Shown here in pieces: positions 1-64,000 of a stretch of 64,000 nucleotides of DNA. The stretch is from Niveispirillum cyanobacteriorum (GTDB lineage: Bacteria; Pseudomonadota; Alphaproteobacteria; Azospirillales; Azospirillaceae). A program made the position numbers and the translations under genes. Each line of letters begins with the position of its first letter. The first letter of the stretch is position 1. The stretch spans positions 2,040,501 to 2,104,500 of the forward strand of contig NZ_CP025611.1 in the NCBI RefSeq assembly GCF_002868735.1, written 5' to 3'. The notes under the pieces are model-generated. The model made no database searches. It saw only the letters and a list, made by a program, of their open reading frames with translations, and was not told the DNA's origin.

Positions 1-164
1 AGGCCTGCCCGTTCCAGGAACGCTGCGACTTCGTGCATGACCGCTGCACCACCGAACTGCCGCTGCTGCGCGAGGTCGGGCCCGGCCATACCAAGGCCTG
101 CCATCTGTTCAGCCTTCAGAACCCCGTTTCCGACCCGGCGGCACCGTCGCTGGTCGTCGCCTGA
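1..164 (+). CDS. Dipeptide/oligopeptide ABC transporter ATP-binding protein, C-terminal end (DppD/OppD-like)
   Basis: Only the last 53 codons are present; the gene enters from the left edge in the frame that starts at base 3 and stops with TGA at 162-164. The visible part is the C-terminal region specific to dipeptide/oligopeptide ATPases. It has the cysteine pattern C-x5-C-x6-C-x17-C (beginning CPFQERC), which in DppD-type proteins is associated with an iron-sulfur cluster. The Walker motifs lie outside the window. It is followed 18 bases later by a second ATPase of the same family, the usual DppD-DppF order, so the two probably form the heterodimeric ATPase of a peptide importer. The DppD versus OppD assignment is by context only. 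Confidence 0.85.
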   Translation, partial: ACPFQERCDFVHDRCTTELPLLREVGPGHTKACHLFSLQNPVSDPAAPSLVVA

Positions 165-182
165 TTGCCCGGAGTTGATGCC

Positions 183-1184
<1,002 letters not shown>

Positions 1185-1377
1185 GGTCACCTAAACCATT
1201 GGCCTGCCATATCAGTGAACGCTAACACGCATTTGCAGGCGGTGAGGGATAGGGCTGCGGCCAACGCAGTCTAAAGCTGCGCGCCTTAAAGGTTTGGTTA
1301 ACGAAGCAACTGCGATAAGGGCTGCAACAATCAGCACTGTCGCAATTGCTTTCAGCCGGACCGCAAGGGGTGCCGAC

Positions 1378-3366
1378 ATGGGTACGCTTTTTCATCGTCT
1401 CACCAATATCTCCCTGTCGGCCCGCATCGTCGGGTTGACCACCTTGTCCTTGCTGCTGCTGGCAACCGGTCTGGTTCTGGTCAGCGACCGACTGGTTGAA
1501 AGCTATGCAAGGCGTCAAGCTGGCGAACAGCAGGACCTGTCCATGCGGGTGGCGTGGCAGGTTCTGGACAGTGTGGGTGCGCCATTCCGGCGCGACGGCA
1601 AGCAGCTTTACGCAGGCGACACGCTGCTGAACGACAATTTCGGGCCTGTCGATACGATCAGCAGGATTGCCGGCAGTACCGCCACCATCTTCGTTCTGGA
1701 TGGGGCGGAGGCGGTACGCATCGCCACCAACGTGAAGAAGCCCGATGGCAGCCGCGCCGTCGGCACCAATCTGGCTCGCAACCCCGCCTATGAGGCTGTG
1801 GTAGGCGGCGGCCGGAGCTTTCGTGGTGAGGCCGATATCCTGGGCGTCACCTATCTGACCGCCTATGACCCGATCAAGGATGCGGGCGGGAAGATTATCG
1901 GCGTGCTGTATACCGGCGTCGAAAAGGCCCCCTACATGGCGCAGGTGGCAGAACTGAAGCGGTCATTGTTGCTGACATCCGCAGGCATCACACTTGTCCT
2001 GGCGCTGATTGCGCTCGTCTTGATCCGGGTTTGGGCGTCGCAGCCCCTGCATGCCCTGTCCGACCTTCTGGAACAGCTGGCAGCGGGCGAGACGGATGTC
2101 ATGCCACCCGATGCGACGGGCCGCCGGGATGAAATCGGTCGTATGCAGCGTGCCGCCAGCGGCCTGCGCCTGTCGGTGGTGGAGGCGTTCCGCCTGAAGC
2201 AGATGGTCGATGACATGCCGTTGAATGTCATGCTGGCCGATGCCGCCAACGGCTTTGCCGTCACCTATGCCAACCGCGCCACCCTGGCGGCAGCGGAAGG
2301 CCTGTCATCGGTGCTGCCCGCCGGCGGGACCAGCCCCATGGGCCGTCACCTCAACATCTTCCAGGCAGACACGGGAGAGATCGGCCAGGTCATCACCCGA
2401 CCCGAGAACCTGCCCTGGCGTGGCCAGATCGATGTCGGCAATGAGCGGGTGGATATCCGTATCGCCGCCGTCCGCGATGGCCATGGCCGCTATGTCGGGC
2501 CGATGCTGACCTGGACCATCATCACGGCCCAGGCCCGGCTGGCCGACCGGTTTGAGGCCAATGTCCGTGCACTGGCCACCCGCGTCTCCTCCGCTTCCCA
2601 TGAAATGCTGGGTGCCGCCGACGCCATGCGCCGCGCAGCCGAGGGCACGGGGGCCAAGTCCGGCCATGTGGCCAGCTCCGCCAACCGCGCCACGGGGGAT
2701 GTGGAGACGGTGGCCGCCGCCGCCGAGGAACTGGCCGCCAGCGTTGCGGAAGTGGACCGTCAGGTCGGTCAGTCGGCCCACATCGCGGGCCGCGCCCGGC
2801 AGGAGGCGGATGAAACCGGCCGCTCCATGTCCGATCTGGCCGAGGCGGCAACCCATATCGGTCAGGTCGTGGACATGATCAACAGCATCGCGGCCCAGAC
2901 CAACCTTCTGGCCCTGAACGCCACGATTGAGGCAGCGCGGGCCGGCGAGGCGGGACGCGGCTTTGCCGTAGTGGCGTCGGAGGTGAAGACCCTGGCCAGC
3001 CAGACGGCCCGCGCTACCGAGGATATCCGCACCCAGATCGCCGCGATTCAGTCGAGCACGCAGCACGGCGTGGCCGCGATGCAGCGGATCGGCACCACCA
3101 TCCGGGAAATCGGTAGCGTGTCCCAGGATATCCTGTCAGCCGTGTCACAGCAGAATGCCGCCACCCGCGAAATCGCCCACAGCGCTGCCGACGCGGCCCG
3201 TGGCACGCGCGAAGTGGTGGACACGATTGATGCTGTCACCGATGCCGCCGGTGACGTCGGCAGCGCCGCCACCCAGGTAAAGGCCACCGCCGACGCCCTG
3301 GACGACGATGCTCACAAGCTGCGCACGGCCATCGACGATTTCCTGCAGCAGCTGCGCGCGGCTTGA
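1378..3366 (+). CDS. Methyl-accepting chemotaxis protein with Cache, HAMP and PAS-like domains
   Basis: A 662-residue membrane chemoreceptor. A first membrane segment lies near residues 18-38. A periplasmic region of about 160 residues follows, resembling the Cache_3/Cache_2 fold ([12 protein letters not shown] near its end). A second membrane segment lies near 198-220, then a HAMP region, a PAS-like segment around 275-385, and a long methyl-accepting coiled coil. The signalling tip has the conserved [20 protein letters not shown] stretch near residues 508-527. The ATG at 1378 is preceded by AAGGGG at good spacing; an earlier in-frame GTG at 1294 lacks this. It presumably signals to CheA/CheW in response to a small ligand, but the ligand cannot be read from sequence. 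No che genes are nearby, so it is an orphan receptor. Confidence 0.93.
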
Positions 3367-3385
3367 TCCACCGATCGCACAAAAG

Positions 3386-3424
3386 AAAACCCCGCTTCCG
3401 CCAGCCGGCAGAAGCGGGGTTTTT
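3386..3424. terminator. Bidirectional intrinsic terminator
   Basis: A perfect 13-bp stem (AAAACCCCGCTTC at 3386-3398 and its complement at 3411-3423) encloses a 12-base loop. T-rich tracts occur on both strands. It sits between the convergent chemoreceptor and TerC genes and can end both transcripts. Confidence 0.92.
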
Positions 3425-3443
3425 GCTTTCCGGGCACGATAGA

Positions 3444-4115
3444 TTAGCCCAGGTAACCCTGTACGAGCGGGAGCACCTGTTCGCTGCCATCGATGATCAT
3501 CTTGATGGCGACGTAGAAAATCACGGCCAAACCGACATAGGCGATCCAGTGGAAGCGCGACAGAAGTTTGGCGATAGCCGTCGCGGCAGCACCCATGAAA
3601 GCCACCGACAGGGCCAGACCCAGGATCAGCACCTCCGGATGCTCATGTGCGGCACCGGCAACCGCCAGCACATTGTCCAGCGACATCGATACGTCGGCGA
3701 TGACGATCTGCACGATAGCCTGACGCACAGTCTTGGTGCCTTCCGACGGCAGCGCCTCAGCGCCGGGATTGGCGTCGCCCGGGTTCACAGCCTCGTCCGC
3801 GACCTCAGCGCCCAGGTCCTCCTGCTTATGCTGGCGGATTTCACGCCACATCTTCCAGCAGACCCAGAGCAGCAGGACACCACCCGCCAGCGTGAGGCCG
3901 ACGATGGCCAGCAACTGTGTGGTCAGCAGGGCGAAGATGATGCGCAGCACGACGGCGGCTGCGATGCCCCAGAAGATAACCTTTGCCCGCTGTTGCGCTG
4001 CCACACCCGCGGCGGCCAGACCCACGACAATGGCATTGTCGCCGGCCAGCACGATGTCGATCAGGATCACCTGCCAAAGCGCGTTCCAGAACGACACTTC
4101 AAAAAACATGTCCAT
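3444..4115 (-). CDS. TerC family integral membrane protein (short form)
   Basis: A 223-residue membrane protein of the TerC family, whose better-studied members are metal (manganese, calcium) exporters or act in metal homeostasis. It opens with MDMFFEVSFWNALWQV and has the family signature LAGDNAIVVGLAA in the first half. The matching DVSMSLDNVLAVAGA follows in the second half; the acidic residues in these motifs are the likely ion ligands. About seven hydrophobic segments are visible, with a charged loop (roughly residues 95-135) between the halves. The start at 4115 was chosen because the residues encoded further upstream look non-coding and a G-rich ribosome site precedes it. It is the first of three TerC paralogues in the window. 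The transported ion is unknown. Confidence 0.9.
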   Translation of the reverse strand: MDMFFEVSFWNALWQVILIDIVLAGDNAIVVGLAAAGVAAQQRAKVIFWGIAAAVVLRIIFALLTTQLLAIVGLTLAGGVLLLWVCWKMWREIRQHKQEDLGAEVADEAVNPGDANPGAEALPSEGTKTVRQAIVQIVIADVSMSLDNVLAVAGAAHEHPEVLILGLALSVAFMGAAATAIAKLLSRFHWIAYVGLAVIFYVAIKMIIDGSEQVLPLVQGYLG

Positions 4116-4183
4116 TGATAAGAACCCCCACCTCTTCACTGCCGCCGTTCTAACACGGGGGGCGGCAGCTGGCGATGGGGAAC

Positions 4184-4220
4184 AAAAAAGCCCGCCCCTG
4201 TAAAGACAAGGGCGGGTTTT
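4184..4220 (-). terminator. Intrinsic terminator for the reverse-strand transcript
   Basis: A 7-bp CCCGCCC/GGGCGGG stem (4191-4197 with 4210-4216), extended past a mismatch, is followed on the reverse strand by a run of six T. It would end transcription coming from the small secreted-protein gene at 4445-4810, just before the TerC gene's own leader. Confidence 0.8.
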
Positions 4221-4222
4221 CA

Positions 4223-4444
4223 AGTCTTGGCAGTTGGATCCTGCATGAATGATGACAGGACGCTGCAGATATCGTCCACAGAAGCCAAATTGTCAAACAT
4301 TATTTTCAGTATTCACAACAATGAACACATTCGAATATTTACGACTTGGCAAAGCAAACGCATTTCCATTCATTGAAATGAATGGATTCACATTGTTTCG
4401 GAAGAATAGATAAAGTAAGATCGCCCGAAGACAGGCTGACGCGG
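4223..4444. other. AT-rich intergenic segment with a 20-bp inverted repeat
   Basis: About 220 bases without a credible gene. Bases 4285-4425 are strikingly AT-rich for this genome. They contain a perfect inverted repeat with 9-base arms and a 2-base spacer (CCATTCATT at 4366-4374, AATGAATGG at 4377-4385). It could be a regulator site or the 3' untranslated region of the gene at 4445-4810, which would run to the terminator at 4184-4220. Confidence 0.5.
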
Positions 4445-4810
4445 TCAGCCGCGCGGCGGACCGGTGGACCAGGGACGGGCACAAGCCTGCCCTGCGCCGG
4501 ATAGTCCGACGGGCGTCATCTCCGCATCTGCGGCGGCAAGGCGCGGCAGGCTGGACAAGGCCGGCAGGGTCAGACCGTCCTGGCCACCGGCATCATCGGT
4601 GCCCGTGGGCAGTGGCGCCTCTGGTGCCGCACTGATGACGAAAAGGCCGGGATCGTCGGGGCTGACAGGATCGGGCGCCGGGTCGGAACCCTTCTGCTCA
4701 GCCAGGACAACCGGTGCCGGAAGCTGGACAGCACTGTCCGCTGCGGCCGGCGGGGCCAGCAGCAGGAATGACAGGCTCAGCAACAGGACAAGCAACCGGT
4801 CGATGGTCAC
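4445..4810 (-). CDS. Small secreted protein of unknown function
   Basis: A 121-residue protein that I do not recognise. It starts with a GTG preceded by GGAAG. The N-terminus is a convincing signal peptide (a hydrophobic LLVLLLSLSFLLLAPPAAA core ending in AAA-like residues), so it is probably exported. The rest is rich in proline, alanine and acidic residues with no obvious fold or catalytic motif, and there is one cysteine near the C-terminus. An intrinsic terminator lies downstream beyond an AT-rich stretch, which supports a transcript on this strand. Codon use is GC-rich in third positions, as in its neighbours. It could still be a spurious frame, because low-complexity Ala/Pro sequences arise easily in GC-rich DNA. 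Confidence 0.5.
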   Translation of the reverse strand: MTIDRLLVLLLSLSFLLLAPPAAADSAVQLPAPVVLAEQKGSDPAPDPVSPDDPGLFVISAAPEAPLPTGTDDAGGQDGLTLPALSSLPRLAAADAEMTPVGLSGAGQACARPWSTGPPRG

Positions 4811-4896
4811 GCGTCGCTTCCGCGCAGGTTTCGTTCCCGTTACCGGGAACAGTCACCATAGAATGGGCACAGTCGCGCGCGGCGGCAAGCCCCGGT

Positions 4897-5817
4897 TTAT
4901 CGCACCGGCTGCGCGCCGTCCGGCAGATGCTTGATAATCAGGTCGGCCAGCCGCCGGATATCGCCGCTGCGCGGGCTGCCACGGCGCCAGACCAGCGCCA
5001 TGGTGCGAGTCGGCGCCGGATCGGCGAATCGGCGCAGGCCGATCTGGTCATTGGAGGCCAGCGAAGGAGCGGCCAGGGCCGGCAGTAGGGTCAGGCCAAG
5101 GCCACCCGCCACCATCTCCACCAGGGTCGCCAGCGAGGTGGCGGCAAACCCGTCCCCCGCCGCAGCGCCGGACAGCGCACAGACATCCAGCGCCTGATCG
5201 CGGAAGCAATGGCCGTCTTCCAGCAGCAGCAGGGTCTCGTCCTTCAACTCCCCCTCCTCCACCGTTTCGGCATTGTCCAGACGGTGGCCGCGCGGCATGG
5301 CGACCAGGAAGGGTTCGGTATAAAGCGGCAGCAGTTCCACCCCCGGCTCCGTCACCGGCAGGGCCAGCAGCGCCATATCAAGATCGCCCGCCCGCAGACG
5401 GTCAAGCAGCCGCTCGGTCAGATCCTCACGCAGATAGAGTTTCAGGTCCGGGTAGGCGGCGCGCAGGTCGGGCAAGACGCGCGGCAGCAGATAGGGGCCG
5501 CTGGTCGGGATCACGCCCAAGCGCAGGGCACCCGACAGGGGCCGGCCAGAGGCGCGGACGGCCTGTGACAAATCGTCCACCTGGCCCAGAATCACCCGCG
5601 CCCGTTCCACCGCATCCTCGCCCGCCGGGGTCAGCAGCACGCGATGCTTGGTGCGTTCCACCAGGGCAGCCCCCAGCATTTCCTCCAACTGCTGTATCTG
5701 TGCAGACAAGGAAGGCTGCGACACATGGCAGGCAGAGGCGGCACGTCCGAAGTGAAGCGTGTCGGCCAGGGCCACTAGATAACGCAACTGCCGAAGGGTG
5801 ATGTTCGCCGGGTTCAT
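4897..5817 (-). CDS. oxyR: Hydrogen-peroxide-sensing LysR-type regulator OxyR
   Basis: A 306-residue LysR-type regulator. The N-terminal helix-turn-helix (FGRAASACHVSQPSLSAQIQ, about residues 23-42) is followed by a substrate-binding-like domain. The peroxide-sensing signature is present: cysteines at about 204 and 213 within LLEDGHCFRDQALDVC, matching the Cys199/Cys208 disulfide switch of E. coli OxyR. It is divergent from ahpC with about 150 bases between the start codons, the classic arrangement in which OxyR activates peroxidase genes when oxidised. A candidate operator lies at 5895-5912. The function is well supported by motif and context; direct regulation of ahpC-ahpD is inferred. Confidence 0.94.
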   Translation of the reverse strand: MNPANITLRQLRYLVALADTLHFGRAASACHVSQPSLSAQIQQLEEMLGAALVERTKHRVLLTPAGEDAVERARVILGQVDDLSQAVRASGRPLSGALRLGVIPTSGPYLLPRVLPDLRAAYPDLKLYLREDLTERLLDRLRAGDLDMALLALPVTEPGVELLPLYTEPFLVAMPRGHRLDNAETVEEGELKDETLLLLEDGHCFRDQALDVCALSGAAAGDGFAATSLATLVEMVAGGLGLTLLPALAAPSLASNDQIGLRRFADPAPTRTMALVWRRGSPRSGDIRRLADLIIKHLPDGAQPVR

Positions 5818-5894
5818 TGGTTCATCCTATGACGGCAGTCGGAAGATGCGATTGGATTTTGCACCGCAATGCACTCATATCAGCGACGCCTCAG

Positions 5895-5912
5895 GCCGAT
5901 AGCTGTATCGGC
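5895..5912. promoter_or_regulatory. Candidate OxyR operator in the oxyR-ahpC divergent region
   Basis: An inverted repeat with 7-base arms, GCCGATA (5895-5901) and TATCGGC (5906-5912), is separated by GCTG. It contains a GATAG...TATC core like the ATAG/CTAT half-sites bound by OxyR. It is centred about 65 bases upstream of the ahpC start codon. Assignment is by pattern and position only. Confidence 0.5.
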
Positions 5913-5969
5913 AGGGGCCTGACTTTGGCACCGCATCACAAACCAACCCAAAAAACGGAGTTGTTTATC

Positions 5970-6509
5970 ATGCTGACCGTTGGCGACAAGTTCCCCGCTT
6001 TCGACCTGAAGGCCACCGTTTCCACCGACATCAAGTCGGCCTTCACGACGATCAACAACGACACCTACAAGGGCAAGTGGCTGGTCGTGTTCTTCTGGCC
6101 GAAGGATTTCACCTTCGTGTGCCCGACCGAGATTGCCGCCTTCGGCAAGCTGAACGGTGACTTCGCCGATCGCGATGCCCAGGTGCTGGGCGCCTCCATC
6201 GACACCGAGTTCGTGCACCTGGCCTGGCGCCAGAACCACGCCGACCTGAAGGACCTGCCGTTCCCGATGCTGGCCGACGTGAAGCGCGAACTGTCCGCTG
6301 GCCTGGGCGTTCTGGACAAGAACGAGGGCGTGGCCCTGCGCGCCACCTTCATCGTCGATCCGGAAGGCATCATCCGCTTCGCCTCCGTGCATGACCTGTC
6401 GGTCGGCCGCAATGTGCAGGAAGTGCTGCGCACGCTGGACGCCCTGCAGACCGACGAACTGTGCCCCTGCAACTGGCAGAAGGGCGAGGACGTCCTGAAG
6501 GTCGGCTGA
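5970..6509 (+). CDS. ahpC: Peroxiredoxin, alkyl hydroperoxide reductase C (AhpD-dependent type)
   Basis: A 179-residue peroxiredoxin that reduces hydrogen peroxide and organic hydroperoxides. The peroxidatic cysteine is about residue 51 in FTFVCPTEI. Two further cysteines near the C-terminus (165 and 167, in LCPCNW) give the three-cysteine layout known from mycobacterial AhpC, which is recycled by AhpD rather than by AhpF. The gene for AhpD follows 248 bases downstream and no ahpF is present, which agrees with that. The ATG at 5970 follows an AACGGAG ribosome site; longer in-frame versions would add non-homologous residues. It is divergent from oxyR and probably activated by it. Confidence 0.96.
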   Translation: MLTVGDKFPAFDLKATVSTDIKSAFTTINNDTYKGKWLVVFFWPKDFTFVCPTEIAAFGKLNGDFADRDAQVLGASIDTEFVHLAWRQNHADLKDLPFPMLADVKRELSAGLGVLDKNEGVALRATFIVDPEGIIRFASVHDLSVGRNVQEVLRTLDALQTDELCPCNWQKGEDVLKVG

Positions 6510-6534
6510 TCTCCTGATCGCTGATCTCTGACGG

Positions 6535-6613
6535 ATGGGCGCCCTGATCCCCCCGATCCACTGGGGCGCCCATTTACCCCTTCGCCCTCCCCCCTAACTC
6601 CCGGGCGAAGGGG
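6535..6613 (+). terminator. Two tandem hairpins between ahpC and ahpD
   Basis: The first stem pairs ATGGGCGCCC (6535-6544) with its complement at 6564-6573. The second is a perfect 11-bp stem, CCCCTTCGCCC (6577-6587) with 6603-6613. Neither is followed by a strong T-run, so they may attenuate or process the transcript rather than fully stop it. That would let ahpD be expressed at a lower level than ahpC. Confidence 0.55.
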
Positions 6614-6757
6614 CCCCATTCCGGCGGAATGCCGCCCCGGTGATCCTGGCTGCCCCTTAATGACGGGCGCCGGCACCTTTCAAAACACATCGTCCCGCGC
6701 ATCGGCCATCCTGCGCCGCGCCCGAATTCATGCCCACTCTCGACCGGAGACGAAACC

Positions 6758-7291
6758 ATGTCCATCGACGCGCTGAAGTCGCGCCTGCCCGACTATGCCA
6801 AGGATCTGAAGCTGAACCTCGGCTCGGTCCTGACCACCTCATCACTGTCGCCGCTGCAGGCCTGGGGCACGGCCATCGCCGCCGCCTATGCCAGCCGCAA
6901 TGCCGAGGTGACGAAGGCCATCGTGGCCGACGCTGCCGCCCATCTGGACGCCCAGAACCTGACGGCCGCCAAGGCCGCCGGCGCCATCATGGGCATGAAC
7001 AACATCTATTATCGCTTCGTGCATCTGGCGGATAACAAGGAATATTCCAAGATGCCGGCGCGCCTGCGCATGAACATCATCGCCAATCCCGGCGCGTCGA
7101 AGGTCGATTTCGAACTGTGGTCGCTGGCCGCCAGCGCCGTCAATGGCTGCGGCATGTGCATCGATGCGCATGAGCATGAAGTGATCCAGAAGGGTGCGAC
7201 CAAAGAGAATGTGCAGGATGTCGTGCGCATCGCCGCCGTCATCCACGCCGTCGCCACGGTTCTGGACGCCGAGGACGCGCTGGCCTCTTAA
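6758..7291 (+). CDS. ahpD: Alkyl hydroperoxide reductase AhpD
   Basis: A 177-residue all-helical carboxymuconolactone-decarboxylase-like protein. The active site has the redox pair Cys131 and Cys134 ([15 protein letters not shown]) with the conserved His138 and an upstream Glu near 119. In the known system AhpD is the reductant of three-cysteine AhpC and takes electrons through a lipoylated 2-oxoacid dehydrogenase subunit. The ATG at 6758 follows a CGGAGACG ribosome site. It sits downstream of ahpC on the same strand, separated by two hairpins. Full length for the family and nothing unusual in the motif. Confidence 0.95.
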
Positions 7292-7320
7292 GCATCCAGT
7301 GGATTGGTTTGGGTATGGAA

Positions 7321-7350
7321 CGCCCCGGTGCCGCAAGGTGCCGGGGCGTT
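7321..7350. terminator. Intrinsic terminator between ahpD and the convergent DciA-like gene
   Basis: A CGCCCCGG/CCGGGGCG stem (7321-7328 with 7341-7348) with a 12-base loop is followed by TTTCGCTTT on the forward strand. It ends the ahpD transcript and may also act on the reverse-strand gene stopping at 7356. Confidence 0.75.
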
Positions 7351-7355
7351 TCGCT

Positions 7356-7829
7356 TTACCCCACCACCGCCCGGCCCAGCCGCTCCAGCACGGCGCGCAA
7401 CTCCTCATTCTCGATGGGTTCGACAGCCATGGTCAATTCCCGTTCCTTCACCGGGTCCAGGCGCTTTACCGGTTTCATGGCATAGCTCTTCTGCGGCAGG
7501 ACCGGCCCCGCATGCACCAGTTTCAGCCGCGCCACGGCACGCCAGCCCATGAAGGAATTGATCCGTTCCAGGATCTGCGGTTCTTCATGCTGAACCAGCA
7601 GGGCCGCCGCACTGGACACCCGGACATGCAGCACGGCATTCTCCCGGCGCCCGGCGGGGAACGCCAGTTTCAGGGGCGATGTCTGTTCGGCCAGGCGGCC
7701 GCCGACAATGGCGGCCCAGTCGGTCAGAAGCGCGCCGAAGGCCATGCCGTCCTTGCCCAGGGCCTTGCCGGCGACAGCATTCAATGTACGTCCAAGGCGT
7801 TGCGGGCCGAAACCACTGGGGCTGTTCAT
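7356..7829 (-). CDS. DUF721/DciA-like protein
   Basis: A protein of about 157 residues from the DUF721 group, which includes DciA, the helicase operator that helps load DnaB at replication origins. The N-terminal half has the expected pattern (LGRTLNAVAGKALGKDG, then LLTDWAAIVGGRLAEQTSPLKL), followed by a predicted mixed alpha/beta segment (AVLHVRVSSAAALLVQHEEPQILERIN). The C-terminal 50 residues are variable. The ATG at 7829-7827 overlaps the mutY start codon on the other strand; an upstream TTG at 7862 would add 11 residues. DUF721 proteins are often near mutY in alphaproteobacteria. The replication role is inferred from family resemblance. Confidence 0.78.
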   Translation of the reverse strand: MNSPSGFGPQRLGRTLNAVAGKALGKDGMAFGALLTDWAAIVGGRLAEQTSPLKLAFPAGRRENAVLHVRVSSAAALLVQHEEPQILERINSFMGWRAVARLKLVHAGPVLPQKSYAMKPVKRLDPVKERELTMAVEPIENEELRAVLERLGRAVVG

Positions 7830-8946
7830 GGCTGTCCGTTCATTACCGAAGACCGGTATCAAAGCAGATCAGGCGTCACCTGACCAGTCTGGTAGCCTGC
7901 CCGGCCTGCTGCTGGAGTGGTATGACCGGCATCGCCGCATCCTGCCCTGGCGGTTCGCGCCGGGAGAGGTGGCCGATCCCTACCGGGTCTGGCTGTCGGA
8001 GATCATGTTGCAGCAGACGACCGTGGCGACCGTCGGCCCCTATTTCAAGAATTTCCTGGACCGCTGGCCCACCGTCAATGATCTGGCCGCCGCTGATCTG
8101 GATGATGTGCTGCGCGCCTGGGCGGGGCTGGGATATTATGCCCGCGCCCGCAACCTGCATAAATGCGCGGTCGCCGTGGCCGCCCAGCATGGCGGACGCT
8201 TCCCCGATACCGAAGAAGGGTTGCTGTCCCTGCCCGGCATCGGCGCCTATACGGCCGCCGCCATCCTGGCTATCGCCTTTGACAAGCCGGCGACCGCCAT
8301 GGATGGCAATGTCGAGCGGGTGATGGCGCGGCTGAATGCCGTGACCGACCCGCTGCCGGGATCGAAACCCGTCCTGCGCGCGCATGCCGCTGCCCTGGTA
8401 CCCGACCGGCGGCCCGGCGACTACACCCAGGCGCTGTTCGACCTGGGTGCCACCATCTGTGCTCCGCGAAAACCGCGCTGCATCCTGTGCCCCTGGGCGG
8501 ATGCCTGTGCCGCGCGAAAGCTGGGCATCGCCGAGGACTTGCCCGCCAAGACGGCCAAGGCCGCCAAACCGACCCGCCGCGCCCTGGCCTTCGTCCTGAC
8601 CGATGCCCGCGGGCATGTCGCCCTGCGCCGCCGCCCGGAGAAAGGGCTTCTGGGCGGTATGATGGAGGTGCCGACCACGCCCTGGGAAGCGGCACCCGCG
8701 CCGACGCTGGTAGGATCACGCCCGCATGCGCCCCTGGCCGGCATCGACTGGAAGCCCCTGCCCGGTATCGTCCGTCATACTTTCACCCATTTCGAGTTCG
8801 AGATTACGGTGGTGACCGGACGGGCAGCCGGGGCCGGCGGCGGGGCGGACCTGATTTGGGTGGCACCGGATGCGCTGGGCGATGAAGCACTACCAACCGT
8901 TATGGCGAAGATACTGCGTCATGGCCTGGGCAAGGGCCTGACATAA
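7828..8946 (+). CDS. mutY: Adenine DNA glycosylase MutY
   Basis: A glycosylase of about 372 residues that removes adenine mispaired with 8-oxoguanine. Catalytic Glu58 lies in SEIMLQQTTV, the helix-hairpin-helix LPGIGAYTA starts at about 135, and catalytic Asp159 is in MDGNVERV. A [4Fe-4S] pattern C-x6-C-x2-C-x5-C spans residues 211-227. A NUDIX-like C-terminal domain, the 8-oxoG sensor, covers roughly residues 245-372 and includes a family-typical VRHTFTHFEFE segment. The start is the least certain part; the ATG at 7828 has GGGG 7 bases upstream and abuts the divergent DUF721 gene. Housekeeping oxidative-damage repair, near the peroxide-defence genes. Confidence 0.95.
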   Translation: MAVRSLPKTGIKADQASPDQSGSLPGLLLEWYDRHRRILPWRFAPGEVADPYRVWLSEIMLQQTTVATVGPYFKNFLDRWPTVNDLAAADLDDVLRAWAGLGYYARARNLHKCAVAVAAQHGGRFPDTEEGLLSLPGIGAYTAAAILAIAFDKPATAMDGNVERVMARLNAVTDPLPGSKPVLRAHAAALVPDRRPGDYTQALFDLGATICAPRKPRCILCPWADACAARKLGIAEDLPAKTAKAAKPTRRALAFVLTDARGHVALRRRPEKGLLGGMMEVPTTPWEAAPAPTLVGSRPHAPLAGIDWKPLPGIVRHTFTHFEFEITVVTGRAAGAGGGADLIWVAPDALGDEALPTVMAKILRHGLGKGLT

Positions 8947-8972
8947 AGGGGGCGGAGGCCCTGAACCCGCTG

Positions 8973-9656
8973 ATGAAGCCTGTTTCGCGCCGTTCCGTGC
9001 TGGCGGGTCTTGCGGCCGTGCCGGCGGTCCCGACCCTGGCGACGACCACCCAGCCCGCCGTGGATGCGGCCCTGGTCCTGGCCGTCGATGCGTCGGCCAG
9101 CATTGATCAGGGCCTGCTGGATTTCCAATTGCGCGGCCATGCCGCCGCCTTCCGTCACAAGGCGGTGGAGGAAGCCATATCCCGGTCGGGCGGCAACGGC
9201 ATCGCCGTCATGCTGGCACAGTTCGCGGGGCCAGAGACGTTGACCACGCTCGTTCCCTGGCGGGTGCTGAAATCCGGGCGGGACTGCGAGGAGTTTGCCA
9301 CCACCATTGATGCCGCCCCCGGCGTGTTCATGGGCGGATCAACGGCCCTGGGCAGTGCCGTGGTGCAGGCCGTGGCCTTGCTGGATGCCGCCCCCTACCG
9401 AACAGAGAAGCGAACGCTGGATATTGTGTCCAACGGGTTCAGCAATGCTGGCGTCGATCCACGTTCCGCCCGTGGCTATGCCGCCGGGGCCAATGTCACC
9501 GTGAATGGTCTGGCCATCCTGAACGAGTATGACTGGCTGGAAGGCTATTTCGCGGAGAATGTCATTGCGGGGCGGGGGTCGTTCGTCCGCACCGCCAATG
9601 ACCTGAACAGTTTTGCTGGCGTGCTGCTGGGCAAGCTGGTGACGGAGATGGTGTAA
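8973..9656 (+). CDS. DUF1194 (von Willebrand A-like) secreted protein
   Basis: A 227-residue protein with an N-terminal export signal that contains RRSVLAGLAAVPAVP, possibly Tat-dependent. The mature part matches DUF1194, a family with a von Willebrand factor A-like fold. The metal-ion-dependent adhesion motif DASASI lies near residue 38 and a GGSTALGSAV segment in the middle. Such proteins are widespread in alphaproteobacteria and have no agreed role. It starts 26 bases after mutY and may be co-transcribed with it; a strong terminator follows. Confidence 0.85.
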   Translation: MKPVSRRSVLAGLAAVPAVPTLATTTQPAVDAALVLAVDASASIDQGLLDFQLRGHAAAFRHKAVEEAISRSGGNGIAVMLAQFAGPETLTTLVPWRVLKSGRDCEEFATTIDAAPGVFMGGSTALGSAVVQAVALLDAAPYRTEKRTLDIVSNGFSNAGVDPRSARGYAAGANVTVNGLAILNEYDWLEGYFAENVIAGRGSFVRTANDLNSFAGVLLGKLVTEMV

Positions 9657-9662
9657 AACAAA

Positions 9663-9692
9663 ACCGGGGCGGGTTTTCACACCCGCCCCGGT
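9663..9692. terminator. Bidirectional intrinsic terminator
   Basis: A perfect 12-bp stem (ACCGGGGCGGGT at 9663-9674, complement at 9681-9692) has a 6-base loop and T-rich sequence outside it on both strands. It separates the DUF1194 gene from the convergent TerC gene. Confidence 0.92.
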
Positions 9693-9715
9693 CTGTTTGT
9701 ACCCCGAACCGGCGA

Positions 9716-10705
9716 TTATGCCTGCTTTTCAGCCGACTGACCGCGCGTCTTATACAGCGAGTAGAACACGCCCGCCGCCAGAAGACCGAAGGTCACGGAC
9801 AGCGAAATGGCGGGGTCCAGCTTTCCATAGATCTGGTTCCAGAAGATCTTGCCACCGATGAACACCAGCACCACAGCCAGCGCATACTTCAGATAGTGGA
9901 AGCGGTGGACCATGGCGGCCAGCGCAAAGTACAGCGCGCGCAGACCCAGGATGGCGAAGATATTGCTGGTATAGACGATGAACGGGTCGGTCGTGATGGC
10001 GAAGATGGCGGGCACGCTGTCCACCGCGAACACGATGTCGGCAAATTCCACCATCAGCAGGGCCAGGAACAAAGGCGTGGCCCAGCGCACAACCTTGCCC
10101 GTCTTGGGGTCCGGCTGCTTCACGAAGAAGGCGTTGCCATGCAGTTCATTGGTGACGCGCATGCGGCGGCGCAGGAAGCGGACCATGGCATTGTCTTCCA
10201 TGGACTGTTCCTTATCACCCATGAACAGCATCTTCACGCCGGTCAGGATCAGAAAGCCGCCGAAGATGTACAGCAGCCAGTCAAATTCGGTCACCAGGGC
10301 GGCACCCAGGCCGATCATGATGCCGCGCAGCACGATGACGCCCAGGATACCCCAGAACAGCACCCGATGCTGATAGAGGCGCGGGATCGCGAAATAGCCG
10401 AAAATCAGCGAGATAACGAAGACGTTATCCATGGCCAGCGCCTTTTCCAGCGCAAAGCCCGTGAAATACTGCATGCCCGGCGTCGGACCCAGATACCACC
10501 AGACCCAGCCGCCGAAGGCCGCCGCGATGGCGATATAGAGGGCGGACAGCACAAGGCTCTCCTTCACCCCGATCTCATGGTCGTTCTTGTTCAGAACGCC
10601 AAGATCGAAGACCAGAAGAGCAATGACGATAGAGATGAAAACCAGCCAGAGCCAGAGGGCCTTGCCCAGAACCGGCTCAAGCATGATCGTGGCGAGAAAC
10701 TCCAT
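9716..10705 (-). CDS. TerC family membrane protein (Alx-like, long form)
   Basis: A 329-residue TerC family protein with about nine membrane segments. It has the N-terminal IALLVFDLGVLNK and the motif ALAMDNVFVISLIFGYF followed by VEFADIVFAVDSVPAIFAI, whose acidic residues form the likely metal site. The architecture matches Alx of E. coli, a manganese exporter induced at alkaline pH and by manganese. I looked for a yybP-ykoY manganese riboswitch upstream and saw no convincing match. It is convergent with the DUF1194 gene. The substrate is inferred from the family. Confidence 0.92.
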   Translation of the reverse strand: MEFLATIMLEPVLGKALWLWLVFISIVIALLVFDLGVLNKNDHEIGVKESLVLSALYIAIAAAFGGWVWWYLGPTPGMQYFTGFALEKALAMDNVFVISLIFGYFAIPRLYQHRVLFWGILGVIVLRGIMIGLGAALVTEFDWLLYIFGGFLILTGVKMLFMGDKEQSMEDNAMVRFLRRRMRVTNELHGNAFFVKQPDPKTGKVVRWATPLFLALLMVEFADIVFAVDSVPAIFAITTDPFIVYTSNIFAILGLRALYFALAAMVHRFHYLKYALAVVLVFIGGKIFWNQIYGKLDPAISLSVTFGLLAAGVFYSLYKTRGQSAEKQA

Positions 10706-10833
10706 GGGAGTGCCTCCAATAGATCAGCCGAGTGCTTGCGTCAGCGACGAGGGTTCTATCCGACATCGCAGCCAACGCCTTGGCTGCCAGAGGGGCCCGG
10801 ATGTGGCCAGATGTAGGATGGGCTTTTTGGCCT

Positions 10834-11610
10834 TCAAGGGGTGCGATGCAAAATTTCTCGCACCTTCGCGATGCGTGCAAAACGGAAGAAGGCAATGATA
10901 GCCGCCAGTTCCAGGCCATACAGGCCGAACACCCAATAGCCCTTCAGGATGAAGTACCGGAACAGATTGATGGGGAATTCCGTCATGGCCCGGAAGGCGC
11001 CATACCGCCGGCCCTTGCCCCGCGTCACGATCTCTTCCGCCTGCGCTGTGGAGTAACGGTTCAGCTTGGCGATCAGGTCGCCATGATCACGAATGGAATA
11101 ATGCGCGATGATCGGCGACAAGCTACCGACCCTGCCGCTGTGCATTTCAACCGCGTCATGGGTGGCGCTGTCGGCGAAACGGCCATGGCGGCGGTCATAA
11201 AGCCGGATGTAATTGTGCCGCGGAGCGAACCGGTGGGGTTGCTTCTGTCCGGCCAGGGTCATGACGGTCTGGATGCGGTAGCCCTGCAAGGCCGGCTGCC
11301 CGTTTGAGAACAAGGCACGCACGGCCCCTTCCAATGCGGGTTCCGGCACCTCGTCCGCGTCCAGGTTTAACAGCCAGTCATGCCGGCACTGTTCCTCGGC
11401 AAAGCGCTTCTGCGGGCCATAACCGGGCCAGTCATGATGGATGACCTTGGCACCCAGCGACCGCGCCAGGTCCTGCGTGCCATCGGTACTGCCGCTATCC
11501 ACCACCAGCACCTCATCCACCCAGTCGCGGACGGACAGGATAACGGGGCCGATGCGGTCGGCCTCGTTCAGGGCGATGATGAAGACGGAAAGGGGAAGTT
11601 TCCCGCTCAT
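10834..11610 (-). CDS. Family 2 glycosyltransferase (LPS core WaaE/KdtX-like)
   Basis: A 258-residue GT-A fold glycosyltransferase. The N-terminus has [20 protein letters not shown], then [14 protein letters not shown] and a DxD-like metal site in [14 protein letters not shown]. The C-terminal part has an amphipathic/hydrophobic region ([20 protein letters not shown]) that would attach it to the inner membrane. The pattern fits the WaaE/KdtX group, which adds a hexose to the lipopolysaccharide inner core, but the sugar cannot be read here. Its start overlaps the ispH stop by 4 bases (ATGA), so translation is probably coupled with ispH. Confidence 0.88.
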
Positions 11611-12578
11611 TCCGCGGCCAGAATCCTCGGCAGCTTGAAGATCACATTCTCCGTGGCGGTCACAACCTCCTCCACAGTCACGGTGAAACGTTCGCGCAGT
11701 GCCGCCAGCACCTCGTCCACCAGCACCTCCGGGGCGGACGCGCCCGCCGTAATGCCGAGCGTGCGGACCTTGGACAGGCGGTCCCAGTCGATCTGGGCCG
11801 CGCGCTGCACCAGCATGGCGCGGGTGCAGCCATGGGCGCGCGCCACCTCCACCAACCGGACGGAATTGGAGGAATTAGGCGCACCCAGCACCAGCAGGGC
11901 GTCGGCGCGCGGAGCGATGGCCTTCACCGCGCCCTGCCGGTTTGTGGTGGCGTAGCAGATATCTTCGCGCTTCGGCCCGGAAATGCTGGGGAACCGGTCG
12001 CGCAGCGCATCGACGATGGCGCCGGTATCATCCACCGACAGGGTGGTCTGGGTGGCAAAGGCCAGATTGTCGGGATCATCGACCGTCAGGCCGGCCACAT
12101 CTTCCACCGTCTCCACCAACTTCACCGCCCCCGGCGGCAACTGGCCGATGGTGCCCACCACCTCCGGATGGCCGGCATGGCCGATGAGCAGGACGGTGCG
12201 CCCAGCCTCATGGTGATGCTCGGCCTCGCGATGCACCTTGGAGACGAGCGGACAGGTGGCGTCCACATAGATCATGTTGCGGCGCTGCGCCTCGGCGGGA
12301 ATCGCCTTGGGCACGCCATGGGCGGAGAAGACGACGGGCCGGTCGTCCGGCACCTCGTCCAGTTCCTTGACGAACACCGCCCCCTTGGCCTCCAGGCTTT
12401 CCACCACGAAGCGGTTATGCACGATCTCATGCCGGACATAGACCGGGGCACCAAACTTCTTCAGTGCCGTTTCCACGATCTGGATGGCCCGGTCCACCCC
12501 GGCACAGAAGCCGCGCGGCGCCGCCAGCAGCACATGCAGGGGCGGAAGCGGGGCGGAGGGGGCGATAATGTCGGCCAT
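11607..12578 (-). CDS. ispH: 4-hydroxy-3-methylbut-2-enyl diphosphate reductase IspH
   Basis: A 323-residue iron-sulfur enzyme that catalyses the last step of the MEP pathway, converting HMBPP to IPP and DMAPP. The three cluster ligands are visible: Cys25 in PRGFCAGV, Cys109 in DATCPLV and Cys208 in [11 protein letters not shown]. The catalytic Glu/His environment (HEIVHN and HAGHPEV) and the GAPNSSNS phosphate loop are intact. I chose the ATG at 12578 (MADIIAP), because the 35 residues encoded upstream of it do not resemble the family. It overlaps the downstream glycosyltransferase gene by 4 bases. Confidence 0.96.
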
Positions 12579-12721
12579 GGTGATGGGGGTGTCCCTGTCG
12601 ATACGTGTCAGTGCCGGGTGCCACGCTTGCGCGGCTGGGTGCCCACCTATATTGTCGCAACCCGGCGTGTGGGAAGGTGCCATTCAATTGACATGGTCGC
12701 CGCCCATTCATGTCCCGGTGA

Positions 12722-13288
12722 ATGGAAGTGAACGGACGTTTGATGACCAGCCCCATGATGACCACCCGGCCCAACCATAGCCCGGTTCTGCACGTCAGGA
12801 AAGAAGCCCGCCGCTGGACCCTGGCCGCTCTTGCCGGCATGGGTATGCTTGCCGCCCTGGCCGGATGCGCCGAAAACGACCATATGGCGGCCGGCTGCCC
12901 CAATGTCGGCGTGCTGCGCGATGCCGGGACCCTGCGCACCGATCAGGGTGTGGCCATCCTGTCGGGCATCCTGGCCAATTGCGGCTATGACGATACGTCC
13001 GTCACCATCGCCGCCAACGTGATGATCACGGCGCGGGCCAATGAGGGTGCATCGGGCGGCACCATCCCCGTCACCTATTTCGTGGCCGTTACCGACCCGA
13101 ACCGCAACATCCTGTCCAAGAAGACCTTCACCACCAGCGTGACGGTCGGCAGTGACACGCAGGAGACCCTGACCCAGGTCATCCCCGTGCCGAAGACCAT
13201 GGATGCCCGCTGGTTTGAAGTGCTGGTCGGGTTCCAGTTGACACCGGAGCAAGTGGCGGCCAACCGTAACACCAATGAAGGCCGGTAA
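12722..13288 (+). CDS. Predicted lipoprotein of unknown function
   Basis: A 188-residue protein with a lipobox (LAALAGC) at about residues 43-49 after a positively charged segment, so it is probably an outer- or inner-membrane lipoprotein. The mature region has two further cysteines (GCPNVGVL and ANCGYDD) that could form a disulfide, and a predicted beta-rich domain (VTIAANVMITARAN, IPVTYFVAVTDPNR). I do not recognise the family; similar uncharacterised lipoproteins occur in Rhodospirillales. The start at 12722 is uncertain: an ATG at 12743 would give a shorter, more typical signal peptide. It stands alone, divergent from ispH and upstream of the gcv riboswitch. Confidence 0.75.
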   Translation: MEVNGRLMTSPMMTTRPNHSPVLHVRKEARRWTLAALAGMGMLAALAGCAENDHMAAGCPNVGVLRDAGTLRTDQGVAILSGILANCGYDDTSVTIAANVMITARANEGASGGTIPVTYFVAVTDPNRNILSKKTFTTSVTVGSDTQETLTQVIPVPKTMDARWFEVLVGFQLTPEQVAANRNTNEGR

Positions 13289-13324
13289 GCGTATCGCGCA
13301 GGGTCACACCTGCGCGACTTTACA

Positions 13325-13352
13325 TTGACAGCAGCGGCGCAAAGCGTAGTTT
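13325..13352 (+). promoter_or_regulatory. Promoter of the glycine cleavage operon
   Basis: A perfect -35 box TTGACA (13325-13330) with a 16-base spacer to TAGTTT (13347-13352). Transcription would start about 20 bases before the first glycine aptamer. Confidence 0.65.
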
Positions 13353-13375
13353 GGCGCCGTTCAGCCGACGACCCC

Positions 13376-13580
13376 ATGCGGGAGAGACTGGGACCTGGAA
13401 ACAGGATACCAGCGCCGAAGGAGCAACCGCCCCCGGAAACTCTCAGGCAAAAGGACCGCGAAGGGTAGGCACATCTGGAAAGCAGGCGGGTCCGGTTTGC
13501 CGGGCCGACAGCCCACCGACGGAGTAAGTGGACGCCGAATGGCGACGCGAATCTCTCAGGGGCCAGGACAGAGGGGGGCA
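13376..13580 (+). ncRNA. Tandem glycine riboswitch
   Basis: Two glycine aptamers in series. The first spans about 13378-13459, opening with GCGGGAGAGAC and closing with CTCTCAGGCAAAAGGACCGC. The second covers roughly 13472-13577, with the matching ATCTCTCAGGGGCCAGGACAGAGG. These are the hallmark sequences of the gcvT element. It lies directly upstream of gcvT and in known cases turns on glycine cleavage when glycine is abundant, with the tandem aptamers acting together. No intrinsic terminator is obvious between the second aptamer and gcvT, so control may be at translation initiation; that is inference. Confidence 0.95.
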
Positions 13581-13639
13581 ACCGCCGCGGGGACGATCCC
13601 CGTGACGGGTGAAACCTGTCCTGATGGGAGTGCCCCACC

Positions 13640-14758
13640 TTGGGTGACACCAGCCTGCTGCGTACGCCGCTTTACGATCTGCATGTGGAACTGGGCGCTA
13701 AAATGGTGCCATTCGCCGGCTATGACATGCCGGTGCAATATCCGCTGGGCGTACTGAAGGAACATCTGCATACCCGCACCCGCGCCGGCCTGTTCGATGT
13801 GTCCCATATGGGGCAGGTCCGTCTGCGGGGTGCCAGCATCGACGCCGTGATCCAGGCGCTGGAAGCGCTGGTGCCGGGCGATATCGCGGCCCTGGCGCCG
13901 GGTCGCATCCGCTACACCATGTTCACCAATGATGAAGGCGGCATCCTGGATGACCTGATGGTCACCCGGTTCGAGGATCACCTGTATGTGGTGATCAATG
14001 CTGGCTGCAAGGTTGAAGACCTCGCGCATCTGAAGGCCGGGCTGCCTGCCGATATCAGCATCGATTACCTGGGCGATGATGCCGGCCTGCTGGCCCTGCA
14101 GGGGCCGGAGGCGGTATCCGTCATGGCCCGCCTGCTGCCCCAGGCGGCGACGATGGGTTTCATGAGCGCGCGCAGCGCCATGATCGACGGCATTCCGGTA
14201 CAGATCAGCCGGTCCGGTTACACCGGTGAAGACGGGTACGAGATCAGCGTGGGTGCGGCGGATGCCGAGAAGTTGGCCCGCCTGATCCTGGCCCAGGACG
14301 GGGTGGAGGCGATCGGCCTGGGTGCCCGCGATTCGCTGCGCCTCGAGGCCGGCCTGTGCCTTTATGGCCATGATATCGACACCACCACCAACCCGGTGGA
14401 AGCAGCCCTGACCTGGACCATCTCCAAGCGCCGCAAGACCGATGGCGGCTTCCCCGGTGCTTCCGTGGTTCAGGCGCAACTGGCCGGCGGCCCGGCCCGC
14501 AAGCGCGTGGGCATCCTGCCCGAAGGCAAGGCCCCGGCGCGCGAGCATACCGAAATCCAGGACCTGTCCGGCAACCGTATCGGAGAAATCACCAGCGGCG
14601 GCTTCGGCCCCACCGCCGGCGGCCCCGTCGCCATGGGCTATGTCGATGCCGGCTCCGCCGCTGTCGGCACGCCGGTTCAACTGATCGTCCGCGGCAAGGC
14701 GCTGCCGGCCAAGGTGGCCGCCATGCCGTTCGCACCGCACCGTTATTTCAAGGGCTGA
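13640..14758 (+). CDS. gcvT: Aminomethyltransferase, glycine cleavage T protein
   Basis: A 372-residue tetrahydrofolate-dependent aminomethyltransferase that releases ammonia from the aminomethyl-lipoyl H protein and makes 5,10-methylene-THF. Family features include LYDLHVELGAKMVPFAGYDM at the N-terminus, LFDVSHMGQ, the folate-site region with SRSGYTGEDGYE, and GLGARDSLRLEAGL. The start is a TTG at 13640; it is the only start that gives the complete family N-terminus, because the ATG at 13624 is out of frame. It is the first gene of the riboswitch-controlled operon with gcvH, gcvPA and gcvPB. Confidence 0.95.
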   Translation: MGDTSLLRTPLYDLHVELGAKMVPFAGYDMPVQYPLGVLKEHLHTRTRAGLFDVSHMGQVRLRGASIDAVIQALEALVPGDIAALAPGRIRYTMFTNDEGGILDDLMVTRFEDHLYVVINAGCKVEDLAHLKAGLPADISIDYLGDDAGLLALQGPEAVSVMARLLPQAATMGFMSARSAMIDGIPVQISRSGYTGEDGYEISVGAADAEKLARLILAQDGVEAIGLGARDSLRLEAGLCLYGHDIDTTTNPVEAALTWTISKRRKTDGGFPGASVVQAQLAGGPARKRVGILPEGKAPAREHTEIQDLSGNRIGEITSGGFGPTAGGPVAMGYVDAGSAAVGTPVQLIVRGKALPAKVAAMPFAPHRYFKG

Positions 14759-14800
14759 AGCCCCTCCATCCAACGTTATCCCCAAACGAAAGACCGACCC

Positions 14801-15172
14801 ATGACCATCCGTTTCACCAAGGACCATGAGTGGATCAAGCTGGACGGCGGCGTCGCCACCGTCGGCATCACCGATTATGCCCAGAATGCGCTGGGTGATG
14901 TGGTTTTCGTCGAGGTGCCCGATGCCGGCAAGGTGCTGGAACAGGGCAAGGATGCCGCCGTGGTCGAATCGGTAAAGGCCGCTTCGGAAATCTATGCCCC
15001 CGTCGATGGTACGGTTCTGGAGGGCAACGCCGCCCTGGGTGACGATCCGTCGCTGGTCAACACCGCGCCGGAGGGTGACGGCTGGTTCTTCAAGATGTCG
15101 ATCAAGGACATGGCGCAGTTCGAGGCACTGATGGATGCCGACGCCTACAAGTCCTTCACCGAGGGGCTGTGA
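14801..15172 (+). CDS. gcvH: Glycine cleavage system H protein
   Basis: A 123-residue lipoyl carrier that shuttles the aminomethyl group between P and T proteins. The lipoylated lysine is about residue 59 in [17 protein letters not shown]. The N-terminal [11 protein letters not shown] and the [16 protein letters not shown] segment are typical. It lies 42 bases after gcvT with a short spacer and overlaps the gcvPA start (TGATG). Standard length, no oddities. Confidence 0.97.
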
Positions 15173-16518
15173 TGCGTTACCTGCCGCTGACCGATGCCGA
15201 CCGTTCGTCCATGCTGGCCACCATCGGGGTGGACAGCGTGGATGCCCTGTTCCGTGACGTGCCCGACCATGCCAAGCTGCCGGGCAAGATCGCGGGCCTG
15301 CCCGACCATATGGGTGAGCTGGCCGTGGAACGCCACCTTTCGCGCCTGGCGGCCAAGAATGTCACGGCATCGACCGTGCCATTTTTTGTCGGGGCCGGGG
15401 CGTACAAGCACCATGTCCCCGCCTCGGTCGATCAGATCCTGCTGCGCGGTGAGTTTCTGACCAGCTACACGCCGTATCAGCCGGAAGTGACGCAGGGCAC
15501 GCTGCAATATCTGTTCGAATTCCAGACGCAGGTGGCGCTGCTGACCGGCATGGATGTGGCCAACGCCTCTATGTATGACGGCGCAACGGGTACGGCGGAA
15601 GCCGTCCTGATGGCCGCACGCGTCAACAAGCGTAACAAAGTGATCCTGTCCGGCGGTCTGCATCCGCATTACCGCGAAGTGGTGGAAACCACCTGCGGCA
15701 TCATGGGCATGGATATCCGCGCCCAGGCCCCGGATTGGAAGAATGCCGAGGATCTGGCCGCATTGCTGGACGCGGAGACCTCCTGCGTCGTGGTTCAGAC
15801 CCCGTCGCTGTTCGGCCATCTGCGCGACTTCACGGCGCTCTGCGATGCCGCCCACGCCAAGGGCGTGATGGTCATCGTGGTGGTGACGGAGGTTGTGTCG
15901 CTGGGCCTGCTCCCCTCCCCCGGTTCCATGGGGGCCGATATCGTCGTGTGCGAGGGGCAGAGCATCGGCAATGGCCTGAATTTCGGCGGGCCTTATGTCG
16001 GCTTGTTCGCCACCCGCGACAAGTTTGTGCGCCAGATGCCGGGCCGCCTGTGCGGTCAGACGGTGGATGCTGATGGCAAGCGCGGTTTCGTGCTGACGCT
16101 CTCAACGCGTGAACAGCATATCCGTCGCGAAAAGGCGACGTCGAACATCTGCACCAATTCCGGCCTGTGTGCCCTGGCCTTCACCATCCACCTGTCGCTG
16201 TTGGGCGAACAGGGGCTGGTTGGCCTTGCCCGCATCAACCACGCCAATGCCGTGACGCTGGCCGACAAGCTGTCGGGCATTAAGGGTGTCAGCGTCGTCA
16301 ATGACGGGTTCTTCAACGAGTTCACCGTGAAGCTGCCCAAGAAAGCGGCCAAAATCGTGTCCAAGCTGGCGGCCAAGGACATCCTGGCCGGCGTGCCGGT
16401 CAGCCGCCTGTACCCCGACGTTGAAGGGCTGGACGATCTGCTGCTGATCGCCGCGACGGAGATCAACAGCGTTGAAGATATGGACGCGCTGGTGCGCGGC
16501 CTGGAGGAGGTTCTCTGA
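15172..16518 (+). CDS. gcvPA: Glycine dehydrogenase (decarboxylating) subunit 1
   Basis: A 448-residue N-terminal half of the split P protein, which with gcvPB decarboxylates glycine and loads the aminomethyl group on lipoyl-GcvH. Motifs include [30 protein letters not shown] and [14 protein letters not shown], plus the glycine-rich [21 protein letters not shown] region. The ATG at 15172 overlaps the gcvH stop, and the stop overlaps the gcvPB start, so the three genes are translationally coupled. A two-gene P protein is typical of several alphaproteobacteria. Confidence 0.95.
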
Positions 16519-18098
16519 TGGCCATGAACAGCCAGGGTCGCGACAGCACCCCCCATTCCGTGTCGGTTACCGGCGACGTGGTCACCTTTACCGGCAACAA
16601 GGCGCTGCAGCAGGAAGAGGCGCTGATCTTCGAACTGGACAATCCGGGTGCCGTGGGCGTCGACCTGCCGGAACCGGTGACCACCAAGACCCGCCTGGGT
16701 GGCCTGTCCCCCCGCCCCGGCGTCGGCCTGCCGCAGTTGGCCGAGCCCGATGTGGTGCGTCATTACACGCGCCTGAGCCAAAAGAACTTTGCCATCGACA
16801 CGACCATGTACCCGCTGGGTTCGTGCACGATGAAGCATAACCCGCGCCTGAACGAGAAGATGGCCCGTCTGCCGGGCTTCGGCGACATCCACCCGATGCA
16901 GCCGGTTGAAACGGTTCAAGGTGCGCTGGAACTGATCGATCAGCTGGCCTACTGGCTAAAGACGCTGACCGGGATGCCGGCAGTCGCCATGTCGCCGGGG
17001 GCCGGTGCCCATGGCGAACTGTGCGGTCTGATGGCCATCCATGCAGCATTGGATGCGCGCGGTGAAAGCCATCGCCGCCGCGTGCTGGTGCCCGAGTCGG
17101 CCCATGGCACTAACCCGGCCACGGCTGCCTTCTGCGGCTTCACCGTGGACACGATCCCGGCGGAAGAAAATGGCCGCGTCAGTGTCGAGGCGGTGAAGGC
17201 CAAGCTGGGCGACGATGTCGCCTGCATCATGCTGACCAATCCCAATACCTGCGGCCTGTTCGAACCGCAGATCAAGGAAATCGCCGACGCGGTGCATGCA
17301 GCCGGCGGCTATTTCTACTGCGACGGGGCGAATTACAACGCCATCGTCGGACGCGTGCGCCCCGCCGATCTGGGCGTGGACGCCATGCATATCAACCTGC
17401 ACAAGACCTTCTCCACCCCCCATGGCGGTGGTGGTCCGGGTTCCGGCCCGGTGGTCCTGTCCGAGGCCCTGGCCCCCTTTGCACCCCTGCCCTTCGTTGT
17501 GCATGGCAAGGACGGGTTCGACCTGATCGAACATGCCAAGGATGCCGGGAAGGCACAGCCATTTGGCCGCCTGAAGGGCTTCCACGGCCAGATGGGCATG
17601 TTCGTGCGCGCGCTTGCCTACATGCTGTCCCACGGGGCCGATGGGCTGCGTCAGGTGGCATCTGATGCCGTCCTGAACGCCAACTATGTGCTGGCCAGCC
17701 TGAAGGATGTCATGTCGGCCTCGTTCGAAGGTCCGTGCATGCATGAGGCGCTGTTCGATGATCGCTTCCTAAAGGGCACCGGCGTCACGCCGCTGGACTT
17801 CGCCAAGGCGATGATCGACGAGGGCTACCACCCGATGACCATGTATTTCCCCCTGGTCGTCCATGGTGCCCTGCTGATCGAGCCGACGGAGACGGAGAGC
17901 AAGCGGACGCTGGATCAGTTCATCGGGACCATGCGGCACCTGGCGCAAAAGGCCATTGCCGGCGATCTGGCCCATTTCCAGGCCGCCCCCCGCCTGACCC
18001 CGCGCAAGCGGCTGGACGAAACCCAGGCGGCCCGCAAGCCGGTGCTGCGCTGGGTGAAGCCCGCGCCGCAGGCTGTGGTGGCGCAGGCGGCCGAGTAA
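16518..18098 (+). CDS. gcvPB: Glycine dehydrogenase (decarboxylating) subunit 2
   Basis: A 526-residue PLP-binding half of the split glycine dehydrogenase. The PLP lysine is about residue 296 in HINLHKTFSTPHGGGGPG. Other family landmarks are TTMYPLGSCTMKHNPRLNE, SPGAGAHGELCG and ESAHGTNPATA. Its start overlaps the gcvPA stop by 1 base. It is the last gene of the operon; a strong terminator follows within 20 bases. The C-terminal 40 residues are rich in Ala, Lys and Arg and are probably variable. Confidence 0.96.
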   Translation: MAMNSQGRDSTPHSVSVTGDVVTFTGNKALQQEEALIFELDNPGAVGVDLPEPVTTKTRLGGLSPRPGVGLPQLAEPDVVRHYTRLSQKNFAIDTTMYPLGSCTMKHNPRLNEKMARLPGFGDIHPMQPVETVQGALELIDQLAYWLKTLTGMPAVAMSPGAGAHGELCGLMAIHAALDARGESHRRRVLVPESAHGTNPATAAFCGFTVDTIPAEENGRVSVEAVKAKLGDDVACIMLTNPNTCGLFEPQIKEIADAVHAAGGYFYCDGANYNAIVGRVRPADLGVDAMHINLHKTFSTPHGGGGPGSGPVVLSEALAPFAPLPFVVHGKDGFDLIEHAKDAGKAQPFGRLKGFHGQMGMFVRALAYMLSHGADGLRQVASDAVLNANYVLASLKDVMSASFEGPCMHEALFDDRFLKGTGVTPLDFAKAMIDEGYHPMTMYFPLVVHGALLIEPTETESKRTLDQFIGTMRHLAQKAIAGDLAHFQAAPRLTPRKRLDETQAARKPVLRWVKPAPQAVVAQAAE

Positions 18099-18111
18099 TC
18101 CTGTTGCGTGC

Positions 18112-18153
18112 AACGGCCGCTGGTCCCCTTAAAGGGAATCCAGCGGCCGTTTT
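18112..18153 (+). terminator. Intrinsic terminator of the gcv operon
   Basis: A perfect 12-bp stem (AACGGCCGCTGG at 18112-18123, complement 18140-18151) contains a further inner pairing (TCCC/GGGA) and is followed by TTTT. Confidence 0.9.
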
Positions 18154-18226
18154 CGCGTCACCTTTATTTCATACCCATGAAGTCATCGCGTGATTTAGGG
18201 CACGGAGCAGCGTATATTCTGCCTCC

Positions 18227-19069
18227 ATGCGCTTTCCCTTTAAGCACCTTGTGCACCCCTTGCCGGTCCTTACCGCGCTCCTGGCTCTTTTGGCCGGGAC
18301 GTTTGATGCGCGCGCGCGTGACCTGACACCGGCGGAGCGGGAACGCCCCATCATCATCGCGTCCGACCCCTGGTGCCCTTATGCCTGCGATCCCGATGCG
18401 GATGGGCGGGAGGGCTATATGGTCGACCTGACTCGTGAGATATTTGAAGGGCTTGGCTTCAAGGTCGAGTATCGCGTCGTCAATTTCGCGATGATGAAGC
18501 GCATGGCCAAGGATGGCACGGCCACCGCCCTTCCCGGCATGGCATCGGACATGGATGGTGCCGTGCGGCTGCCGGCATTGGCGCAGGGCAATTCCGCCAA
18601 CGCCGTCGTCATGGCCCGCACGCAGAGCTTCACTTTCACCAAGCCAGAGGATTTTGAGCAGTTCCGCTTGGGCGTGATCAAGGATTACGATTATGGCGGT
18701 ACCTTACAGGAGTATGTTGATAAGAATATCCAGAACTCGGACCGAATTGTCGTTTTGAGCGGATTTGGCTATTCGCATCTGGTGCAGGGGTTGCGCATGC
18801 TGACAGCGGGGCGCATCGATATGCTGCTGGATGATCACAACGTCCTGCGCTGGCAGGTGCGGCGCATGGGGATACAGCAGCAGGTCCTGACCCAGTCACT
18901 GAAGGATGATGCCGACCTGTTTGTCGGCTTCTCGCTGAGTGACCCGCGTTCCGTCGAACTGGCCCGCATCATGGCGGAAGGGACGCGCCGCCTGCGGGAG
19001 AATGGCCGGCTGTCGGCCATCATGCGCAATTACGGGCTGGAGGAGCAGGCGGCCCTGCTCAACAACTGA
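18227..19069 (+). CDS. Orphan periplasmic solute-binding protein (SBP_bac_3-like) with WCPYxC motif
   Basis: A 280-residue exported protein with a signal peptide of about 28 residues (cleavage near DARA). The fold resembles family 3 solute-binding proteins: GYMVDLTREIFEGLGFKVEY near the first strand-helix pair, then GVIKDYDYGGTLQEYVD and LTAGRIDMLLDD. The usual N-terminal ligand loop is replaced by DPWCPYACDP, whose two cysteines could form a disulfide. No permease or ATPase gene is adjacent. A close relative with the same motif is at 58171-58962. A TATATT box ends only 8 bases before the ATG and no ribosome site is visible, so the mRNA may be nearly leaderless. Ligand unknown; it could serve signalling rather than transport. 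Confidence 0.85.
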   Translation: MRFPFKHLVHPLPVLTALLALLAGTFDARARDLTPAERERPIIIASDPWCPYACDPDADGREGYMVDLTREIFEGLGFKVEYRVVNFAMMKRMAKDGTATALPGMASDMDGAVRLPALAQGNSANAVVMARTQSFTFTKPEDFEQFRLGVIKDYDYGGTLQEYVDKNIQNSDRIVVLSGFGYSHLVQGLRMLTAGRIDMLLDDHNVLRWQVRRMGIQQQVLTQSLKDDADLFVGFSLSDPRSVELARIMAEGTRRLRENGRLSAIMRNYGLEEQAALLNN

Positions 19070-19159
19070 CCGGCACCGATTTTCATCGCCAAAAGCCCCT
19101 TTCATTCTCTACCTTTGCCCCATCCGGATAGGCGGTTGTGTGGAAAGGGTGCAGTGGCG

Positions 19160-19726
19160 ATGACAGATGAATTGCCCGTGGTGCTGCATGTTGGATGCGG
19201 CGTCGCCGACCCTGCCAAACTGCCGGCACAGTTCTTCACGCCGGGGGAATGGCGTGAGTTGCGCTATGACATCGACCCCGATGTGGCGCCCGACATTGTC
19301 GGTAGTATCACCGATATGAGTGGCATTGCGTCAGCATCGGTGGATGCGGTCTGGTCCTCCCATAATGTTGAACACCTCTATCCCCATGAGGTGCCGGTAG
19401 CGCTGTCAGAGTTCCGACGTGTGCTGAAGCCCGGTGCTTTCGCCCTGATCACCCTGCCCGACCTGCAGCAGGTGGCCGAACTGGTGGCCCAGGGCCAAAT
19501 GGAGGAACCGGCCTATCTGTCGCCCGCCGGTCCCATCGCCCCCATCGACATGATCTTCGGCTGGCGCCTGCCCATGGCACAGGGGAACCTGTATATGGCG
19601 CACCGTACCGGGTTCGTGCAGAACAGTCTGAAGAAGGCGATGGATGAGGCCGGTTTTGTCGGCACCCAGGTGATCCGCGACGGGCAGTTCGCGCTCTGGG
19701 CCAAGGGCTATGCCCCTCTCCACTGA
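19160..19726 (+). CDS. Small class I SAM-dependent methyltransferase
   Basis: A 188-residue protein with a Rossmann methyltransferase pattern. The SAM-binding segment is VVLHVGCGVADPAKLP, followed by an acidic strand end (RYDIDPDVAPDIVGSITDM), AVWSSHNVEHLYPHEVP and EFRRVLKPGAFALITLPDL. This resembles the Methyltransf_11 type found beside sugar or cofactor pathways, but the substrate is unknown. The ATG at 19160 fits the family start; an upstream in-frame ATG at 19115 adds 15 unlikely residues. Its 3' end lies against the aminotransferase gene, suggesting one transcript. Confidence 0.82.
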   Translation: MTDELPVVLHVGCGVADPAKLPAQFFTPGEWRELRYDIDPDVAPDIVGSITDMSGIASASVDAVWSSHNVEHLYPHEVPVALSEFRRVLKPGAFALITLPDLQQVAELVAQGQMEEPAYLSPAGPIAPIDMIFGWRLPMAQGNLYMAHRTGFVQNSLKKAMDEAGFVGTQVIRDGQFALWAKGYAPLH

Positions 19727-19739
19727 CACGGATGACGTG

Positions 19740-20897
19740 ATGAAGCCCGGCAACAGCACCTTTTCCGCCCTTGGCACCACAATCTTCGAGGTGATGTCGC
19801 GGCTGGCCGATCAGCATAAGGCCATCAATCTAGGCCAGGGCTTTCCCGACGGTAATGGCCCGCCCGATATTGTGGAGGCCGCCGCCAGCTATCTGACCAG
19901 CGGCTGGAACCAGTATCCGCCCATGCCCGGCCTGCCGGCCCTGCGCCAGGCGCTGGCCGCCCATAATGCCCGTTTCTATGGTCTGGCGGTCGATTGGCCG
20001 ACCGAGACGCTGGTGACCAGCGGGGCAACGGAAGCGCTGGCCGCCTGCCTGTTCGGCCTGCTGGAGCCGGGCGACGAGGTGGTTTTATTCCAGCCGCTCT
20101 ATGACAGCTACGCCCCCATCATCCGCCGGGCCGGGGCCATTCCGCGATTCGTCACCATGAAGGCGCCGGGCTGGACCTTCACCGAGGCTGATCTGGAAGC
20201 CGCGTTCAGTGACAAGACCAAACTGGTCCTGATCAACAATCCGCAGAACCCGGCGGGCAAGGTCTGGACCTTAGACGAACTGGCCCTGCTGTCCCGCCAT
20301 GTTATCCGCCATGACGCCATGGCCCTTTGTGATGAGGTGTATGAGCATCTGGTGTTTGACGGGCGGCAGCATATCCCGCTGATGACCCTGGCCGGCATGC
20401 GTGACCGCACGTTGCGCATCGGGTCGGCGGGCAAGACCTTTTCCCTGACCGGGTGGAAGGTCGGTTATGTCACGGGTCCCGCCCCGTTGCTGGCGCCTGT
20501 CATCAAGGCGCACCAGTTCCTGACCTTCACGACCCCGCCAAACCTTCAGCATGCGGTGGCACTGGGCCTGAACAAGGATGACGCCTATTTCATAGGGCTG
20601 GCCGATGATATGGCACGGCGGCGTGATTTGCTGTCGGCGGGGTTGCGGGCGGCAGGTCTGGTCGTGCTGCCCTGTGCGGGGACCTATTTCCTGACCGTCG
20701 ATCTGGCGGCCAGCGGCATCGCCATGGATGACCGGGCCTTCTGTCAGCATCTGACGGAAAAGGTCGGCGTGGCCGCCATCCCGATCAGCGCTTTTTTCGA
20801 GGTGGACGCTCCCACCCACCTTGTCCGCTTCTGCTTCTGCAAGCGGGACGAGGTGCTGGAGGAGGCCATCCGGCGGTTGGGAACTGGGATCGCCTGA
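19740..20897 (+). CDS. PLP-dependent class I/II aminotransferase (methionine/kynurenine type)
   Basis: A 385-residue fold-type I aminotransferase. Landmarks are INLGQGFPDGNGP, TSGATEAL, NNPQNPAGKVW, the aspartate in ALCDEVYEHL, and the PLP lysine in RIGSAGKTFSLTGWKVGY. The GQGFPD motif and overall layout match the YbdL/kynurenine aminotransferase group, which transaminates methionine, kynurenine or related amino acids; the exact substrate is not decided. I chose the ATG at 19740 (MKPGNST); an ATG at 19710 would overlap the methyltransferase gene by 17 bases. It ends just before the convergent phosphatase gene. Confidence 0.88.
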   Translation: MKPGNSTFSALGTTIFEVMSRLADQHKAINLGQGFPDGNGPPDIVEAAASYLTSGWNQYPPMPGLPALRQALAAHNARFYGLAVDWPTETLVTSGATEALAACLFGLLEPGDEVVLFQPLYDSYAPIIRRAGAIPRFVTMKAPGWTFTEADLEAAFSDKTKLVLINNPQNPAGKVWTLDELALLSRHVIRHDAMALCDEVYEHLVFDGRQHIPLMTLAGMRDRTLRIGSAGKTFSLTGWKVGYVTGPAPLLAPVIKAHQFLTFTTPPNLQHAVALGLNKDDAYFIGLADDMARRRDLLSAGLRAAGLVVLPCAGTYFLTVDLAASGIAMDDRAFCQHLTEKVGVAAIPISAFFEVDAPTHLVRFCFCKRDEVLEEAIRRLGTGIA

Positions 20898-20906
20898 TCC
20901 TCGGCC

Positions 20907-21536
20907 TTACGCCAGTTCCTCCACCCCATCGCGCGACAGGCGGAAAACCCGGTCCTGCGGCACAGGCAGGCGGCAGGCAGTGTCCTGATCCTGACCGGCA
21001 TAATGGGCGCGCAGGATGCGGCCGCTCATCCCATGCGAAATTGCTATGGTGGGGCGGTCGACCTCGGTGACGAAGCCCAGCAGCCGCTCACGCACGCCCT
21101 CATACCGTTCCCCATTGGGGGCGTGGAACTGCCAGCCATGGGGGCCATGATCGGCCAGCCAGGGGTTGGCCGACTCAATCTCTGCCCGTGTCATGCCTTC
21201 CCAGTCACCGAATGACACTTCGGCAAGGCGCGCGTCCAGCGTGACGGGCAGGTCCAGATGGCGGTTTATGATGCGCGTCGTCTCCTGTGTACGGCCCAAC
21301 GGGCTGGACACCAGCCGCACCGTATCGCGCCAGTGGGGGATATCCGCCATCAACCGCTTCAGGATGGCACCAACCTGATCGGCCTGGGCGCGGCCCCGTT
21401 CCGTCAGGTCGCTGTCCATCTGCCCCTGGCAGCGGGCGGCGACATTCCAATGCGTCTGCCCATGCCGGACCAGCAGGATCGGATGTCCAGCGATAACCCT
21501 TTGTTCAAGCATCATGTCCATGGGGTTTACGGCCAC
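20907..21536 (-). CDS. Histidine phosphatase superfamily (phosphoglycerate mutase-like) protein
   Basis: A protein of about 209 residues with the phosphohistidine motif [11 protein letters not shown] near residues 21-31. The other conserved active-site elements are the arginine in [13 protein letters not shown], the glutamate in FGDWEGM and the second histidine in ISHGMSGRI. It is probably a broad-specificity phosphatase (GpmB/CobC-like) rather than a glycolytic mutase. A GTG start at 21536 overlaps the end of hemF, so the two are likely coupled; ATGs 5-8 codons later are alternatives. Substrate unknown. Confidence 0.88.
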
Positions 21537-22426
21537 TTCACTTCCGGCGGCATGGACATCAGAATGGCCTCGATATTGCCGCCGGTTTTCAGCCCGAACA
21601 GCGTGCCGCGGTCATGCAGCAGGTTGAATTCGACATAGCGGCCCCGGCGGATCAACTGATGATCACGCTGTGCTTCGTTCCATTCTTGGTGCATGCGCCG
21701 CGCCACGATGCGGGGATAGACTTCCAGGAAGGCCTTGCCCACGGCGCGGGTGAAGGCAAAGTCATCCGCCCAATCGCCGGTATCGAGCTGATCATAGAAG
21801 ATGCCGCCTACACCGCGCGGCTCGTTCCGGTGCGGCAGGAAGAAGTAGCGGTCGCACCATTCCTTATACTTGGCATAGTAATCATCGCCATGCGCATCGC
21901 ACGCCCCCTTCAGGGCGGCGTGGAAATCGGCCTTGTCCTCTTCGGTCTGAACACCCTCCAGGAACATGGGCGTCAGGTCGGCACCGCCGCCGAACCAGTT
22001 CTGGCTGGTTACCAGCATACGCGTATTCATATGCACCGCCGGCACCAGCGGGCTTTGCATATGAGCCACCAGAGAGATCCCGCTTGCCCAGAAACGCCCG
22101 TCGCCGCCGGCACCAGGGATGGAGGCGCGAAACTCAGGCGAGAAGGTGCCGTGGACAGTGGAGACGTTCACCCCCACCTTCTCAAACACGCGGCCCTTCA
22201 TCACGCTCATCACGCCGCCGCCACCTTCGCCGCCATCATGGTTGGGACGGTCCCATTCCTTGCGCTCGAATCGCCCGGCGGGCAGGCCGGCATGCGGGCC
22301 GCTGGCCAGTTCATCCTCCAGCCGTTCGAACGCGGCACAGATCTGGTCACGCAGGCTTTCAAACCAGGCTTTCGCCTGGGCTTGACGGTCGGCCAGGATG
22401 TCGGGCGGCGGCAGCGGTGTCGGCAT
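21527..22426 (-). CDS. hemF: Oxygen-dependent coproporphyrinogen III oxidase
   Basis: A 299-residue enzyme that oxidatively decarboxylates coproporphyrinogen III to protoporphyrinogen IX in aerobic haem synthesis. Family motifs are present: [53 protein letters not shown] and the C-terminal [24 protein letters not shown]. The sequence is complete, with a standard N-terminus. It overlaps the downstream phosphatase gene by 10 bases. TrmL and a small protein lie upstream on the same strand. Confidence 0.97.
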
Positions 22427-22464
22427 GGGCGGGTCCGGGGGACAGAGGCACGGGTCTTAACGGT

Positions 22465-22950
22465 TTAACCCTTCCCGTCCCCGCTGGAAATGATTGTTTG
22501 ACGCTCCGGAGTGTCAACCTGCCTTAACACTTCACCCAATACCATGGAAGCCGCGATGGCGACGTTGAGCGAACGTGTGCCCGGCCGCATGGGGATCAGC
22601 ACACGCAGGTCGGCAGCATCATGCACATCATCGGGCACGCCCGCACTTTCCCGGCCCAGCAGCAGGATATCGTCCGGCTGATACGTCACCTGGGTGTACG
22701 GCACGGCGGCCCGCGTGGTCAGCAGGACCAGACGTCCGCGCCGCTGGGCCTGAAACGCGGCCCAACTGACATGGCGGGTGACGTCGGCATGGTCGGCATA
22801 ATCCATGACAGAGCGCCTCATGCGCTTGTCATCCAGGATGAAGCCGCAGGGTTCGATAATGTCCAGCCCGACGCCGGTACAGGCGCCCAGACGCATCAGG
22901 GTGCCGGCATTCTGCGGAATGTCGGGCTGGTAAAGGGCAAGGCGTGGCAA
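22465..22950 (-). CDS. trmL: tRNA (cytidine(34)-2'-O)-methyltransferase
   Basis: A 161-residue SPOUT methyltransferase that methylates the wobble ribose of certain leucine tRNAs. It opens with LALYQPDIPQNAGTLMRLGACTG, carries the LLLGRESAGVPDDVHD motif for SAM binding, and ends with IPMRPGTRSLNVAIAASMVLGE, the knot-forming motif. Length and motifs match TrmL (YibK). It follows a small reverse-strand gene by 14 bases and precedes hemF. Confidence 0.95.
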   Translation of the reverse strand: MPRLALYQPDIPQNAGTLMRLGACTGVGLDIIEPCGFILDDKRMRRSVMDYADHADVTRHVSWAAFQAQRRGRLVLLTTRAAVPYTQVTYQPDDILLLGRESAGVPDDVHDAADLRVLIPMRPGTRSLNVAIAASMVLGEVLRQVDTPERQTIISSGDGKG

Positions 22951-22959
22951 GATGGTGGC

Positions 22960-23202
22960 TTAGGTCAGCACGTCCAGATACATGCCCCGGCGATACCGGG
23001 CCGGCAGGCGCAGCATGCCATCCACGATCAACGCCGCCAGTTCCTTGGCATTGGGCCAGCGGTTGCCGGGCCGTCCCATGGGAATGGGCCGCCCGCCGGG
23101 GCCGGAGATGGGCAGGACGCCACGCCGCCCGCCACCCTCAACAACGCTGCCACCCAGGCCCGTGGGGCCGGCGGAAGAGGGGTTCATGCGTGTATCGACC
23201 AT
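22960..23202 (-). CDS. Small conserved-looking protein of unknown function
   Basis: An 80-residue protein that I do not recognise. The N-terminal half is rich in glycine and proline. The C-terminal half is an ordered-looking helical segment (NAKELAALIVDGMLRLPARYRRGMYLDVL). It lies 9 bases upstream of trmL on the same strand, which suggests one transcript, and codon use resembles its neighbours. There is no signal peptide or metal motif. It may instead be a chance frame in GC-rich DNA, although the ordered C-terminus argues for a real gene. Confidence 0.5.
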   Translation of the reverse strand: MVDTRMNPSSAGPTGLGGSVVEGGGRRGVLPISGPGGRPIPMGRPGNRWPNAKELAALIVDGMLRLPARYRRGMYLDVLT

Positions 23203-23321
23203 GGGATGGCGTCCAGGCTGGAAAAGACCGCACTCATCCTATAAGGAAAGGGCACGGCGCGAAAGGGGGCACCGCCGCTGCCGCATGGCGGAAATGCTAC
23301 TCTCCGCCCCCGCCCTTGGGC

Positions 23322-23350
23322 TTGACTCTGCTCCCCCCCTCGTTTATCAA
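23322..23350 (+). promoter_or_regulatory. rpmB promoter
   Basis: TTGACT (23322-23327) and TATCAA (23345-23350) are separated by the ideal 17 bases. The predicted leader to the rpmB start is about 100 bases. Confidence 0.6.
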
Positions 23351-23457
23351 CGCGGCTTCGTTGGTTGGGGGAGACCCTGACCGGCAAGGTCTTTTTCGTC
23401 TTAGGTGCGCCCCGGTTCTGGTTCCGTGGCCGCCAGCAGCAAGAGAATAGGTGTTCC

Positions 23458-23754
23458 ATGTCCCGCAAGTGCGCCGTGACCGGCAAGGGTGTGCAGACCG
23501 GCAATAACGTCTCCCACGCCAACAACAAGTCCCGCCGGCGCTTCCTGCCGAACCTGCAGGAAACCTCGCTGATGTCCGACGCGTTGGGCCGCATGGTCCG
23601 CCTGCGCCTGTCGACCAACGGCATCCGCACCATCGAACACAAGGGTGGCCTGGACGCCGCTCTGCTGGATATCGCTGACGCCAAGCTGGACGTGGATGCC
23701 CGCAAGGTGAAGAAGCAGATCCAGAAGGTCCTGGCCGCCAAGACCGCCGCCTGA
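23458..23754 (+). CDS. rpmB: 50S ribosomal protein L28
   Basis: A 98-residue ribosomal protein of the large subunit. It opens with [20 protein letters not shown], the usual L28 start, followed by [13 protein letters not shown] and a basic middle region. Residues 60-98 form the extended C-terminus usual in alphaproteobacteria. Only one cysteine of a possible zinc pair is present (Cys5), so this is a zinc-independent form. The ATG at 23458 is unambiguous. A good promoter lies upstream and a hairpin terminator downstream. Confidence 0.97.
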
Positions 23755-23795
23755 TCGGCGTCTGTCGGTTCCAGTATCGCTGCTGACGGTATCGT

Positions 23796-23836
23796 CGGCC
23801 CCGCGAGACACCCGTTCGGGTCGTTTCGCGGGGCCG
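23796..23836 (+). terminator. Probable terminator after rpmB
   Basis: A perfect 11-bp stem (CGGCCCCGCGA at 23796-23806 with 23826-23836) has a loop that itself holds ACCCG/CGGGT. The T-run after it is weak, so termination may be partial and yhhQ may be partly read from the rpmB promoter. Confidence 0.6.
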
Positions 23837-23888
23837 CTGCCGTTTGTGGTTCTGTGCTTTCTTCCGCCCGCCTTTCGGGACCGTCTCC

Positions 23889-24671
23889 ATGTCGCTGTCA
23901 CCCGCCGATCTGATCGCCTTTCTGAACGCCGTGCCGCCAGAGGCGCTGCTGCTGTGCCAGGCCCTGTTCTGCTTCGGCACGATCCTGGTGATGGTGCGGC
24001 TGTTCGGGGCACCGGGACTTTATCTCTACATCGCCACCGCCGTGATCGCGGCGAATGTGGAGGTGTTGAAGGCGGTGCAGTTCGGTTTCTATGACCATCC
24101 GGTGGCCATGGGCACCGTCCTGTTCGGCTCCACCTATCTGGCCACCGACATCCTGACCGAACATTACGGGCGCGATGCGGCGCGCAAGGCCGTGTTTCTG
24201 TCCTTTGCGGCCTATCTTCTGTTCACCCTGTTCATGGTCATCACCTTGGGCTACCGCCCCATGACGGCAGAACAGGCGGGTGCCGACATGGCATGGGCCC
24301 TGCCCATGCAGGACCATATCGCCGCCATCTTCACCCCCGCCCCCGCCCTGTTCGCGGCGGGCATGACGGCCTATCTGACCAGCCAACTGTTCGACGTTTG
24401 GGTTTATCAGCGCATCCGCGGTGCCACCGGCGATCGCCATCTCTGGCTGCGCAACAATGGCAGCACCATGCTGTCATCCCTGGTCGATAACGTGATCTTC
24501 TCCGTCCTGGCCTGGGTCGTCTTCGCGCCCGATCCAGTCGGTTGGGAGGCGCTGCTCTACACCTATATCCTGGGCACCTATGGCATGCGGGTGGCGCTGT
24601 CGATCCTGGACACGCCCTTCATGTACCTGTCGCGGCGCATGGTGCGGCGGGTGGATGGGGTGGTGGTGTGA
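23889..24671 (+). CDS. yhhQ: Queuosine precursor transporter, YhhQ/VUT family
   Basis: A 260-residue inner-membrane protein with about six hydrophobic segments. Family signatures are FGSTYLATDILTEHYGRDAARKAVF in the middle and YLTSQLFDVWVYQRIRGATG followed by LWLRNNGSTMLSSLVDNVIF in the second half. The best-studied member, E. coli YhhQ, imports the queuosine precursors preQ0 and preQ1; a chlamydial homologue is linked to queuine uptake. The gene for tRNA-guanine transglycosylase, which would use the imported base, is 1 kb downstream on the same strand, separated only by a small frame and a toxin-antitoxin pair. The start at 23889 was chosen because the upstream frame is not family-like. Confidence 0.9.
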   Translation: MSLSPADLIAFLNAVPPEALLLCQALFCFGTILVMVRLFGAPGLYLYIATAVIAANVEVLKAVQFGFYDHPVAMGTVLFGSTYLATDILTEHYGRDAARKAVFLSFAAYLLFTLFMVITLGYRPMTAEQAGADMAWALPMQDHIAAIFTPAPALFAAGMTAYLTSQLFDVWVYQRIRGATGDRHLWLRNNGSTMLSSLVDNVIFSVLAWVVFAPDPVGWEALLYTYILGTYGMRVALSILDTPFMYLSRRMVRRVDGVVV

Positions 24672-24706
24672 TTGAGCAGCCTGCCGATTGCGGTTAACAT
24701 CACCCA

Positions 24707-24877
24707 ATGGACACGATCCTTTCCGCCACGCCGGAGCCGGTGACCGCCGAACAGCTCCGCGCCGCCTGCAAGGCGGTGGGCGGAACGGCCAAGGTGTCAA
24801 CGGACATTGTGAAACGGACCCTTCGGGCGCTTGAACAGGCAGGTGCCATGTTTATTGCGGGCGGGGTGCAGCGTTAG
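24707..24877 (+). CDS. Small protein of 56 residues, possible winged-helix remnant
   Basis: A short frame, ATG at 24707 to TAG at 24877, not reported by length-limited gene callers. Codon use looks like real coding sequence for this genome. The protein has two amphipathic helices (TAEQLRAACKAVGG and STDIVKRTLRALEQAG) and ends in MFIAGGVQR, which reads like the recognition helix and wing of a winged-helix protein. No function can be assigned. It lies 35 bases after yhhQ and about 210 bases before the antitoxin gene, so it could belong to either unit or be a remnant. Confidence 0.4.
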   Translation: MDTILSATPEPVTAEQLRAACKAVGGTAKVSTDIVKRTLRALEQAGAMFIAGGVQR

Positions 24878-25003
24878 GCGATCAAGGTTATCGGCCTTTT
24901 CGGCAATCAGAACACCGTTTGCCGGCCAATCACGCCAAAATGGCGAACAACAGTGGAATATCTGAAATCCCGATTTACCGTGGCGGACGACTAGCCACCT
25001 ACA

Positions 25004-25030
25004 GGGAAGTTGCGAGAACAACCACTTCCC
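25004..25030. promoter_or_regulatory. Inverted repeat upstream of the toxin-antitoxin operon
   Basis: GGGAAGT (25004-25010) and ACTTCCC (25024-25030) form an inverted repeat about 58 bases upstream of the antitoxin start. Toxin-antitoxin operons are usually repressed by their own products at such repeats. The role is inferred. Confidence 0.4.
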
Positions 25031-25087
25031 AAGAGGGGCAAAAGCCGCCATTTTCTTCTGGACGGCTTGCAGCGAAGGACAAGACCC

Positions 25088-25297
25088 ATGTCCCTGATCG
25101 ACATGAAGCAGCTTTCCGCCCAGCAAAAGCTCGACCTGATCGCCGAGCTGTGTGACAGCCTGGACGCAGCGGACGTTCCGCTTTCGCCGGCTTGGAAGGC
25201 AGAGTTGGAGCGACGGAACGCCGATTTTGAAGAGATGCGCGGTCAGGCGGAACCGTGGGAGCAGGTGCTAACCGCACTCCAGGCCGACCGCCACTGA
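25088..25297 (+). CDS. Antitoxin, addiction module component family
   Basis: A 69-residue acidic helical protein of the 'putative addiction module component' type that pairs with RelE/ParE toxins. Typical features are an N-terminal stretch (IDMKQLSAQQKLDLIAELCDSL), LSPAWKAELERRNADFEE, and a C-terminus with EPWEQVLTAL that would wrap the toxin. Its stop overlaps the toxin start (TGATG), the usual coupled arrangement. An inverted repeat upstream may be its operator. Unlike DNA-binding antitoxins it has no clear ribbon-helix-helix, so autoregulation is uncertain. Confidence 0.82.
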   Translation: MSLIDMKQLSAQQKLDLIAELCDSLDAADVPLSPAWKAELERRNADFEEMRGQAEPWEQVLTALQADRH

Positions 25298-25584
25298 TGG
25301 TACGCGTCCTGGTACTGCCACAGGCGCGGGCAGAAATGGATGCGGCCCGACGCTGGTATGATCAGCAGGTGGAGGGGCTGGGAACGCTTTTCCTCACGGA
25401 AGTCGATAAACTGATCCTCCGTCTTGCTGAAAATCCCCGGGCGTTCCCGCTTAGTCATGCGGGATTGCGGCGCGCGCTGCTTCGGCGCTTCCCCTACGCC
25501 CTTTTCTTTCGGATCGAACCGGACGCCGTCTATATTCTGGCCTGTGCCCATAACCACCGCGACCCGGCTACGTGGCCGCGCTGA
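25297..25584 (+). CDS. RelE/ParE family toxin
   Basis: A 95-residue protein of the RelE/ParE superfamily. It begins with MVRVLVLPQARAEMDAARRWYDQQ and continues with the helix LFLTEVDKLILRLAENPRAFP. The C-terminal sheet (GLRRALLRRFPYALFFRIEPDAVYILACAHNHRDP) has the basic residues and late histidines seen in toxins of this group. RelE members cleave mRNA at the ribosome and ParE members poison gyrase; the sequence alone does not decide. It is translationally coupled to the antitoxin just upstream. The module interrupts an otherwise collinear yhhQ-tgt stretch, consistent with insertion. Confidence 0.85.
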   Translation: MVRVLVLPQARAEMDAARRWYDQQVEGLGTLFLTEVDKLILRLAENPRAFPLSHAGLRRALLRRFPYALFFRIEPDAVYILACAHNHRDPATWPR

Positions 25585-25696
25585 TGGCCCTCGCCCCTTC
25601 CTGCCTGCTATTCGCGGGCAGCCCCTGTACAAGTGCGGTTGACTCCCCCATACCCAGGGGCTTGATCTTCAGCGATACCCTACGGTTATTCACACC

Positions 25697-26914
25697 ATGG
25701 CCATCTCCTACCCCGGTTTTTCCTTCGACATCACGCACCGTGACCCGGCGGGCAGCAAGGCGCGCATTGGCACGCTGTCCACGCCGCATGGTGCCATCCA
25801 GACGCCGAATTTCATTTTCTGCGGTACCAAGGCGGCCATCAAGGGGCTGACGACGGAGCAGATGCGCGACGAGAAGACCGACATCATCCTGGCCAATACC
25901 TATCATCTGATGATCCAGCCGGGCGCCGATCTGGTGGCCAAGCTGGGTGGGCTTCATAAGATGATGAACTGGCATGGGCCGATGCTGACCGACAGTGGCG
26001 GGTATCAGATTTTTGCCATGGGCCATGGGTCGGTGGCGGATGAGGTGAAGGGGCGGCGGACCACGACGCGCGAGAAGACCCTGTTGAAGATCACCGAGGA
26101 GGGGGCGACCTTCCGCTCCTATACCAACGGGGAAAAGCTGTTCCTGACGCCGGAAAAGTCGATTGATATTCAGCGCAAGCTGGGCCCCGATTTCGTGGTG
26201 CAGCTGGATGAATGCACGCCCTTCCATGTGGACCGGAAATATACCGCCCGGTCGATGAAGATGTCCCACCGCTGGGGCGACCGGTCGCTGACCGCGTTCA
26301 AGGAATTTGGCGGCATCTCGGCCAACGGCCTGCCCCAGGCCATGTATGGCATTGTCCAGGGCGGGGTCTATCCGGACCTGCGCAAGGAGAGTGCGGAGAT
26401 CGTCGCGAACCAGGATTTCTTTGCCACCGCCGTCGGCGGCTGTCTGGGGGCCACGCGCGAACAGATGCATGATGTGGTGGGCATGGCCATGGCGCATGTT
26501 CACCCCACCCGGCCTGTCCATCTTCTGGGCATTGGCGGCATTGTCGATATTTTTGAGGGCGTGGCGCTCGGCATCGACACGTTCGACTGTGTCAGTCCGA
26601 CGCGAATCGCCCGCCATGGCTGGGCCCTGGCACCGGGCGTGAAGGGCGAGCGGTTGAACATGCGCAATGCGCGGTTCAAGGATGATGACACCCCCATCGA
26701 TGCCGAATGCGGCTGTTACGCCTGCCGCACGGCCAGCCGTGGCTATATCCACCACCTGCTGAAGGCGGAGGAGATGCTGGGCATGCAGCTGCTGACCATG
26801 CACAATGTCCACACCATGAACCGACTGATGCGTGATATCCGTGCGGCCATCATCACCGGCACCCTGGCCGAGGCGCGGCGCAAATGGGTGTGGCAGGCGG
26901 GGGACAGTGAATGA
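25697..26914 (+). CDS. tgt: tRNA-guanine transglycosylase (divergent, chlamydial-like)
   Basis: A 405-residue enzyme that swaps guanine 34 of GUN-anticodon tRNAs for a queuosine precursor or queuine. Asp99 in DSGGYQ and the nucleophile Asp297 in GIDTFDC are present, as is the zinc site Cys338, Cys340, Cys343 and His369. The base-recognition loop is unusual: residues 247-253 read GGCLGAT, one residue shorter than the E. coli-type GGLAVGE. Several segments (SYTNGEKLFLTPE, FHVDRKYTARSM, RPVHLLGIG, PTRIARHG) recall the queuine-using Chlamydia enzyme as I remember it. No queA, queG or queC-F gene is nearby, but a YhhQ transporter is. The stop overlaps the next gene by 4 bases (ATGA). Confidence 0.95.
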   Translation: MAISYPGFSFDITHRDPAGSKARIGTLSTPHGAIQTPNFIFCGTKAAIKGLTTEQMRDEKTDIILANTYHLMIQPGADLVAKLGGLHKMMNWHGPMLTDSGGYQIFAMGHGSVADEVKGRRTTTREKTLLKITEEGATFRSYTNGEKLFLTPEKSIDIQRKLGPDFVVQLDECTPFHVDRKYTARSMKMSHRWGDRSLTAFKEFGGISANGLPQAMYGIVQGGVYPDLRKESAEIVANQDFFATAVGGCLGATREQMHDVVGMAMAHVHPTRPVHLLGIGGIVDIFEGVALGIDTFDCVSPTRIARHGWALAPGVKGERLNMRNARFKDDDTPIDAECGCYACRTASRGYIHHLLKAEEMLGMQLLTMHNVHTMNRLMRDIRAAIITGTLAEARRKWVWQAGDSE

Positions 26915-27807
26915 CCCCGCCTGCCAGCGGCAGCAGCGCATCCGCCATCGTCGCCGGCCTGTCCGGCGTGGTGGATGAACATCTGCGCTGGCTGACGCAA
27001 TGGCACAAGGCGGCCCTGTTCACCCGCGACAGCGGCCTGACGGGACCGGACGCAGCACCGGAGCCCAAGGGCTTCGCCGCCTGGGTGGCGCGGGTGAAGC
27101 GCGGCAGCGTGGCCCATCAACCGGCCTTTGACCGGCTGGTGCAACTGCATGATCAGTTACACCGCATGGGCCGCCTGACCCTGATGCGCGCGGCAGAGGG
27201 GGATGCGCCCGATTACGCCACCTATAAGGCTGTGCTGGAGAAGTTTGATGAGTTCATTCAGCAATGCCGGCGCATCGAACGCGCCCTCTCTGTCGCTGGC
27301 AGCGGCATCGACCCGCTAACGGGCCTGCGCAACCGCACCGGTCTGGCCGATGAGGTATCACGCGAGTTGGCACGCTTTGCCCGCACCGGGCAGCCCTTCT
27401 GCGTGGCGCTGTGCGATCTGGACAAGTTTAAATCGGTCAACGACACCTACGGGCATGAGGCGGGCGACCGCGTGCTGGTGGCTGCTGCCGGCTGCCTGAC
27501 GCGTGGTATCCGGGCGATTGACGAGGCCTTCCGCATGGGGGGCGAGGAAATCCTGATCCTGCTGAAGGAAACCCATCTGGCCGAGGCACTGCTGGTGCTG
27601 GAACGACTGCGCGCCGATCTGGCTGACACGCCGGTACAGCTGGCCGATGGGCAGGTACTGCACGTCACGGCCAGCTTTGGTGCCGCAGAGGTGACGGGGG
27701 AGATCAGCGTCGACGCCCTGGTCGACCGGGCCGATCAGGCGCTGTATGCCGCCAAACATGGTGGGCGCAACCGGGTGGAGGCGTGGCGCGAACCGGCCAC
27801 GCCCTGA
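26911..27807 (+). CDS. Diguanylate cyclase with degenerate CZB-like sensor domain (DgcZ-like)
   Basis: A 298-residue GGDEF protein. The catalytic motif is GGEEI at residues 210-214 (Ile in place of the usual Phe), and an inhibitory-site RAID (201-204) sits exactly five residues before it, so an active, product-inhibited cyclase making c-di-GMP is likely. The N-terminal 115 residues resemble the zinc-binding CZB domain of DgcZ: His24 and the pair His80/His84 are present, but the conserved cysteine is missing (GFAAW around residues 54-58). Its metal response may therefore differ. It overlaps the tgt stop by 4 bases, so the two are co-translated, an unusual pairing. Confidence 0.9.
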   Translation: MTPPASGSSASAIVAGLSGVVDEHLRWLTQWHKAALFTRDSGLTGPDAAPEPKGFAAWVARVKRGSVAHQPAFDRLVQLHDQLHRMGRLTLMRAAEGDAPDYATYKAVLEKFDEFIQQCRRIERALSVAGSGIDPLTGLRNRTGLADEVSRELARFARTGQPFCVALCDLDKFKSVNDTYGHEAGDRVLVAAAGCLTRGIRAIDEAFRMGGEEILILLKETHLAEALLVLERLRADLADTPVQLADGQVLHVTASFGAAEVTGEISVDALVDRADQALYAAKHGGRNRVEAWREPATP

Positions 27808-27814
27808 GGCCCTT

Positions 27815-27960
27815 ATACCAGTTCCCGGTGACCGCAACCGATCACCGGGCCTCAGTCGCCGGCGCCCACATCCGTGGGCTTGGCTACGCGCCACGTGGCG
27901 CGCGGCGGCAGTCGCCGCCGAACCAGATCCCGGTGAGTTCAAATCACCGGGATCTGGTAT
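27815..27960. repeat. Compound palindromic (BIME-like) element
   Basis: A 146-base block made almost wholly of inverted repeats. Outer arms of 17 bases (27815-27831 and 27944-27960) match with one mismatch. Within it lie CCCGGTGA/TCACCGGG (27824-27831/27842-27849), GCCCAC/GTGGGC (27864-27869/27874-27879), the palindrome GCGCCACGTGGCGC (27888-27901) and CGGCGGC/GCCGCCG (27903-27909/27914-27920). A perfect 15-bp hairpin follows (27922-27936/27944-27958). It separates two convergent genes and may act as their terminator, or be a REP/MITE-type repeat. Confidence 0.65.
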
Positions 27961-28538
27961 TACTGCAACACGATCACCGGGAACATGTTCGCGCGGATGG
28001 ACTTGTCCAGTTCCACATCCAGGTCGCCGGCAAGATCGCGGACCAGATCGGTCATGGTCTTTTCCCGCTGCGCCAGGGTCACATCCTCGGCCACGGTCGT
28101 GGAGCGGGCGACGGCACCAGACACGCTGCCGGTGAAGCCGCGCGAGGTGCCCTCGACCACGATATCGACCTGCAATTTGCCTTCATATTTCTGCGACTGG
28201 TCCTTGGTGAACCAACCCTTGATGCCCTTAGTTCGCTCCAGATCAATCTCCTTGACCGAGGCGTCCTTGATGATGACGCGGGCCTTGCCCTGCGGCCCAC
28301 CGGCCTTCAGACGGGTGGAGGCCCAGAGGCGAACCGCATCCGACGGGGTCAGCGGCAATTGATGGTCGATATTGGGCGGGGCCATGGGGGCCGCATAGGC
28401 GCTTTCCACCTCAATGCTGGCCACATCCAGCACGATCGGCTCCCGCCCCGAGAAATCCACGATGGATTGGGCGGCAACAGGCATGGCGGACAGCAGCGGG
28501 GCGGCCAGGGCGAGCGTCAGCAGCGAACGGCGCAGCAT
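27960..28538 (-). CDS. Exported protein of unknown function
   Basis: A 192-residue protein with a clean signal peptide (MLRRSLLTLALAAPLLSAMPVAAQ). The mature part has a predicted mixed alpha/beta domain: a strand pair RVIIKDASVKEIDL, then GWFTKDQSQKYEGKLQVDIVVEGT, and a C-terminal helix (AQREKTMTDLVRDLAGDLDVELDKSI). It has no cysteines or recognised catalytic motif. Similar proteins occur in Rhodospirillales without assigned role; I cannot name the family. Its stop lies at the edge of the palindromic element. Confidence 0.82.
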   Translation of the reverse strand: MLRRSLLTLALAAPLLSAMPVAAQSIVDFSGREPIVLDVASIEVESAYAAPMAPPNIDHQLPLTPSDAVRLWASTRLKAGGPQGKARVIIKDASVKEIDLERTKGIKGWFTKDQSQKYEGKLQVDIVVEGTSRGFTGSVSGAVARSTTVAEDVTLAQREKTMTDLVRDLAGDLDVELDKSIRANMFPVIVLQ

Positions 28539-28670
28539 GGTGGGGTCCTGTTTTTGGTTTCAGACGGCGCGAAAAGACAGCATGCCTGTGCGCCATGGCG
28601 GTTTCATGGCGCGCATCCTGCCTTTGTGTTGGGCAGCGGGCAAGTGTGCAGCGCCGAAGGTGGGGGCGGA

Positions 28671-29099
28671 TCAGGCCAGCGCGTCGATGGCGCTGCGTTC
28701 CAGCTCATCCTGGGCGCGGATGGTGGCCAAATTAGCCTGGAAGGCGCGGAGCGAGGAAATCTGGTCAACCCGTTCCGTTACTGGATCGACATTGGGAGCA
28801 GCCACCAGCCCCTGCTCGTTCGCATCCGTGCTGTCGGGTTGATATTCGGGGATATAGGCCGGTGTCGTGGGCCGGGCCACCACGCGCGTCCCCTGCCCCT
28901 GGCCATTGGGACCTGTCACCGCCGTCTGGCTGAGGTTTTGCGGCTGAAAGGCCTCGGTCTGGCCGGGTTGCACCGTACCGTCCGCCGCCGGGATGGCCCC
29001 CGTGCTGCGCTGGTTGGCGACGTTGTTGGCGCTGTTGGCGAGACGCTGCGTCTGGGCCAGCGCGCCGGACAGGGCCGTACCGATGCTGCTGATGGACAT
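28671..29099 (-). CDS. FlgC-like flagellar rod family protein, orphan
   Basis: A 142-residue protein built like a flagellar axial protein. The N-terminus (MSISSIGTALSGALAQTQRLANSANNVANQ) matches the rod/hook family helix with its NxANxxT-like element. The C-terminus (SLRAFQANLATIRAQDELERSAIDAL) is the matching coiled-coil helix. The middle region is short and rich in Gln, Thr and Pro. FlgC is the closest named relative, but no other flagellar gene is in the window and the protein lacks much of the FlgC core. It may be a paralogue or assembly accessory rather than the true proximal rod protein. Confidence 0.72.
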   Translation of the reverse strand: MSISSIGTALSGALAQTQRLANSANNVANQRSTGAIPAADGTVQPGQTEAFQPQNLSQTAVTGPNGQGQGTRVVARPTTPAYIPEYQPDSTDANEQGLVAAPNVDPVTERVDQISSLRAFQANLATIRAQDELERSAIDALA

Positions 29100-29186
29100 G
29101 ATTGCACCTTTCTCCCACGCCCCAATCTTCGCGCCGAACGCCCTGGCGGGCAAGAGGGGGGAAAGCATAGGTTCCCCAAAAAGCAA

Positions 29187-29216
29187 CGGCCGGCCCCCTT
29201 TGACAGGGACCGGCCG
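29187..29216 (-). terminator. Intrinsic terminator for the TorF porin gene
   Basis: A stem of about 11 bp (CGGCCGG-type arms at 29187-29197 and 29206-29216, one mismatch) is followed on the reverse strand by GTTGCTTTTTGG. It lies 50 bases past the porin stop codon. Confidence 0.75.
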
Positions 29217-29264
29217 CACCTGGACCACTTGGGATTGATCAGGCGGGATAAGGCCCGCCCTTTA

Positions 29265-29963
29265 TCAGAACGCGTAGGTCAGGGTCGCGACGAAACGGCC
29301 GTCGCCCAGCGGAGCGGCGCCCTTCACGTCGGTGTCGGTGTACTTCAGGTCCAGCACGAACGGCTCGAACTTCACGGCCACGCCGGCGGTGTAGTCCTGG
29401 TAGTCGGTGCCGTTGTCCAGCTCGTTGAAGCCGATGGCGCCATAGACGGACACGGTTTCGGTGACGGCGACCGAAGCCCCGCCGGCGAAGTACCAGGCGT
29501 CGCCACCGGCAGCACCGAAGAATTCCGGCGAGTAATAGGCCTTACCGGTCAGCGTGACCTTGTCGATGGCGTAGGCCAGATCCAGGCCAGCCTCGAAATA
29601 GTCGAACTCGGCGGAGCCGTCGGCACCCGGATAGGTGTAGTAGTAGCCGCCGACCGTGTAGGTCAGGTTATCGACGCTGTTGGTGTAACCGGCGATCAGG
29701 TCAACCTCGATATCGGCGTCGGAGCCCAGATCGACGTTCGAGCCCCAGGCGGACACGAAGAAGCCGCTCTCGTGGCTGGCGGTCAGGCCAGCCTGGAAAG
29801 CCGGGTCGCTGTCGGTCTGGCTGTAACCGCGGAACACATAGTCGCTGGTGATAGCGGCCGTGCCGGAGAAGGTGAACGGGGCGTCTTCAGCCTGCGCGGC
29901 AGCAGCGCCGCCCAGCATGGCGAGGGCGATCGCGGTGGAGGCGAGGAACTTGGAGAAACGCAT
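29265..29963 (-). CDS. TorF family putative outer-membrane porin
   Basis: A 232-residue exported protein with a standard signal peptide (ALAMLGGAAAAQA). The mature sequence alternates polar and aromatic residues as in an outer-membrane beta-barrel and ends in Phe (LTYAF), the typical barrel-assembly signal. The motif TSDYVFRGYSQTDSDPAFQ near the start and SAWGSNVD are the signatures of the TorF/TIGR02001 family. Substrate unknown; the family is probably a small-molecule channel. The start at 29963 follows AGGAG. It has its own terminator and a 280-base upstream region. Confidence 0.9.
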   Translation of the reverse strand: MRFSKFLASTAIALAMLGGAAAAQAEDAPFTFSGTAAITSDYVFRGYSQTDSDPAFQAGLTASHESGFFVSAWGSNVDLGSDADIEVDLIAGYTNSVDNLTYTVGGYYYTYPGADGSAEFDYFEAGLDLAYAIDKVTLTGKAYYSPEFFGAAGGDAWYFAGGASVAVTETVSVYGAIGFNELDNGTDYQDYTAGVAVKFEPFVLDLKYTDTDVKGAAPLGDGRFVATLTYAF

Positions 29964-30189
29964 GAACCACTCCTTATGAGGCATTTATGGTTGGGTCCCT
30001 GCCCCCTTCAGCAAATCTGATGCCAGAAGGAGGTGGGCGGTGATTTCACGCAGATTATGGGAGTTTCCAGCCGGATCGCCTAGAAGCAGTGCATGCTGCT
30101 GTGCAACATTACCCAGAGGTGTTGCAAAAAAAATACGCAGTGGCTCGAATGGTGCACAAAATTCCATCAACTGGCCACAAAAATGCCAC

Positions 30190-30212
30190 AAGCCGCCCTT
30201 GCGGGGCGGCTT
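30190..30212 (-). terminator. Intrinsic terminator of the ornithine decarboxylase gene
   Basis: A perfect 9-bp stem (AAGCCGCCC at 30190-30198 with 30204-30212) and a 5-base loop are followed on the reverse strand by GTGGCATTTTTGT. Confidence 0.78.
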
Positions 30213-30249
30213 GCGTCAGGAACTCTACCCGGTTTGAGCGGGGGAAAGA

Positions 30250-31377
30250 TCAGATGTAGTAAGCCTTCAGCGGCGAGAAGCCGTTGAAATTCACCGCCGA
30301 ATAGGTGGTGGTGTAGGCACCGGTCGCCATGATCGTCACCTTGTCGCCGATCTTCAGCGAGGTCGGCAGACGATATTCCGCCTTTTCATACAGCACATCG
30401 GCGCTGTCGCAGGTGGGGCCGGCCAGGATCACGGCTTCGGCGGGGCCGTCGCGGTCGGTCTGGATCGGGTACTGGATGGCCTCGTCCATGGTCTCGGCCA
30501 GGCCACCAAACTTGCCGATATCCAGATAGACCCAGCGCTTGTCGTCGTTAGCGGACTTGCGGGAGATCAGCACCACCTCCGACTGGATGATGCCGGCATT
30601 GCCCACCATGCCACGGCCCGGCTCGATGATGGTTTCGGGCAGGCGGTTGCCGAAATGACGGCGCAGGCTGTCATTGATCGCCTCGCCATAGGCCTGGCTG
30701 GTCGGCACGTCCTTCAGGTAACGGGTGGGGAAACCGCCACCCATATTGACCATGGACAGGATTACGCCCTGTTCCTCGCAAGCCCGGAAGATGGTGCCCG
30801 CCGTGGCCAGCGCGATGTCCCACTGCTTCAGGTCGCGCTGCTGGCTGCCGACATGGAACGACACGCCATAGGGGCGGACATTCATACCTGCGGCCTGGAT
30901 CAGCAGGTCGCGGGCCATCTCCGGCTCACACCCGAACTTGCGCGACAGCGGCCAGTCAGCCCCCTCACCCGAGGTCAGGATGCGGCAGAAAACGCGGGAG
31001 CCCGGCGCATGTTCGGCGATCTTCTCCAGTTCTTCGATGCTGTCGAAGGCGAAAAGATCGATGCCCAGTTCATGGGCGATACGAATGTCACCGGCCTTCT
31101 TGATGGTATTGCCGAACGAGATGCGGTCCGGCGTGGCGCCGGCTTCCAGGCAATACTGGATTTCCGGGACGGACGCGGTGTCGAAGCAGGAACCGCTCTC
31201 CACCAGCAGACGCAGAATCTCCGGCGCCGGGTTGGCCTTCACCGCGTAGAAGATGCGGCTGTCGGGCATGGCCGTCGCCAGCTTGCCGTAATTGTCGGCG
31301 ACGACATCCAGGTCTACGACCAGGCACGGGGTGGAGGGGGTCTGTTCAGCGAAGAATCGGGCGATCTTCTCGGTCAT
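30250..31377 (-). CDS. Ornithine/lysine decarboxylase, PLP fold type III
   Basis: A 375-residue decarboxylase of the eukaryotic-like ornithine decarboxylase family (alanine-racemase fold plus beta domain). The PLP lysine is about residue 47 in FYAVKANP. Other landmarks are FGNTIKKAGDI, SFHVGSQQ, NMGGGFPTRY, EPGRGMVGNAG for phosphate binding, and the catalytic cysteine in GPTCDSADVLYE. It makes putrescine from ornithine and possibly cadaverine from lysine. The ATG at 31377 is better spaced from GGAG than the one just before it. It is preceded by a 370-base leader with a small peptide gene, so expression is probably controlled after initiation. Confidence 0.94.
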   Translation of the reverse strand: MTEKIARFFAEQTPSTPCLVVDLDVVADNYGKLATAMPDSRIFYAVKANPAPEILRLLVESGSCFDTASVPEIQYCLEAGATPDRISFGNTIKKAGDIRIAHELGIDLFAFDSIEELEKIAEHAPGSRVFCRILTSGEGADWPLSRKFGCEPEMARDLLIQAAGMNVRPYGVSFHVGSQQRDLKQWDIALATAGTIFRACEEQGVILSMVNMGGGFPTRYLKDVPTSQAYGEAINDSLRRHFGNRLPETIIEPGRGMVGNAGIIQSEVVLISRKSANDDKRWVYLDIGKFGGLAETMDEAIQYPIQTDRDGPAEAVILAGPTCDSADVLYEKAEYRLPTSLKIGDKVTIMATGAYTTTYSAVNFNGFSPLKAYYI

Positions 31378-31380
31378 CAT

Positions 31381-31753
31381 GGACTCCGAGGCGGCATGAA
31401 GCGGGGGATGTCAGAGGGTGAAATGGCTTTTGCCGGACCCGATACGGGTCCGGTTCCGCCCAAGCGTGCCGCGAAACGCAGCCGGCCCAGGCGGGTCAGA
31501 TACTGGTCATGACGCCAGGAAGGATCGACGCGCCGATGTCGGACGCGCGAACAGAATGGAATGACACGGAGAGCGCAACCGGCCCCCCGAACACAACAAC
31601 AACCATCGTAGCCTCCAATTCGCCGCCTTGTTTAAGGGACGGACGAGGATACGCGTTACGTCGTTGCATAACCCCACCGGGTTGACGGCTCCGTCCAGTC
31701 TTGAAAATGACCATCGGACGGGTGTGGGGGCCATAGGCACGTGCGCTGCGATG
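31381..31753 (-). ncRNA. Long regulatory leader of the ornithine decarboxylase mRNA (speF-type candidate)
   Basis: A leader of about 370 bases between the predicted start site (near 31753) and the decarboxylase start. It contains a translated-looking 36-codon frame (31496-31606), then a perfect 9-bp hairpin with a 3-base loop (31433-31441 with 31445-31453) just before the coding region. Position and length agree with the speF leader element known upstream of ornithine decarboxylase genes in alphaproteobacteria, but I cannot confirm a match to that model from memory. Confidence 0.5.
31496..31606 (-). CDS. 36-residue leader peptide upstream of ornithine decarboxylase
   Basis: A short frame beginning ATG at 31606 with a near-perfect ribosome site (GGAGG, 5 bases before the ATG) and ending in TGA, 118 bases before the decarboxylase start. 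The peptide begins MVVVVFGGPVALSVSFHSV and ends PGVMTSI; it is hydrophobic with few charges. The strong ribosome site makes translation likely. In gammaproteobacteria the ornithine-sensing leader peptide SpeFL precedes speF; this peptide does not resemble it in sequence, but placement and role may be analogous. It could instead be a small secreted or membrane peptide. Confidence 0.55.
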   Translation of the reverse strand: MVVVVFGGPVALSVSFHSVRASDIGASILPGVMTSI

Positions 31754-31759
31754 TGCGGC

Positions 31760-31788
31760 TATATAGGGCCGAAGCCCCGACGGCGAAA
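31760..31788 (-). promoter_or_regulatory. Candidate promoter of the ornithine decarboxylase transcript
   Basis: On the reverse strand TTTCGC (31788-31783) and TATATA (31765-31760) are separated by exactly 17 bases. This predicts a start near 31753 and the long leader described above. Confidence 0.5.
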
Positions 31789-31827
31789 GCGGTTTTTTGT
31801 TTCGGGATCGTGAAAATGCGCATAGGT

Positions 31828-32050
31828 CGCGTGCCCTGCGCACAAATCACATTTTCGCCACTTTCAGGTCGGACTTTGGTCATGCGGGACTTCCATCTTG
31901 CACCTGGGAATGCTGAGGCGACTTGAGACACCCCGTCTTGGCGGACATTTCCAGGCCCCATATGGAATGTCGGCCCGCACCTGTCGGTCCTGCCCCGGAT
32001 CGGCACCATTTCACGGCCACCGCAAAGCCCCCCGCGGTGGCCGTTTCTTT
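31828..32050 (+). ncRNA. Candidate rod-shaped structured RNA with intrinsic terminator
   Basis: The 740 bases between ornithine decarboxylase and ccmA hold no other gene on the forward strand, yet a strong forward terminator lies here (32013-32050). Upstream of it, nested pairings make a long rod: 31884-31888 with 31974-31978, 31891-31896 with 31962-31967, 31903-31912 with 31946-31955, and 31925-31929 with 31935-31939. A weak promoter-like TTGTTT (31797-31802) with a -10 near 31820 precedes it. The rod shape recalls 6S RNA, but I see no decisive sequence match. Confidence 0.38.
32013..32050 (+). terminator. Intrinsic terminator upstream of ccmA
   Basis: A perfect 11-bp stem (ACGGCCACCGC at 32013-32023 with 32034-32044) and a 10-base loop are followed by TTTCTTT. 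It faces forward, 70 bases before the ccmA start, although no protein gene on this strand precedes it. Confidence 0.85.
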
Positions 32051-32120
32051 ATCTGGAATCTCTATCTTTCGGCCCGCCCTTTCTGGCATTTTGGCGCCAG
32101 CCAGCCAGGAGCGTTCATTC

Positions 32121-32834
32121 GTGACACAGGGCCAGACCCAATCCGCCGATCCGGGACTCGCCGCCCGCCACCTGACCTGCCTGCGCGGCGAGCGGGTGGT
32201 GTTCGCCGATCTTGACTTCACCCTGTCGCCCGGCGGTGCGTTGATCCTGGTCGGGCCGAACGGCAGCGGCAAATCCAGCCTTTTGCGCCTGCTGGCCGGC
32301 CTATCGCGCCCGTTTTCTGGCGCCTTGACCTGGAATGGCACCGATATCGCCCAGGACCCGGACGCCCACCGCGCGCGTCTGCGCTATGCCGGGCATCAGG
32401 ATGCCGTAAAGCCCACCCTGACCGCGCTTGAGAACCTGTCGGTCTGGGCCGGGCTGGACGGGCTGGACGATCCGGAGGACCGGGCCGGCCGGGCGCTGGC
32501 AGCCCTTGCCATGGATCATGTCGCAGACATGCCTGGCCGGTACCTGTCGGCGGGACAGAAGAAACGCGTCAATCTAGCTCGTCTGGCCCTGGCACCGGCA
32601 CGCACGGCCCCGCTCTGGCTGCTGGATGAACCGGCAACGGCGCTGGACCGCGACTCGATTGACCGTCTCGCCGCCTTAATCGCCGCCCACCGGCGGGCTG
32701 GCGGCATGGTGGTGCTGTCCACGCACAGCGATATGGATGTCGCAGATGCCTCCATGCTGAATCTGGCCGATTTTGGCGCCACCACCGATGATGAAGACGA
32801 AAGCCAGAACGAGGCCGTAGGGGTGCCGGCATGA
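32121..32834 (+). CDS. ccmA: Haem exporter ATP-binding protein CcmA
   Basis: A 237-residue ATPase of the cytochrome c maturation system, which with CcmB and others releases haem-loaded CcmE. Walker A is VGPNGSGKSS near residues 43-52, the signature is YLSAGQKKRVNLARL, and Walker B is WLLDEPATALD. The signature begins LSAGQKKR rather than LSGGQ, which is typical of CcmA. Translation starts at a GTG at 32121 with AGGAG 10 bases upstream. The acidic C-terminus (TDDEDESQNEAVGV) is variable. It overlaps ccmB by 4 bases. The usual ccmC-ccmI genes do not follow. Confidence 0.93.
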   Translation: MTQGQTQSADPGLAARHLTCLRGERVVFADLDFTLSPGGALILVGPNGSGKSSLLRLLAGLSRPFSGALTWNGTDIAQDPDAHRARLRYAGHQDAVKPTLTALENLSVWAGLDGLDDPEDRAGRALAALAMDHVADMPGRYLSAGQKKRVNLARLALAPARTAPLWLLDEPATALDRDSIDRLAALIAAHRRAGGMVVLSTHSDMDVADASMLNLADFGATTDDEDESQNEAVGVPA

Positions 32835-33496
32835 GCGGTTTCCTGCGGCTGCTGCGCCGTGACCTGCGCCTGGCCCTGCGCCAGGGGGCGGACGCGGCCA
32901 TGGCGGTTCTGTTCTTCGTGCTGTGCGTGATCATGTTCCCGTTCGGCATCGGGCCGGAACCGGGCGTGCTGGCGCGCATTGCACCCGGTGTCATCCTGGT
33001 CGCCGCCCTGCTGGCCTCGCTGCTGTCGCTGGACCGGCTGTTCCAGGCCGATCATGAGGACGGCTCGCTGGAGCTTCTGTCCTTGTCGTCTCTGCCGATG
33101 GAGGCGGTGGCGGCGGCCAAGATACTGGCCCATTGGCTGGTCACCGGCCTGCCGCTGATCCTGGCGGCCCCGCTTCTGGCCTTGTTCCTGAACCTGCCCG
33201 CTGACGGTTTTCCCATCCTGCTGCTGACATTGCTGCTGGCCACACCCTTACTGAGCCTGATCGGGGGAATCGGTGCTGCCCTGACGCTGGGGGCGCGGCG
33301 GGGCGGTGTTCTTCTGCCTTTACTTGTGCTTCCGCTTTACATTCCCGCATTAATCTTTGCCGCCGCCGCTGTCGATTCGGTGCTGACGGGGCAATCGGCC
33401 CGCCCACATTTGCTGTTACTGTCCGGTCTTCTAGCGGCGTCCATGCCACTTTCGCCCTGGGGGGCCGCCGCCGCCCTGCGCGCAGCCCTGGAATAG
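32831..33496 (+). CDS. ccmB: Haem exporter permease CcmB
   Basis: A 221-residue protein with about six membrane segments. The CcmB family start (FLRLLRRDLRLALRQGADA) is clear, followed by FFVLCVIMFPFGIGPEP, LFQADHEDGSLELLSLSSLPMEA, and a C-terminal run ending LSPWGAAAALRAALE. It works with CcmA in c-type cytochrome biogenesis at the inner membrane. It overlaps ccmA by 4 bases. The next gene (M23 peptidase) is 250 bases away and unrelated, so ccmC and later genes must be elsewhere. Confidence 0.93.
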   Translation: MSGFLRLLRRDLRLALRQGADAAMAVLFFVLCVIMFPFGIGPEPGVLARIAPGVILVAALLASLLSLDRLFQADHEDGSLELLSLSSLPMEAVAAAKILAHWLVTGLPLILAAPLLALFLNLPADGFPILLLTLLLATPLLSLIGGIGAALTLGARRGGVLLPLLVLPLYIPALIFAAAAVDSVLTGQSARPHLLLLSGLLAASMPLSPWGAAAALRAALE

Positions 33497-33749
33497 CGGT
33501 ACGGAAAGCCAGAAGGCCTGCGTCTTTGCGCCTGGATGGTTGCATATCCATTGGAAGTACATCGTCCGCGATTCCCGGCTTGCCCGAAAGATGTGCATCC
33601 CTTAAATTCCTACCACCGGCGTCCAGTGCCGGACCTGCGGATGACAATGTCCGCCAAGTCAAAGCCTGATCTCCGCCTGTGCTGCTCAAGCAGGCTAAAG
33701 GATCGGCGGCACGGCATTGTGACGGGGGGACGGTTTGCTCGGGTTCTTC

Positions 33750-35162
33750 ATGCGCAGCGAACAGGTCATCATCGTTGATGATGACAAGATCAGGTCGGTG
33801 ACCATCGGTCCCGGCCAACGCCTGCGTCCTGCCCTTCTGGCCGCCGCCGCCCTGTGCGGCATGCTGGTGGCCAGTGCCGGCTGGATGGCCACGGCGTTTG
33901 CCCTGCGTGACAGCCGCGACAGCATTTTCCAGATGGATCAGGGGGCCGCCAATCTGGCAACTCAACTGGCCGACAGCCGGGAACAGCTGTCACGCGTGGC
34001 GGGTGACCTGGACAAGGTGCGCGTGGCACTGGATACGGCATTGGCCGAACAGGCGCAGTCGCGCGCCCGCATTGATGCCGCCATGGCCGTGCTGATGGGG
34101 GCGGACAAGGACGGGTCGAAGACGCCGCGTCAGGTTCTGGCCGCCGTGCGCAATGAACTGGCCCCGCTGAGGGTGGATGCCGAAGCCGGCGACGGGCTGC
34201 GCGCCGCCCAGGAATCGCTGCAACTGATCACCGATATAAGCCAGGAAGCGGCATCCCGCCGCGCCCAATCCGCCATCGCCGCCCTGTCCCTGGTGCTGGA
34301 GGAAGCGGAAGCCGTCCCCTCATCCCAGCCGACCCTGGCCCTGGCCAGCGAAGGGCTGGGCAAGGCCCTGGCGGAGGCGCAGTTACAGGCGCAGCGGGCG
34401 CGGACCGAAGCAGAGAACGCCTGGACCGAACGTAACGAGATGGCGACGGCGCTGGCCGCCAGCGAACAGCAGATGGCGGAGATCGCCACCGGTCAGGTGG
34501 CTCTGCTGAACCGGCTGGCCCAGCACGCCGAACTGCGCATCGGCGCCATCGAAGGGGAACTGAAAAATACCGGCCTAAACCTGGACCGGGTGCTGCGCGC
34601 CATGGGCCAGTCACCGCGCGGTGTGGGTGGCCCCCTGATCGGCCTGACGGAGCTGCCCAATGGTAGCCTGCCCGCTGCTGCGCAGGCCGCCTTGAATCAG
34701 CTCGAGTCGCGGCTGGACCGGCAGGCACGGCTGCGCGCGCTGGCCAATTACCTGCCACTGACCCCGCCCGTGGATAATTTCTACGTCTCCAGCGGTTTCG
34801 GTGGCCGCCGCGACCCCTTCACCAACCAATGGGCCGCGCATGAGGGACTGGATCTGGTGGCCAAGGAAGGCTCCCCCGTGACCCTGCCCGCCGCCGGTCG
34901 CGTTGTCGACGTCACCTATGACGAGGGTTATGGCCATATGGTGGAGGTGGATCACGGCCTGGGCATCCGCACCCGCTATGCCCATATGAAGAAAATCATG
35001 GTTAAGAAGGGCGAAATGCTGGACCCTGGCCGTCAGGTCGGGACGCTGGGCGACAGTGGCCGCAGTTCCGGCCCGCACCTGCACTATGAAGTGCTGGTCG
35101 AAGGCAAGCCGGTGGATCCGCTGCGCTTCATGGAAAGGGGTCGGCATGTTTGCGAAGGTTAA
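33750..35162 (+). CDS. Membrane-anchored M23 metallopeptidase with coiled-coil
   Basis: A protein of about 470 residues with a single N-terminal membrane segment (LRPALLAAAALCGMLVASAGWMATAFAL, roughly residues 27-54). A long Ala/Gln/Glu-rich coiled coil covers about 60-300, and a C-terminal LytM domain (about 340-465) follows. The peptidase motifs are intact: HEGLDLV (zinc His and Asp), and HLHYEVL near the end. It would act on peptidoglycan in the periplasm. The 3' end overlaps the bactofilin gene by 17 bases. M23 peptidase plus bactofilin is a recurrent pairing in cell-shape control. The start could instead be a TTG at 33735. Confidence 0.92.
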   Translation: MRSEQVIIVDDDKIRSVTIGPGQRLRPALLAAAALCGMLVASAGWMATAFALRDSRDSIFQMDQGAANLATQLADSREQLSRVAGDLDKVRVALDTALAEQAQSRARIDAAMAVLMGADKDGSKTPRQVLAAVRNELAPLRVDAEAGDGLRAAQESLQLITDISQEAASRRAQSAIAALSLVLEEAEAVPSSQPTLALASEGLGKALAEAQLQAQRARTEAENAWTERNEMATALAASEQQMAEIATGQVALLNRLAQHAELRIGAIEGELKNTGLNLDRVLRAMGQSPRGVGGPLIGLTELPNGSLPAAAQAALNQLESRLDRQARLRALANYLPLTPPVDNFYVSSGFGGRRDPFTNQWAAHEGLDLVAKEGSPVTLPAAGRVVDVTYDEGYGHMVEVDHGLGIRTRYAHMKKIMVKKGEMLDPGRQVGTLGDSGRSSGPHLHYEVLVEGKPVDPLRFMERGRHVCEG

Positions 35163-35745
35163 GGAACGCATCGACAGCACCGCCAAGACCGCAACGCGCC
35201 CCAGCGGCGGTGGCAATGGCGGCGGGTCCGACCGCCCCATGCCCTCCATCGTCAGCCGTGACATGCGGGTGACGGGCAATCTGGACACGCCGGGCGAGGT
35301 GCATGTCGAAGGCACCGTCGATGGCGATATCACCTGTGCCAAGCTGACCATCGGCGCCACGGGCGCCGTGAACGGCCATATCATGGCCGGAACCGTGCGT
35401 GTCCATGGGCGTGTGCAGGGAGAGATCAACGCTGAGGAGGTGTTCATCCTCAACGGCTCCTCCGTTCAGGGTGACGTGATCCAGACCCTGCTGGAAATCG
35501 CGCCGGGTGCCAGCTTCGAGGGCGCCATCCGGCGCCGCGTGCCGACCGCTCCCACCGCCATGCTGGCCCCACCGCCCGCTGAAGCCGAACCGGCGTCAGA
35601 GGCAGAACCGCTATTGCTTGCCACCGAACCGGTCGAGGTGGAAGCCGAGGCGGCGGTGGCCGAAGCCCTGTCCAGTGCAACTGCCGACGAACCGCCCGCC
35701 CCCGCCAATAGCGGGGAGGATGTGGAAACGAGAAAGGCCGGGTAA
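35146..35745 (+). CDS. Bactofilin
   Basis: A 199-residue cytoskeletal protein. The central domain (about residues 40-135) is a right-handed beta-helix repeat with the family pattern MRVTGNLDTPGEVHVEGTVDGDITC, LTIGATGAVNGHI and VRVHGRVQGEINAEEVFILNGSSV. The flanks are disordered: a Gly/Ser-rich N-terminal part and an acidic Ala/Glu/Pro-rich C-terminal tail. Bactofilins polymerise without nucleotide and scaffold peptidoglycan enzymes; the overlapping M23 peptidase is a likely partner. Its stop codon lies in the loop of the following terminator. Confidence 0.93.
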   Translation: MFAKVKERIDSTAKTATRPSGGGNGGGSDRPMPSIVSRDMRVTGNLDTPGEVHVEGTVDGDITCAKLTIGATGAVNGHIMAGTVRVHGRVQGEINAEEVFILNGSSVQGDVIQTLLEIAPGASFEGAIRRRVPTAPTAMLAPPPAEAEPASEAEPLLLATEPVEVEAEAAVAEALSSATADEPPAPANSGEDVETRKAG

Positions 35746-35760
35746 CCCCGGCCTTTCCCT
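35732..35760 (+). terminator. Intrinsic terminator of the M23-bactofilin operon
   Basis: A perfect 11-bp stem (GAAAGGCCGGG at 35732-35742 with 35747-35757) has a TAAC loop that contains the bactofilin stop codon, and is followed by CCCTTTTC. Confidence 0.88.
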
Positions 35761-35801
35761 TTTCTGCACCCTGGCCCTATGAGCGGACATCCGCCCCGAT
35801 G

Positions 35802-36398
35802 TTACCTGCCCTCTTCAGGCGGCGGCGGTGGGGCGGCCATAGGGGCCCGGTCCGGGTCCAGGGGAATGCCACCGGGTGGCGGGGGCCGCATTTCAGGCCC
35901 GCCATGCATCCGGCGCTCATTAATCATCATACGGGGCGGACGCATCTCGGCCAGACGACGGCGACCCTCCGGCGACAGCTTGCCCAGCACCTCGATGATC
36001 CGGTCGGTCTGCGCCTTCTCCATCGTCTGACGATCGGCGGCAGCACTTTCCAGTTCCGTACGCAGGGCCACGGGGTCGAACGGGTCGGCCCGCATCAGGT
36101 CACGCAGGCGATCAATACGATCCCGGAAAGACTTGGCCTTATCCATCATCTTTTCCATATCGGAACCGAAATGTTCCTTCAGGATCTTGGCATCGGCTTC
36201 GGGTAGATCATCCATCATCCGGTGCATGGCAAACAGGGGACCGCCGGGGCCACCCGGCCCATCAGGCCCCATCATCACCATCTTGTCACCGAAAGGCGGC
36301 TTCGGCCCTAGCCAGCGCGGCACCATGGTGCCCAGCAGGAAAAGGTTCAGGCCGACCGACGCCAGCAGCGCGGTCTGTATCAAACGGTCGCGGTTCAT
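35802..36398 (-). CDS. Periplasmic metal-sensor-like protein (CnrX/Metal_resist type)
   Basis: A 198-residue protein with one N-terminal membrane segment (QTALLASVGLNLFLLGTMV, residues 8-26) and a periplasmic helical part. The pattern HRMMDDLPEADAKILKEHF and later MEKAQTDRIIEVLGKLSPEGRRRLAEM matches the heavy-metal-resistance family that includes CnrX and ZraP. The methionine/histidine-rich stretch MVMMGPDG...FAMHRMM may bind metal. The tail is Pro/Gly-rich. It overlaps the anti-sigma-like gene by 4 bases. CnrX controls a sigma factor with CnrY, which fits the order here. Metal binding is not shown. Confidence 0.8.
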   Translation of the reverse strand: MNRDRLIQTALLASVGLNLFLLGTMVPRWLGPKPPFGDKMVMMGPDGPGGPGGPLFAMHRMMDDLPEADAKILKEHFGSDMEKMMDKAKSFRDRIDRLRDLMRADPFDPVALRTELESAAADRQTMEKAQTDRIIEVLGKLSPEGRRRLAEMRPPRMMINERRMHGGPEMRPPPPGGIPLDPDRAPMAAPPPPPEEGR

Positions 36399-36925
36399 TG
36401 GAACAGGCTTTCCAGGGCGGAAGGGGTGAACAGCGCGCTGGGTAGGTCACTGGCGGTAGTCGCGGCGGTGACCGCGCCCTCCCCGCCCATGCCGCCAGCG
36501 GCCGTGGAGGCGACGGGGCTGAAGGCCCCCACCAGGATGCCGGCAGCCGTACAGGCGGCCAAACCGGCCACCCGTGGCCAGACCTGTCGCCATCCCCCCA
36601 GCATATCCCAAACGCGCTGCGTAAAAGGGACGCGGCGCCGCACCAATCCCGGCACGGGCAGATCACCCAAAGCACCGGCCACCACGCGGGCCACGCGATC
36701 ATCGCTGATCACCGGCGCATCCAGCCGGTCCAGCATCGCGTCCAGCATGGAAGCACGATGCTGTTCGGCCCGTGCCTGAACAGAATGGGCCAGCAGTGCC
36801 TGTGCAGGTTTGCGCAAATCATCGGGCCATCGCCTTGGTTCGGCCCCGTACTGTTCCAGCAGGGCCTGGAAGGCGGCCATCCCCATGGCCTCCTTCCCGC
36901 CTGCGCCGTTGATCGGTTCCCTCAT
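36395..36925 (-). CDS. Probable anti-sigma factor
   Basis: A 176-residue protein with a soluble N-terminal part, one membrane segment (VAGLAACTAAGILVGAFSPVAS, about residues 118-139) and a short periplasmic tail. It lacks the zinc-binding HxxxCxxC motif, so it would be a non-zinc anti-sigma factor. I base the call mainly on gene order: its start overlaps the ECF sigma stop by 4 bases, and its stop overlaps the metal-sensor-like gene by 4 bases. The N-terminal region (AFQALLEQYGAEPRRWPDDLR) resembles similar alphaproteobacterial proteins next to sigma genes. Confidence 0.72.
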   Translation of the reverse strand: MREPINGAGGKEAMGMAAFQALLEQYGAEPRRWPDDLRKPAQALLAHSVQARAEQHRASMLDAMLDRLDAPVISDDRVARVVAGALGDLPVPGLVRRRVPFTQRVWDMLGGWRQVWPRVAGLAACTAAGILVGAFSPVASTAAGGMGGEGAVTAATTASDLPSALFTPSALESLFQ

Positions 36926-37503
36926 TCTTCATCCTCCCCAACGCCCGTGATCCCCAGGGCGGTGAGCCGGCCCCGAAGGGCGCGGCGGGCACGAGCCAGC
37001 AGCGATTCCACCGCCGGCACCGACAGGTCCAGCATCCGCCCGGCCTCGGCGGCGCTCATTTCCTCGTAATAGCAAAGGGAGACGGCCACCCTTTGCCGTT
37101 CAGGCAGCCCGGCCAGGGCTGCTGCGATGGTTTCCGACATTTGCCGCCGCGCGATCAGCGAACCAGCGGCGGGTGCCGGGTCGGGCATATCCGGGGCGTC
37201 TTCCAACGCCTCGAACCCCTGCTTGCGGCGGCGGTCGATACAGAGATTGACGACAACCCGGTGCAGCCAGGTGGAAAACCGTGCGGAGCCGCCCGCCTCC
37301 CACTGACCGGCCTTGGTCCAAACCTTGACCCAGGCCTCCTGCACCACTTCGTCCGCTTCCGCCGCGTTGTTCAAGACGCGTTGGGCCACGGACAGGGCGC
37401 GGGCGGTATGGCGTGTGGCCAGTACCGTGAACGCCCCCCTGTCCCCGCCGGCGATCCGCGCCAACAGGGTGTCGTCATCCACCATGGGTTCCGCAAGAGC
37501 CAT
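36922..37503 (-). CDS. RNA polymerase ECF-type sigma factor
   Basis: A 193-residue sigma-70 family member with only regions 2 and 4. Region 2 has DEVVQEAWVKVWTKAGQW and FSTWLHRVVVNLCIDRRRK. Region 4 has LPERQRVAVSLCYYEEMSAAEAGRMLDLSVPAVESLLARARRAL. The start at 37503 (MALAEPMVDDD) fits the family; an in-frame ATG at 37617 would add 38 unlikely residues. It is the first gene of a three-gene operon with a probable anti-sigma factor and a CnrX-like protein, so it may answer to metal or envelope stress. A 10-base inverted repeat upstream could be part of its control region. Confidence 0.9.
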   Translation of the reverse strand: MALAEPMVDDDTLLARIAGGDRGAFTVLATRHTARALSVAQRVLNNAAEADEVVQEAWVKVWTKAGQWEAGGSARFSTWLHRVVVNLCIDRRRKQGFEALEDAPDMPDPAPAAGSLIARRQMSETIAAALAGLPERQRVAVSLCYYEEMSAAEAGRMLDLSVPAVESLLARARRALRGRLTALGITGVGEDEE

Positions 37504-37645
37504 ACCGGTCACGGTCACCTGCGTATCCTTATGTCGATCCCGTCCGGCCGTACCGGACCCCCGGGCATCACGCCCCGGCAGGTCCAGCGGTGACGGAAGC
37601 CGCTTCGTCGCCAGCATGCCCCTTCCACGCGCCGGGGCGCAAATC

Positions 37646-37710
37646 CCTGTCGCAGGTCACACGGGACCATCGCCCCTCTGTCGAAAATATTTTTGAGCCA
37701 CTGCGACAGG
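37646..37710. promoter_or_regulatory. Long inverted repeat upstream of the ECF sigma operon
   Basis: CCTGTCGCAG (37646-37655) and its exact complement CTGCGACAGG (37701-37710) flank 45 bases that include an AT-rich core (AAAATATTTTT). It lies between the sigma gene and the candidate RNA on the other strand and may be an operator or promoter region for either. Confidence 0.4.
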
Positions 37711-37741
37711 AACTGTTTGCGTGTTGCGTAAAAGCAATATC

Positions 37742-37975
37742 GCGGGCCGGTGCCCATCCCACCCCAAAGCACCGGTCACCGCCGACGGCCCCGGACGCCC
37801 CATCCACCGTCGGCACCGCGATAGATGGGAAGTCTGCCCCCGGACTTCCGGCCCGCCAGCCCGCCCCTTCAACGGCGGCACCGGTGCCGGGGGCAGCATC
37901 CCGAACCTATGTTTAGTTCCTCTCTCCAGAGTGCCTGCCCCCGTCGCCCCTGCCTGGGCGGCGGGGGTTTCTTTT
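37742..37975 (+). ncRNA. Candidate structured RNA with terminator, facing the zinc transporter operon
   Basis: No convincing gene in 37504-37990. Bases 37742-37975 form several stems on the forward strand: 37747-37753 with 37769-37775, 37781-37788 with 37807-37814, and 37828-37834 with 37843-37849. The palindrome GGCACCGGTGCC lies at 37877-37888, and an intrinsic terminator (37937-37949 with 37956-37967) is followed by TTTCTTTTT. A CAATAT box at 37735-37740 could be a -10. Downstream on this strand there is only the antisense of znuB. Confidence 0.4.
37937..37975 (+). terminator. Intrinsic terminator (forward) before znuB
   Basis: A stem of about 12 bp (CCCCCGTCGCCC with GGGCGGCGGGGG, one G-T pair), a short loop and TTTCTTTTT. 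It ends a forward transcript with no protein gene, converging on znuB. Confidence 0.82.
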
Positions 37976-37990
37976 TGTGGGGTGACCGGT

Positions 37991-38776
37991 TTACCCCCGC
38001 GCGGGCACGGCCTGACTGGCCAGGAACAGGGCGGCAGCGGCGGCCACGATGGCGGGGCCGGTCGGGACATCGACCTGGAGTGAGGCGCCCAATCCCGCCA
38101 CGACCGCCCCCACCCCGATCAGGGCCGCCAGGACGGCCATCGCCTCTGGCCCCCTTGCAAAACGGCGGGCGGCAGCGGCGGGGATGATCAGCAGCGCCGT
38201 GACCAGCAGAATGCCCACGATCTTCATGGCCAGCGCGATGATGATGGCGATCATCAAGGTGAAGCCCAGGCGCACGCGGCGTACCGGCACCCCTTCCACC
38301 CGCGCCAGATCCTCATCCACCGTCAGGGCCAGCAGCGGTCGCCAGATCCAGGCCAGCAGCGCCAGCACCAGCGCCCCACCGCCCCAGATGGCGTAGAGAT
38401 CGGCATCACCCACGGCCAGGATGTCGCCGAACAGATAGGACAGCAGGTCCACCCGCACCGACCCCAGCACGGCCAGCGCGATCATGCCCAGGCTGAGCGT
38501 TGAGTGCGAAATGATGCCCAGCAGCGTATCGCTGCCCAGCCGACGCTGTTCCTGCAACAGGGTCAGGGCCAGGGCAATGGCCAGGCAGACCAGCACGATG
38601 CCCGTTTGGGTTCCGATGCCCGTCAGAAAACCCAACGCCACGCCCAGCAGGGCCGAATGCGACAACGTATCCCCGAAATAGGCCATACGCCGCCAGACGA
38701 TGACGCAGCCCAGCGGCCCCGTGACCAGCGCCAGCCCGATCCCGGCCAGCAAACCGCGCAGCAGGAAATCATCCAT
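37991..38776 (-). CDS. znuB: Zinc ABC transporter permease ZnuB
   Basis: A 261-residue permease of the ABC-3 family with about eight membrane segments. It begins [33 protein letters not shown] and has [16 protein letters not shown] and the cytoplasmic coupling region [15 protein letters not shown]. The conserved [21 protein letters not shown] segment is present. It imports zinc (possibly manganese) with ZnuA and ZnuC. Its start overlaps the 3' end of znuC by 8 bases, so the pair is translationally coupled. The start at 38776 was preferred because the upstream frame is the antisense of the histidine-rich znuC tail. Confidence 0.94.
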
Positions 38777-39629
38777 GGCGGTGTCCCCCGTGCGCATGGT
38801 CATGGCCGTGATGATGGTGATGGTCATGGCCGCAGCCATGATGGTCGCCATGTCCGGTATGTTCCTGCCCGGCCGGGACCACACAGCCATCATCAGCATG
38901 GGAATGGTCATGACTGTGGTGATAGATGGCCAACGCATCGGCATGCCGCCCGAACAGGGCGACGTACTCAGGATGGCGCGACACATCCTCCGGTTTGCCA
39001 TGGCAGCAGACATGCCGGTTCAGGCAGATCACCGTATCGGTGCGGGCCATCACCAGATGCAGATCGTGGCTGACCAGCAGCACGCCGCAGCCGCGCCGAT
39101 TGCGAATGGCACCGATCAGTTCGAACAGTTCGATCTGTCCATGGACATCGACCGCCTGCACCGGTTCATCCAGAACCAGCAGGTCCGGCTTACGCAGCAG
39201 GGCACGGGCCAGCAGCACACGCTGTAACTCCCCGCCCGACAGGGTCTGAATGGCGCGGTCGATGGCATGTTCGGCCCCCACCTCCGCCAGCACGTCCACC
39301 ATCTCCGCCCGCGTGGACCGTGACCAGAGCGACAGGAAGCGCGCAACCGGCATGGGCAGCGTGACATCGACGGCGAGGCGTTGCGGCATATAGCCGATAT
39401 TGAGGCCCGGTGCCCGCGCGACGGCACCCTTGTCCGGCTTCACCAGCCCCAGGCACAGCTTCACCAGACTGGTCTTGCCGGCCCCATTCGGTCCGATCAG
39501 TGTGACAATCTCGCCGGCCCCCACGGACAAAGAGACATTGTCCAGAACCGCGCGGTCGCCGCGCGTCAGGCTGATATTCCGGGCTTCCAGTAACGGGGGG
39601 GCTGTCAAAGGGCGGCTCCTTTGGCGCAT
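38769..39629 (-). CDS. znuC: Zinc ABC transporter ATP-binding protein ZnuC with histidine-rich tail
   Basis: A 286-residue ATPase of a zinc importer. Walker A is [10 protein letters not shown] near residues 45-54, the signature is [16 protein letters not shown], and Walker B is [26 protein letters not shown] fits ZnuC. The C-terminal 50 residues are extraordinary: 20 are histidine, in HD/HG repeats with two cysteines, which is a probable zinc-binding region that could sense or buffer the metal. It is divergent from znuA across a Zur-like box and couples to znuB. Confidence 0.95.
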
Positions 39630-39681
39630 GCTGGCTGGGCTGCCCTGCGCATCCCGCAGGGTTTACGCCATGCCCGCCGCC

Positions 39682-39709
39682 TTGACAAACGTTACATTAT
39701 AACACATTT
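39682..39709. promoter_or_regulatory. Divergent znuC/znuA promoter with Zur-like box
   Basis: GTTACATTATAAC (39691-39703) is a near-palindrome like alphaproteobacterial Zur sites (TGTTATA-type). It contains TATAAT on the reverse strand, a good -10 for znuC. On the forward strand TTGACA (39682-39687) is a -35 with a weak -10 about 16 bases on. A zinc-loaded Zur repressor bound here would block both genes. Confidence 0.6.
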
Positions 39710-39742
39710 GCAGATCAGTCCTCCGGTACCGGGTCCTTGTCC

Positions 39743-40678
39743 ATGTTGCGCCTTCTGTCCCTTTCCGCCCTGCTGACCGGCCTTATCGCCCTGCCGGCCC
39801 TGGCCGCCCCGCCGCCGCCCGATGTGGTGGTGACGGTGAAGCCGTTGCATTCGCTGGTATCCGGCGTGATGCAGGGGGTGGGAGAACCCTATCTGCTGGT
39901 GCGCGGGGCCGCCAATCCGCATGCCTTCGCCCTGCGCCCATCGGATGCAAAGGCGCTGTCGGGTGCCGAATTGGTGGTCTGGGCGGGGCCGGGTGTCGAA
40001 ACCTTCCTGGAGAAGCCGCTATCCACCCTGGCACGGGATGCCCAGGTCCTGACCCTGGTTAAGGAACCGTCGGTCCGGGTGCTTCCTGTGCGCAAGGGCG
40101 GGGCGTGGGAGGCGCATGATCACGACCACGCGCATGAAGACAGGCCCGATGCGGAACTGGGCAGCGACGGTCATGTCTGGCTGGACCCGCTGAATGCCAA
40201 GGCCATTACCGACCTGATCGCCGCGCGCCTGTCGGCGCTGGACCCCGCCCGCGCCCCGGCCTATCAGGCCAATGCCGCGCGGCAGAAACAGTCGATTGAT
40301 GCCCTGGACCTGGAAATGCGTGCGGCCCTGACACCGCTGAAGGACAGGCCCTTCATCGTCTTCCATGATGCCTATCATTATCTGGAGGACCGGTACGGCC
40401 TGAACGCCGCTGGCGCCATCACCGTCTCGCCCGATCAGCCGCCAGGGGCGGCGCGGCTGTCGGCCCTGCGTGAACGCGTCAATCAGGCCGGTGCCGTCTG
40501 CATCTTTGCCGAACCGCAGTTCGAACCGGCCCTGGTCCGCACCCTGGCGCAGGGGACCAAGGCCCACACCGGTGTTCTGGATCCCGAGGGGGCGAACATC
40601 CCCGACGGGCCGGACCTTTATGGACAGTTGATGCGCTTCAACCTGCGCTCACTGGTGGATTGCCTTTCCGGGGGCTGA
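39743..40678 (+). CDS. znuA: Zinc ABC transporter substrate-binding protein ZnuA
   Basis: A protein of about 311 residues with a signal peptide (LRLLSLSALLTGLIALPALAA) and the cluster A-I metal-binding fold. Likely zinc ligands are His in VKPLHSLVSGV, His in AANPHAFALRPSD and His in FHDAYHYL, with a short His/Asp/Glu-rich loop (HDHDHAHED) between. That loop is typical of ZnuA. The ATG at 39743 is favoured over the TTG two codons earlier. It is divergent from znuC-znuB and shares a Zur-like control region. Confidence 0.93.
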   Translation: MLRLLSLSALLTGLIALPALAAPPPPDVVVTVKPLHSLVSGVMQGVGEPYLLVRGAANPHAFALRPSDAKALSGAELVVWAGPGVETFLEKPLSTLARDAQVLTLVKEPSVRVLPVRKGGAWEAHDHDHAHEDRPDAELGSDGHVWLDPLNAKAITDLIAARLSALDPARAPAYQANAARQKQSIDALDLEMRAALTPLKDRPFIVFHDAYHYLEDRYGLNAAGAITVSPDQPPGAARLSALRERVNQAGAVCIFAEPQFEPALVRTLAQGTKAHTGVLDPEGANIPDGPDLYGQLMRFNLRSLVDCLSGG

Positions 40679-40741
40679 TCCCGGACGCCCGGCATGCTAT
40701 CGGTTCTGCCCAATCGTTTTTGAGAGCAGCAGGGGATAGCG

Positions 40742-41539
40742 ATGCGTATCGGGATCGTGGGCGGCAGCGGCCGCATGGGTCAGATGCTGATCCGTGAGGT
40801 TCTGGGCAACAAAGCCGCCACCCTGTCGGGTGCGACCGAACGGCCCGGTTCCGCCGCCATCGGCCGTGACCTGGGCACCCTGATCGGCGCCGATCCCGTC
40901 GGTGTCGTGATCACCGACGACCCTGCCGCCCTGTTCGCCAACAGCGATGCCGTCATCGATTTCACGGCCCCCGCCGCCACGGTCGCCCATGCCGCTCTGG
41001 CCGTACAGCATGGAACCGCCCTGATCGTCGGCACCACCGGCCTGTCGCCCGATGACCATGCCAAGCTGGCAGAGGCCGGCACGAAGGCCCCTCTGGTCGT
41101 GGCCGCCAATTTCAGCCTGGGCGTCACCCTGCTGGCCGGACTGGTGCGCAAGGTGGCGGCCACGCTGGGCGATGATTGGGATATCGAGATCGTGGAGATG
41201 CATCACCGGCACAAGGTGGATGCGCCCAGCGGCACCGCCCTGGCCCTGGGTCAGGCCGCCGCGTCCGGGCGTGGCGTCGCCTTGGCCGATGTGAAGGATG
41301 CCGTGCGCGACGGGCATACCGGTGCGCGCACGGTGGGCGATATCGGTTTCGCCACCCTGCGCGGCGGGGATGTGGTGGGAGACCATACCGTGATCTTCGC
41401 GACGGAGGCGGAACGGTTGGAACTGTCCCACAAGGCCGGCAGCCGCGCCATCTTCGCCCGAGGTGCGGTCCGCGCTGCGCTGTGGGCCGCCGGCAAGGCG
41501 CCGGGGGTTTATTCCATGGATGACGTCCTGGGGCTTTAA
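40742..41539 (+). CDS. dapB: 4-hydroxy-tetrahydrodipicolinate reductase
   Basis: A 265-residue reductase of lysine and diaminopimelate synthesis. The dinucleotide-binding motif GIVGGSGRMGQML is at residues 4-16. Other landmarks are VIDFTAPAAT, GTTGLSPDDH, NFSLGVTLL and the catalytic region EMHHRHKVDAPSGTAL. It ends with HKAGSRAIFARGAVRAALW. Its stop overlaps the stop of the convergent ModE-like gene by 4 bases. Confidence 0.97.
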   Translation: MRIGIVGGSGRMGQMLIREVLGNKAATLSGATERPGSAAIGRDLGTLIGADPVGVVITDDPAALFANSDAVIDFTAPAATVAHAALAVQHGTALIVGTTGLSPDDHAKLAEAGTKAPLVVAANFSLGVTLLAGLVRKVAATLGDDWDIEIVEMHHRHKVDAPSGTALALGQAAASGRGVALADVKDAVRDGHTGARTVGDIGFATLRGGDVVGDHTVIFATEAERLELSHKAGSRAIFARGAVRAALWAAGKAPGVYSMDDVLGL

Positions 41540-41898
41540 GCCTCGCTGGCCGTCTTGGCGTCGGGGTCCAGCATCACCTCCATCCGGGTCAGGGCCGCCA
41601 CATTGGCCACTCTGCTTTCCGCCTCCACCTGCCGGTAGAGTGCCACCAGTTCACGTCCCCAGTCGGTTAGCGCGGTGCCGCCGCCGCCGCTGCCGCCCGT
41701 CTGTCCTGTCACGGCGGGCAGGGTGAAGGCGCGGTTGATCTGATCGACCAGCAGCCAGGCCCGGCGATAGGACATACCCATGGACCGGCCCGCCGCCGCG
41801 ATGGAGCCGGTATCCGCGATGGCTTCCAGCAACCGGATCTTGCCGGGGCCGATCTGGCTGCCATTCGCGAAATCCAGGCGCAGGGTCAGGCGGGTCAT
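41536..41898 (-). CDS. ModE-type winged-helix regulator without molybdate-binding domain
   Basis: A 120-residue protein matching the N-terminal DNA-binding domain of ModE. IGPGKIRLLEAIADTGSIAAAGRSMGMSYRRAWLLVDQIN is the winged helix. GGSGGGGTALTDWGRELVALY is the following segment usual in this family. The C-terminal molybdate-binding domains are absent, so it may be a LysR-like 'ModE N-terminal only' regulator, which is common. Target genes are unknown; a molybdate-related role cannot be claimed. The start at 41898 (MTRLTLRL) is the family start. It overlaps dapB tail-to-tail by 4 bases. Confidence 0.87.
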   Translation of the reverse strand: MTRLTLRLDFANGSQIGPGKIRLLEAIADTGSIAAAGRSMGMSYRRAWLLVDQINRAFTLPAVTGQTGGSGGGGTALTDWGRELVALYRQVEAESRVANVAALTRMEVMLDPDAKTASEA

Positions 41899-41927
41899 GG
41901 GCGCATCCGGGTAGTGTGAAAACAGAA

Positions 41928-41951
41928 GGGGCGGCTGTTGCCAGCCGCCCC
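41928..41951 (-). terminator. Intrinsic terminator of the third TerC gene
   Basis: A perfect 10-bp stem (GGGGCGGCTG at 41928-41937 with 41942-41951) closed by TTGC is followed on the reverse strand by TTCTGTTTTCAC. It lies between the TerC gene and the ModE-like gene on the same strand. Confidence 0.8.
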
Positions 41952-41980
41952 ACACACTTGTGCCGCAAGGCCGGGTTTCG

Positions 41981-42730
41981 TCAATGCCCGCCGCTGGCCG
42001 CCGCCTTGGCCTTGCGGCGCTTTGCGGCGATCAGGTTTAGGCTCTCCACACCGATGGAGAAGGCAATGGCGAAGTAGAGATAGGCCTTCGGGATGTGGAA
42101 ATGCAGACCGTCGGCAATCAGGGCCACGCCCACCAGGATCAGGAAGGCAAGCGCCAGCATCTTCACCGTCGGGTGATCCTGCACGAATTTCGACGTCGGG
42201 CCGGCGGCGAACAGCATGACCGCAACGGCGATGATGACGGCGGTGACCATCACCGGCAGGTCATTGGCCATGCCCACGGCCGTGATGACGCTGTCCAGCG
42301 AGAAGACGATATCCAGCACCATGATCTGGGCGATCACACCGCCGAAGGTCGCGACGGCTCGGGAGCTTCCCTCCTCCTCATGCTGGCCTTCCATCGTGTG
42401 GTGGATTTCCTGCGTCCCCTTGTAGAGCAGGAATAGACCGCCGCCCAGCAGGATCAGGTCGCGGGCCGAAATAGCCAGATCGAAGATCGTGAACAAGGGT
42501 TCGGTCAGCGACACAATCCAGGCGATGGAGGCCAACAGGCCCAGCCGCATGATCAGGGCCAGCGCCAGACCGAGTTGCCGTGCCTTGGCGCGCTGCGCTT
42601 CCGGCAACCGGTTGGCCATGATCGAAATGAAGATGATGTTGTCGATACCCAGCACAATCTCCAGCGCCGTCAAGGTCGCCAGACTGGCCCAGGCACTCGG
42701 GTCGTAGATCCACTCAAACATTTTTTCCAC
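41981..42730 (-). CDS. TerC family membrane protein (YgdQ-like form)
   Basis: A 249-residue TerC family member with about seven membrane segments. The first motif is LEIVLGIDNIIFISIMANRLPE, and the second is MVLDIVFSLDSVITAVGMAND; the acidic residues in these are conserved. A His/Glu-rich loop (IHHTMEGQHEEEGS) lies between them. The layout matches the YgdQ/YoaE branch. Metal export is likely from the family but not shown. It is the third TerC gene in the window. Confidence 0.92.
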   Translation of the reverse strand: MEKMFEWIYDPSAWASLATLTALEIVLGIDNIIFISIMANRLPEAQRAKARQLGLALALIMRLGLLASIAWIVSLTEPLFTIFDLAISARDLILLGGGLFLLYKGTQEIHHTMEGQHEEEGSSRAVATFGGVIAQIMVLDIVFSLDSVITAVGMANDLPVMVTAVIIAVAVMLFAAGPTSKFVQDHPTVKMLALAFLILVGVALIADGLHFHIPKAYLYFAIAFSIGVESLNLIAAKRRKAKAAASGGH

Positions 42731-42874
42731 CTGCCCCCAGGAAATGATTTGTTAAGGATAGCACCATAGTGGGGCCATTTGCCGCCCTGCAATATGGCAG
42801 CAGCGGACCTTGCGGGCAGACGGCATCAGGCATAGCGTGGCCGCAATTGATGCTCATGAGGGAAAACCAAGCCC

Positions 42875-44449
42875 ATGCGCCGTCTGGCCCGCTCGCTGCT
42901 GCTCTCCTCCCTGGTCCTGCTGCCCCTGATCGCCCCTGTCAACGCCATGGCGGAAACTGTGTTCCGCCGCGGCATCGGGTCTGCGCCCGGCACGATCGAT
43001 CCGGGCAAGGCCGATCTGCACCCCGAATCCATCGTCATCTATGATCTGTATGAGGGGCTGCTGACGCCGGGGCCGGACGGCAAGCCCATTGCGGGTGCCG
43101 CCGCCAGCTGGGAGATCAGCCCCGATGGCAAGACCTACACATTCAGCCTGCGCCCCGACGGCCGCTGGTCGGACGGGTCGAAGGTCACGGCCAAGGATTT
43201 CGTTTATGCTTGGCGCCGTCTGGCCAGCCCGCAGCAGGCCTCTCCCTATGCCTACTATGTCTGGCCCATCGTCAACGGCAAGGAAGTGACGGCGGGAACC
43301 AAACCGCCGACCGAGCTGGGCGTGGAGGCGGTGGGCGACCTTATGTTCCGCGTCAGGCTGACCGAACCCGCCGCCTACTTCCTGGGCCAGGTGGCGCATC
43401 AGTCGATGTCGCCGGTGAAGGAAGGCACCACACCCGGACAGGTGGGCAATGGCGCCTACAAGCTGGCCGAGATGGTGCCGCAGACGCATCTGAAGCTGGT
43501 GAAGAACCCGTATTTCCGCGATGCGGCCAATGTGAAGATCGATACCGTCATGCATATCGTGACAGAGAATGTGGATACCGAACTGAAGCGGTATCGCGCG
43601 GGTGAGCTGGATGTGACCTACACCCTGCCCGTCACAGCGGTGGATTGGGCGCGCAAGGAGGCGGCGACCGATTACACGCCCACCCCCACCTACTCCACCT
43701 TCTTCCTGGCCCTGAACCTGACGCATGAACCATGGAAATCCGCGCCCAAGCTGCGTCAGGCCCTGTCCATGGCCATCGACCGCGAGATCATCGTGGACAA
43801 GGTGCTGAACGGTGACCTGCGCCCGGCCTACAGCTTCACCCCGCCCGGCAAAGTGGCGGGGTATGAGCCGCCGCGCCCCGCCTGGGCCGCCCTGTCGCAG
43901 AAGGAACGCGATGAGCACGCGAAGAAGCTGCTGGTTGAGGCTGGATACGGTCCGGGGGGCAAGCCCCTGCCGCCCGTGGAAATCCTGCTGACCCAGAATG
44001 AGAACAACAAGCGCGTGATGGTCGCCGTGGCCGCCATGTGGAAGCAGAAGCTGGGCGTGGAAGTGGTGATGAACAACCAGGAATTCCGCGTCGTCTCCTC
44101 CATCGGCAATCAGAAGACCTATAAGGACGCGCTTTATTACGGCTGGATCGGCGATTTCCCGGACCCGATCAATTTCCTGAAACTGCTGCGCAGCGACGTG
44201 GCCCAGCAGAACTATCCCGCCTACCAGAACAAGGCCTACGACGCCCTGCTGGACAAGGCCAATGCCAGCCTTGACCCGGCGGAACGCATCACCCTGCTGG
44301 GTCAGGCGGAGGCGCTGTATCAGGCGGACACCCCCCTGATCCCCATCATGCACAATACCCGTCGCCGTCTGGTCAATCCGCGCATCACCGGTTGGACCAA
44401 GGCGCCGCTGGACCAGAACCCGACCCGGTTCCTGGACATCAAGAGCTGA
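42875..44449 (+). CDS. Peptide ABC transporter substrate-binding protein (OppA-like), copy 1
   Basis: A 524-residue family 5 binding protein with a signal peptide (SLLLSSLVLLPLIAPVNAMA). Typical landmarks are FRRGIGSAPGTIDPGKAD, YDLYEGLLTPGPDGKPI, WSDGSKVTAKDFVYAWRRL, NGAYKLAE and KNPYF. It captures oligopeptides in the periplasm for an Opp/Dpp-type importer, whose permeases are not adjacent. It is followed by a paralogue with the same architecture, evidently a tandem duplication. Confidence 0.92.
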   Translation: MRRLARSLLLSSLVLLPLIAPVNAMAETVFRRGIGSAPGTIDPGKADLHPESIVIYDLYEGLLTPGPDGKPIAGAAASWEISPDGKTYTFSLRPDGRWSDGSKVTAKDFVYAWRRLASPQQASPYAYYVWPIVNGKEVTAGTKPPTELGVEAVGDLMFRVRLTEPAAYFLGQVAHQSMSPVKEGTTPGQVGNGAYKLAEMVPQTHLKLVKNPYFRDAANVKIDTVMHIVTENVDTELKRYRAGELDVTYTLPVTAVDWARKEAATDYTPTPTYSTFFLALNLTHEPWKSAPKLRQALSMAIDREIIVDKVLNGDLRPAYSFTPPGKVAGYEPPRPAWAALSQKERDEHAKKLLVEAGYGPGGKPLPPVEILLTQNENNKRVMVAVAAMWKQKLGVEVVMNNQEFRVVSSIGNQKTYKDALYYGWIGDFPDPINFLKLLRSDVAQQNYPAYQNKAYDALLDKANASLDPAERITLLGQAEALYQADTPLIPIMHNTRRRLVNPRITGWTKAPLDQNPTRFLDIKS

Positions 44450-44482
44450 CACTCTCGGGCTGACAGGCACCGGCATTGTTGC

Positions 44483-44517
44483 CCGTCAGGGCTCGCCTCC
44501 GGCTCGACCTGACCTAC
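44483..44517. repeat. REP-like imperfect hairpin between the two OppA-like genes
   Basis: GTCAGG (44485-44490) and CCTGAC (44508-44513) flank GCTCGCCTCCGGCTCGA, which has a further GCC/GGC pairing. The sequence GTCAGGGCTCG...CGACCTGACCTACG is of the type dispersed in many proteobacterial genomes. I see only one copy here. Confidence 0.4.
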
Positions 44518-44528
44518 GCATTGGAACA

Positions 44529-46136
44529 ATGATGAAAAGCTTCCGCCTTCTGCCGCTGCTGGCCATGGCCGCCCTGGCGCCCCTGACGCTGTCCCCCGCT
44601 GCACAGGCCGAAATGGTCTATCGCCGGGGTACGGGGGCCACGCCCGACACGCTGGACCCGACCAAGTCGGAGCTGCAGCCCGCCGCCCGCATCATCTATG
44701 ACCTGTTCGAGGGATTGTACACGCTGGATGCCAAGGGCCAGGGCCGCCGTGCGGTGGCGGAAAGCGAAAGCGTCAGTGCCGATGGCAGGGTCTATACCTT
44801 CACGCTGCGCGCCGATGCCAAATGGTCGGATGGCACAGCGGTGACGGCGGCGGATTTCGTCTATTCCTGGCGCCGGCTGGCCGATCCCAAGCATGCTTCT
44901 CCATACGCCTATTTCGTCTGGCCGCTGGTCAATGGCCAGGCGGTGACGGTGGGCAAGATGCCGACCGACAAGCTGGGCGTGGAGGCGGTGGATGCCCGCA
45001 CCCTGAAGGTCACGCTGGAACGGCCCACAGGCTACTTCCTGGCCTCGTTGCAGCATGTGGCCATGGCACCGGTGCAGAAGGCCAATATCGACAAGTTCGG
45101 GGAGAATTTCACCAGCCCCGGCAACCTTGTCTCCAACGGCGCTTACAAGCTGGCCGAATATCTGCCGCAGTCGCATATCAAGACGGTGAAGAACCCGTTC
45201 TATTACGACGCGGCCAAGGTCAAGATCGATACTGTCTTCTCCTACCCGATCGACAATCAGGACACGGAATTCAAGAAGTTCCGGGCGGGGGAATTGCTGG
45301 TCACCGATACGCTGCCCAACCCGCAGGTCAATTTCGCGAAGGAGAACCTGCCCGACGCGTATCGGGCGGGGCAGACCTATTCCACCTATTACCTGTCCTT
45401 CAACCTGAAGAACGAGCCGTGGAAATCGAATGCCAAGCTACGCGCCGCCCTGAACCTGGCCGTCGACCGTGAGGTTCTGGCCGAGAAGGTGGTGGGCGGC
45501 GGGGAGAAGCCGGCCTACACCTTCACGCCACCGGGCAATGTCGGTGGCTATGACCCCCCGCGCCCAGACTGGGCGGCACAGACCCAGGCGCAACGCGACG
45601 AACTGGCCAAGAAGCTGTTCGCCGAAGCCGGGTACGGGCCGGGAGGCAAGGAACTGCCCGAGATCGAGATCCTGCATTACACCAACGACAATGCCCGCAA
45701 GGTCGTGGTGGCCGTGGCCGCCATGTGGCGGCAGAAGCTGGGCGTGAAAACCCGGCTGAACAATCAGGAATTCCGCGTGGTGGCCAATATCGGCAACCAT
45801 AAAAGCTATTCCGACATCCTGTATTATGCCTGGATCGGAGATTATCCGGACGCCAATTCCTTCCTGCAATTGCTGCGCAGTGATGTGGATCAGCAGAACC
45901 TACCGGGATACAAGGACCCGGCCTATGACAAGCTGCTGGACGAGGCCAATGCCAGCACCGACCCGGCCAGGCGCCTCGCCCTGTTGAAGCAGGCCGAGAC
46001 GCTGGCGCTGGCCGCCAACAGCATCGTGCCGCTGACCCATAATACGCGCCGCCGGCTGGTCGATCCACGTATCAAGGGCTGGACCCCCAATCCGCTGGAT
46101 TTCAACCTGTCGCAATATCTGGAGGTGGCACCGTGA
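44529..46136 (+). CDS. Peptide ABC transporter substrate-binding protein (OppA-like), copy 2
   Basis: A 535-residue paralogue of the preceding gene. It has a signal peptide (LLPLLAMAALAPLTLSPAAQA) and the same family segments (RRGTGATPDTLDPTKSE, YDLFEGLYTLDAKG, WSDGTAVTAADFVYSWRRL, SNGAYKLAEYLPQSH). The two proteins align along their whole length, so ligand specificity has probably diverged after duplication. The stop overlaps a possible GTG start of the next gene by 4 bases, suggesting co-transcription with the Dsb proteins. Confidence 0.92.
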   Translation: MMKSFRLLPLLAMAALAPLTLSPAAQAEMVYRRGTGATPDTLDPTKSELQPAARIIYDLFEGLYTLDAKGQGRRAVAESESVSADGRVYTFTLRADAKWSDGTAVTAADFVYSWRRLADPKHASPYAYFVWPLVNGQAVTVGKMPTDKLGVEAVDARTLKVTLERPTGYFLASLQHVAMAPVQKANIDKFGENFTSPGNLVSNGAYKLAEYLPQSHIKTVKNPFYYDAAKVKIDTVFSYPIDNQDTEFKKFRAGELLVTDTLPNPQVNFAKENLPDAYRAGQTYSTYYLSFNLKNEPWKSNAKLRAALNLAVDREVLAEKVVGGGEKPAYTFTPPGNVGGYDPPRPDWAAQTQAQRDELAKKLFAEAGYGPGGKELPEIEILHYTNDNARKVVVAVAAMWRQKLGVKTRLNNQEFRVVANIGNHKSYSDILYYAWIGDYPDANSFLQLLRSDVDQQNLPGYKDPAYDKLLDEANASTDPARRLALLKQAETLALAANSIVPLTHNTRRRLVDPRIKGWTPNPLDFNLSQYLEVAP

Positions 46137-46204
46137 GCGCCTTGCCGCCGCCATCATCATCCCCTATCGTCGGCGCAAACATTCCCCTGGTGGAGATCAC
46201 ATCC

Positions 46205-46846
46205 GTGAGCGGTTCTGACTTTTCCCGTCGCCAACTCCTGGCCGCCGGTGCCGCCCTGTCCCTGGCGCCTGCCCTGCCCGCGCTGGGTCAGGCCGCCCCC
46301 GCCATCGACGTGAAGGCCGCCACGGCGGACATCGTCTATGGCAATCCGAACGCCAAGGTGACGGTGGTCGAATATGCCTCGCTCGCCTGCTCGCACTGCG
46401 CGCATTTTGAGAAGGAGATGTTCCCGACCTTCAAGAAGGAATTCATCGACACGGGCGAAGTGAAGCTGATCTTCCGCGACTACCCGCTAAACGGGCCGGG
46501 CCTGCGCGCCCATATGCTGATGCGCTGTGCCGGCGGGGCCAAGACCCAGGCGCTGAAGACCGCCATCTTCAACAGCCAGGCCACCTGGCTGAACCAGAAC
46601 TTCTTGGCCAACCTTGCCAATATCGGCAAGCTGGCCGGCGTGTCGCAGGCACAGTTTGATGCCTGTATGGCGACCAAGCCGCTGGAAGATTTCATTATCA
46701 AGAGCCAGTACACGGCCCAACAGGAACATCAGGTCAATTCCACGCCGACCTTCATCGTAAACGGCGAATATGTCATCGCCGGTGCGTACCTGGACCAGTT
46801 GACCGACGCCGTAGTCAAGGCCGGCGCCAAACGCAAGGCGTCGTAA
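46205..46846 (+). CDS. DsbA family thiol:disulfide oxidoreductase, Tat-type signal
   Basis: A protein of about 213 residues with the thioredoxin-fold active site CSHC in ASLACSHCAHFEKEMFP and the cis-proline in NSTPTFIVNG. The N-terminus SGSDFSRRQLLAAGAALSLAPALP has twin arginines and looks like a Tat signal. It probably oxidises or isomerises disulfides in the periplasm. I chose the GTG at 46205 because it gives a normal signal peptide and has a purine-rich ribosome site; a GTG at 46133 overlapping the OppA-like stop would add 24 residues. A second DsbA-like gene follows immediately. Confidence 0.85.
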   Translation: MSGSDFSRRQLLAAGAALSLAPALPALGQAAPAIDVKAATADIVYGNPNAKVTVVEYASLACSHCAHFEKEMFPTFKKEFIDTGEVKLIFRDYPLNGPGLRAHMLMRCAGGAKTQALKTAIFNSQATWLNQNFLANLANIGKLAGVSQAQFDACMATKPLEDFIIKSQYTAQQEHQVNSTPTFIVNGEYVIAGAYLDQLTDAVVKAGAKRKAS

Positions 46847-46850
46847 TCCC

Positions 46851-47459
46851 ATGTGGCGGCGGTGCTTCCTGATCCTGGCCGGTCTGCTATCACTGTCCCT
46901 GCCCGCTTACGGGCAAGGGGGCGCCGCCCCCACCTTTGCCGACATCACCTATGGCAGCGAGAAGGCCCCCATTACGGTCGTGGAGTATGTGGCCCTTTCC
47001 TGCCCCCATTGCGCCCATTTTCACTTCGATACCCTGCCCAAACTGAAGGCACGCTACATCGACAGTGGTCAGGTACGGCTGGTGGTAAAGGACATCCCGA
47101 ACAATGCGCCTGGTTTGCGGGCTGCACAGCTGGCCCGCTGCATGGGCGATGACAAGCATGTCAAGCTTTATGAGGTGCTATACAAGACACAGGCGCAGTG
47201 GCTGAACGCTGATTTCATGATGGGGCTGGCCCGCATCGGCGCCCTGGCCGGTGTCGGCCCGGCACAGTTCCAGGCCTGCATGGCCAACAAACAGGTGGAG
47301 GATTTCATGATCCGCCGCCAGCAGGAGGCAGGCCAGCGTCATCAAGTAATGGGAACGCCCACCTTCATCATCAATGACGGCGCCGCGCGGGTGGAGGAAG
47401 CCAGTGAGGCGAAGCTGTTCGCCGCATTGGAAAAGCTGGGCGCCAAGCCCGCACCCTGA
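46851..47459 (+). CDS. DsbA family thiol:disulfide oxidoreductase, Sec-type signal
   Basis: A 202-residue DsbA-like protein with a Sec signal peptide (FLILAGLLSLSLPAYG). The active site is CPHC in ALSCPHCAHFHFD and the cis-proline lies in MGTPTFIIND. It is a paralogue of the gene just upstream, differing in the variable dipeptide (PH instead of SH), which may tune redox potential. Adjacent dsbA-type genes ahead of smc are common in alphaproteobacteria. Start ATG at 46851, 4 bases after the previous stop. Confidence 0.93.
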   Translation: MWRRCFLILAGLLSLSLPAYGQGGAAPTFADITYGSEKAPITVVEYVALSCPHCAHFHFDTLPKLKARYIDSGQVRLVVKDIPNNAPGLRAAQLARCMGDDKHVKLYEVLYKTQAQWLNADFMMGLARIGALAGVGPAQFQACMANKQVEDFMIRRQQEAGQRHQVMGTPTFIINDGAARVEEASEAKLFAALEKLGAKPAP

Positions 47460-47468
47460 CACCCGCCG

Positions 47469-48278
47469 ATGACCGATCCTCTACCCCTGTCCCCCGACGC
47501 CATCGCCGCCGATCTTGCCCAGTTGGGAATCGCGGCGGGCGATCTGGTCATGGTGCATGCCGCCTGCCGCGCGGTGGGGCCTGTCATGGGTGGGCCGGAT
47601 GGGATCATCGCGGGTCTGCGCCGCGCGGTGGGTCTGGGCGGCACCCTCATGGCGTACCTGGATTGGGAAGCGGCCTGGGAGGATTTTGTCGATGCGGACG
47701 GGCGGGTGCCCGATGTCTGGCGCCCGCATGTCGTGCCCTTTGATCCCGCCCGCACCCGTGCCGCCCGCGACAATGGCGCGTTGCCTGAATTCCTGCGCAC
47801 CACGCCCGGCGCCATCCGCAGTTCGAACCCCGGTGCCTCCATGGCGGCACTTGGCCCGCTGGCCGATACCCTGACCCGCGACCATCCGCTGAATTACGGT
47901 TACGGCCCCGGATCGCCGCTGGCCCGGCTGGTAGAACGGCGTGGCAAGGTGCTGATGCTGGGCGCACCGTGGGACACGATGACCCTGCTGCACCATGCCG
48001 AACATCTGGCCCGATTGCCTGACAAGACGATCATCCGCCGGGAAATACCGTTCGCCCGCCCCGACGGCGGCATCGACTGGCGCTGGATGGAGGAGTTCGA
48101 CACCTGTGACCCGGTGAGCGAGCGGCTGCCGGAAAACTTCATAGAGCAAATCGTGACCGAATATCTTGCCGCCGGCGCCGGGCGGCGGGGTATGGTGGGG
48201 GCAGCACCGTCGATCCTGGTGGATGCGGCGGATATCCTGCCCTTTGCCATCAAATGGCTTGAACACACCGCCGCTTAG
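47469..48278 (+). CDS. AAC(3)-family acetyltransferase
   Basis: A 269-residue member of the aminoglycoside N3-acetyltransferase family, which transfers acetyl from acetyl-CoA to the 3-amino group of aminoglycosides. Conserved parts are DLVMVHAACRAVGPV near the N-terminus, RSSNPGASMAALGPLAD, HPLNYGYGPGSPLARL and LLHHAEHLARLP with the catalytic-type histidine. It lies between a DsbA-like gene and smc, in an otherwise housekeeping setting. That suggests a chromosomal enzyme whose normal substrate may not be an antibiotic. Resistance cannot be inferred. Confidence 0.88.
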   Translation: MTDPLPLSPDAIAADLAQLGIAAGDLVMVHAACRAVGPVMGGPDGIIAGLRRAVGLGGTLMAYLDWEAAWEDFVDADGRVPDVWRPHVVPFDPARTRAARDNGALPEFLRTTPGAIRSSNPGASMAALGPLADTLTRDHPLNYGYGPGSPLARLVERRGKVLMLGAPWDTMTLLHHAEHLARLPDKTIIRREIPFARPDGGIDWRWMEEFDTCDPVSERLPENFIEQIVTEYLAAGAGRRGMVGAAPSILVDAADILPFAIKWLEHTAA

Positions 48279-48322
48279 GCCTACCCATCGCGCCCTTCCC
48301 CGCTACCGACCCCCGGCGACCC

Positions 48323-51300
48323 GTGCAATTCACGAAACTCCGTCTTTCCGGCTTTAAGTCCTTCGTCGATCAGACAGAGCTTCTGATCGAGCCGGGGATG
48401 ACGGGTGTTGTCGGCCCCAATGGCTGCGGCAAGTCCAACCTGCTGGAGGCGCTGCGCTGGGCCATGGGGGAGACCTCGGCCAAGCGCATGCGCGGCGAGG
48501 ATATGGACGACGTCATCTTTGGCGGCACGGCTACGCGGCCCGCCCGCAATATCTGCGAGGTGACGATGGTGCTGGGCAACAATGCCCGCACCGCCCCCCC
48601 GCCCTTCACCGATGCGGAAGAGCTGGAGATCACCCGCCGGCTGGAACGCGGGTCGGGGTCGGATTACCGCATCAATGGCAAGCTGGTCCGCGCCCGCGAT
48701 GTGCAGATCCTGTTTGCCGACCATTCATCGGGTGCCAACAGCCCCTCCATGGTCAGCCAGGGTCGCGTCGGCGCCCTGATCAACGCCAAGCCCGGTGACC
48801 GACGGCAATTGCTGGAGGAGGCGGCCGGCATCAGCGGCCTGCATGCCCGCCGGCATGAGGCGGAACTGCGGCTGCGCGCGGCGGAGACCAATCTGACGCG
48901 GCTGGAAGATGTGCTGGCCGCCATGGATGGGCAGTTGCAGGGTCTACGCAAACAGGCCCGTCAGGCCCAGCGCTACCGTCAGGTGCAGGACCATATCCGC
49001 CGGGCCGAGGCGCAATTGCTGCATCAGCGTTGGAACGAGGCCAACCGTCTGCTGGATCGCGCCCGCGATGGCCATGCCACCGCGGACAGTGCCGTGCGCG
49101 ATCAGATGCTGGCTGTCAGCAGCACCGCCACCGCCCGCGATGAGGCGGCAGCAGCCCTGCCTCCCCTGCGGCAGGAGGATGCCGCCGCCGGTGCCGGGCT
49201 TCAGCGCCTGATCGTGGCGCGCGAACAGCTTGACGCCGAAGAGGCGCGGGTCAAGGAGGCGCATGGCGCCATGCAGCGCCGTCTGGCGCAGCTGGCCACC
49301 GACCTTGCGCGCGAACGCGCGCTCGCCGCCGATGCCGACAATGCCGCCGCCCGTCTGGCCGAGGAACGGGCGGGCCTGCTGGATGCGCAGGGCGAAGAGG
49401 CGATGGAGCTGGAGGCCGCCGAGGAAGCGCTGCTGACGGCCCGCGACGCGGTGGAAGCAGCCGAGCGCGACCTGTCCCGCGCCCTGGAACAGGCCGCGTC
49501 GGAGGAGGCGGCTCGGACGGCGGCCGGCAACCGCCTGCGCGATGCCCAGGCGCGTCTGTCCACCCTGGAAAGCCGGCTGTCCGAACAGGCCGCCCAACTT
49601 TCCGCCCTGGACGCAAAGATCGGCGACGATACCGCCCTGGAAGCGGCAGCAGAGGCGCTGGCCCTGGCCGAGGAGCGGCTGGAGTGCGCGCGCGAGACCG
49701 CCGAGCAAGCGGAACAGGCCAAGCAGGAGGCTGACAGCGCCCTGGAACAGGCCCGCAGCGACGGGCAGACCAGCATGGCGGCGGCGCGCACGGCCCTGTC
49801 ACAGGCAGAGGCGCGGGATACGCAGCTGCGCGCCGAACGCGATGGCTTGCGGGCACTTCTGAACCTGGAAGAAGAAGACCTGTTCCCACCGCTGATCGAT
49901 GCCGTCACGGTTGCCGCCGGCTATGAACAGGCGCTGGCCGCAGCATTGGGGGACGATCTGACGGCGCCGCTGGACGAGGCGGCGGCCCGGCATTGGCGCA
50001 CCCTGCCGCCGCTGGACATCACCGCCCCCCTGCCGGCGGGGGTGGAACCGCTGTCGGCACAGGTCAAGGCTCCGGTGGAAATGGCGCGCTGCCTGTCGCA
50101 TATCGGGCTGGTGGCCGATGCCGCCACCGCCCGGCGGCTGGCCCCCAGCCTGTCACCCGGTCAGATATTAGTCAGCCGCGATGGCGGGGCCTGGCGCTGG
50201 GACGGGTTGACCACCACACCCGGTGCGCCCACGGCGGCGGCTATCCGCCTGACCCAGCGTAACCGGTTGGCGGAAATTGAGACTGCCCTAACCCAAGCCG
50301 ATGCCGATCTGGCCGCCGCGCGCAAGGCCCATGGAGATGCCAGTACCGCCGCCGATGCCGCCATCCTGACGGCGCGGCGGGCGAATGAGGCGGCGCAGGC
50401 CGGCGACCGGCAGGCGCGCGAGGCCGTGCGCCATGCCTTCACCGCCGTCGATCAGGCCCGCAGCGCCCAGTCCCGGCTGGTCAGCGAGGCCGCCGCCGCG
50501 CGGTCCAAGCGCGACGCCATGGTGCAGTCCCTTGACCTGCTGAGCAGCGACAAGGAAGAGGCGGCAACGCTGGTGGCCGACGCGCAGGCCTCCCTGGATG
50601 ATCTGCCCGACCCCACCCTGTCGCGTATGGCGGTGGCCGATGCGCGTGGCCTTCTGGCCGAACAGCGCGGGCATCTGTCGGGGGCACAGGCCGCAGTGGA
50701 CCGGGTGAAGCGCGACGCCGAACAGCGCCGCCGCCGCCTATCCAGCCTGGAGGCCGAGGAACTGTCTTGGAAGGCCCGTGTCGAGGGGGCGGCCAGCCGC
50801 CTGTCGGAACTGACCGAGCGGGCGGAGGAGGACCGGGCAGCGCTGGAGGCCTTGACCGAACGGCCCCTGGAGATCGCGGCGGAGCGGGAGGCTCTACGCG
50901 GCCATATCGTCACTGCCGAACGCCGCCGCCGCCAGACGAGCGATGCCCTGGCAGAAGCGGAAACCGCGCAGACCCAGGCCGAACAGGCCGTGCGCAAGGC
51001 GGAAAGCGCGCTTGCCGACGCCCGCGAAGCCCGCGCCCATGCCGAGGCGGCTGTGACCCAATCGCTGAACGCCCTAGCCGGTCTGGTGGAGCGTATCCGG
51101 GAGAAGCTGGATTGCGAGCCGGGGGACGTTCTGTCCGCCGCCGGTATCGACCCGGACGATGAGATGCCGCCACCATCGCAGCTGGAACAGCGCCTGTCGC
51201 GCCTGCTGGAGGACCGCGAACGCATCGGCCCCGTTAATCTGCGGGCGGAGGTCGAATTGGCCGAGATGGAAGCGGAAACCGCCAAGCTGACCAGCGAACG

Positions 51301-51847
51301 CGACGACCTGATCGCCGCCATTGCCCGCCTGCGCCAAGGGATCGGCACCATCAATCGCGAGGCGCGGGAGAAGCTGCTGGCCAGTTTCGATCTGGTGGAC
51401 GGGCATTTCCAGCGGCTGTTCACCAAGCTGTTCGGCGGCGGGTCGGCGCATCTGAAACTGACCGAATCGGATGATCCGCTGGATGCGGGGCTGGAGATCT
51501 ATGCCAGCCCGCCGGGCAAGAAATTGCAGGTCCTGTCCCTGCTGTCGGGTGGGGAACAGGCGCTGACGGCCCTGTCGCTGCTATTCGCGGTGTTTTTGTG
51601 CAACCCCGCCCCCATCTGCGTACTGGACGAGGTGGACGCGCCGTTGGACGAGGCGAATGTCGGCCGTTTCTGCGACATGGTGGAGGAAATGGCGGCCAGC
51701 GGCGCCACCCGCTTCCTGATCGTCACCCATCACCGCCTGACCATGGCCCGCATGCACCGGCTGTTTGGCGTGACCATGATGGAACGCGGCGTCAGTCAAC
51801 TGGTCAGCGTCGATCTGGCCCGCGCGGCGGAAATGGTCGACGCCTGA
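48323..51847 (+). CDS. smc: Chromosome partition protein SMC
   Basis: A 1174-residue condensin. The N-terminal ATPase half has Walker A GPNGCGKSN at residues 31-39, then the Q-loop region. Two long coiled coils (about 170-510 and 680-1020) flank a hinge near 520-660. The C-terminal half has the signature LSGGEQALTALSLL (about 1075) and Walker B VLDEVDAPLDEAN. The protein organises and segregates chromosomes with ScpAB. It starts with GTG at 48323. The coiled-coil arms are very rich in Ala, Arg and Glu, as in other alphaproteobacterial SMCs. Confidence 0.96.
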   Translation: MQFTKLRLSGFKSFVDQTELLIEPGMTGVVGPNGCGKSNLLEALRWAMGETSAKRMRGEDMDDVIFGGTATRPARNICEVTMVLGNNARTAPPPFTDAEELEITRRLERGSGSDYRINGKLVRARDVQILFADHSSGANSPSMVSQGRVGALINAKPGDRRQLLEEAAGISGLHARRHEAELRLRAAETNLTRLEDVLAAMDGQLQGLRKQARQAQRYRQVQDHIRRAEAQLLHQRWNEANRLLDRARDGHATADSAVRDQMLAVSSTATARDEAAAALPPLRQEDAAAGAGLQRLIVAREQLDAEEARVKEAHGAMQRRLAQLATDLARERALAADADNAAARLAEERAGLLDAQGEEAMELEAAEEALLTARDAVEAAERDLSRALEQAASEEAARTAAGNRLRDAQARLSTLESRLSEQAAQLSALDAKIGDDTALEAAAEALALAEERLECARETAEQAEQAKQEADSALEQARSDGQTSMAAARTALSQAEARDTQLRAERDGLRALLNLEEEDLFPPLIDAVTVAAGYEQALAAALGDDLTAPLDEAAARHWRTLPPLDITAPLPAGVEPLSAQVKAPVEMARCLSHIGLVADAATARRLAPSLSPGQILVSRDGGAWRWDGLTTTPGAPTAAAIRLTQRNRLAEIETALTQADADLAAARKAHGDASTAADAAILTARRANEAAQAGDRQAREAVRHAFTAVDQARSAQSRLVSEAAAARSKRDAMVQSLDLLSSDKEEAATLVADAQASLDDLPDPTLSRMAVADARGLLAEQRGHLSGAQAAVDRVKRDAEQRRRRLSSLEAEELSWKARVEGAASRLSELTERAEEDRAALEALTERPLEIAAEREALRGHIVTAERRRRQTSDALAEAETAQTQAEQAVRKAESALADAREARAHAEAAVTQSLNALAGLVERIREKLDCEPGDVLSAAGIDPDDEMPPPSQLEQRLSRLLEDRERIGPVNLRAEVELAEMEAETAKLTSERDDLIAAIARLRQGIGTINREAREKLLASFDLVDGHFQRLFTKLFGGGSAHLKLTESDDPLDAGLEIYASPPGKKLQVLSLLSGGEQALTALSLLFAVFLCNPAPICVLDEVDAPLDEANVGRFCDMVEEMAASGATRFLIVTHHRLTMARMHRLFGVTMMERGVSQLVSVDLARAAEMVDA

Positions 51848-51850
51848 CTT

Positions 51851-52099
51851 TCATCCCTCCATTTGCAGCCGCCAATGGCCGCGCAGATAAAGATGGAACA
51901 GCCACGCCCAGGCGGGAAGGGTGAGCACCGCCATGCAGCCCCAGACCGATACCATCATCGCATCCTTGGGCAGGCCCAGCGCCACCGCGATCAAGGCGCC
52001 CAGCAAAGCCGCCGCCCCAGCAACCGGCGCCAGGAGGGTGCACATGCCAAACACACCCCACAGTGAAGGATCACGACGTGGCAGCCCGTAATTCTCCAT
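51851..52099 (-). CDS. Small membrane protein of unknown function
   Basis: An 82-residue protein with two hydrophobic segments (GVFGMCTLLAPVAGAAALLGALIAVALG and VWGCMAVLTLPAWAWLFHLYL), so it is likely to span the inner membrane twice. It starts MENYGLPRRDPSLWG, a polar lead, and ends RGHWRLQMEG. I do not recognise a family. It converges on smc with only 3 bases between stops. Its composition is unlike random frames here, so it is probably real. Confidence 0.68.
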   Translation of the reverse strand: MENYGLPRRDPSLWGVFGMCTLLAPVAGAAALLGALIAVALGLPKDAMMVSVWGCMAVLTLPAWAWLFHLYLRGHWRLQMEG

Positions 52100-52273
52100 G
52101 GTTGCATCCCCGCTGATTTAATCCCGCAAACTATGCCGGACCCCCTGGCTGTGCGCAAGCGGAAGCGGACGGCAAGGTCACCACCCCCTTCCATTCCGCC
52201 CCGCCATCCGTGCTATGGTTCGGCCCACAATCCAACGCGCCCCGAAAACGGGGACATATAGCCGGACATCTCC

Positions 52274-52909
52274 ATGGAAGCCTGGTCCGAGTATTCACGG
52301 TTCCTGATTGCGCTTTTCGCCATCCTGACCCCGTTTGCCGCCATCCCGATCTTTCTGGGCATGACGGAGGGACGTGGTGCCAGGGAACGCAATTCCATTG
52401 CCTTTTCCGCTGTCATGACGGTGGCGACGGTCCTGGTCAGTTCCGTCTTTCTGGGCGATGCCATCCTGACGGTGCTGGGTACCAGCCTGGCCAGTTTCCG
52501 GGTAGGCGGCGGTATCGTGCTGCTGCTGATCGCGCTGTCGCTGCTGAATGCTACCGTGTCGGGCGTGAAGCAGACGCCGCAGGAAGCGGACGAGGCTGGC
52601 ACGCGTCAGGCCATCGGTGTGGTGCCGCTGGGCCTGCCCCTGCTGGCCGGTCCCGGCTCCATCTCTGCCGTCATCATCGAGGCGCAGCGTGGCGTGGGCT
52701 GGGAGCATTATGCGGTGCTGGTCGGCTGCATCCTGGCAGTCTGCGCCTTCCTGCTGCTGACCCTACGTCTGGCCGTGCCCATCGGCAACAAGCTGGGCCA
52801 GACCGGCCTGAACATCATGAACCGCCTGACCGGCCTGCTGCTGGCTGCGGTCGCGGTGGAGATCATCGCCGCCGGTCTGCGGGCTCTGTTCCCCGGCTGG
52901 ATGACGTAA
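52274..52909 (+). CDS. MarC family integral membrane protein
   Basis: A 211-residue protein with six membrane segments. Family landmarks are LFAILTPFAAIPIFLGMTEG near the N-terminus, FRVGGGIVLLLIALSLLNA, and GVVPLGLPLLAGPGSISAVII in the middle, ending in GLNIMNRLTGLLLAAVAVEIIAAGL. MarC proteins were once linked to multiple antibiotic resistance, but that role is not supported, and the function is unknown. It is convergent with grpE. Confidence 0.9.
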   Translation: MEAWSEYSRFLIALFAILTPFAAIPIFLGMTEGRGARERNSIAFSAVMTVATVLVSSVFLGDAILTVLGTSLASFRVGGGIVLLLIALSLLNATVSGVKQTPQEADEAGTRQAIGVVPLGLPLLAGPGSISAVIIEAQRGVGWEHYAVLVGCILAVCAFLLLTLRLAVPIGNKLGQTGLNIMNRLTGLLLAAVAVEIIAAGLRALFPGWMT

Positions 52910-52917
52910 GCCGGCAT

Positions 52918-52958
52918 CTTCTCCCTGCCAGGCCCGAACGGCGGATGGGAGGGAGAAG
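52918..52958. terminator. Possible terminator between marC-family gene and grpE
   Basis: CTTCTCCCT (52918-52926) pairs with AGGGAGAAG (52950-52958) around a 23-base loop. No clear T-run follows on either strand, so the call is tentative. Confidence 0.35.
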
Positions 52959-52972
52959 AACCGGTACGTCTA

Positions 52973-53551
52973 TCAGGCGCTGGTATTTACATGGCCACCG
53001 ACATCGCCCTTGGCGACGCCGACAATGGCTTCGCGCAGCAGGCGACCATGGATCGTGTAGCCGGCTTGCAGCACCTGAACCACGGTGCCGGCGGGTTTGC
53101 CGGTATTTTCGATCTCCATCATGATCTGATGGAAATTCGGATCGGCGGGGGTGCCCAGCGCCTCAACCTTGGCGATGCCGGCACGGTCGAAGGCGGCGAT
53201 CAGCTGACGTTCGGTGGCTTCCACGCCGGTCAGCAGGTTACCCACGGCCTGATTCTCGGCCCGCACATCCTCGCCCACAGCCTCCACGGCGCGGCGCAGA
53301 TTGTCGGCCACGGCCAGTAGTTCCTTGGCGAACTTGGCAACGGCGTATTTGGCGGTATCTTCCCGCTCGCGCTCGGCCCGGCGGCGGACATTCTCCGTCT
53401 CGGCCAGGGTGCGCAGCATCTGGTCCTTCAGGGACGCGACCTCTGCCTCCAATTGGGCGACGCGGGCCTCGGCACCGGCCTCGGTCGTGCCGGCCTGGGC
53501 GGCGGGCTCTGCACTGGGGTCGTTGTCGTGGGTGTTGATCGTGTCGGTCAT
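52973..53551 (-). CDS. grpE: Nucleotide exchange factor GrpE
   Basis: A 192-residue co-chaperone that releases ADP from DnaK. A disordered acidic N-terminus is followed by a long helix (EVASLKDQMLRTLAETENVRRRAEREREDTAKYAVAKFAKELLAVADNL). The C-terminal beta domain has the usual NPNFHQ-like DPNFHQIMMEIE, GTVVQVLQAGYTIHGRLLREAIVGVAK. The start at 53551 (MTDTINTHDN) was selected because upstream residues are not family-like. It lies downstream of hrcA on the same strand. Confidence 0.96.
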   Translation of the reverse strand: MTDTINTHDNDPSAEPAAQAGTTEAGAEARVAQLEAEVASLKDQMLRTLAETENVRRRAEREREDTAKYAVAKFAKELLAVADNLRRAVEAVGEDVRAENQAVGNLLTGVEATERQLIAAFDRAGIAKVEALGTPADPNFHQIMMEIENTGKPAGTVVQVLQAGYTIHGRLLREAIVGVAKGDVGGHVNTSA

Positions 53552-53678
53552 CGCGGAACTTGCCCTTGGGAAATCTAGGGGGTGGGAAACGGCCCTCTGG
53601 TTTAGGCGGGATTGCGTCGCCTGTCGAGATGCCGCAACCCAGAAATAGGGTGCCATACCCCCAAACCACAAGGGGAGG

Positions 53679-54716
53679 TCACCCCATCAACCTGCCGATC
53701 AGCTTTGCCGTATAGTCGACCATTGGAATGATGCGGGCGTAATTGATGCGGGTCGGGCCGATCACGCCGATGGCGCCCACAATCTGTTCCTTGGTGTTGG
53801 CATAAGGGCTGACGATCATCGAACAGCCGGCATGGGAGAACAGGTCATTCTCCGCCCCGATAAAGATCTGTACCCCTTCCGCCTTGCCCGTTGCGTCCAG
53901 CATGCGCAGCATCTGTTCGCGCGTTTCCAGCGCCTCGAACAGGGTGCGGATGCGCTCCAGGTCGGAAATGGCGGTGACGTCCTCCAACAGCTTGGCCTGC
54001 CCACGCACGATCAGATAGCCCTGGCTGCCCCGCGCGCCGGACCATGTGGCAAGCCCCGTCTGCACCACCTTCTGCGTCAGGCTGTCCAACTGGGACTTCT
54101 GTTCCTCCAGCTCCTTCAGGATAAAGGCGCGAGCCTCGGCAAGGGTGCGGCCCACGACGCGGGCGTTCAGGTAATTGCTGGCCATCTGCAGCGCTGATGG
54201 CGGCAGACCGGTCGGCACCTCCACCACCCGGTTTTCCACCAGCCCGTCCTCAGTCACCAGCACCACCAGCGCCCGGCCCGGCGACAGGCTGACAAACTCG
54301 ATATGTTTCAGGGGACGGTCCGTCTTGGGCGCCAGCACCAGACCGGCGCAGGATGACAGGCCCGACAGAAGGTTGGTGGCCTCTTCCAGCACCTCCGGCA
54401 CTGACCGACCGCGGGCCGAACAGGTGGCCTCGATATCCTCCCGCTCCCGCTCCGTCAGGTCGCCCACCTCCAGCAGGCCGTTCACGAACATGCGCAGGCC
54501 GGCATCGGTGGGGATGCGACCTGCCGATGTGTGCGGAGAGATCAGCAGGCCCAGTTCCTCCAGATCCGCCATGACATTGCGGATGGTGGCGGGCGACAGA
54601 GTGGCCGTCAGGCGCCGCGACAGGGTGCGCGATCCCACCGGTTCGCCGGTCTGTACGTAGGCTTCCACGATATGGCGGAAAATCTCCCGCGACCGCTGGT
54701 TCAGCTCAGTGATCAT
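53679..54716 (-). CDS. hrcA: Heat-shock repressor HrcA
   Basis: A 345-residue repressor of the chaperone genes. The N-terminal winged helix ([33 protein letters not shown], then [19 protein letters not shown]) is followed by the GAF-like dimer domain ([24 protein letters not shown]) and a C-terminal segment ending [21 protein letters not shown]. It should bind CIRCE elements; I see none in this window. It is followed by grpE and is divergent from rph, the common alphaproteobacterial order. The start at 54716 gives the normal N-terminus. Confidence 0.95.
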
Positions 54717-54871
54717 GCCTTTCGCACCGGTCCCTTGCCGTTGCATTCGTTAAGAAGATTAGTCGGCGGCACCGGCCAAATCAATGGAGGGGAGACCATA
54801 CCATGGCTGGACGCAGCCGCACCCCCATTGCTATGAGGATGGCCGGACACCCAAGGATAATGGAAGACATC

Positions 54872-55591
54872 ATGACCCGCCCCTCTGGCCGTCTGGCCGA
54901 TCAGCTTCGCCCTGTCAGCCTGGAGACCAATTTCTCCCGCCATGCGGAGGGGTCGTGTCTGGTGAAGTTCGGTGATACGCATGTGCTGTGCACCGCCAGC
55001 GTGGACGAAAAGGTCCCGCCGTTCCTGCGCGGCAAGGGCCAGGGCTGGGTGACGGCGGAATATGGCATGCTACCGCGTTCCACCCATACCCGCACCGACC
55101 GTGAGGCCGCCAAGGGCAAGCAGTCGGGCCGCACCCAGGAAATCCAACGCCTGATCGGCCGTTCCCTGCGTGCTGTCACCGACCTGAAGGCCATGGGCGA
55201 GGTGCAGATCAAGGTCGATTGCGACGTGATCCAGGCTGATGGCGGCACCCGCACGGCCAGCATTACCGGCGCTTACGTCGCCCTGCATCTGGCGTTTCAG
55301 CATCTGGTGCGGGTGGGCAGCATTTCCACCATCCCCCTGATCGATCAGGTGGCGGCCATTTCCTGCGGCATCTACAATGGCGTGCCCGTCCTGGACCTGG
55401 ATTACCCGGAAGACAGCAATGCCGGCGCCGACGCCAATTTCGTGCTGACCGGTCGTGGCGGCATCGTGGAAATCCAGGGCACGGCAGAGGACAAGCCGTT
55501 CGAGGAGAGCGAGTTCATGGCCCTGATGGCCCTGGCCCGCAAAGGCATCGGTGAACTGACGGCGCTGCAGCGTCAGGCGCTGGGGCAGTAA
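54872..55591 (+). CDS. rph: Ribonuclease PH
   Basis: A 239-residue phosphorolytic exoribonuclease that trims tRNA 3' ends. Landmarks are [23 protein letters not shown] near the start, [32 protein letters not shown], and [16 protein letters not shown], plus the phosphate-site region [12 protein letters not shown]. The start at 54872 ([10 protein letters not shown]) is family-like. It precedes rdgB by 9 bases and is divergent from hrcA. Confidence 0.96.
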
Positions 55592-55600
55592 GGAGCCGCC

Positions 55601-56218
55601 ATGACCCATCCCCGCCTCTTCACCGGTGACACGCTGGTAATCGCCACGCATAACAAAGGCAAGGTGCCGGAGATTGCGGCGCTGTTGAAAGACCATGTTG
55701 CGAACTTCCCCAGTGCCGGGGAACTGGGGCTGGGGGAGCCGGAGGAGACGGAGACGACCTATATTGGCAATGCCGTGCTTAAGGCTCGGGCGGCGGCCAT
55801 CGCGTCGGGCCTGCCGGCGCTGGCCGATGATAGCGGGCTGTCGGTGGACGGTCTTAATGGCGATCCCGGCGTCTATTCCGCACGCTGGGCCGGGCCGACC
55901 AAGGACTTCACCCTGGCCATGGACAAGGTGCGCGTGGCGCTGGACGCCTCAACCGACCGCAAGGGCGACCGTGCCGCCTTCATCTGTGCCCTGGCCCTGG
56001 CCTGGCCTGATGGGCATGTCGAGGCGGTGGAGGGCCGGTTTGAAGGGCGCCTGACTTTCCCGGCGCGTGGTGCGCGCGGCTTCGGCTATGATCCGATCTT
56101 TATCCCCGATGGCTATGACATCACCTGCGGGGAGATGGACCCGGACCTGAAACATGCCATCAGCCACCGCGCCGACGCCTTCGCCAAACTGAAGGCCCGC
56201 TGTTTCCATACGGGCTGA
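55601..56218 (+). CDS. rdgB: XTP/dITP diphosphatase RdgB
   Basis: A 205-residue house-cleaning pyrophosphatase that removes dITP, XTP and related nucleotides. It has the conserved LVIATHNKGKVPEI, ETGNT-like EETETTYIGNAVLKA, ADDSGLSVDGLNGDPGVYSARWA and GFGYDPIFIPDGYD, and ends with ISHRADAFAKL. Start ATG 55601. It follows rph closely and is likely in one operon. Confidence 0.96.
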   Translation: MTHPRLFTGDTLVIATHNKGKVPEIAALLKDHVANFPSAGELGLGEPEETETTYIGNAVLKARAAAIASGLPALADDSGLSVDGLNGDPGVYSARWAGPTKDFTLAMDKVRVALDASTDRKGDRAAFICALALAWPDGHVEAVEGRFEGRLTFPARGARGFGYDPIFIPDGYDITCGEMDPDLKHAISHRADAFAKLKARCFHTG

Positions 56219-56301
56219 AAAGGGACTCGGATTCATTAGAATGTTCTGGTATTGTTCCTATCATCCTGCCGGCTGTGGTGGGGCATGATCTGGGGGAAAC
56301 A

Positions 56302-56679
56302 ATGATCGGATATGTAACGCTGGGGACGAATGACCTGGCGCGCGGTGCCGCCTTCTATGATGCCATCGCCAAGGAACTGGGCACCGGTCGCATGATGGAA
56401 TTCCCGACGGGCATTGCCTGGGGCAATCCCAATGGCGGGGCCGGCGTGGCGCTGATGAAGCCGTTTGACGGCAACGCCGCCAGCGTCGGCAACGGCGTCA
56501 TGGTGGCGTTTGAGGCCAAGGACAAGGACCAGGTCCACCGCCTTTATGATATCGCCATGTCGCAGGGCGGCACCTGCGAAGGCCCGCCGGGCCCGCGCGG
56601 CGACAATTTCTATGCCGCCTATTTCCGGGATCTGGATGGCAACAAGCTGAACGCCTTTGTGATGACGGGTCCGATCTGA
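56302..56679 (+). CDS. VOC superfamily (glyoxalase/bleomycin-resistance-like) protein
   Basis: A 125-residue protein with a vicinal-oxygen-chelate fold. It begins MIGYVTLGTNDLARGAAFYDAIAKELG, and the second half has AAYFRDLDGNKLNAFV, the typical strand with a metal-type acidic residue. Proteins of this size are common in alphaproteobacteria and lack defined substrates; glutathione transferase, dioxygenase or lyase activities are all possible. The start at 56302 matches the family. Confidence 0.88.
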   Translation: MIGYVTLGTNDLARGAAFYDAIAKELGTGRMMEFPTGIAWGNPNGGAGVALMKPFDGNAASVGNGVMVAFEAKDKDQVHRLYDIAMSQGGTCEGPPGPRGDNFYAAYFRDLDGNKLNAFVMTGPI

Positions 56680-56868
56680 TGTGGCGCGGGCCGCGCATGG
56701 GTGAAAACCATGGGCGGCCCGCTGCTCTGGACCCTTCTTCGAGCAGGCCTTGTTGCGCGTGATGCCGCCGGGGGCAAATTCACGGGGTCCGGCATATTTG
56801 GCGGGCATTGTTCGATAGACGGACAGCCCGCATGGCATTATCAAGGTCCCACCATATGCAACCTGCCG

Positions 56869-58146
56869 ATGGTGGAGCCGCCCCTGTCCTCCCTGCCCGT
56901 GCAAGAACGCCGCATCGCCTGGCTGATGACGGCGGTACAGTTCGTCAGCGTCCTGTCCTTCATGGTGGTCATGCCGCTGGGCCCGGACTATGCGATGGAT
57001 CTGGGCATTGATACGGCGCGGGTCGGGTGGGTCCTGGCCGCCTACACGATCTCCTCCTCTATCATCGGCCTGCTGGCCGCCATGGTGCTGGACCGGTTCG
57101 ACAGGCGGCCCGCCCTAGGCATCTGCATGGTGGGGCTGGTGCTGTGCAATGTGGCAGCCGCTCTGTCCGTCGATCTCTGGTCACTGCTGGCTGCACGGGG
57201 ACTGGCCGGTCTGTTTGGCGGCCCCGCAGGGGCCCTGTCGGTGGCCATAGTGGCCGACAATGTCCCGGCGGAAAGACGTGGCAAGGCCATGGGCATGGTC
57301 ATGGGGTCGCTGTCGCTCAGCGCTGTGCTGGGTATTCCGGCGGCGCTTGAGCTATCGCACCTGTTCGGCTGGCGTGTGCCCTTCCTGGTGGTGGCAGGGC
57401 TGGGGCTTGTCATCGTCCTGATCGCGCTGCGCCTGCTGGGACCGCAACGCATGCATATGACAACTCCATCCGCCCCCCTGCGGGAGGCACCGGCACATCT
57501 GTTGCGGGTGGCGCGTGGAACCTTGCCGGCACTGGCCTTCGCCCTGTCTTTCATCGCCATCGTGCCCAGCTTCATGCTGATCACCAACATGGCCGTCTTC
57601 GTGCAGTTCAATCTGGGTTTCCCGCGTGAACAGCTGGGCCTGCTGTACATGATCGGCGGGGTTTTGAGTTTTTTTGGAATGCGGGTGACCGGGGTGCTGG
57701 TTGACCGCTATGGGTCGGCGCCGGTCACGACCGGTACGGCCCTGGGCCTAGCCACCCTGATCTGGCTGCTCTACTATGATTGGTACTGGGCGGCACTACC
57801 CGTTGTGGCCTTGGTGCCCGGCTTCATGGTCTTCAACAGCGCGCGCATGGTGGCGCAGAGTGCGGCTGTGTCCAAGGTGCCGGCCCCTGCCGATCGCGCC
57901 GGCTTCATGGCACTGACCCAGTCCGTGACACAGGTGGCCGGCGGTCTGGCGGCCCTGGCAGGATCGGCCATGCTGACCACCGGTGCCAAGGGGGAACTGC
58001 TTCATATTGAGAATGTTGCCCTGGTTTCCCTGGTCATCACCCTACTGGCCCCTCCGCTGATCTGGGCCCTGGAACGCCGTCTACCCCGGAATGCCGATGT
58101 CAGCCACCGCGTGAAGGCGATGGTGAAGGGCAGTTCCGGGGGATAG
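56869..58146 (+). CDS. Major facilitator superfamily transporter
   Basis: A protein of about 425 residues with twelve predicted membrane segments. The MFS pattern includes the loop 2-3 motif (MVLDRFDRRPAL, with the expected DRxxRR) and a central loop with RRGKAMGMVMGSLSLSAVLGIP. The first segment is AWLMTAVQFVSVLSFMVVMP. It is probably a drug/proton or sugar exporter. The ATG at 56869 was chosen because the upstream 56 residues look non-coding; the start is not certain. It is convergent with a binding-protein gene. Confidence 0.85.
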   Translation: MVEPPLSSLPVQERRIAWLMTAVQFVSVLSFMVVMPLGPDYAMDLGIDTARVGWVLAAYTISSSIIGLLAAMVLDRFDRRPALGICMVGLVLCNVAAALSVDLWSLLAARGLAGLFGGPAGALSVAIVADNVPAERRGKAMGMVMGSLSLSAVLGIPAALELSHLFGWRVPFLVVAGLGLVIVLIALRLLGPQRMHMTTPSAPLREAPAHLLRVARGTLPALAFALSFIAIVPSFMLITNMAVFVQFNLGFPREQLGLLYMIGGVLSFFGMRVTGVLVDRYGSAPVTTGTALGLATLIWLLYYDWYWAALPVVALVPGFMVFNSARMVAQSAAVSKVPAPADRAGFMALTQSVTQVAGGLAALAGSAMLTTGAKGELLHIENVALVSLVITLLAPPLIWALERRLPRNADVSHRVKAMVKGSSGG

Positions 58147-58170
58147 GCCGGGCCTCCAGCGGGCCAAAGC

Positions 58171-58962
58171 TTACTGCCAGTCCTTCACGCCATACTTGTC
58201 CAGGATGGCCGTCAGCTGCCCGCTCTTGCGCAGCTCTGCCACCTTGGCATCAATCAGCTTGGCATAGGCGGCGCTGTTGGGATCCTTGGGCGACAAGCCG
58301 ATGGATACGCTCGTCTGCTGCCCCAGCGCGTGATAGTTGAACAGGTTGCGATAACCCTTCGATTCCAGAAGGAAGTCGATGACATTGCTGTCCTCGACCA
58401 TGGCGTCGATCTTGCCGTCGATCAGCATATTGACCAGATCCTCGGTCACATTGTCGCCCGAGACCTGCACAATGTTGGGGGAACCCTTGTTGGCGTCGAT
58501 GAAGGCGTTCACTTCCGTGCTGTAGAAGTAATCCTTGATCGATCCGAAACGCACGGCCTTCAGCGCGTCCAGGTTCGTCACCTTGAAATCCTTGGTCTCC
58601 TTGCCCTTGCGGATGACCAGGGTGGGGCGGGATGTACCAAGGCTGAGGCCTGGATAAATCATGCCCGGCGCTTCTTCCTTGGTGGCACCAACCGCACCTG
58701 TGGCGGTACCGGCGGTCACCGCGGCCAAGGCATCGGTCCAGGGCATCAGCTGGTAATCAACCTTGTGCCCTGCCGGCTCTAATGCTGCGCGTGCGATTTC
58801 GATCAAGTAGCCGGGCCGGTTGCCCGGCTCGCAGTTATAAGGGCACCAGCTATCCGCCCGCAGCTTCACCTCACCCGCCACCGCCGGCAGGGAAAGGGTC
58901 GCCACCGAAAAGGCCAATAGGGCCATCGCACCGACTCTGCCAAAAATGCGCCGCATCATCAT
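58171..58962 (-). CDS. Orphan periplasmic solute-binding protein (SBP_bac_3-like) with WCPYxC motif, second copy
   Basis: A 263-residue exported protein with a signal peptide (ALLAFSVATLSLPAVAG). Like the protein at 18227-19069 it carries DSWCPYNCEP at the start of the mature part, with a further matching segment (GYLIEIARAALEPAGHKVDY, SIKDYFYSTEVNAFID and LIDGKIDAMVED). The two are clear paralogues although about 40 kb apart. No permease or ATPase is adjacent. A good -35/-10 pair (TTGACA with TACCAC) lies upstream on the reverse strand, around 59020-58995. Ligand unknown. Confidence 0.86.
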   Translation of the reverse strand: MMMRRIFGRVGAMALLAFSVATLSLPAVAGEVKLRADSWCPYNCEPGNRPGYLIEIARAALEPAGHKVDYQLMPWTDALAAVTAGTATGAVGATKEEAPGMIYPGLSLGTSRPTLVIRKGKETKDFKVTNLDALKAVRFGSIKDYFYSTEVNAFIDANKGSPNIVQVSGDNVTEDLVNMLIDGKIDAMVEDSNVIDFLLESKGYRNLFNYHALGQQTSVSIGLSPKDPNSAAYAKLIDAKVAELRKSGQLTAILDKYGVKDWQ

Positions 58963-59187
58963 ACCCCGTTCATTCGGCTTAAAATTTAGGCATGGGTGGT
59001 AATAAGCGGGATCGGCCCTGTCAATTCATGCGACCCTGACCAAACGGATTGCAGATACGCGCGCTGGGACTGTCAAAATTCAGTCACGGAACCTTTAATC
59101 CTTTGGCTTGTTTAAAAATACCGCGGGACTAGACACGGCCCTGTCACCGCCCCACCCTTATGCACAGCAACGCGGGGAAAGCGACGC

Positions 59188-59871
59188 ATGGAACGGGTGC
59201 ACCTGTCGGTCTGCATGTCACTGGACGGCCATATCGATACTGACGCGGGTCAGCGGCTGGTGCTGTCCTCCGAGGAGGATTGCCGGGACATGCATGCGGT
59301 TCGAGCCGATTGCGATGCCATACTGGTGGGGGCAGGTACGGTCCGGCGGGATCAGCCGCGTCTGACCGTACGCTATCCAGACCTGCTGGCCGCACGGCGC
59401 GAACGCGGCATGCCCGATCATCCGGTCAAGGTGGTGGTGACGCGCGGCGGGCAAGGGCTGGAACCTGATGCAAACTTCTTTCAGCAGGGCGGCCCCGTCA
59501 TTGTTTTGTGTACAGAATCCGCCCTGCCCGACCTTCGCGCGCGGCTGTCATCGGTAGCACAGGTCGTGGGAATGGAGCAGGAGGGCGTGGCCACCATCCT
59601 GTCACGCCTGTCGGGCCTGGGTGTCCGGCGGCTGATGGTGGAAGGGGGATGTCAGGTTCTGACGCAATTCCTGGCCGCCGGTGCTTTCCACCGGCTGCGG
59701 GTGGCGGTAGCTCCCTTCATGCTGGGCCGGGCCGGCGCCCCAAGGCTGGCGGGTCCCGGGCCTTTCCTGCATGGGCCGGACAATCGTCTGCGCATCCTGT
59801 CGACACGCACGCTGGGCAATATCGCCGTGATTGATATGGAAAACCCGGACCCGAACCTTAATTACCGCTGA
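59188..59871 (+). CDS. RibD C-terminal-type reductase (dihydrofolate reductase-like)
   Basis: A 227-residue protein matching the RibD_C reductase domain without a deaminase domain. It opens with VHLSVCMSLDGHIDTDAGQRL, then AILVGAGTVRRDQPRLTVRYP with the nucleotide-binding pattern, and VRRLMVEGGCQVLTQFLAAG. Family members reduce the pyrimidine intermediate of riboflavin synthesis or act as related reductases; without other rib genes the role is open. Its 3' end overlaps a small convergent gene by 14 bases. Confidence 0.88.
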   Translation: MERVHLSVCMSLDGHIDTDAGQRLVLSSEEDCRDMHAVRADCDAILVGAGTVRRDQPRLTVRYPDLLAARRERGMPDHPVKVVVTRGGQGLEPDANFFQQGGPVIVLCTESALPDLRARLSSVAQVVGMEQEGVATILSRLSGLGVRRLMVEGGCQVLTQFLAAGAFHRLRVAVAPFMLGRAGAPRLAGPGPFLHGPDNRLRILSTRTLGNIAVIDMENPDPNLNYR

Positions 59872-60184
59872 ACGTATCGCGCAGGCGCGGCGCGTTCTGC
59901 ACCTGATCGCGCGCGGCGGAACGGTCATTGGGGCCTGTCATGGCACCACCGGCGGCAAAGACCTGATCGCCACGCGGCTGGGCCGGAAGCTCCTTGCCGA
60001 ACATGGCATGCAGGCGCTGATATTCCTTCTGATGGTATTCCTGCGCTTCCTGGAAGTCGGGCTCCCCGTTGCGCGGTGCGGTCACGATCACCTCGTCCAT
60101 CATTTCCGGCTGCGGCTTGGCATTCTGGGCGGCGGCAGTGCCGGCCAGGGCCAGAAGCAGCAGGGACAGGACAGGGATACGCAT
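59858..60184 (-). CDS. Small exported protein of unknown function
   Basis: A 108-residue protein with a signal peptide (MRIPVLSLLLLALAGTAAAQ). The mature part is short and charged (MDEVIVTAPRNGEPDFQEAQEYHQKEYQRLHAMFGKE), probably helical, with no cysteines. I do not recognise a family. In-frame ATGs upstream (60196, 60208) are alternative starts. It overlaps the end of the RibD-like gene by 14 bases tail-to-tail. Confidence 0.62.
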   Translation of the reverse strand: MRIPVLSLLLLALAGTAAAQNAKPQPEMMDEVIVTAPRNGEPDFQEAQEYHQKEYQRLHAMFGKELPAQPRGDQVFAAGGAMTGPNDRSAARDQVQNAPRLRDTFSGN

Positions 60185-60276
60185 GCAAGCAAACATGGCG
60201 GGCCTCATGATCGATAAACCCAACATATCATAAATGGGTGGCCGACGCCTTTGTTCCCACCTGCACGGAAGATGGC

Positions 60277-60843
60277 TCACTCCCACCCGCCCAGCAATGG
60301 GCGCATGCGCAGGCTTTCCTTGTTCCGCACCCGCACCTTACCATGCACATGGTCGGGCACGGCATCGCGCGGGCCGCCCACGCGCACCGGCCGTTCGGCA
60401 AAGCGGCCCAGGCTGATCATGCGGTCATAGGTGACGATGGCGGCGGCGACCGAGACATTGACGCAGAACTTGGTCGGGATCTTCACGACATGATCACAGC
60501 GGGCCAGCATGGCCGCCGACAGGTTGCCCCGTTCCGGCCCAAACACATAGGCGGCACGCAGCGGGTGGCGGAAACTAGGCAGTTCCGCCGCATCATCGGT
60601 CAGTTCGCACCCGACCAGCTGGCAGCCCTCCGGCAGGGCCATCTCTCCGATCGACCCCCAGCCATAATAGGGCACATGATCGACCCCGCCCGACGTGTCA
60701 GTGACGCGCAGTTCGTTCATGTCGACCACAGCATTCACAGAGAAGACAAAGCTGGCGCCGAACGCGTGGCCCGTCCGCATGATGGTGCCGAGATTGCCGG
60801 ATTTGCTGATGCCTTCGGCGCCGAGGGCGAAATAGCCGCGCAT
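60277..60843 (-). CDS. RNA 2'-O-methyltransferase, TrmH (SpoU) family
   Basis: A 188-residue SPOUT methyltransferase. It begins MRGYFALGAEGISKSGNLGTIMRTGHAFGASFVF, with the motif VFGPERGNLSAAML for SAM binding. The knot-forming motif VKIPTKFCVNVSVAAAIVTYDR follows, slightly divergent from the usual SLNVS. Target (tRNA or rRNA ribose) unknown. The start at 60843 is based on family alignment from memory; an ATG at 60891 would add 16 residues. It is divergent from the asparaginase gene. Confidence 0.88.
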   Translation of the reverse strand: MRGYFALGAEGISKSGNLGTIMRTGHAFGASFVFSVNAVVDMNELRVTDTSGGVDHVPYYGWGSIGEMALPEGCQLVGCELTDDAAELPSFRHPLRAAYVFGPERGNLSAAMLARCDHVVKIPTKFCVNVSVAAAIVTYDRMISLGRFAERPVRVGGPRDAVPDHVHGKVRVRNKESLRMRPLLGGWE

Positions 60844-60946
60844 GATGACCTGATGCCTGGGAATGATGGGATTTGCGGCGACTCCTTGCATGGAAAGGGC
60901 TGCCGGGGCAAGGTGCGTGCCCCCATCCCTCGCCTGCGCGCCGGTC

Positions 60947-62044
60947 ATGCCCGATCCCAACCCGCCCCATATCCACGGCCCCGGCTGTGGTCACCACCAT
61001 CACGAACTTGGCCTCACGGACGGCGTGGCGGTACGCCTGCCCGATGACAGCGCCAATCCCATCCTGATCCAGGTGACACGCGGCGGGCTGGTGGAGAGCA
61101 TCCATCGCGGCCGGGCGGTGGTGGTGGGTGCCGATGGCCATGTCCTGGCCAGTTTCGGCGATGTGAAGGCCATCACCTTCCCCCGGTCTGCCAACAAGGC
61201 GTTGCAAGCCCTGCCGCTTGTGGAAACCGGCGCCGCCGATGCCTTCGGCCTGGGCAGTGAGGAATTGGCATTGGCCTGTTCCAGCCATGATGGCGAACCG
61301 ATCCACACGACCCGCGTGGCCGCCTGGCTATCGCGTATCGGCCTGACGCAAGACCACCTGGAATGCGGCTGCCATGCCCCCTATTCCGTCCCGACCTGGG
61401 AGGCGATGCTACGCCGGGGGGAGGAACCGACGACCCTGCACAATAATTGTTCGGGCAAACATGCCGGCATGGTTACCACCGCCCTGCACAGGGGGGAGGC
61501 CATCCGTGGCTACGTGAATTATCAGCACCGGGTGCAGCAGCGTATCCTGGGCGTCATGGAGCAGGTAACGGCACAGGATTTGACGGGCGCACCCTGGGGT
61601 ATCGATGGCTGCTCCATCCCCACTATCGGTTTGCCATTGGAAGCGCTGGCCTTTGGCATGGCCCGCATGGCCGACCCCCAAGACCTGCCGTCGGCCCGTG
61701 CCGACGCGGCGCAGCGCCTGCTGGACGCCTGGGGTGCGCACCCTGAACTCGTGAGCGGGACCGAAGGGTTCGACACGCTGTTCATGCAGACGGTCGGCAG
61801 CCGCATCCTGTCCAAGGCCGGAGCAGAGGGGGTCAGTGTCGGGGTGATCCCGGAGCAAGGGATCGCCATCGCGGTGAAGATTGATGATGGCGCCAAACGG
61901 GCAGCCGGTCCCGCGATGGCCGCCGTGCTGCGCCGGCTGGGGATGCTGAGCGATGCCGACTGGGCGGCGTTACAACCACTGGTCAATCCGGCCCTGCGCA
62001 ACCGGGCAGGCGTAAAGGTAGGGGCGGTGGAGGCGGGGTTCTAA
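60947..62044 (+). CDS. Zinc-type L-asparaginase (Rhizobium ReAV-like)
   Basis: A 365-residue member of the asparaginase family typified by the inducible Rhizobium etli enzyme. Key residues are the SxxK pair in RSANKALQ, a catalytic serine in ACSSHDGEP, the zinc-ligand pattern C-x2-K in NNCSGKHAGM, and a further cysteine in DGCSIPT. The N-terminus is notable for a histidine-rich stretch, HIHGPGCGHHHH, that may bind metal. It hydrolyses asparagine to aspartate and ammonia. The start at 60947 (MPDPNPPH) is preferred. It is divergent from the RNA methyltransferase gene. Confidence 0.9.
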   Translation: MPDPNPPHIHGPGCGHHHHELGLTDGVAVRLPDDSANPILIQVTRGGLVESIHRGRAVVVGADGHVLASFGDVKAITFPRSANKALQALPLVETGAADAFGLGSEELALACSSHDGEPIHTTRVAAWLSRIGLTQDHLECGCHAPYSVPTWEAMLRRGEEPTTLHNNCSGKHAGMVTTALHRGEAIRGYVNYQHRVQQRILGVMEQVTAQDLTGAPWGIDGCSIPTIGLPLEALAFGMARMADPQDLPSARADAAQRLLDAWGAHPELVSGTEGFDTLFMQTVGSRILSKAGAEGVSVGVIPEQGIAIAVKIDDGAKRAAGPAMAAVLRRLGMLSDADWAALQPLVNPALRNRAGVKVGAVEAGF

Positions 62045-62062
62045 CCCCGCCTCCATCAGTGC

Positions 62063-63121
62063 TTACTTCCACCCAGCGCGGTCCATGATCTTCAGCGCTT
62101 CGGCATTATTCTGGCCATAGACGCTGGCGTTCAGGCTGTCGCGCTTGAAGTCGCCCCAGGCGGCGACCACCGGGTGGGATGGGATACCGGCCACCACGGG
62201 GAATTCATAGTTGGCCTCGGCGAAGATTTTCTGCGCTTCTGGGGTGGCCAGGAATTCCAGGAACTTCACGGCTGTGTCACGGTTCGGGGCGTACTTGGCG
62301 ATGCCGGCGCCGGAAATGTTCACATGCGCGCCGCGGTCCTTCTGGTTGGGGAAGAACAGGCCCACCTTCTGCGCCGCCGCCTTCTCCGTCGGGTTACTGG
62401 AATTCAGCATGCGGGCGAAATAATAGGTGTTGGAGATGGCGACATCCCCCTCACCCGCCGCCACGGCCTTGATCTGGTCGATATCGCCGCCCTGCGGCTT
62501 GCGCGCGAAATTGGCGGCCATGCCCTTGGCCCAGGCTTCGGTCTTCTCCGCGCCATGGGCGGCCAGGATCGAACCGGTCAGCGACTGGTTATAGACATTG
62601 GTGGAAGACCGGACCAGCAGGCGGCCCTTCCATTTCGGATCAGCCAGATCCTCATAGGTCGACAGGTCCGACGGCTTCACGCTGTCCTTGTTATAGATGA
62701 TGACGCGGGCCCGCGCCGACAGGCCGAACCAATAGCCATCCTTCTCCCGATATTCCGCCGGTACCGCCTTCTCCAGCACAGCACTCTTCACCGGCTGCAA
62801 TACCCCGGCATCCTGTGCCCGCCACAAACGGCCTGCATCCACGGCCAGCAGGACGTCGGCGGGGCTGTTACGCCCTTCGGCCTTCAGGCGCTCGATCAGT
62901 TCATCATCCTTGCCTTCGATGACATTGATCTGAATGCCCGTCTCCTTCTCAAACGCGGCATAGAGCAGCTTGTCGGCATCGTAATGGCGAGACGAATAGA
63001 TATTCACCTCTGCCGCGCCCGCGGCCAGGGTCGGCAGCGACAGCAGTGCGGCGCCCAGGCCGACGCAAGCCGCCTGGCGGGTCAGGGTGCGCAGCAGGGT
63101 ACGGCGGGCGAACATCTTCAT
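62063..63121 (-). CDS. Fe(3+) ABC transporter substrate-binding protein (FutA/FbpA-like)
   Basis: A protein of about 352 residues with a signal peptide (TRQAACVGLGAALLSLPTLAAGA). The mature start EVNIYSSRHYDADKLLYAAFEKETG and the tyrosine pair in AISNTYYFARML, plus ERLKAEGRNSPADVLLAVD, match the ferric-iron-binding family. It would deliver iron to an inner-membrane ABC permease, which is not adjacent. The start at 63121 has AGGAG 6 bases upstream. Its promoter carries a Fur-like box, so it is probably repressed by iron. Confidence 0.92.
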   Translation of the reverse strand: MKMFARRTLLRTLTRQAACVGLGAALLSLPTLAAGAAEVNIYSSRHYDADKLLYAAFEKETGIQINVIEGKDDELIERLKAEGRNSPADVLLAVDAGRLWRAQDAGVLQPVKSAVLEKAVPAEYREKDGYWFGLSARARVIIYNKDSVKPSDLSTYEDLADPKWKGRLLVRSSTNVYNQSLTGSILAAHGAEKTEAWAKGMAANFARKPQGGDIDQIKAVAAGEGDVAISNTYYFARMLNSSNPTEKAAAQKVGLFFPNQKDRGAHVNISGAGIAKYAPNRDTAVKFLEFLATPEAQKIFAEANYEFPVVAGIPSHPVVAAWGDFKRDSLNASVYGQNNAEALKIMDRAGWK

Positions 63122-63168
63122 CATCGGCTCCTGGTATGGCTGGGCCATCGGCGGTTAAATCCGCCCGA

Positions 63169-63221
63169 TATGTCGGCCCGCCTCCGCCACCTGTCAAGAT
63201 GCCAATGAGAGCGATTCGCAA
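63169..63221 (-). promoter_or_regulatory. Iron-regulated promoter with Fur-like box
   Basis: On the reverse strand TTGCGAATCGCTCTCATT (63221-63204) resembles Fur boxes. It is followed by TTGACA (63197-63192), a 17-base spacer and GACATA (63174-63169). The box lies just upstream of the -35. Confidence 0.6.
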
Positions 63222-63360
63222 ATCAAGTGGAATGTCGGCGTGGGGTGACCATCGCATACCTCTGTATGGCACTGAAATAATTGATTAATTCCCTCTGCGA
63301 CAGCTTGCCGCGCCTTGACGGAAACCATACTCTGCGGTTGCAACCAATCGGGGGGATGAA

Positions 63361-64000
63361 TTGACCAGCCTGCCTTTGAGCGACGAACCCACCACGCCCG
63401 GCAGCGACGGGACGCCACCCAGCAGCGACTGGCTGCAAGTGAATATCGACCGGGGTTCCCTGATCGCGCTGCTGCTGCTGAACACCTTCCTGACAATCAT
63501 CACGCTGGGCATTTACCGGTTCTGGGGCCGCACCAAGGTGCGCCAGCGCCTGTGGTCCGCCGTCACCCTGCGCGGCGACCGGCTCACCTATACCGGTACC
63601 GGCAAGGAACTGTTTGTGGGCTTTCTGGTGGCGCTGGTCGTGCTCTTGCCGTTCATGGGCATTGTTGTGCTGCTGAACAGCCTGATCCCGCCGACGGCAT
63701 TTTTGCAGCATCTGGCGATGCAGGTCGCCATCGGCCTGGGTGCCGGTCTGCTGGGCCTGATGGCGCTTTATTTCGCCCGCCGCTACCTGCTGACCCGAAC
63801 GCAATGGCGGGGAATCCATGGTGGGCAGGATCAGGTGTTGGGCCCGTACATGGCGGTGCATCTGAAAGCCTATATCCCTTCCCTGCTGACCGGCGGTTTG
63901 ATCCAGCCCTGGGCGGACGCCAAGACCTACAATTACCGGCAAAGCATCAGTTGGTTTGGGACGGCCCGTTTTGGTGCTGCCGCAAAGCCGGATGCGCTAT
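63361..64000 (+). CDS. DUF898 (YjgN-like) membrane protein, 5' part
   Basis: The gene runs off the right edge; 213 codons are visible. It starts with TTG at 63361, preceded by GGGGG; an ATG five bases earlier is followed by a stop two codons on (ATGAATTGA) and cannot be the start. After a Pro/Ser/Asp-rich leader of about 25 residues comes a membrane-associated pattern (LIALLLLNTFLTIITLGIYRFWGRTKVRQRLWSAVTL). RGDRLTYTGTGKELFVGFLVAL and two more hydrophobic spans follow. This matches the DUF898/YjgN family, of unknown function. Confidence 0.88.
   Translation, partial: MTSLPLSDEPTTPGSDGTPPSSDWLQVNIDRGSLIALLLLNTFLTIITLGIYRFWGRTKVRQRLWSAVTLRGDRLTYTGTGKELFVGFLVALVVLLPFMGIVVLLNSLIPPTAFLQHLAMQVAIGLGAGLLGLMALYFARRYLLTRTQWRGIHGGQDQVLGPYMAVHLKAYIPSLLTGGLIQPWADAKTYNYRQSISWFGTARFGAAAKPDAL

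What the first reader, a model, noticed from the sequence alone, without database searches (positions are those of the whole stretch)
23889..26914. YhhQ transporter plus a chlamydial-like Tgt: possible queuine salvage
Seen: Tgt has the catalytic aspartates and zinc site, but its base-recognition loop (residues 247-253, GGCLGAT) is one residue shorter than the E. coli-type GGLAVGE, and several segments (LFLTPE, FHVD, HLLGIG, PTRIARHG) recall the Chlamydia trachomatis enzyme. Known: that enzyme uses queuine, the loop helps select preQ1 or queuine, and YhhQ proteins import queuosine precursors. No queA, queG or queC-F gene is near. Inference: this bacterium may insert imported queuine rather than make preQ1. 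My comparison with Chlamydia is from memory.
Basis: partly seen in the sequence, partly recalled or inferred. Interest (0 to 1): 0.7.

Follow-up and report, generated by a model that had tools for sequence, protein, structure and literature searches.

The report
Queuine-salvage gene pair in large-genome bacterium
This large-genome bacterium lacks key genes for making the tRNA modification queuosine but keeps a transporter and an enzyme that probably import and insert the ready-made base queuine, a habit so far linked mainly to bacteria living inside host cells.

Summary
Confirmed and strengthened. The window holds a queuosine-precursor transporter (YhhQ/QPTR) and the genome's only Tgt, whose base-binding loop is one residue shorter than the preQ1-type loop. 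Searches of the 6.05-Mb genome found no QueA, QueG, QueC or QueF. In its family of 35 genomes, 16 have QueA and a canonical Tgt; 19 lack QueA, and 18 of those carry the short-loop Tgt and this transporter (the 19th lacks both). In 289 genomes of the class, 53 of 58 with the short-loop Tgt lack QueA, against 7 of 212 with a canonical Tgt. The transporter gene sits directly upstream of tgt in about half of the short-loop loci, often behind rpmB. GluQRS, which acts on finished queuosine, is retained. Best reading: direct queuine salvage, a known route, here in large-genome bacteria. Against a simple rule: five short-loop genomes have QueA (three also QueF), so the loop alone does not prove queuine specificity. 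No chlamydial sequence could be compared, QueD, QueE and QueH were not searched, and nothing was tested biochemically.

The parts
23458..23754 (+). rpmB-like gene (ribosomal protein L28; name recalled from its sequence), upstream partner in the conserved order rpmB-yhhQ-tgt
   Evidence: Translation; similar gene upstream of tgt in 76 of 139 distinct short-loop loci
23889..24671 (+). yhhQ: queuosine-precursor transporter (QPTR, PF02592/TIGR00697), probable queuine importer
   Evidence: TIGR00697 154.6 bits over cut-off 50.95; E. coli YhhQ model NF008406 33.4 bits, cut-off 252; only PF02592 match of the genome
25088..25584 (+). Addiction-module-like pair (TIGR02574 component 25088-25297; RelE-like ORF 25300-25584) lying between yhhQ and tgt; probably a local insertion, not part of the salvage system
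   Evidence: TIGR02574 46.4 bits over cut-off 31.9; the second ORF matched no NCBIfam family and its RelE label is recalled; the yhhQ-tgt gap is only 131 bp in G022 and 176 bp in G007
25697..26914 (+). tgt: short-loop tRNA-guanine(34) transglycosylase, the genome's only Tgt
   Evidence: TIGR00430 406.6 bits over cut-off; single match in the genome; model pLDDT 92.3, Tgt fold
26021..26080 (+). Insertion region of the short-loop Tgt type (about residues 109-128)
   Evidence: Residues 107-128 hold 19 or more letters in 144 of 144 short-loop rows, against 4 in 40 of 41 canonical rows; low pLDDT at 112-119
26435..26455 (+). Base-recognition loop, residues 247-253 GGCLGAT
   Evidence: G[GD][SCT][LF]G in 144 of 144 short-loop rows, GGL[AS][VL]GE in 40 of 41 canonical rows

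Best explanation
The pair is a direct queuine-salvage system. YhhQ imports queuine, and the short-loop Tgt exchanges guanine 34 of the GUN-anticodon tRNAs for queuine, giving queuosine in one step, so that QueC to QueF, QueA and QueG are not needed. Shown here: gene content, loop type, clade, gene order, and the association with loss of QueA. Inferred: that the base is queuine, that YhhQ carries it, and that the tRNAs of this organism hold queuosine.
For: No QueA, QueG, QueC or QueF in the genome. Family f1, 35 genomes: QueA in 16, all 16 with canonical GGLAVGE Tgt; of 19 without QueA, 18 have the short-loop Tgt (17 full-length, G003 split over two contig ends) and 18 have the transporter at over 140 bits; G019 has neither. 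Class, 289 genomes: QueA absent in 53 of 58 short-loop and 7 of 212 canonical genomes, or 45 of 50 without the 8 whose Tgts were in the search profile. Families f1, f15 and f16 hold both states, and the two agree in all of their sampled members. yhhQ lies within 1.2 kb upstream in 75 of 139 distinct short-loop loci, 1 of 41 canonical. Glycine in the loop is what makes room for queuine in human QTRT1 (PMC6165067, passages). The genome keeps GluQRS (348.7 bits, cut-off 250), which acts on queuosine of tRNA-Asp (PMC3542578, passages).
Against: Five of 58 short-loop genomes have QueA, and three of these also QueF, each with one Tgt match, so such enzymes can probably use preQ1. The enzyme keeps the Cys (C173) that eukaryotic queuine enzymes replace by Val; but so do all 144 short-loop rows. 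The loop does not literally fit the published queuine motif GG[LS][AS]G. G019 keeps GluQRS without any Tgt found, so GluQRS is not strict proof. The search profile was built from QueA- genomes and the tests do not correct for kinship.
Confidence: 0.72

Rival explanations
1. Bartonella-like end product: YhhQ imports preQ1 and Tgt inserts it; with QueA gone the tRNA keeps preQ1 and never reaches queuosine.
For: B. henselae has tgt and QPTR only, and traces of preQ1 were found in its tRNA (PMC11570991, abstract and section 19). Short-loop Tgts occur with QueA and QueF in G213, G288 and G297, so the type can probably use preQ1.
Against: Bartonella Tgt keeps the GGLAVG loop (PMC11570991, section 15), the window Tgt does not. 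GluQRS, which needs queuosine, is retained. The five QueA+ short-loop genomes have no yhhQ beside tgt, against 33 of 52 QueA- ones.
Confidence: 0.12
2. Bispecific enzyme: the short-loop Tgt takes either preQ1 or queuine, and which base ends up in tRNA depends on supply.
For: The short-loop clade contains both QueA- genomes (53 of 58) and QueA+ genomes (5 of 58). B. henselae Tgt and QPTR use preQ1 and, at high concentration, queuine (PMC11570991, abstract).
Against: Without QueA only queuine leads to queuosine, and the association with QueA loss is strong; preQ1 use would give a dead-end base.
Confidence: 0.12
3. An unknown enzyme replaces QueA and QueG, so the organism imports preQ1 and still makes queuosine from it.
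For: GluQRS retention only suggests that queuosine is present, not how it arises. QueH was not searched.
Against: QueC and QueF are missing too, so the whole pathway went together; it would need an undescribed enzyme for the QueA step.
Confidence: 0.04

Closest known systems
Direct queuine salvage of Chlamydia trachomatis (Tgt plus QPTR; PMC11570991, introduction passages)
   Same: Tgt and a QPTR transporter; no QueA, QueG, QueC or QueF found
   Different: Large genome (6.05 Mb), presumably free-living; sequence kinship with the chlamydial enzyme untested
tgt-only Anaplasmataceae (Anaplasma, Ehrlichia, Wolbachia)
   Same: Same short-loop Tgt type with GGSLG and the insertion; same side of the tree
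   Different: Obligate intracellular bacteria; no yhhQ within the fetched flanks of those four loci
Bartonella henselae tgt-QPTR salvage
   Same: Alphaproteobacterium with tgt and a QPTR and without the genes after preQ1
   Different: Bartonella keeps the preQ1-type loop GGLAVG and prefers preQ1 (PMC11570991)
Human QTRT1
   Same: Glycine where Z. mobilis Tgt has Val233 (if the gap is placed after the loop)
   Different: QTRT1 has Val161 where the window enzyme keeps Cys; it works with QTRT2 (PMC6165067, passages)

Membership tests
tRNA-guanine(34) transglycosylase Tgt (TIGR00430) | Score over the curated cut-off of the equivalog model | tested here: met
   406.6 bits, cut-off 306.75
tRNA-guanine(34) transglycosylase Tgt (TIGR00430) | Tgt fold with both catalytic aspartates and zinc ligands | tested here: met
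QPTR/YhhQ queuosine-precursor transporter (TIGR00697) | Score over the curated cut-off | tested here: met
   154.6 bits, cut-off 50.95
E. coli-type YhhQ (NF008406, preQ0/preQ1 transporter) | Score over the curated cut-off | tested here: not met
   33.4 bits, cut-off 252
Direct queuine salvage | Tgt and a transporter present, QueA and QueG absent | tested here: met
   QueH not searched
Direct queuine salvage | No own preQ1 synthesis | tested here: met
   QueC and QueF not found beyond weak partial matches; QueD and QueE not searched
Direct queuine salvage | Published queuine motif GG[LS][AS]G in the Tgt loop | tested here: not met
   GGCLG; it fits GGxxG only. A. phagocytophilum Tgt, a tgt-only bacterium, reads GGSLG (L120)
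Direct queuine salvage | Queuine inserted into tRNA by the enzyme | not testable with these tools
   Needs an assay
preQ1-type (canonical) bacterial Tgt | Loop GGL[AS]VGE | tested here: not met
   GGCLGAT in the window; GGL[AS][VL]GE in 40 of 41 canonical rows
Chlamydial Tgt clade | Groups with Chlamydia Tgt in a tree | not tested

The most novel reading that the evidence does not exclude
rpmB-yhhQ-tgt is an old alphaproteobacterial queuine-salvage module, inherited in several families of large-genome, probably free-living bacteria. It is an alternative to queuosine synthesis: lineages keep one or the other. Queuine salvage by bacteria would then not be a product of intracellular life, and queuine would be a shared nutrient in soil and water.
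Probability: 0.5. Interest if true: 0.75.

Novelty: new member of a known kind. Interest (0 to 1): 0.55.

Why it matters
[quoted passage not shown] the same paper says that Anaplasma and Ehrlichia keep only tgt). Here a genus of 4.7-7.5-Mb genomes, and parts of two further families, lack QueA and carry a transporter-Tgt pair. If right, such bacteria depend on queuine from neighbours, and the five short-loop genomes that keep QueA are natural material to find which residues set the choice between preQ1 and queuine.

Tried and rejected
Chance or mis-assembly: rejected, because QueA, QueG, QueC and QueF are missing together in 19 of 35 family genomes (weak or partial matches set aside). In G000 itself the QueC profile gave 21.7 bits over positions 2-61 of 210 (22.7 with neighbours, cut-off 22) and QueF 22.9 bits (cut-off 27.3); I read these as other PP-loop and FolE-type proteins, an inference not checked by a scan.

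'Short loop equals queuine enzyme': rejected as a general rule, because five short-loop genomes have QueA.

preQ1 riboswitch or other Rfam family: none at gathering scores in window 21000-29000. Promoter and terminator scan: 2 promoter-like sites (shuffles 1.1, sd 1.1) and 6 terminator-like sites (3.0, sd 1.8), not informative. Fold comparison confirms the Tgt fold but does not tell the substrate: Z. mobilis Tgt and its queuine-bound mutant 4hqv score alike. The human enzyme is not among the 50 rows shown there. The GluQRS model TIGR03838 gave no match over its cut-off in 80 of 80 genomes; another model, NF004315, did for the two proteins scanned.

Naming the organism: three plasmid searches gave only short matches, about 74-76% identical where Azospirillum was hit, Neorhizobium and others; the genus is left unnamed. 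In print: searches for queuosine + Azospirillum + tgt (2 papers) and queuine + free-living + salvage + queA (5 papers, 3 listed) showed by title and start of abstract no report of this case; the library is only part of the literature, and the 2019 paper on bacterial queuine salvage is not held.
Full report
What is there. On the + strand the window reads an rpmB-like gene (23458-23754), yhhQ (23889-24671), a small addiction-module-like pair (25088-25584), tgt (25697-26914) and a GGDEF diguanylate cyclase gene (26911-27807) that overlaps tgt by four bases. The window lies at G000:C1:2040501-2104500 of a genome of 6,048,780 bases in 5 contigs, completeness 100. The Tgt is the only one of the genome and YhhQ its only PF02592 match. 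Tgt scores 406.6 bits with TIGR00430; the transporter scores 154.6 bits with TIGR00697, but only 33.4 with the E. coli YhhQ model, whose cut-off is 252.

The genome. QueA gives no match and QueG none. QueC gives one 21.7-bit match to positions 2-61 of 210, 22.7 bits with its neighbours, which just passes the Pfam cut-off of 22; real QueC matches in relatives score 190-260. QueF gives 22.9 bits, under its cut-off of 27.3. The QueA search rings in 9 of 14 control genomes. QueD, QueE and QueH were not searched.

The family. Of 35 genomes of family f1 (G000-G034), 16 have QueA, and all 16 have a canonical Tgt with GGLAVGE. QueG is found in the same 16 (in G029 as a contig-end fragment of 130.5 bits, below the cut-off), QueC at over 180 bits in 12 and QueF at over 100 bits in 15 of them; in the 19 others only weak matches occur. 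Of the 19, 18 carry the short-loop Tgt: 17 full-length sequences and G003, whose gene is split over two contig ends. G019 has neither a Tgt nor a PF02592 match. PF02592 is present at over 140 bits in 18 of the 19, and at over 100 bits in 2 of the 16 QueA+ genomes. The own genus g1 (11 genomes, 4.7-7.5 Mb) lacks QueA throughout.

The class. In an even sample of 289 genomes of at least 90% completeness, a profile of 11 short-loop Tgts split the matches with a gap: 58 genomes at 541 bits or more, 212 lower (best 390), 19 with none. QueA is absent from 53 of 58, 7 of 212 and 17 of 19. Fisher p is 2e-42 for the first two, not corrected for kinship. The profile rows all came from QueA- genomes and 8 of the 58 genomes supplied a row; without them it is 45 of 50 (p 2e-37). 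QueF is present in 5 of 58 and 151 of 212. Three families hold both states, and Tgt type and QueA agree in every sampled member of f15 (G048, G165 against G245, G313), f16 (G166, G246, G314 against G049) and f1. Among the 185 Tgts aligned (several from the profile's own genomes), 144 of 144 short-loop rows read G[GD][SCT][LF]G and 40 of 41 canonical rows GGL[AS][VL]GE. On a quick tree without the loop and insertion columns the two types part on one branch (SH-aLRT 98); several long branches and uneven letter make-up were flagged. In the smaller relatives set two QueA- genomes, G055 and G057 (87% and 71% complete), have canonical-type Tgts.

Gene order. A transporter gene of this type lies within 1.2 kb of tgt on the same strand in 75 of 139 distinct short-loop loci and in 1 of 41 canonical loci (a 32.9-bit match); all 76 such neighbours of the short-loop tgts are upstream. 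The search profile was itself built from such neighbours, and many loci have short flanks. In the class sample yhhQ is adjacent in 33 of 52 QueA- and 0 of 5 QueA+ short-loop genomes (p 0.010; G304 not fetched, G130 cut short). rpmB lies upstream in 76 of 139 loci, 55 of them with yhhQ too (the window's own locus is cut there and counted as yhhQ only). The order rpmB-yhhQ-tgt is seen in members of f1, f15 and f16 and in the Inquilinus MAG (where rpmB is the row hyp23365), which speaks for an inherited module. The five QueA+ short-loop genomes have rpmB-tgt without yhhQ.

Independent hint of queuosine. GluQRS attaches glutamate to queuosine of tRNA-Asp (PMC3542578, passages). The genome has a 296-aa GluQRS: NF004315 348.7 bits, cut-off 250. 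A GluQRS-like ORF was seen in all 20 loci fetched for it: 18 of the 19 QueA- family genomes (G005 not fetched), G048 and G166; only those of G000 and G019 were checked by profile. The model used for the genome-wide search, TIGR03838, was over its cut-off in 0 of 80 genomes. G019 keeps GluQRS although no Tgt was found in it, so retention is no strict proof.

Mechanism. The best reading is direct queuine salvage: import by YhhQ and one-step insertion by Tgt. Gene content, clade and order are shown; substrate and transport are inferred. The strongest result against a simple loop rule is that G213, G288 and G297 have QueA, QueF and one short-loop Tgt, and G124 and G139 have QueA and one short-loop Tgt. 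In those lineages the enzyme probably takes preQ1, or both bases. For the window I therefore rest the claim on the missing pathway and the linked transporter more than on the loop.

Literature. PMC11570991 (abstract, sections 15, 18 and 19, and passages read) describes the direct route in Chlamydia trachomatis, a queuine motif GG[LS][AS]G, and a preQ1-type loop in Bartonella. [quoted passage not shown] Of PMC11130926 only the abstract and outline were seen. The window genus lies outside that picture. The loop GGCLG does not fit the published motif letter for letter, but neither does GGSLG of the Anaplasma phagocytophilum locus L120.

Noticed in passing
window 25088-25584: An addiction-module-like pair (TIGR02574 component and a RelE-like ORF) sits between yhhQ and tgt; tblastn also finds both in G001, G002 and G006, while the yhhQ-tgt gap is 131 bp in G022.
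   Followed up: partly
window 26911-27807: A GGDEF diguanylate cyclase gene overlaps the end of tgt (ATGA); the same overlap is seen in G005, G006, G008 and G010, with looser spacing in other loci.
   Followed up: no
G237 (L198) and G306 (L204), family f122: Short-loop Tgt with QueF but without QueA, and no yhhQ beside tgt: preQ1 might be the end product there.
   Followed up: no
G019 (L244): A family member with no Tgt, no PF02592 transporter and no QueA found, yet with an intact GluQRS.
   Followed up: no
L085 (G018:C2:26000-33000) and L083 (G055:C14): Second, divergent Tgt-like genes (276 and 266 bits, under the cut-off); the one in G018 lies beside a PF02592-like gene.
   Followed up: no
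L110: A MAG titled Rickettsia typhi carries a short-loop Tgt with yhhQ beside it; the species label looks doubtful, since Rickettsia are reported to keep the full pathway.
   Followed up: no
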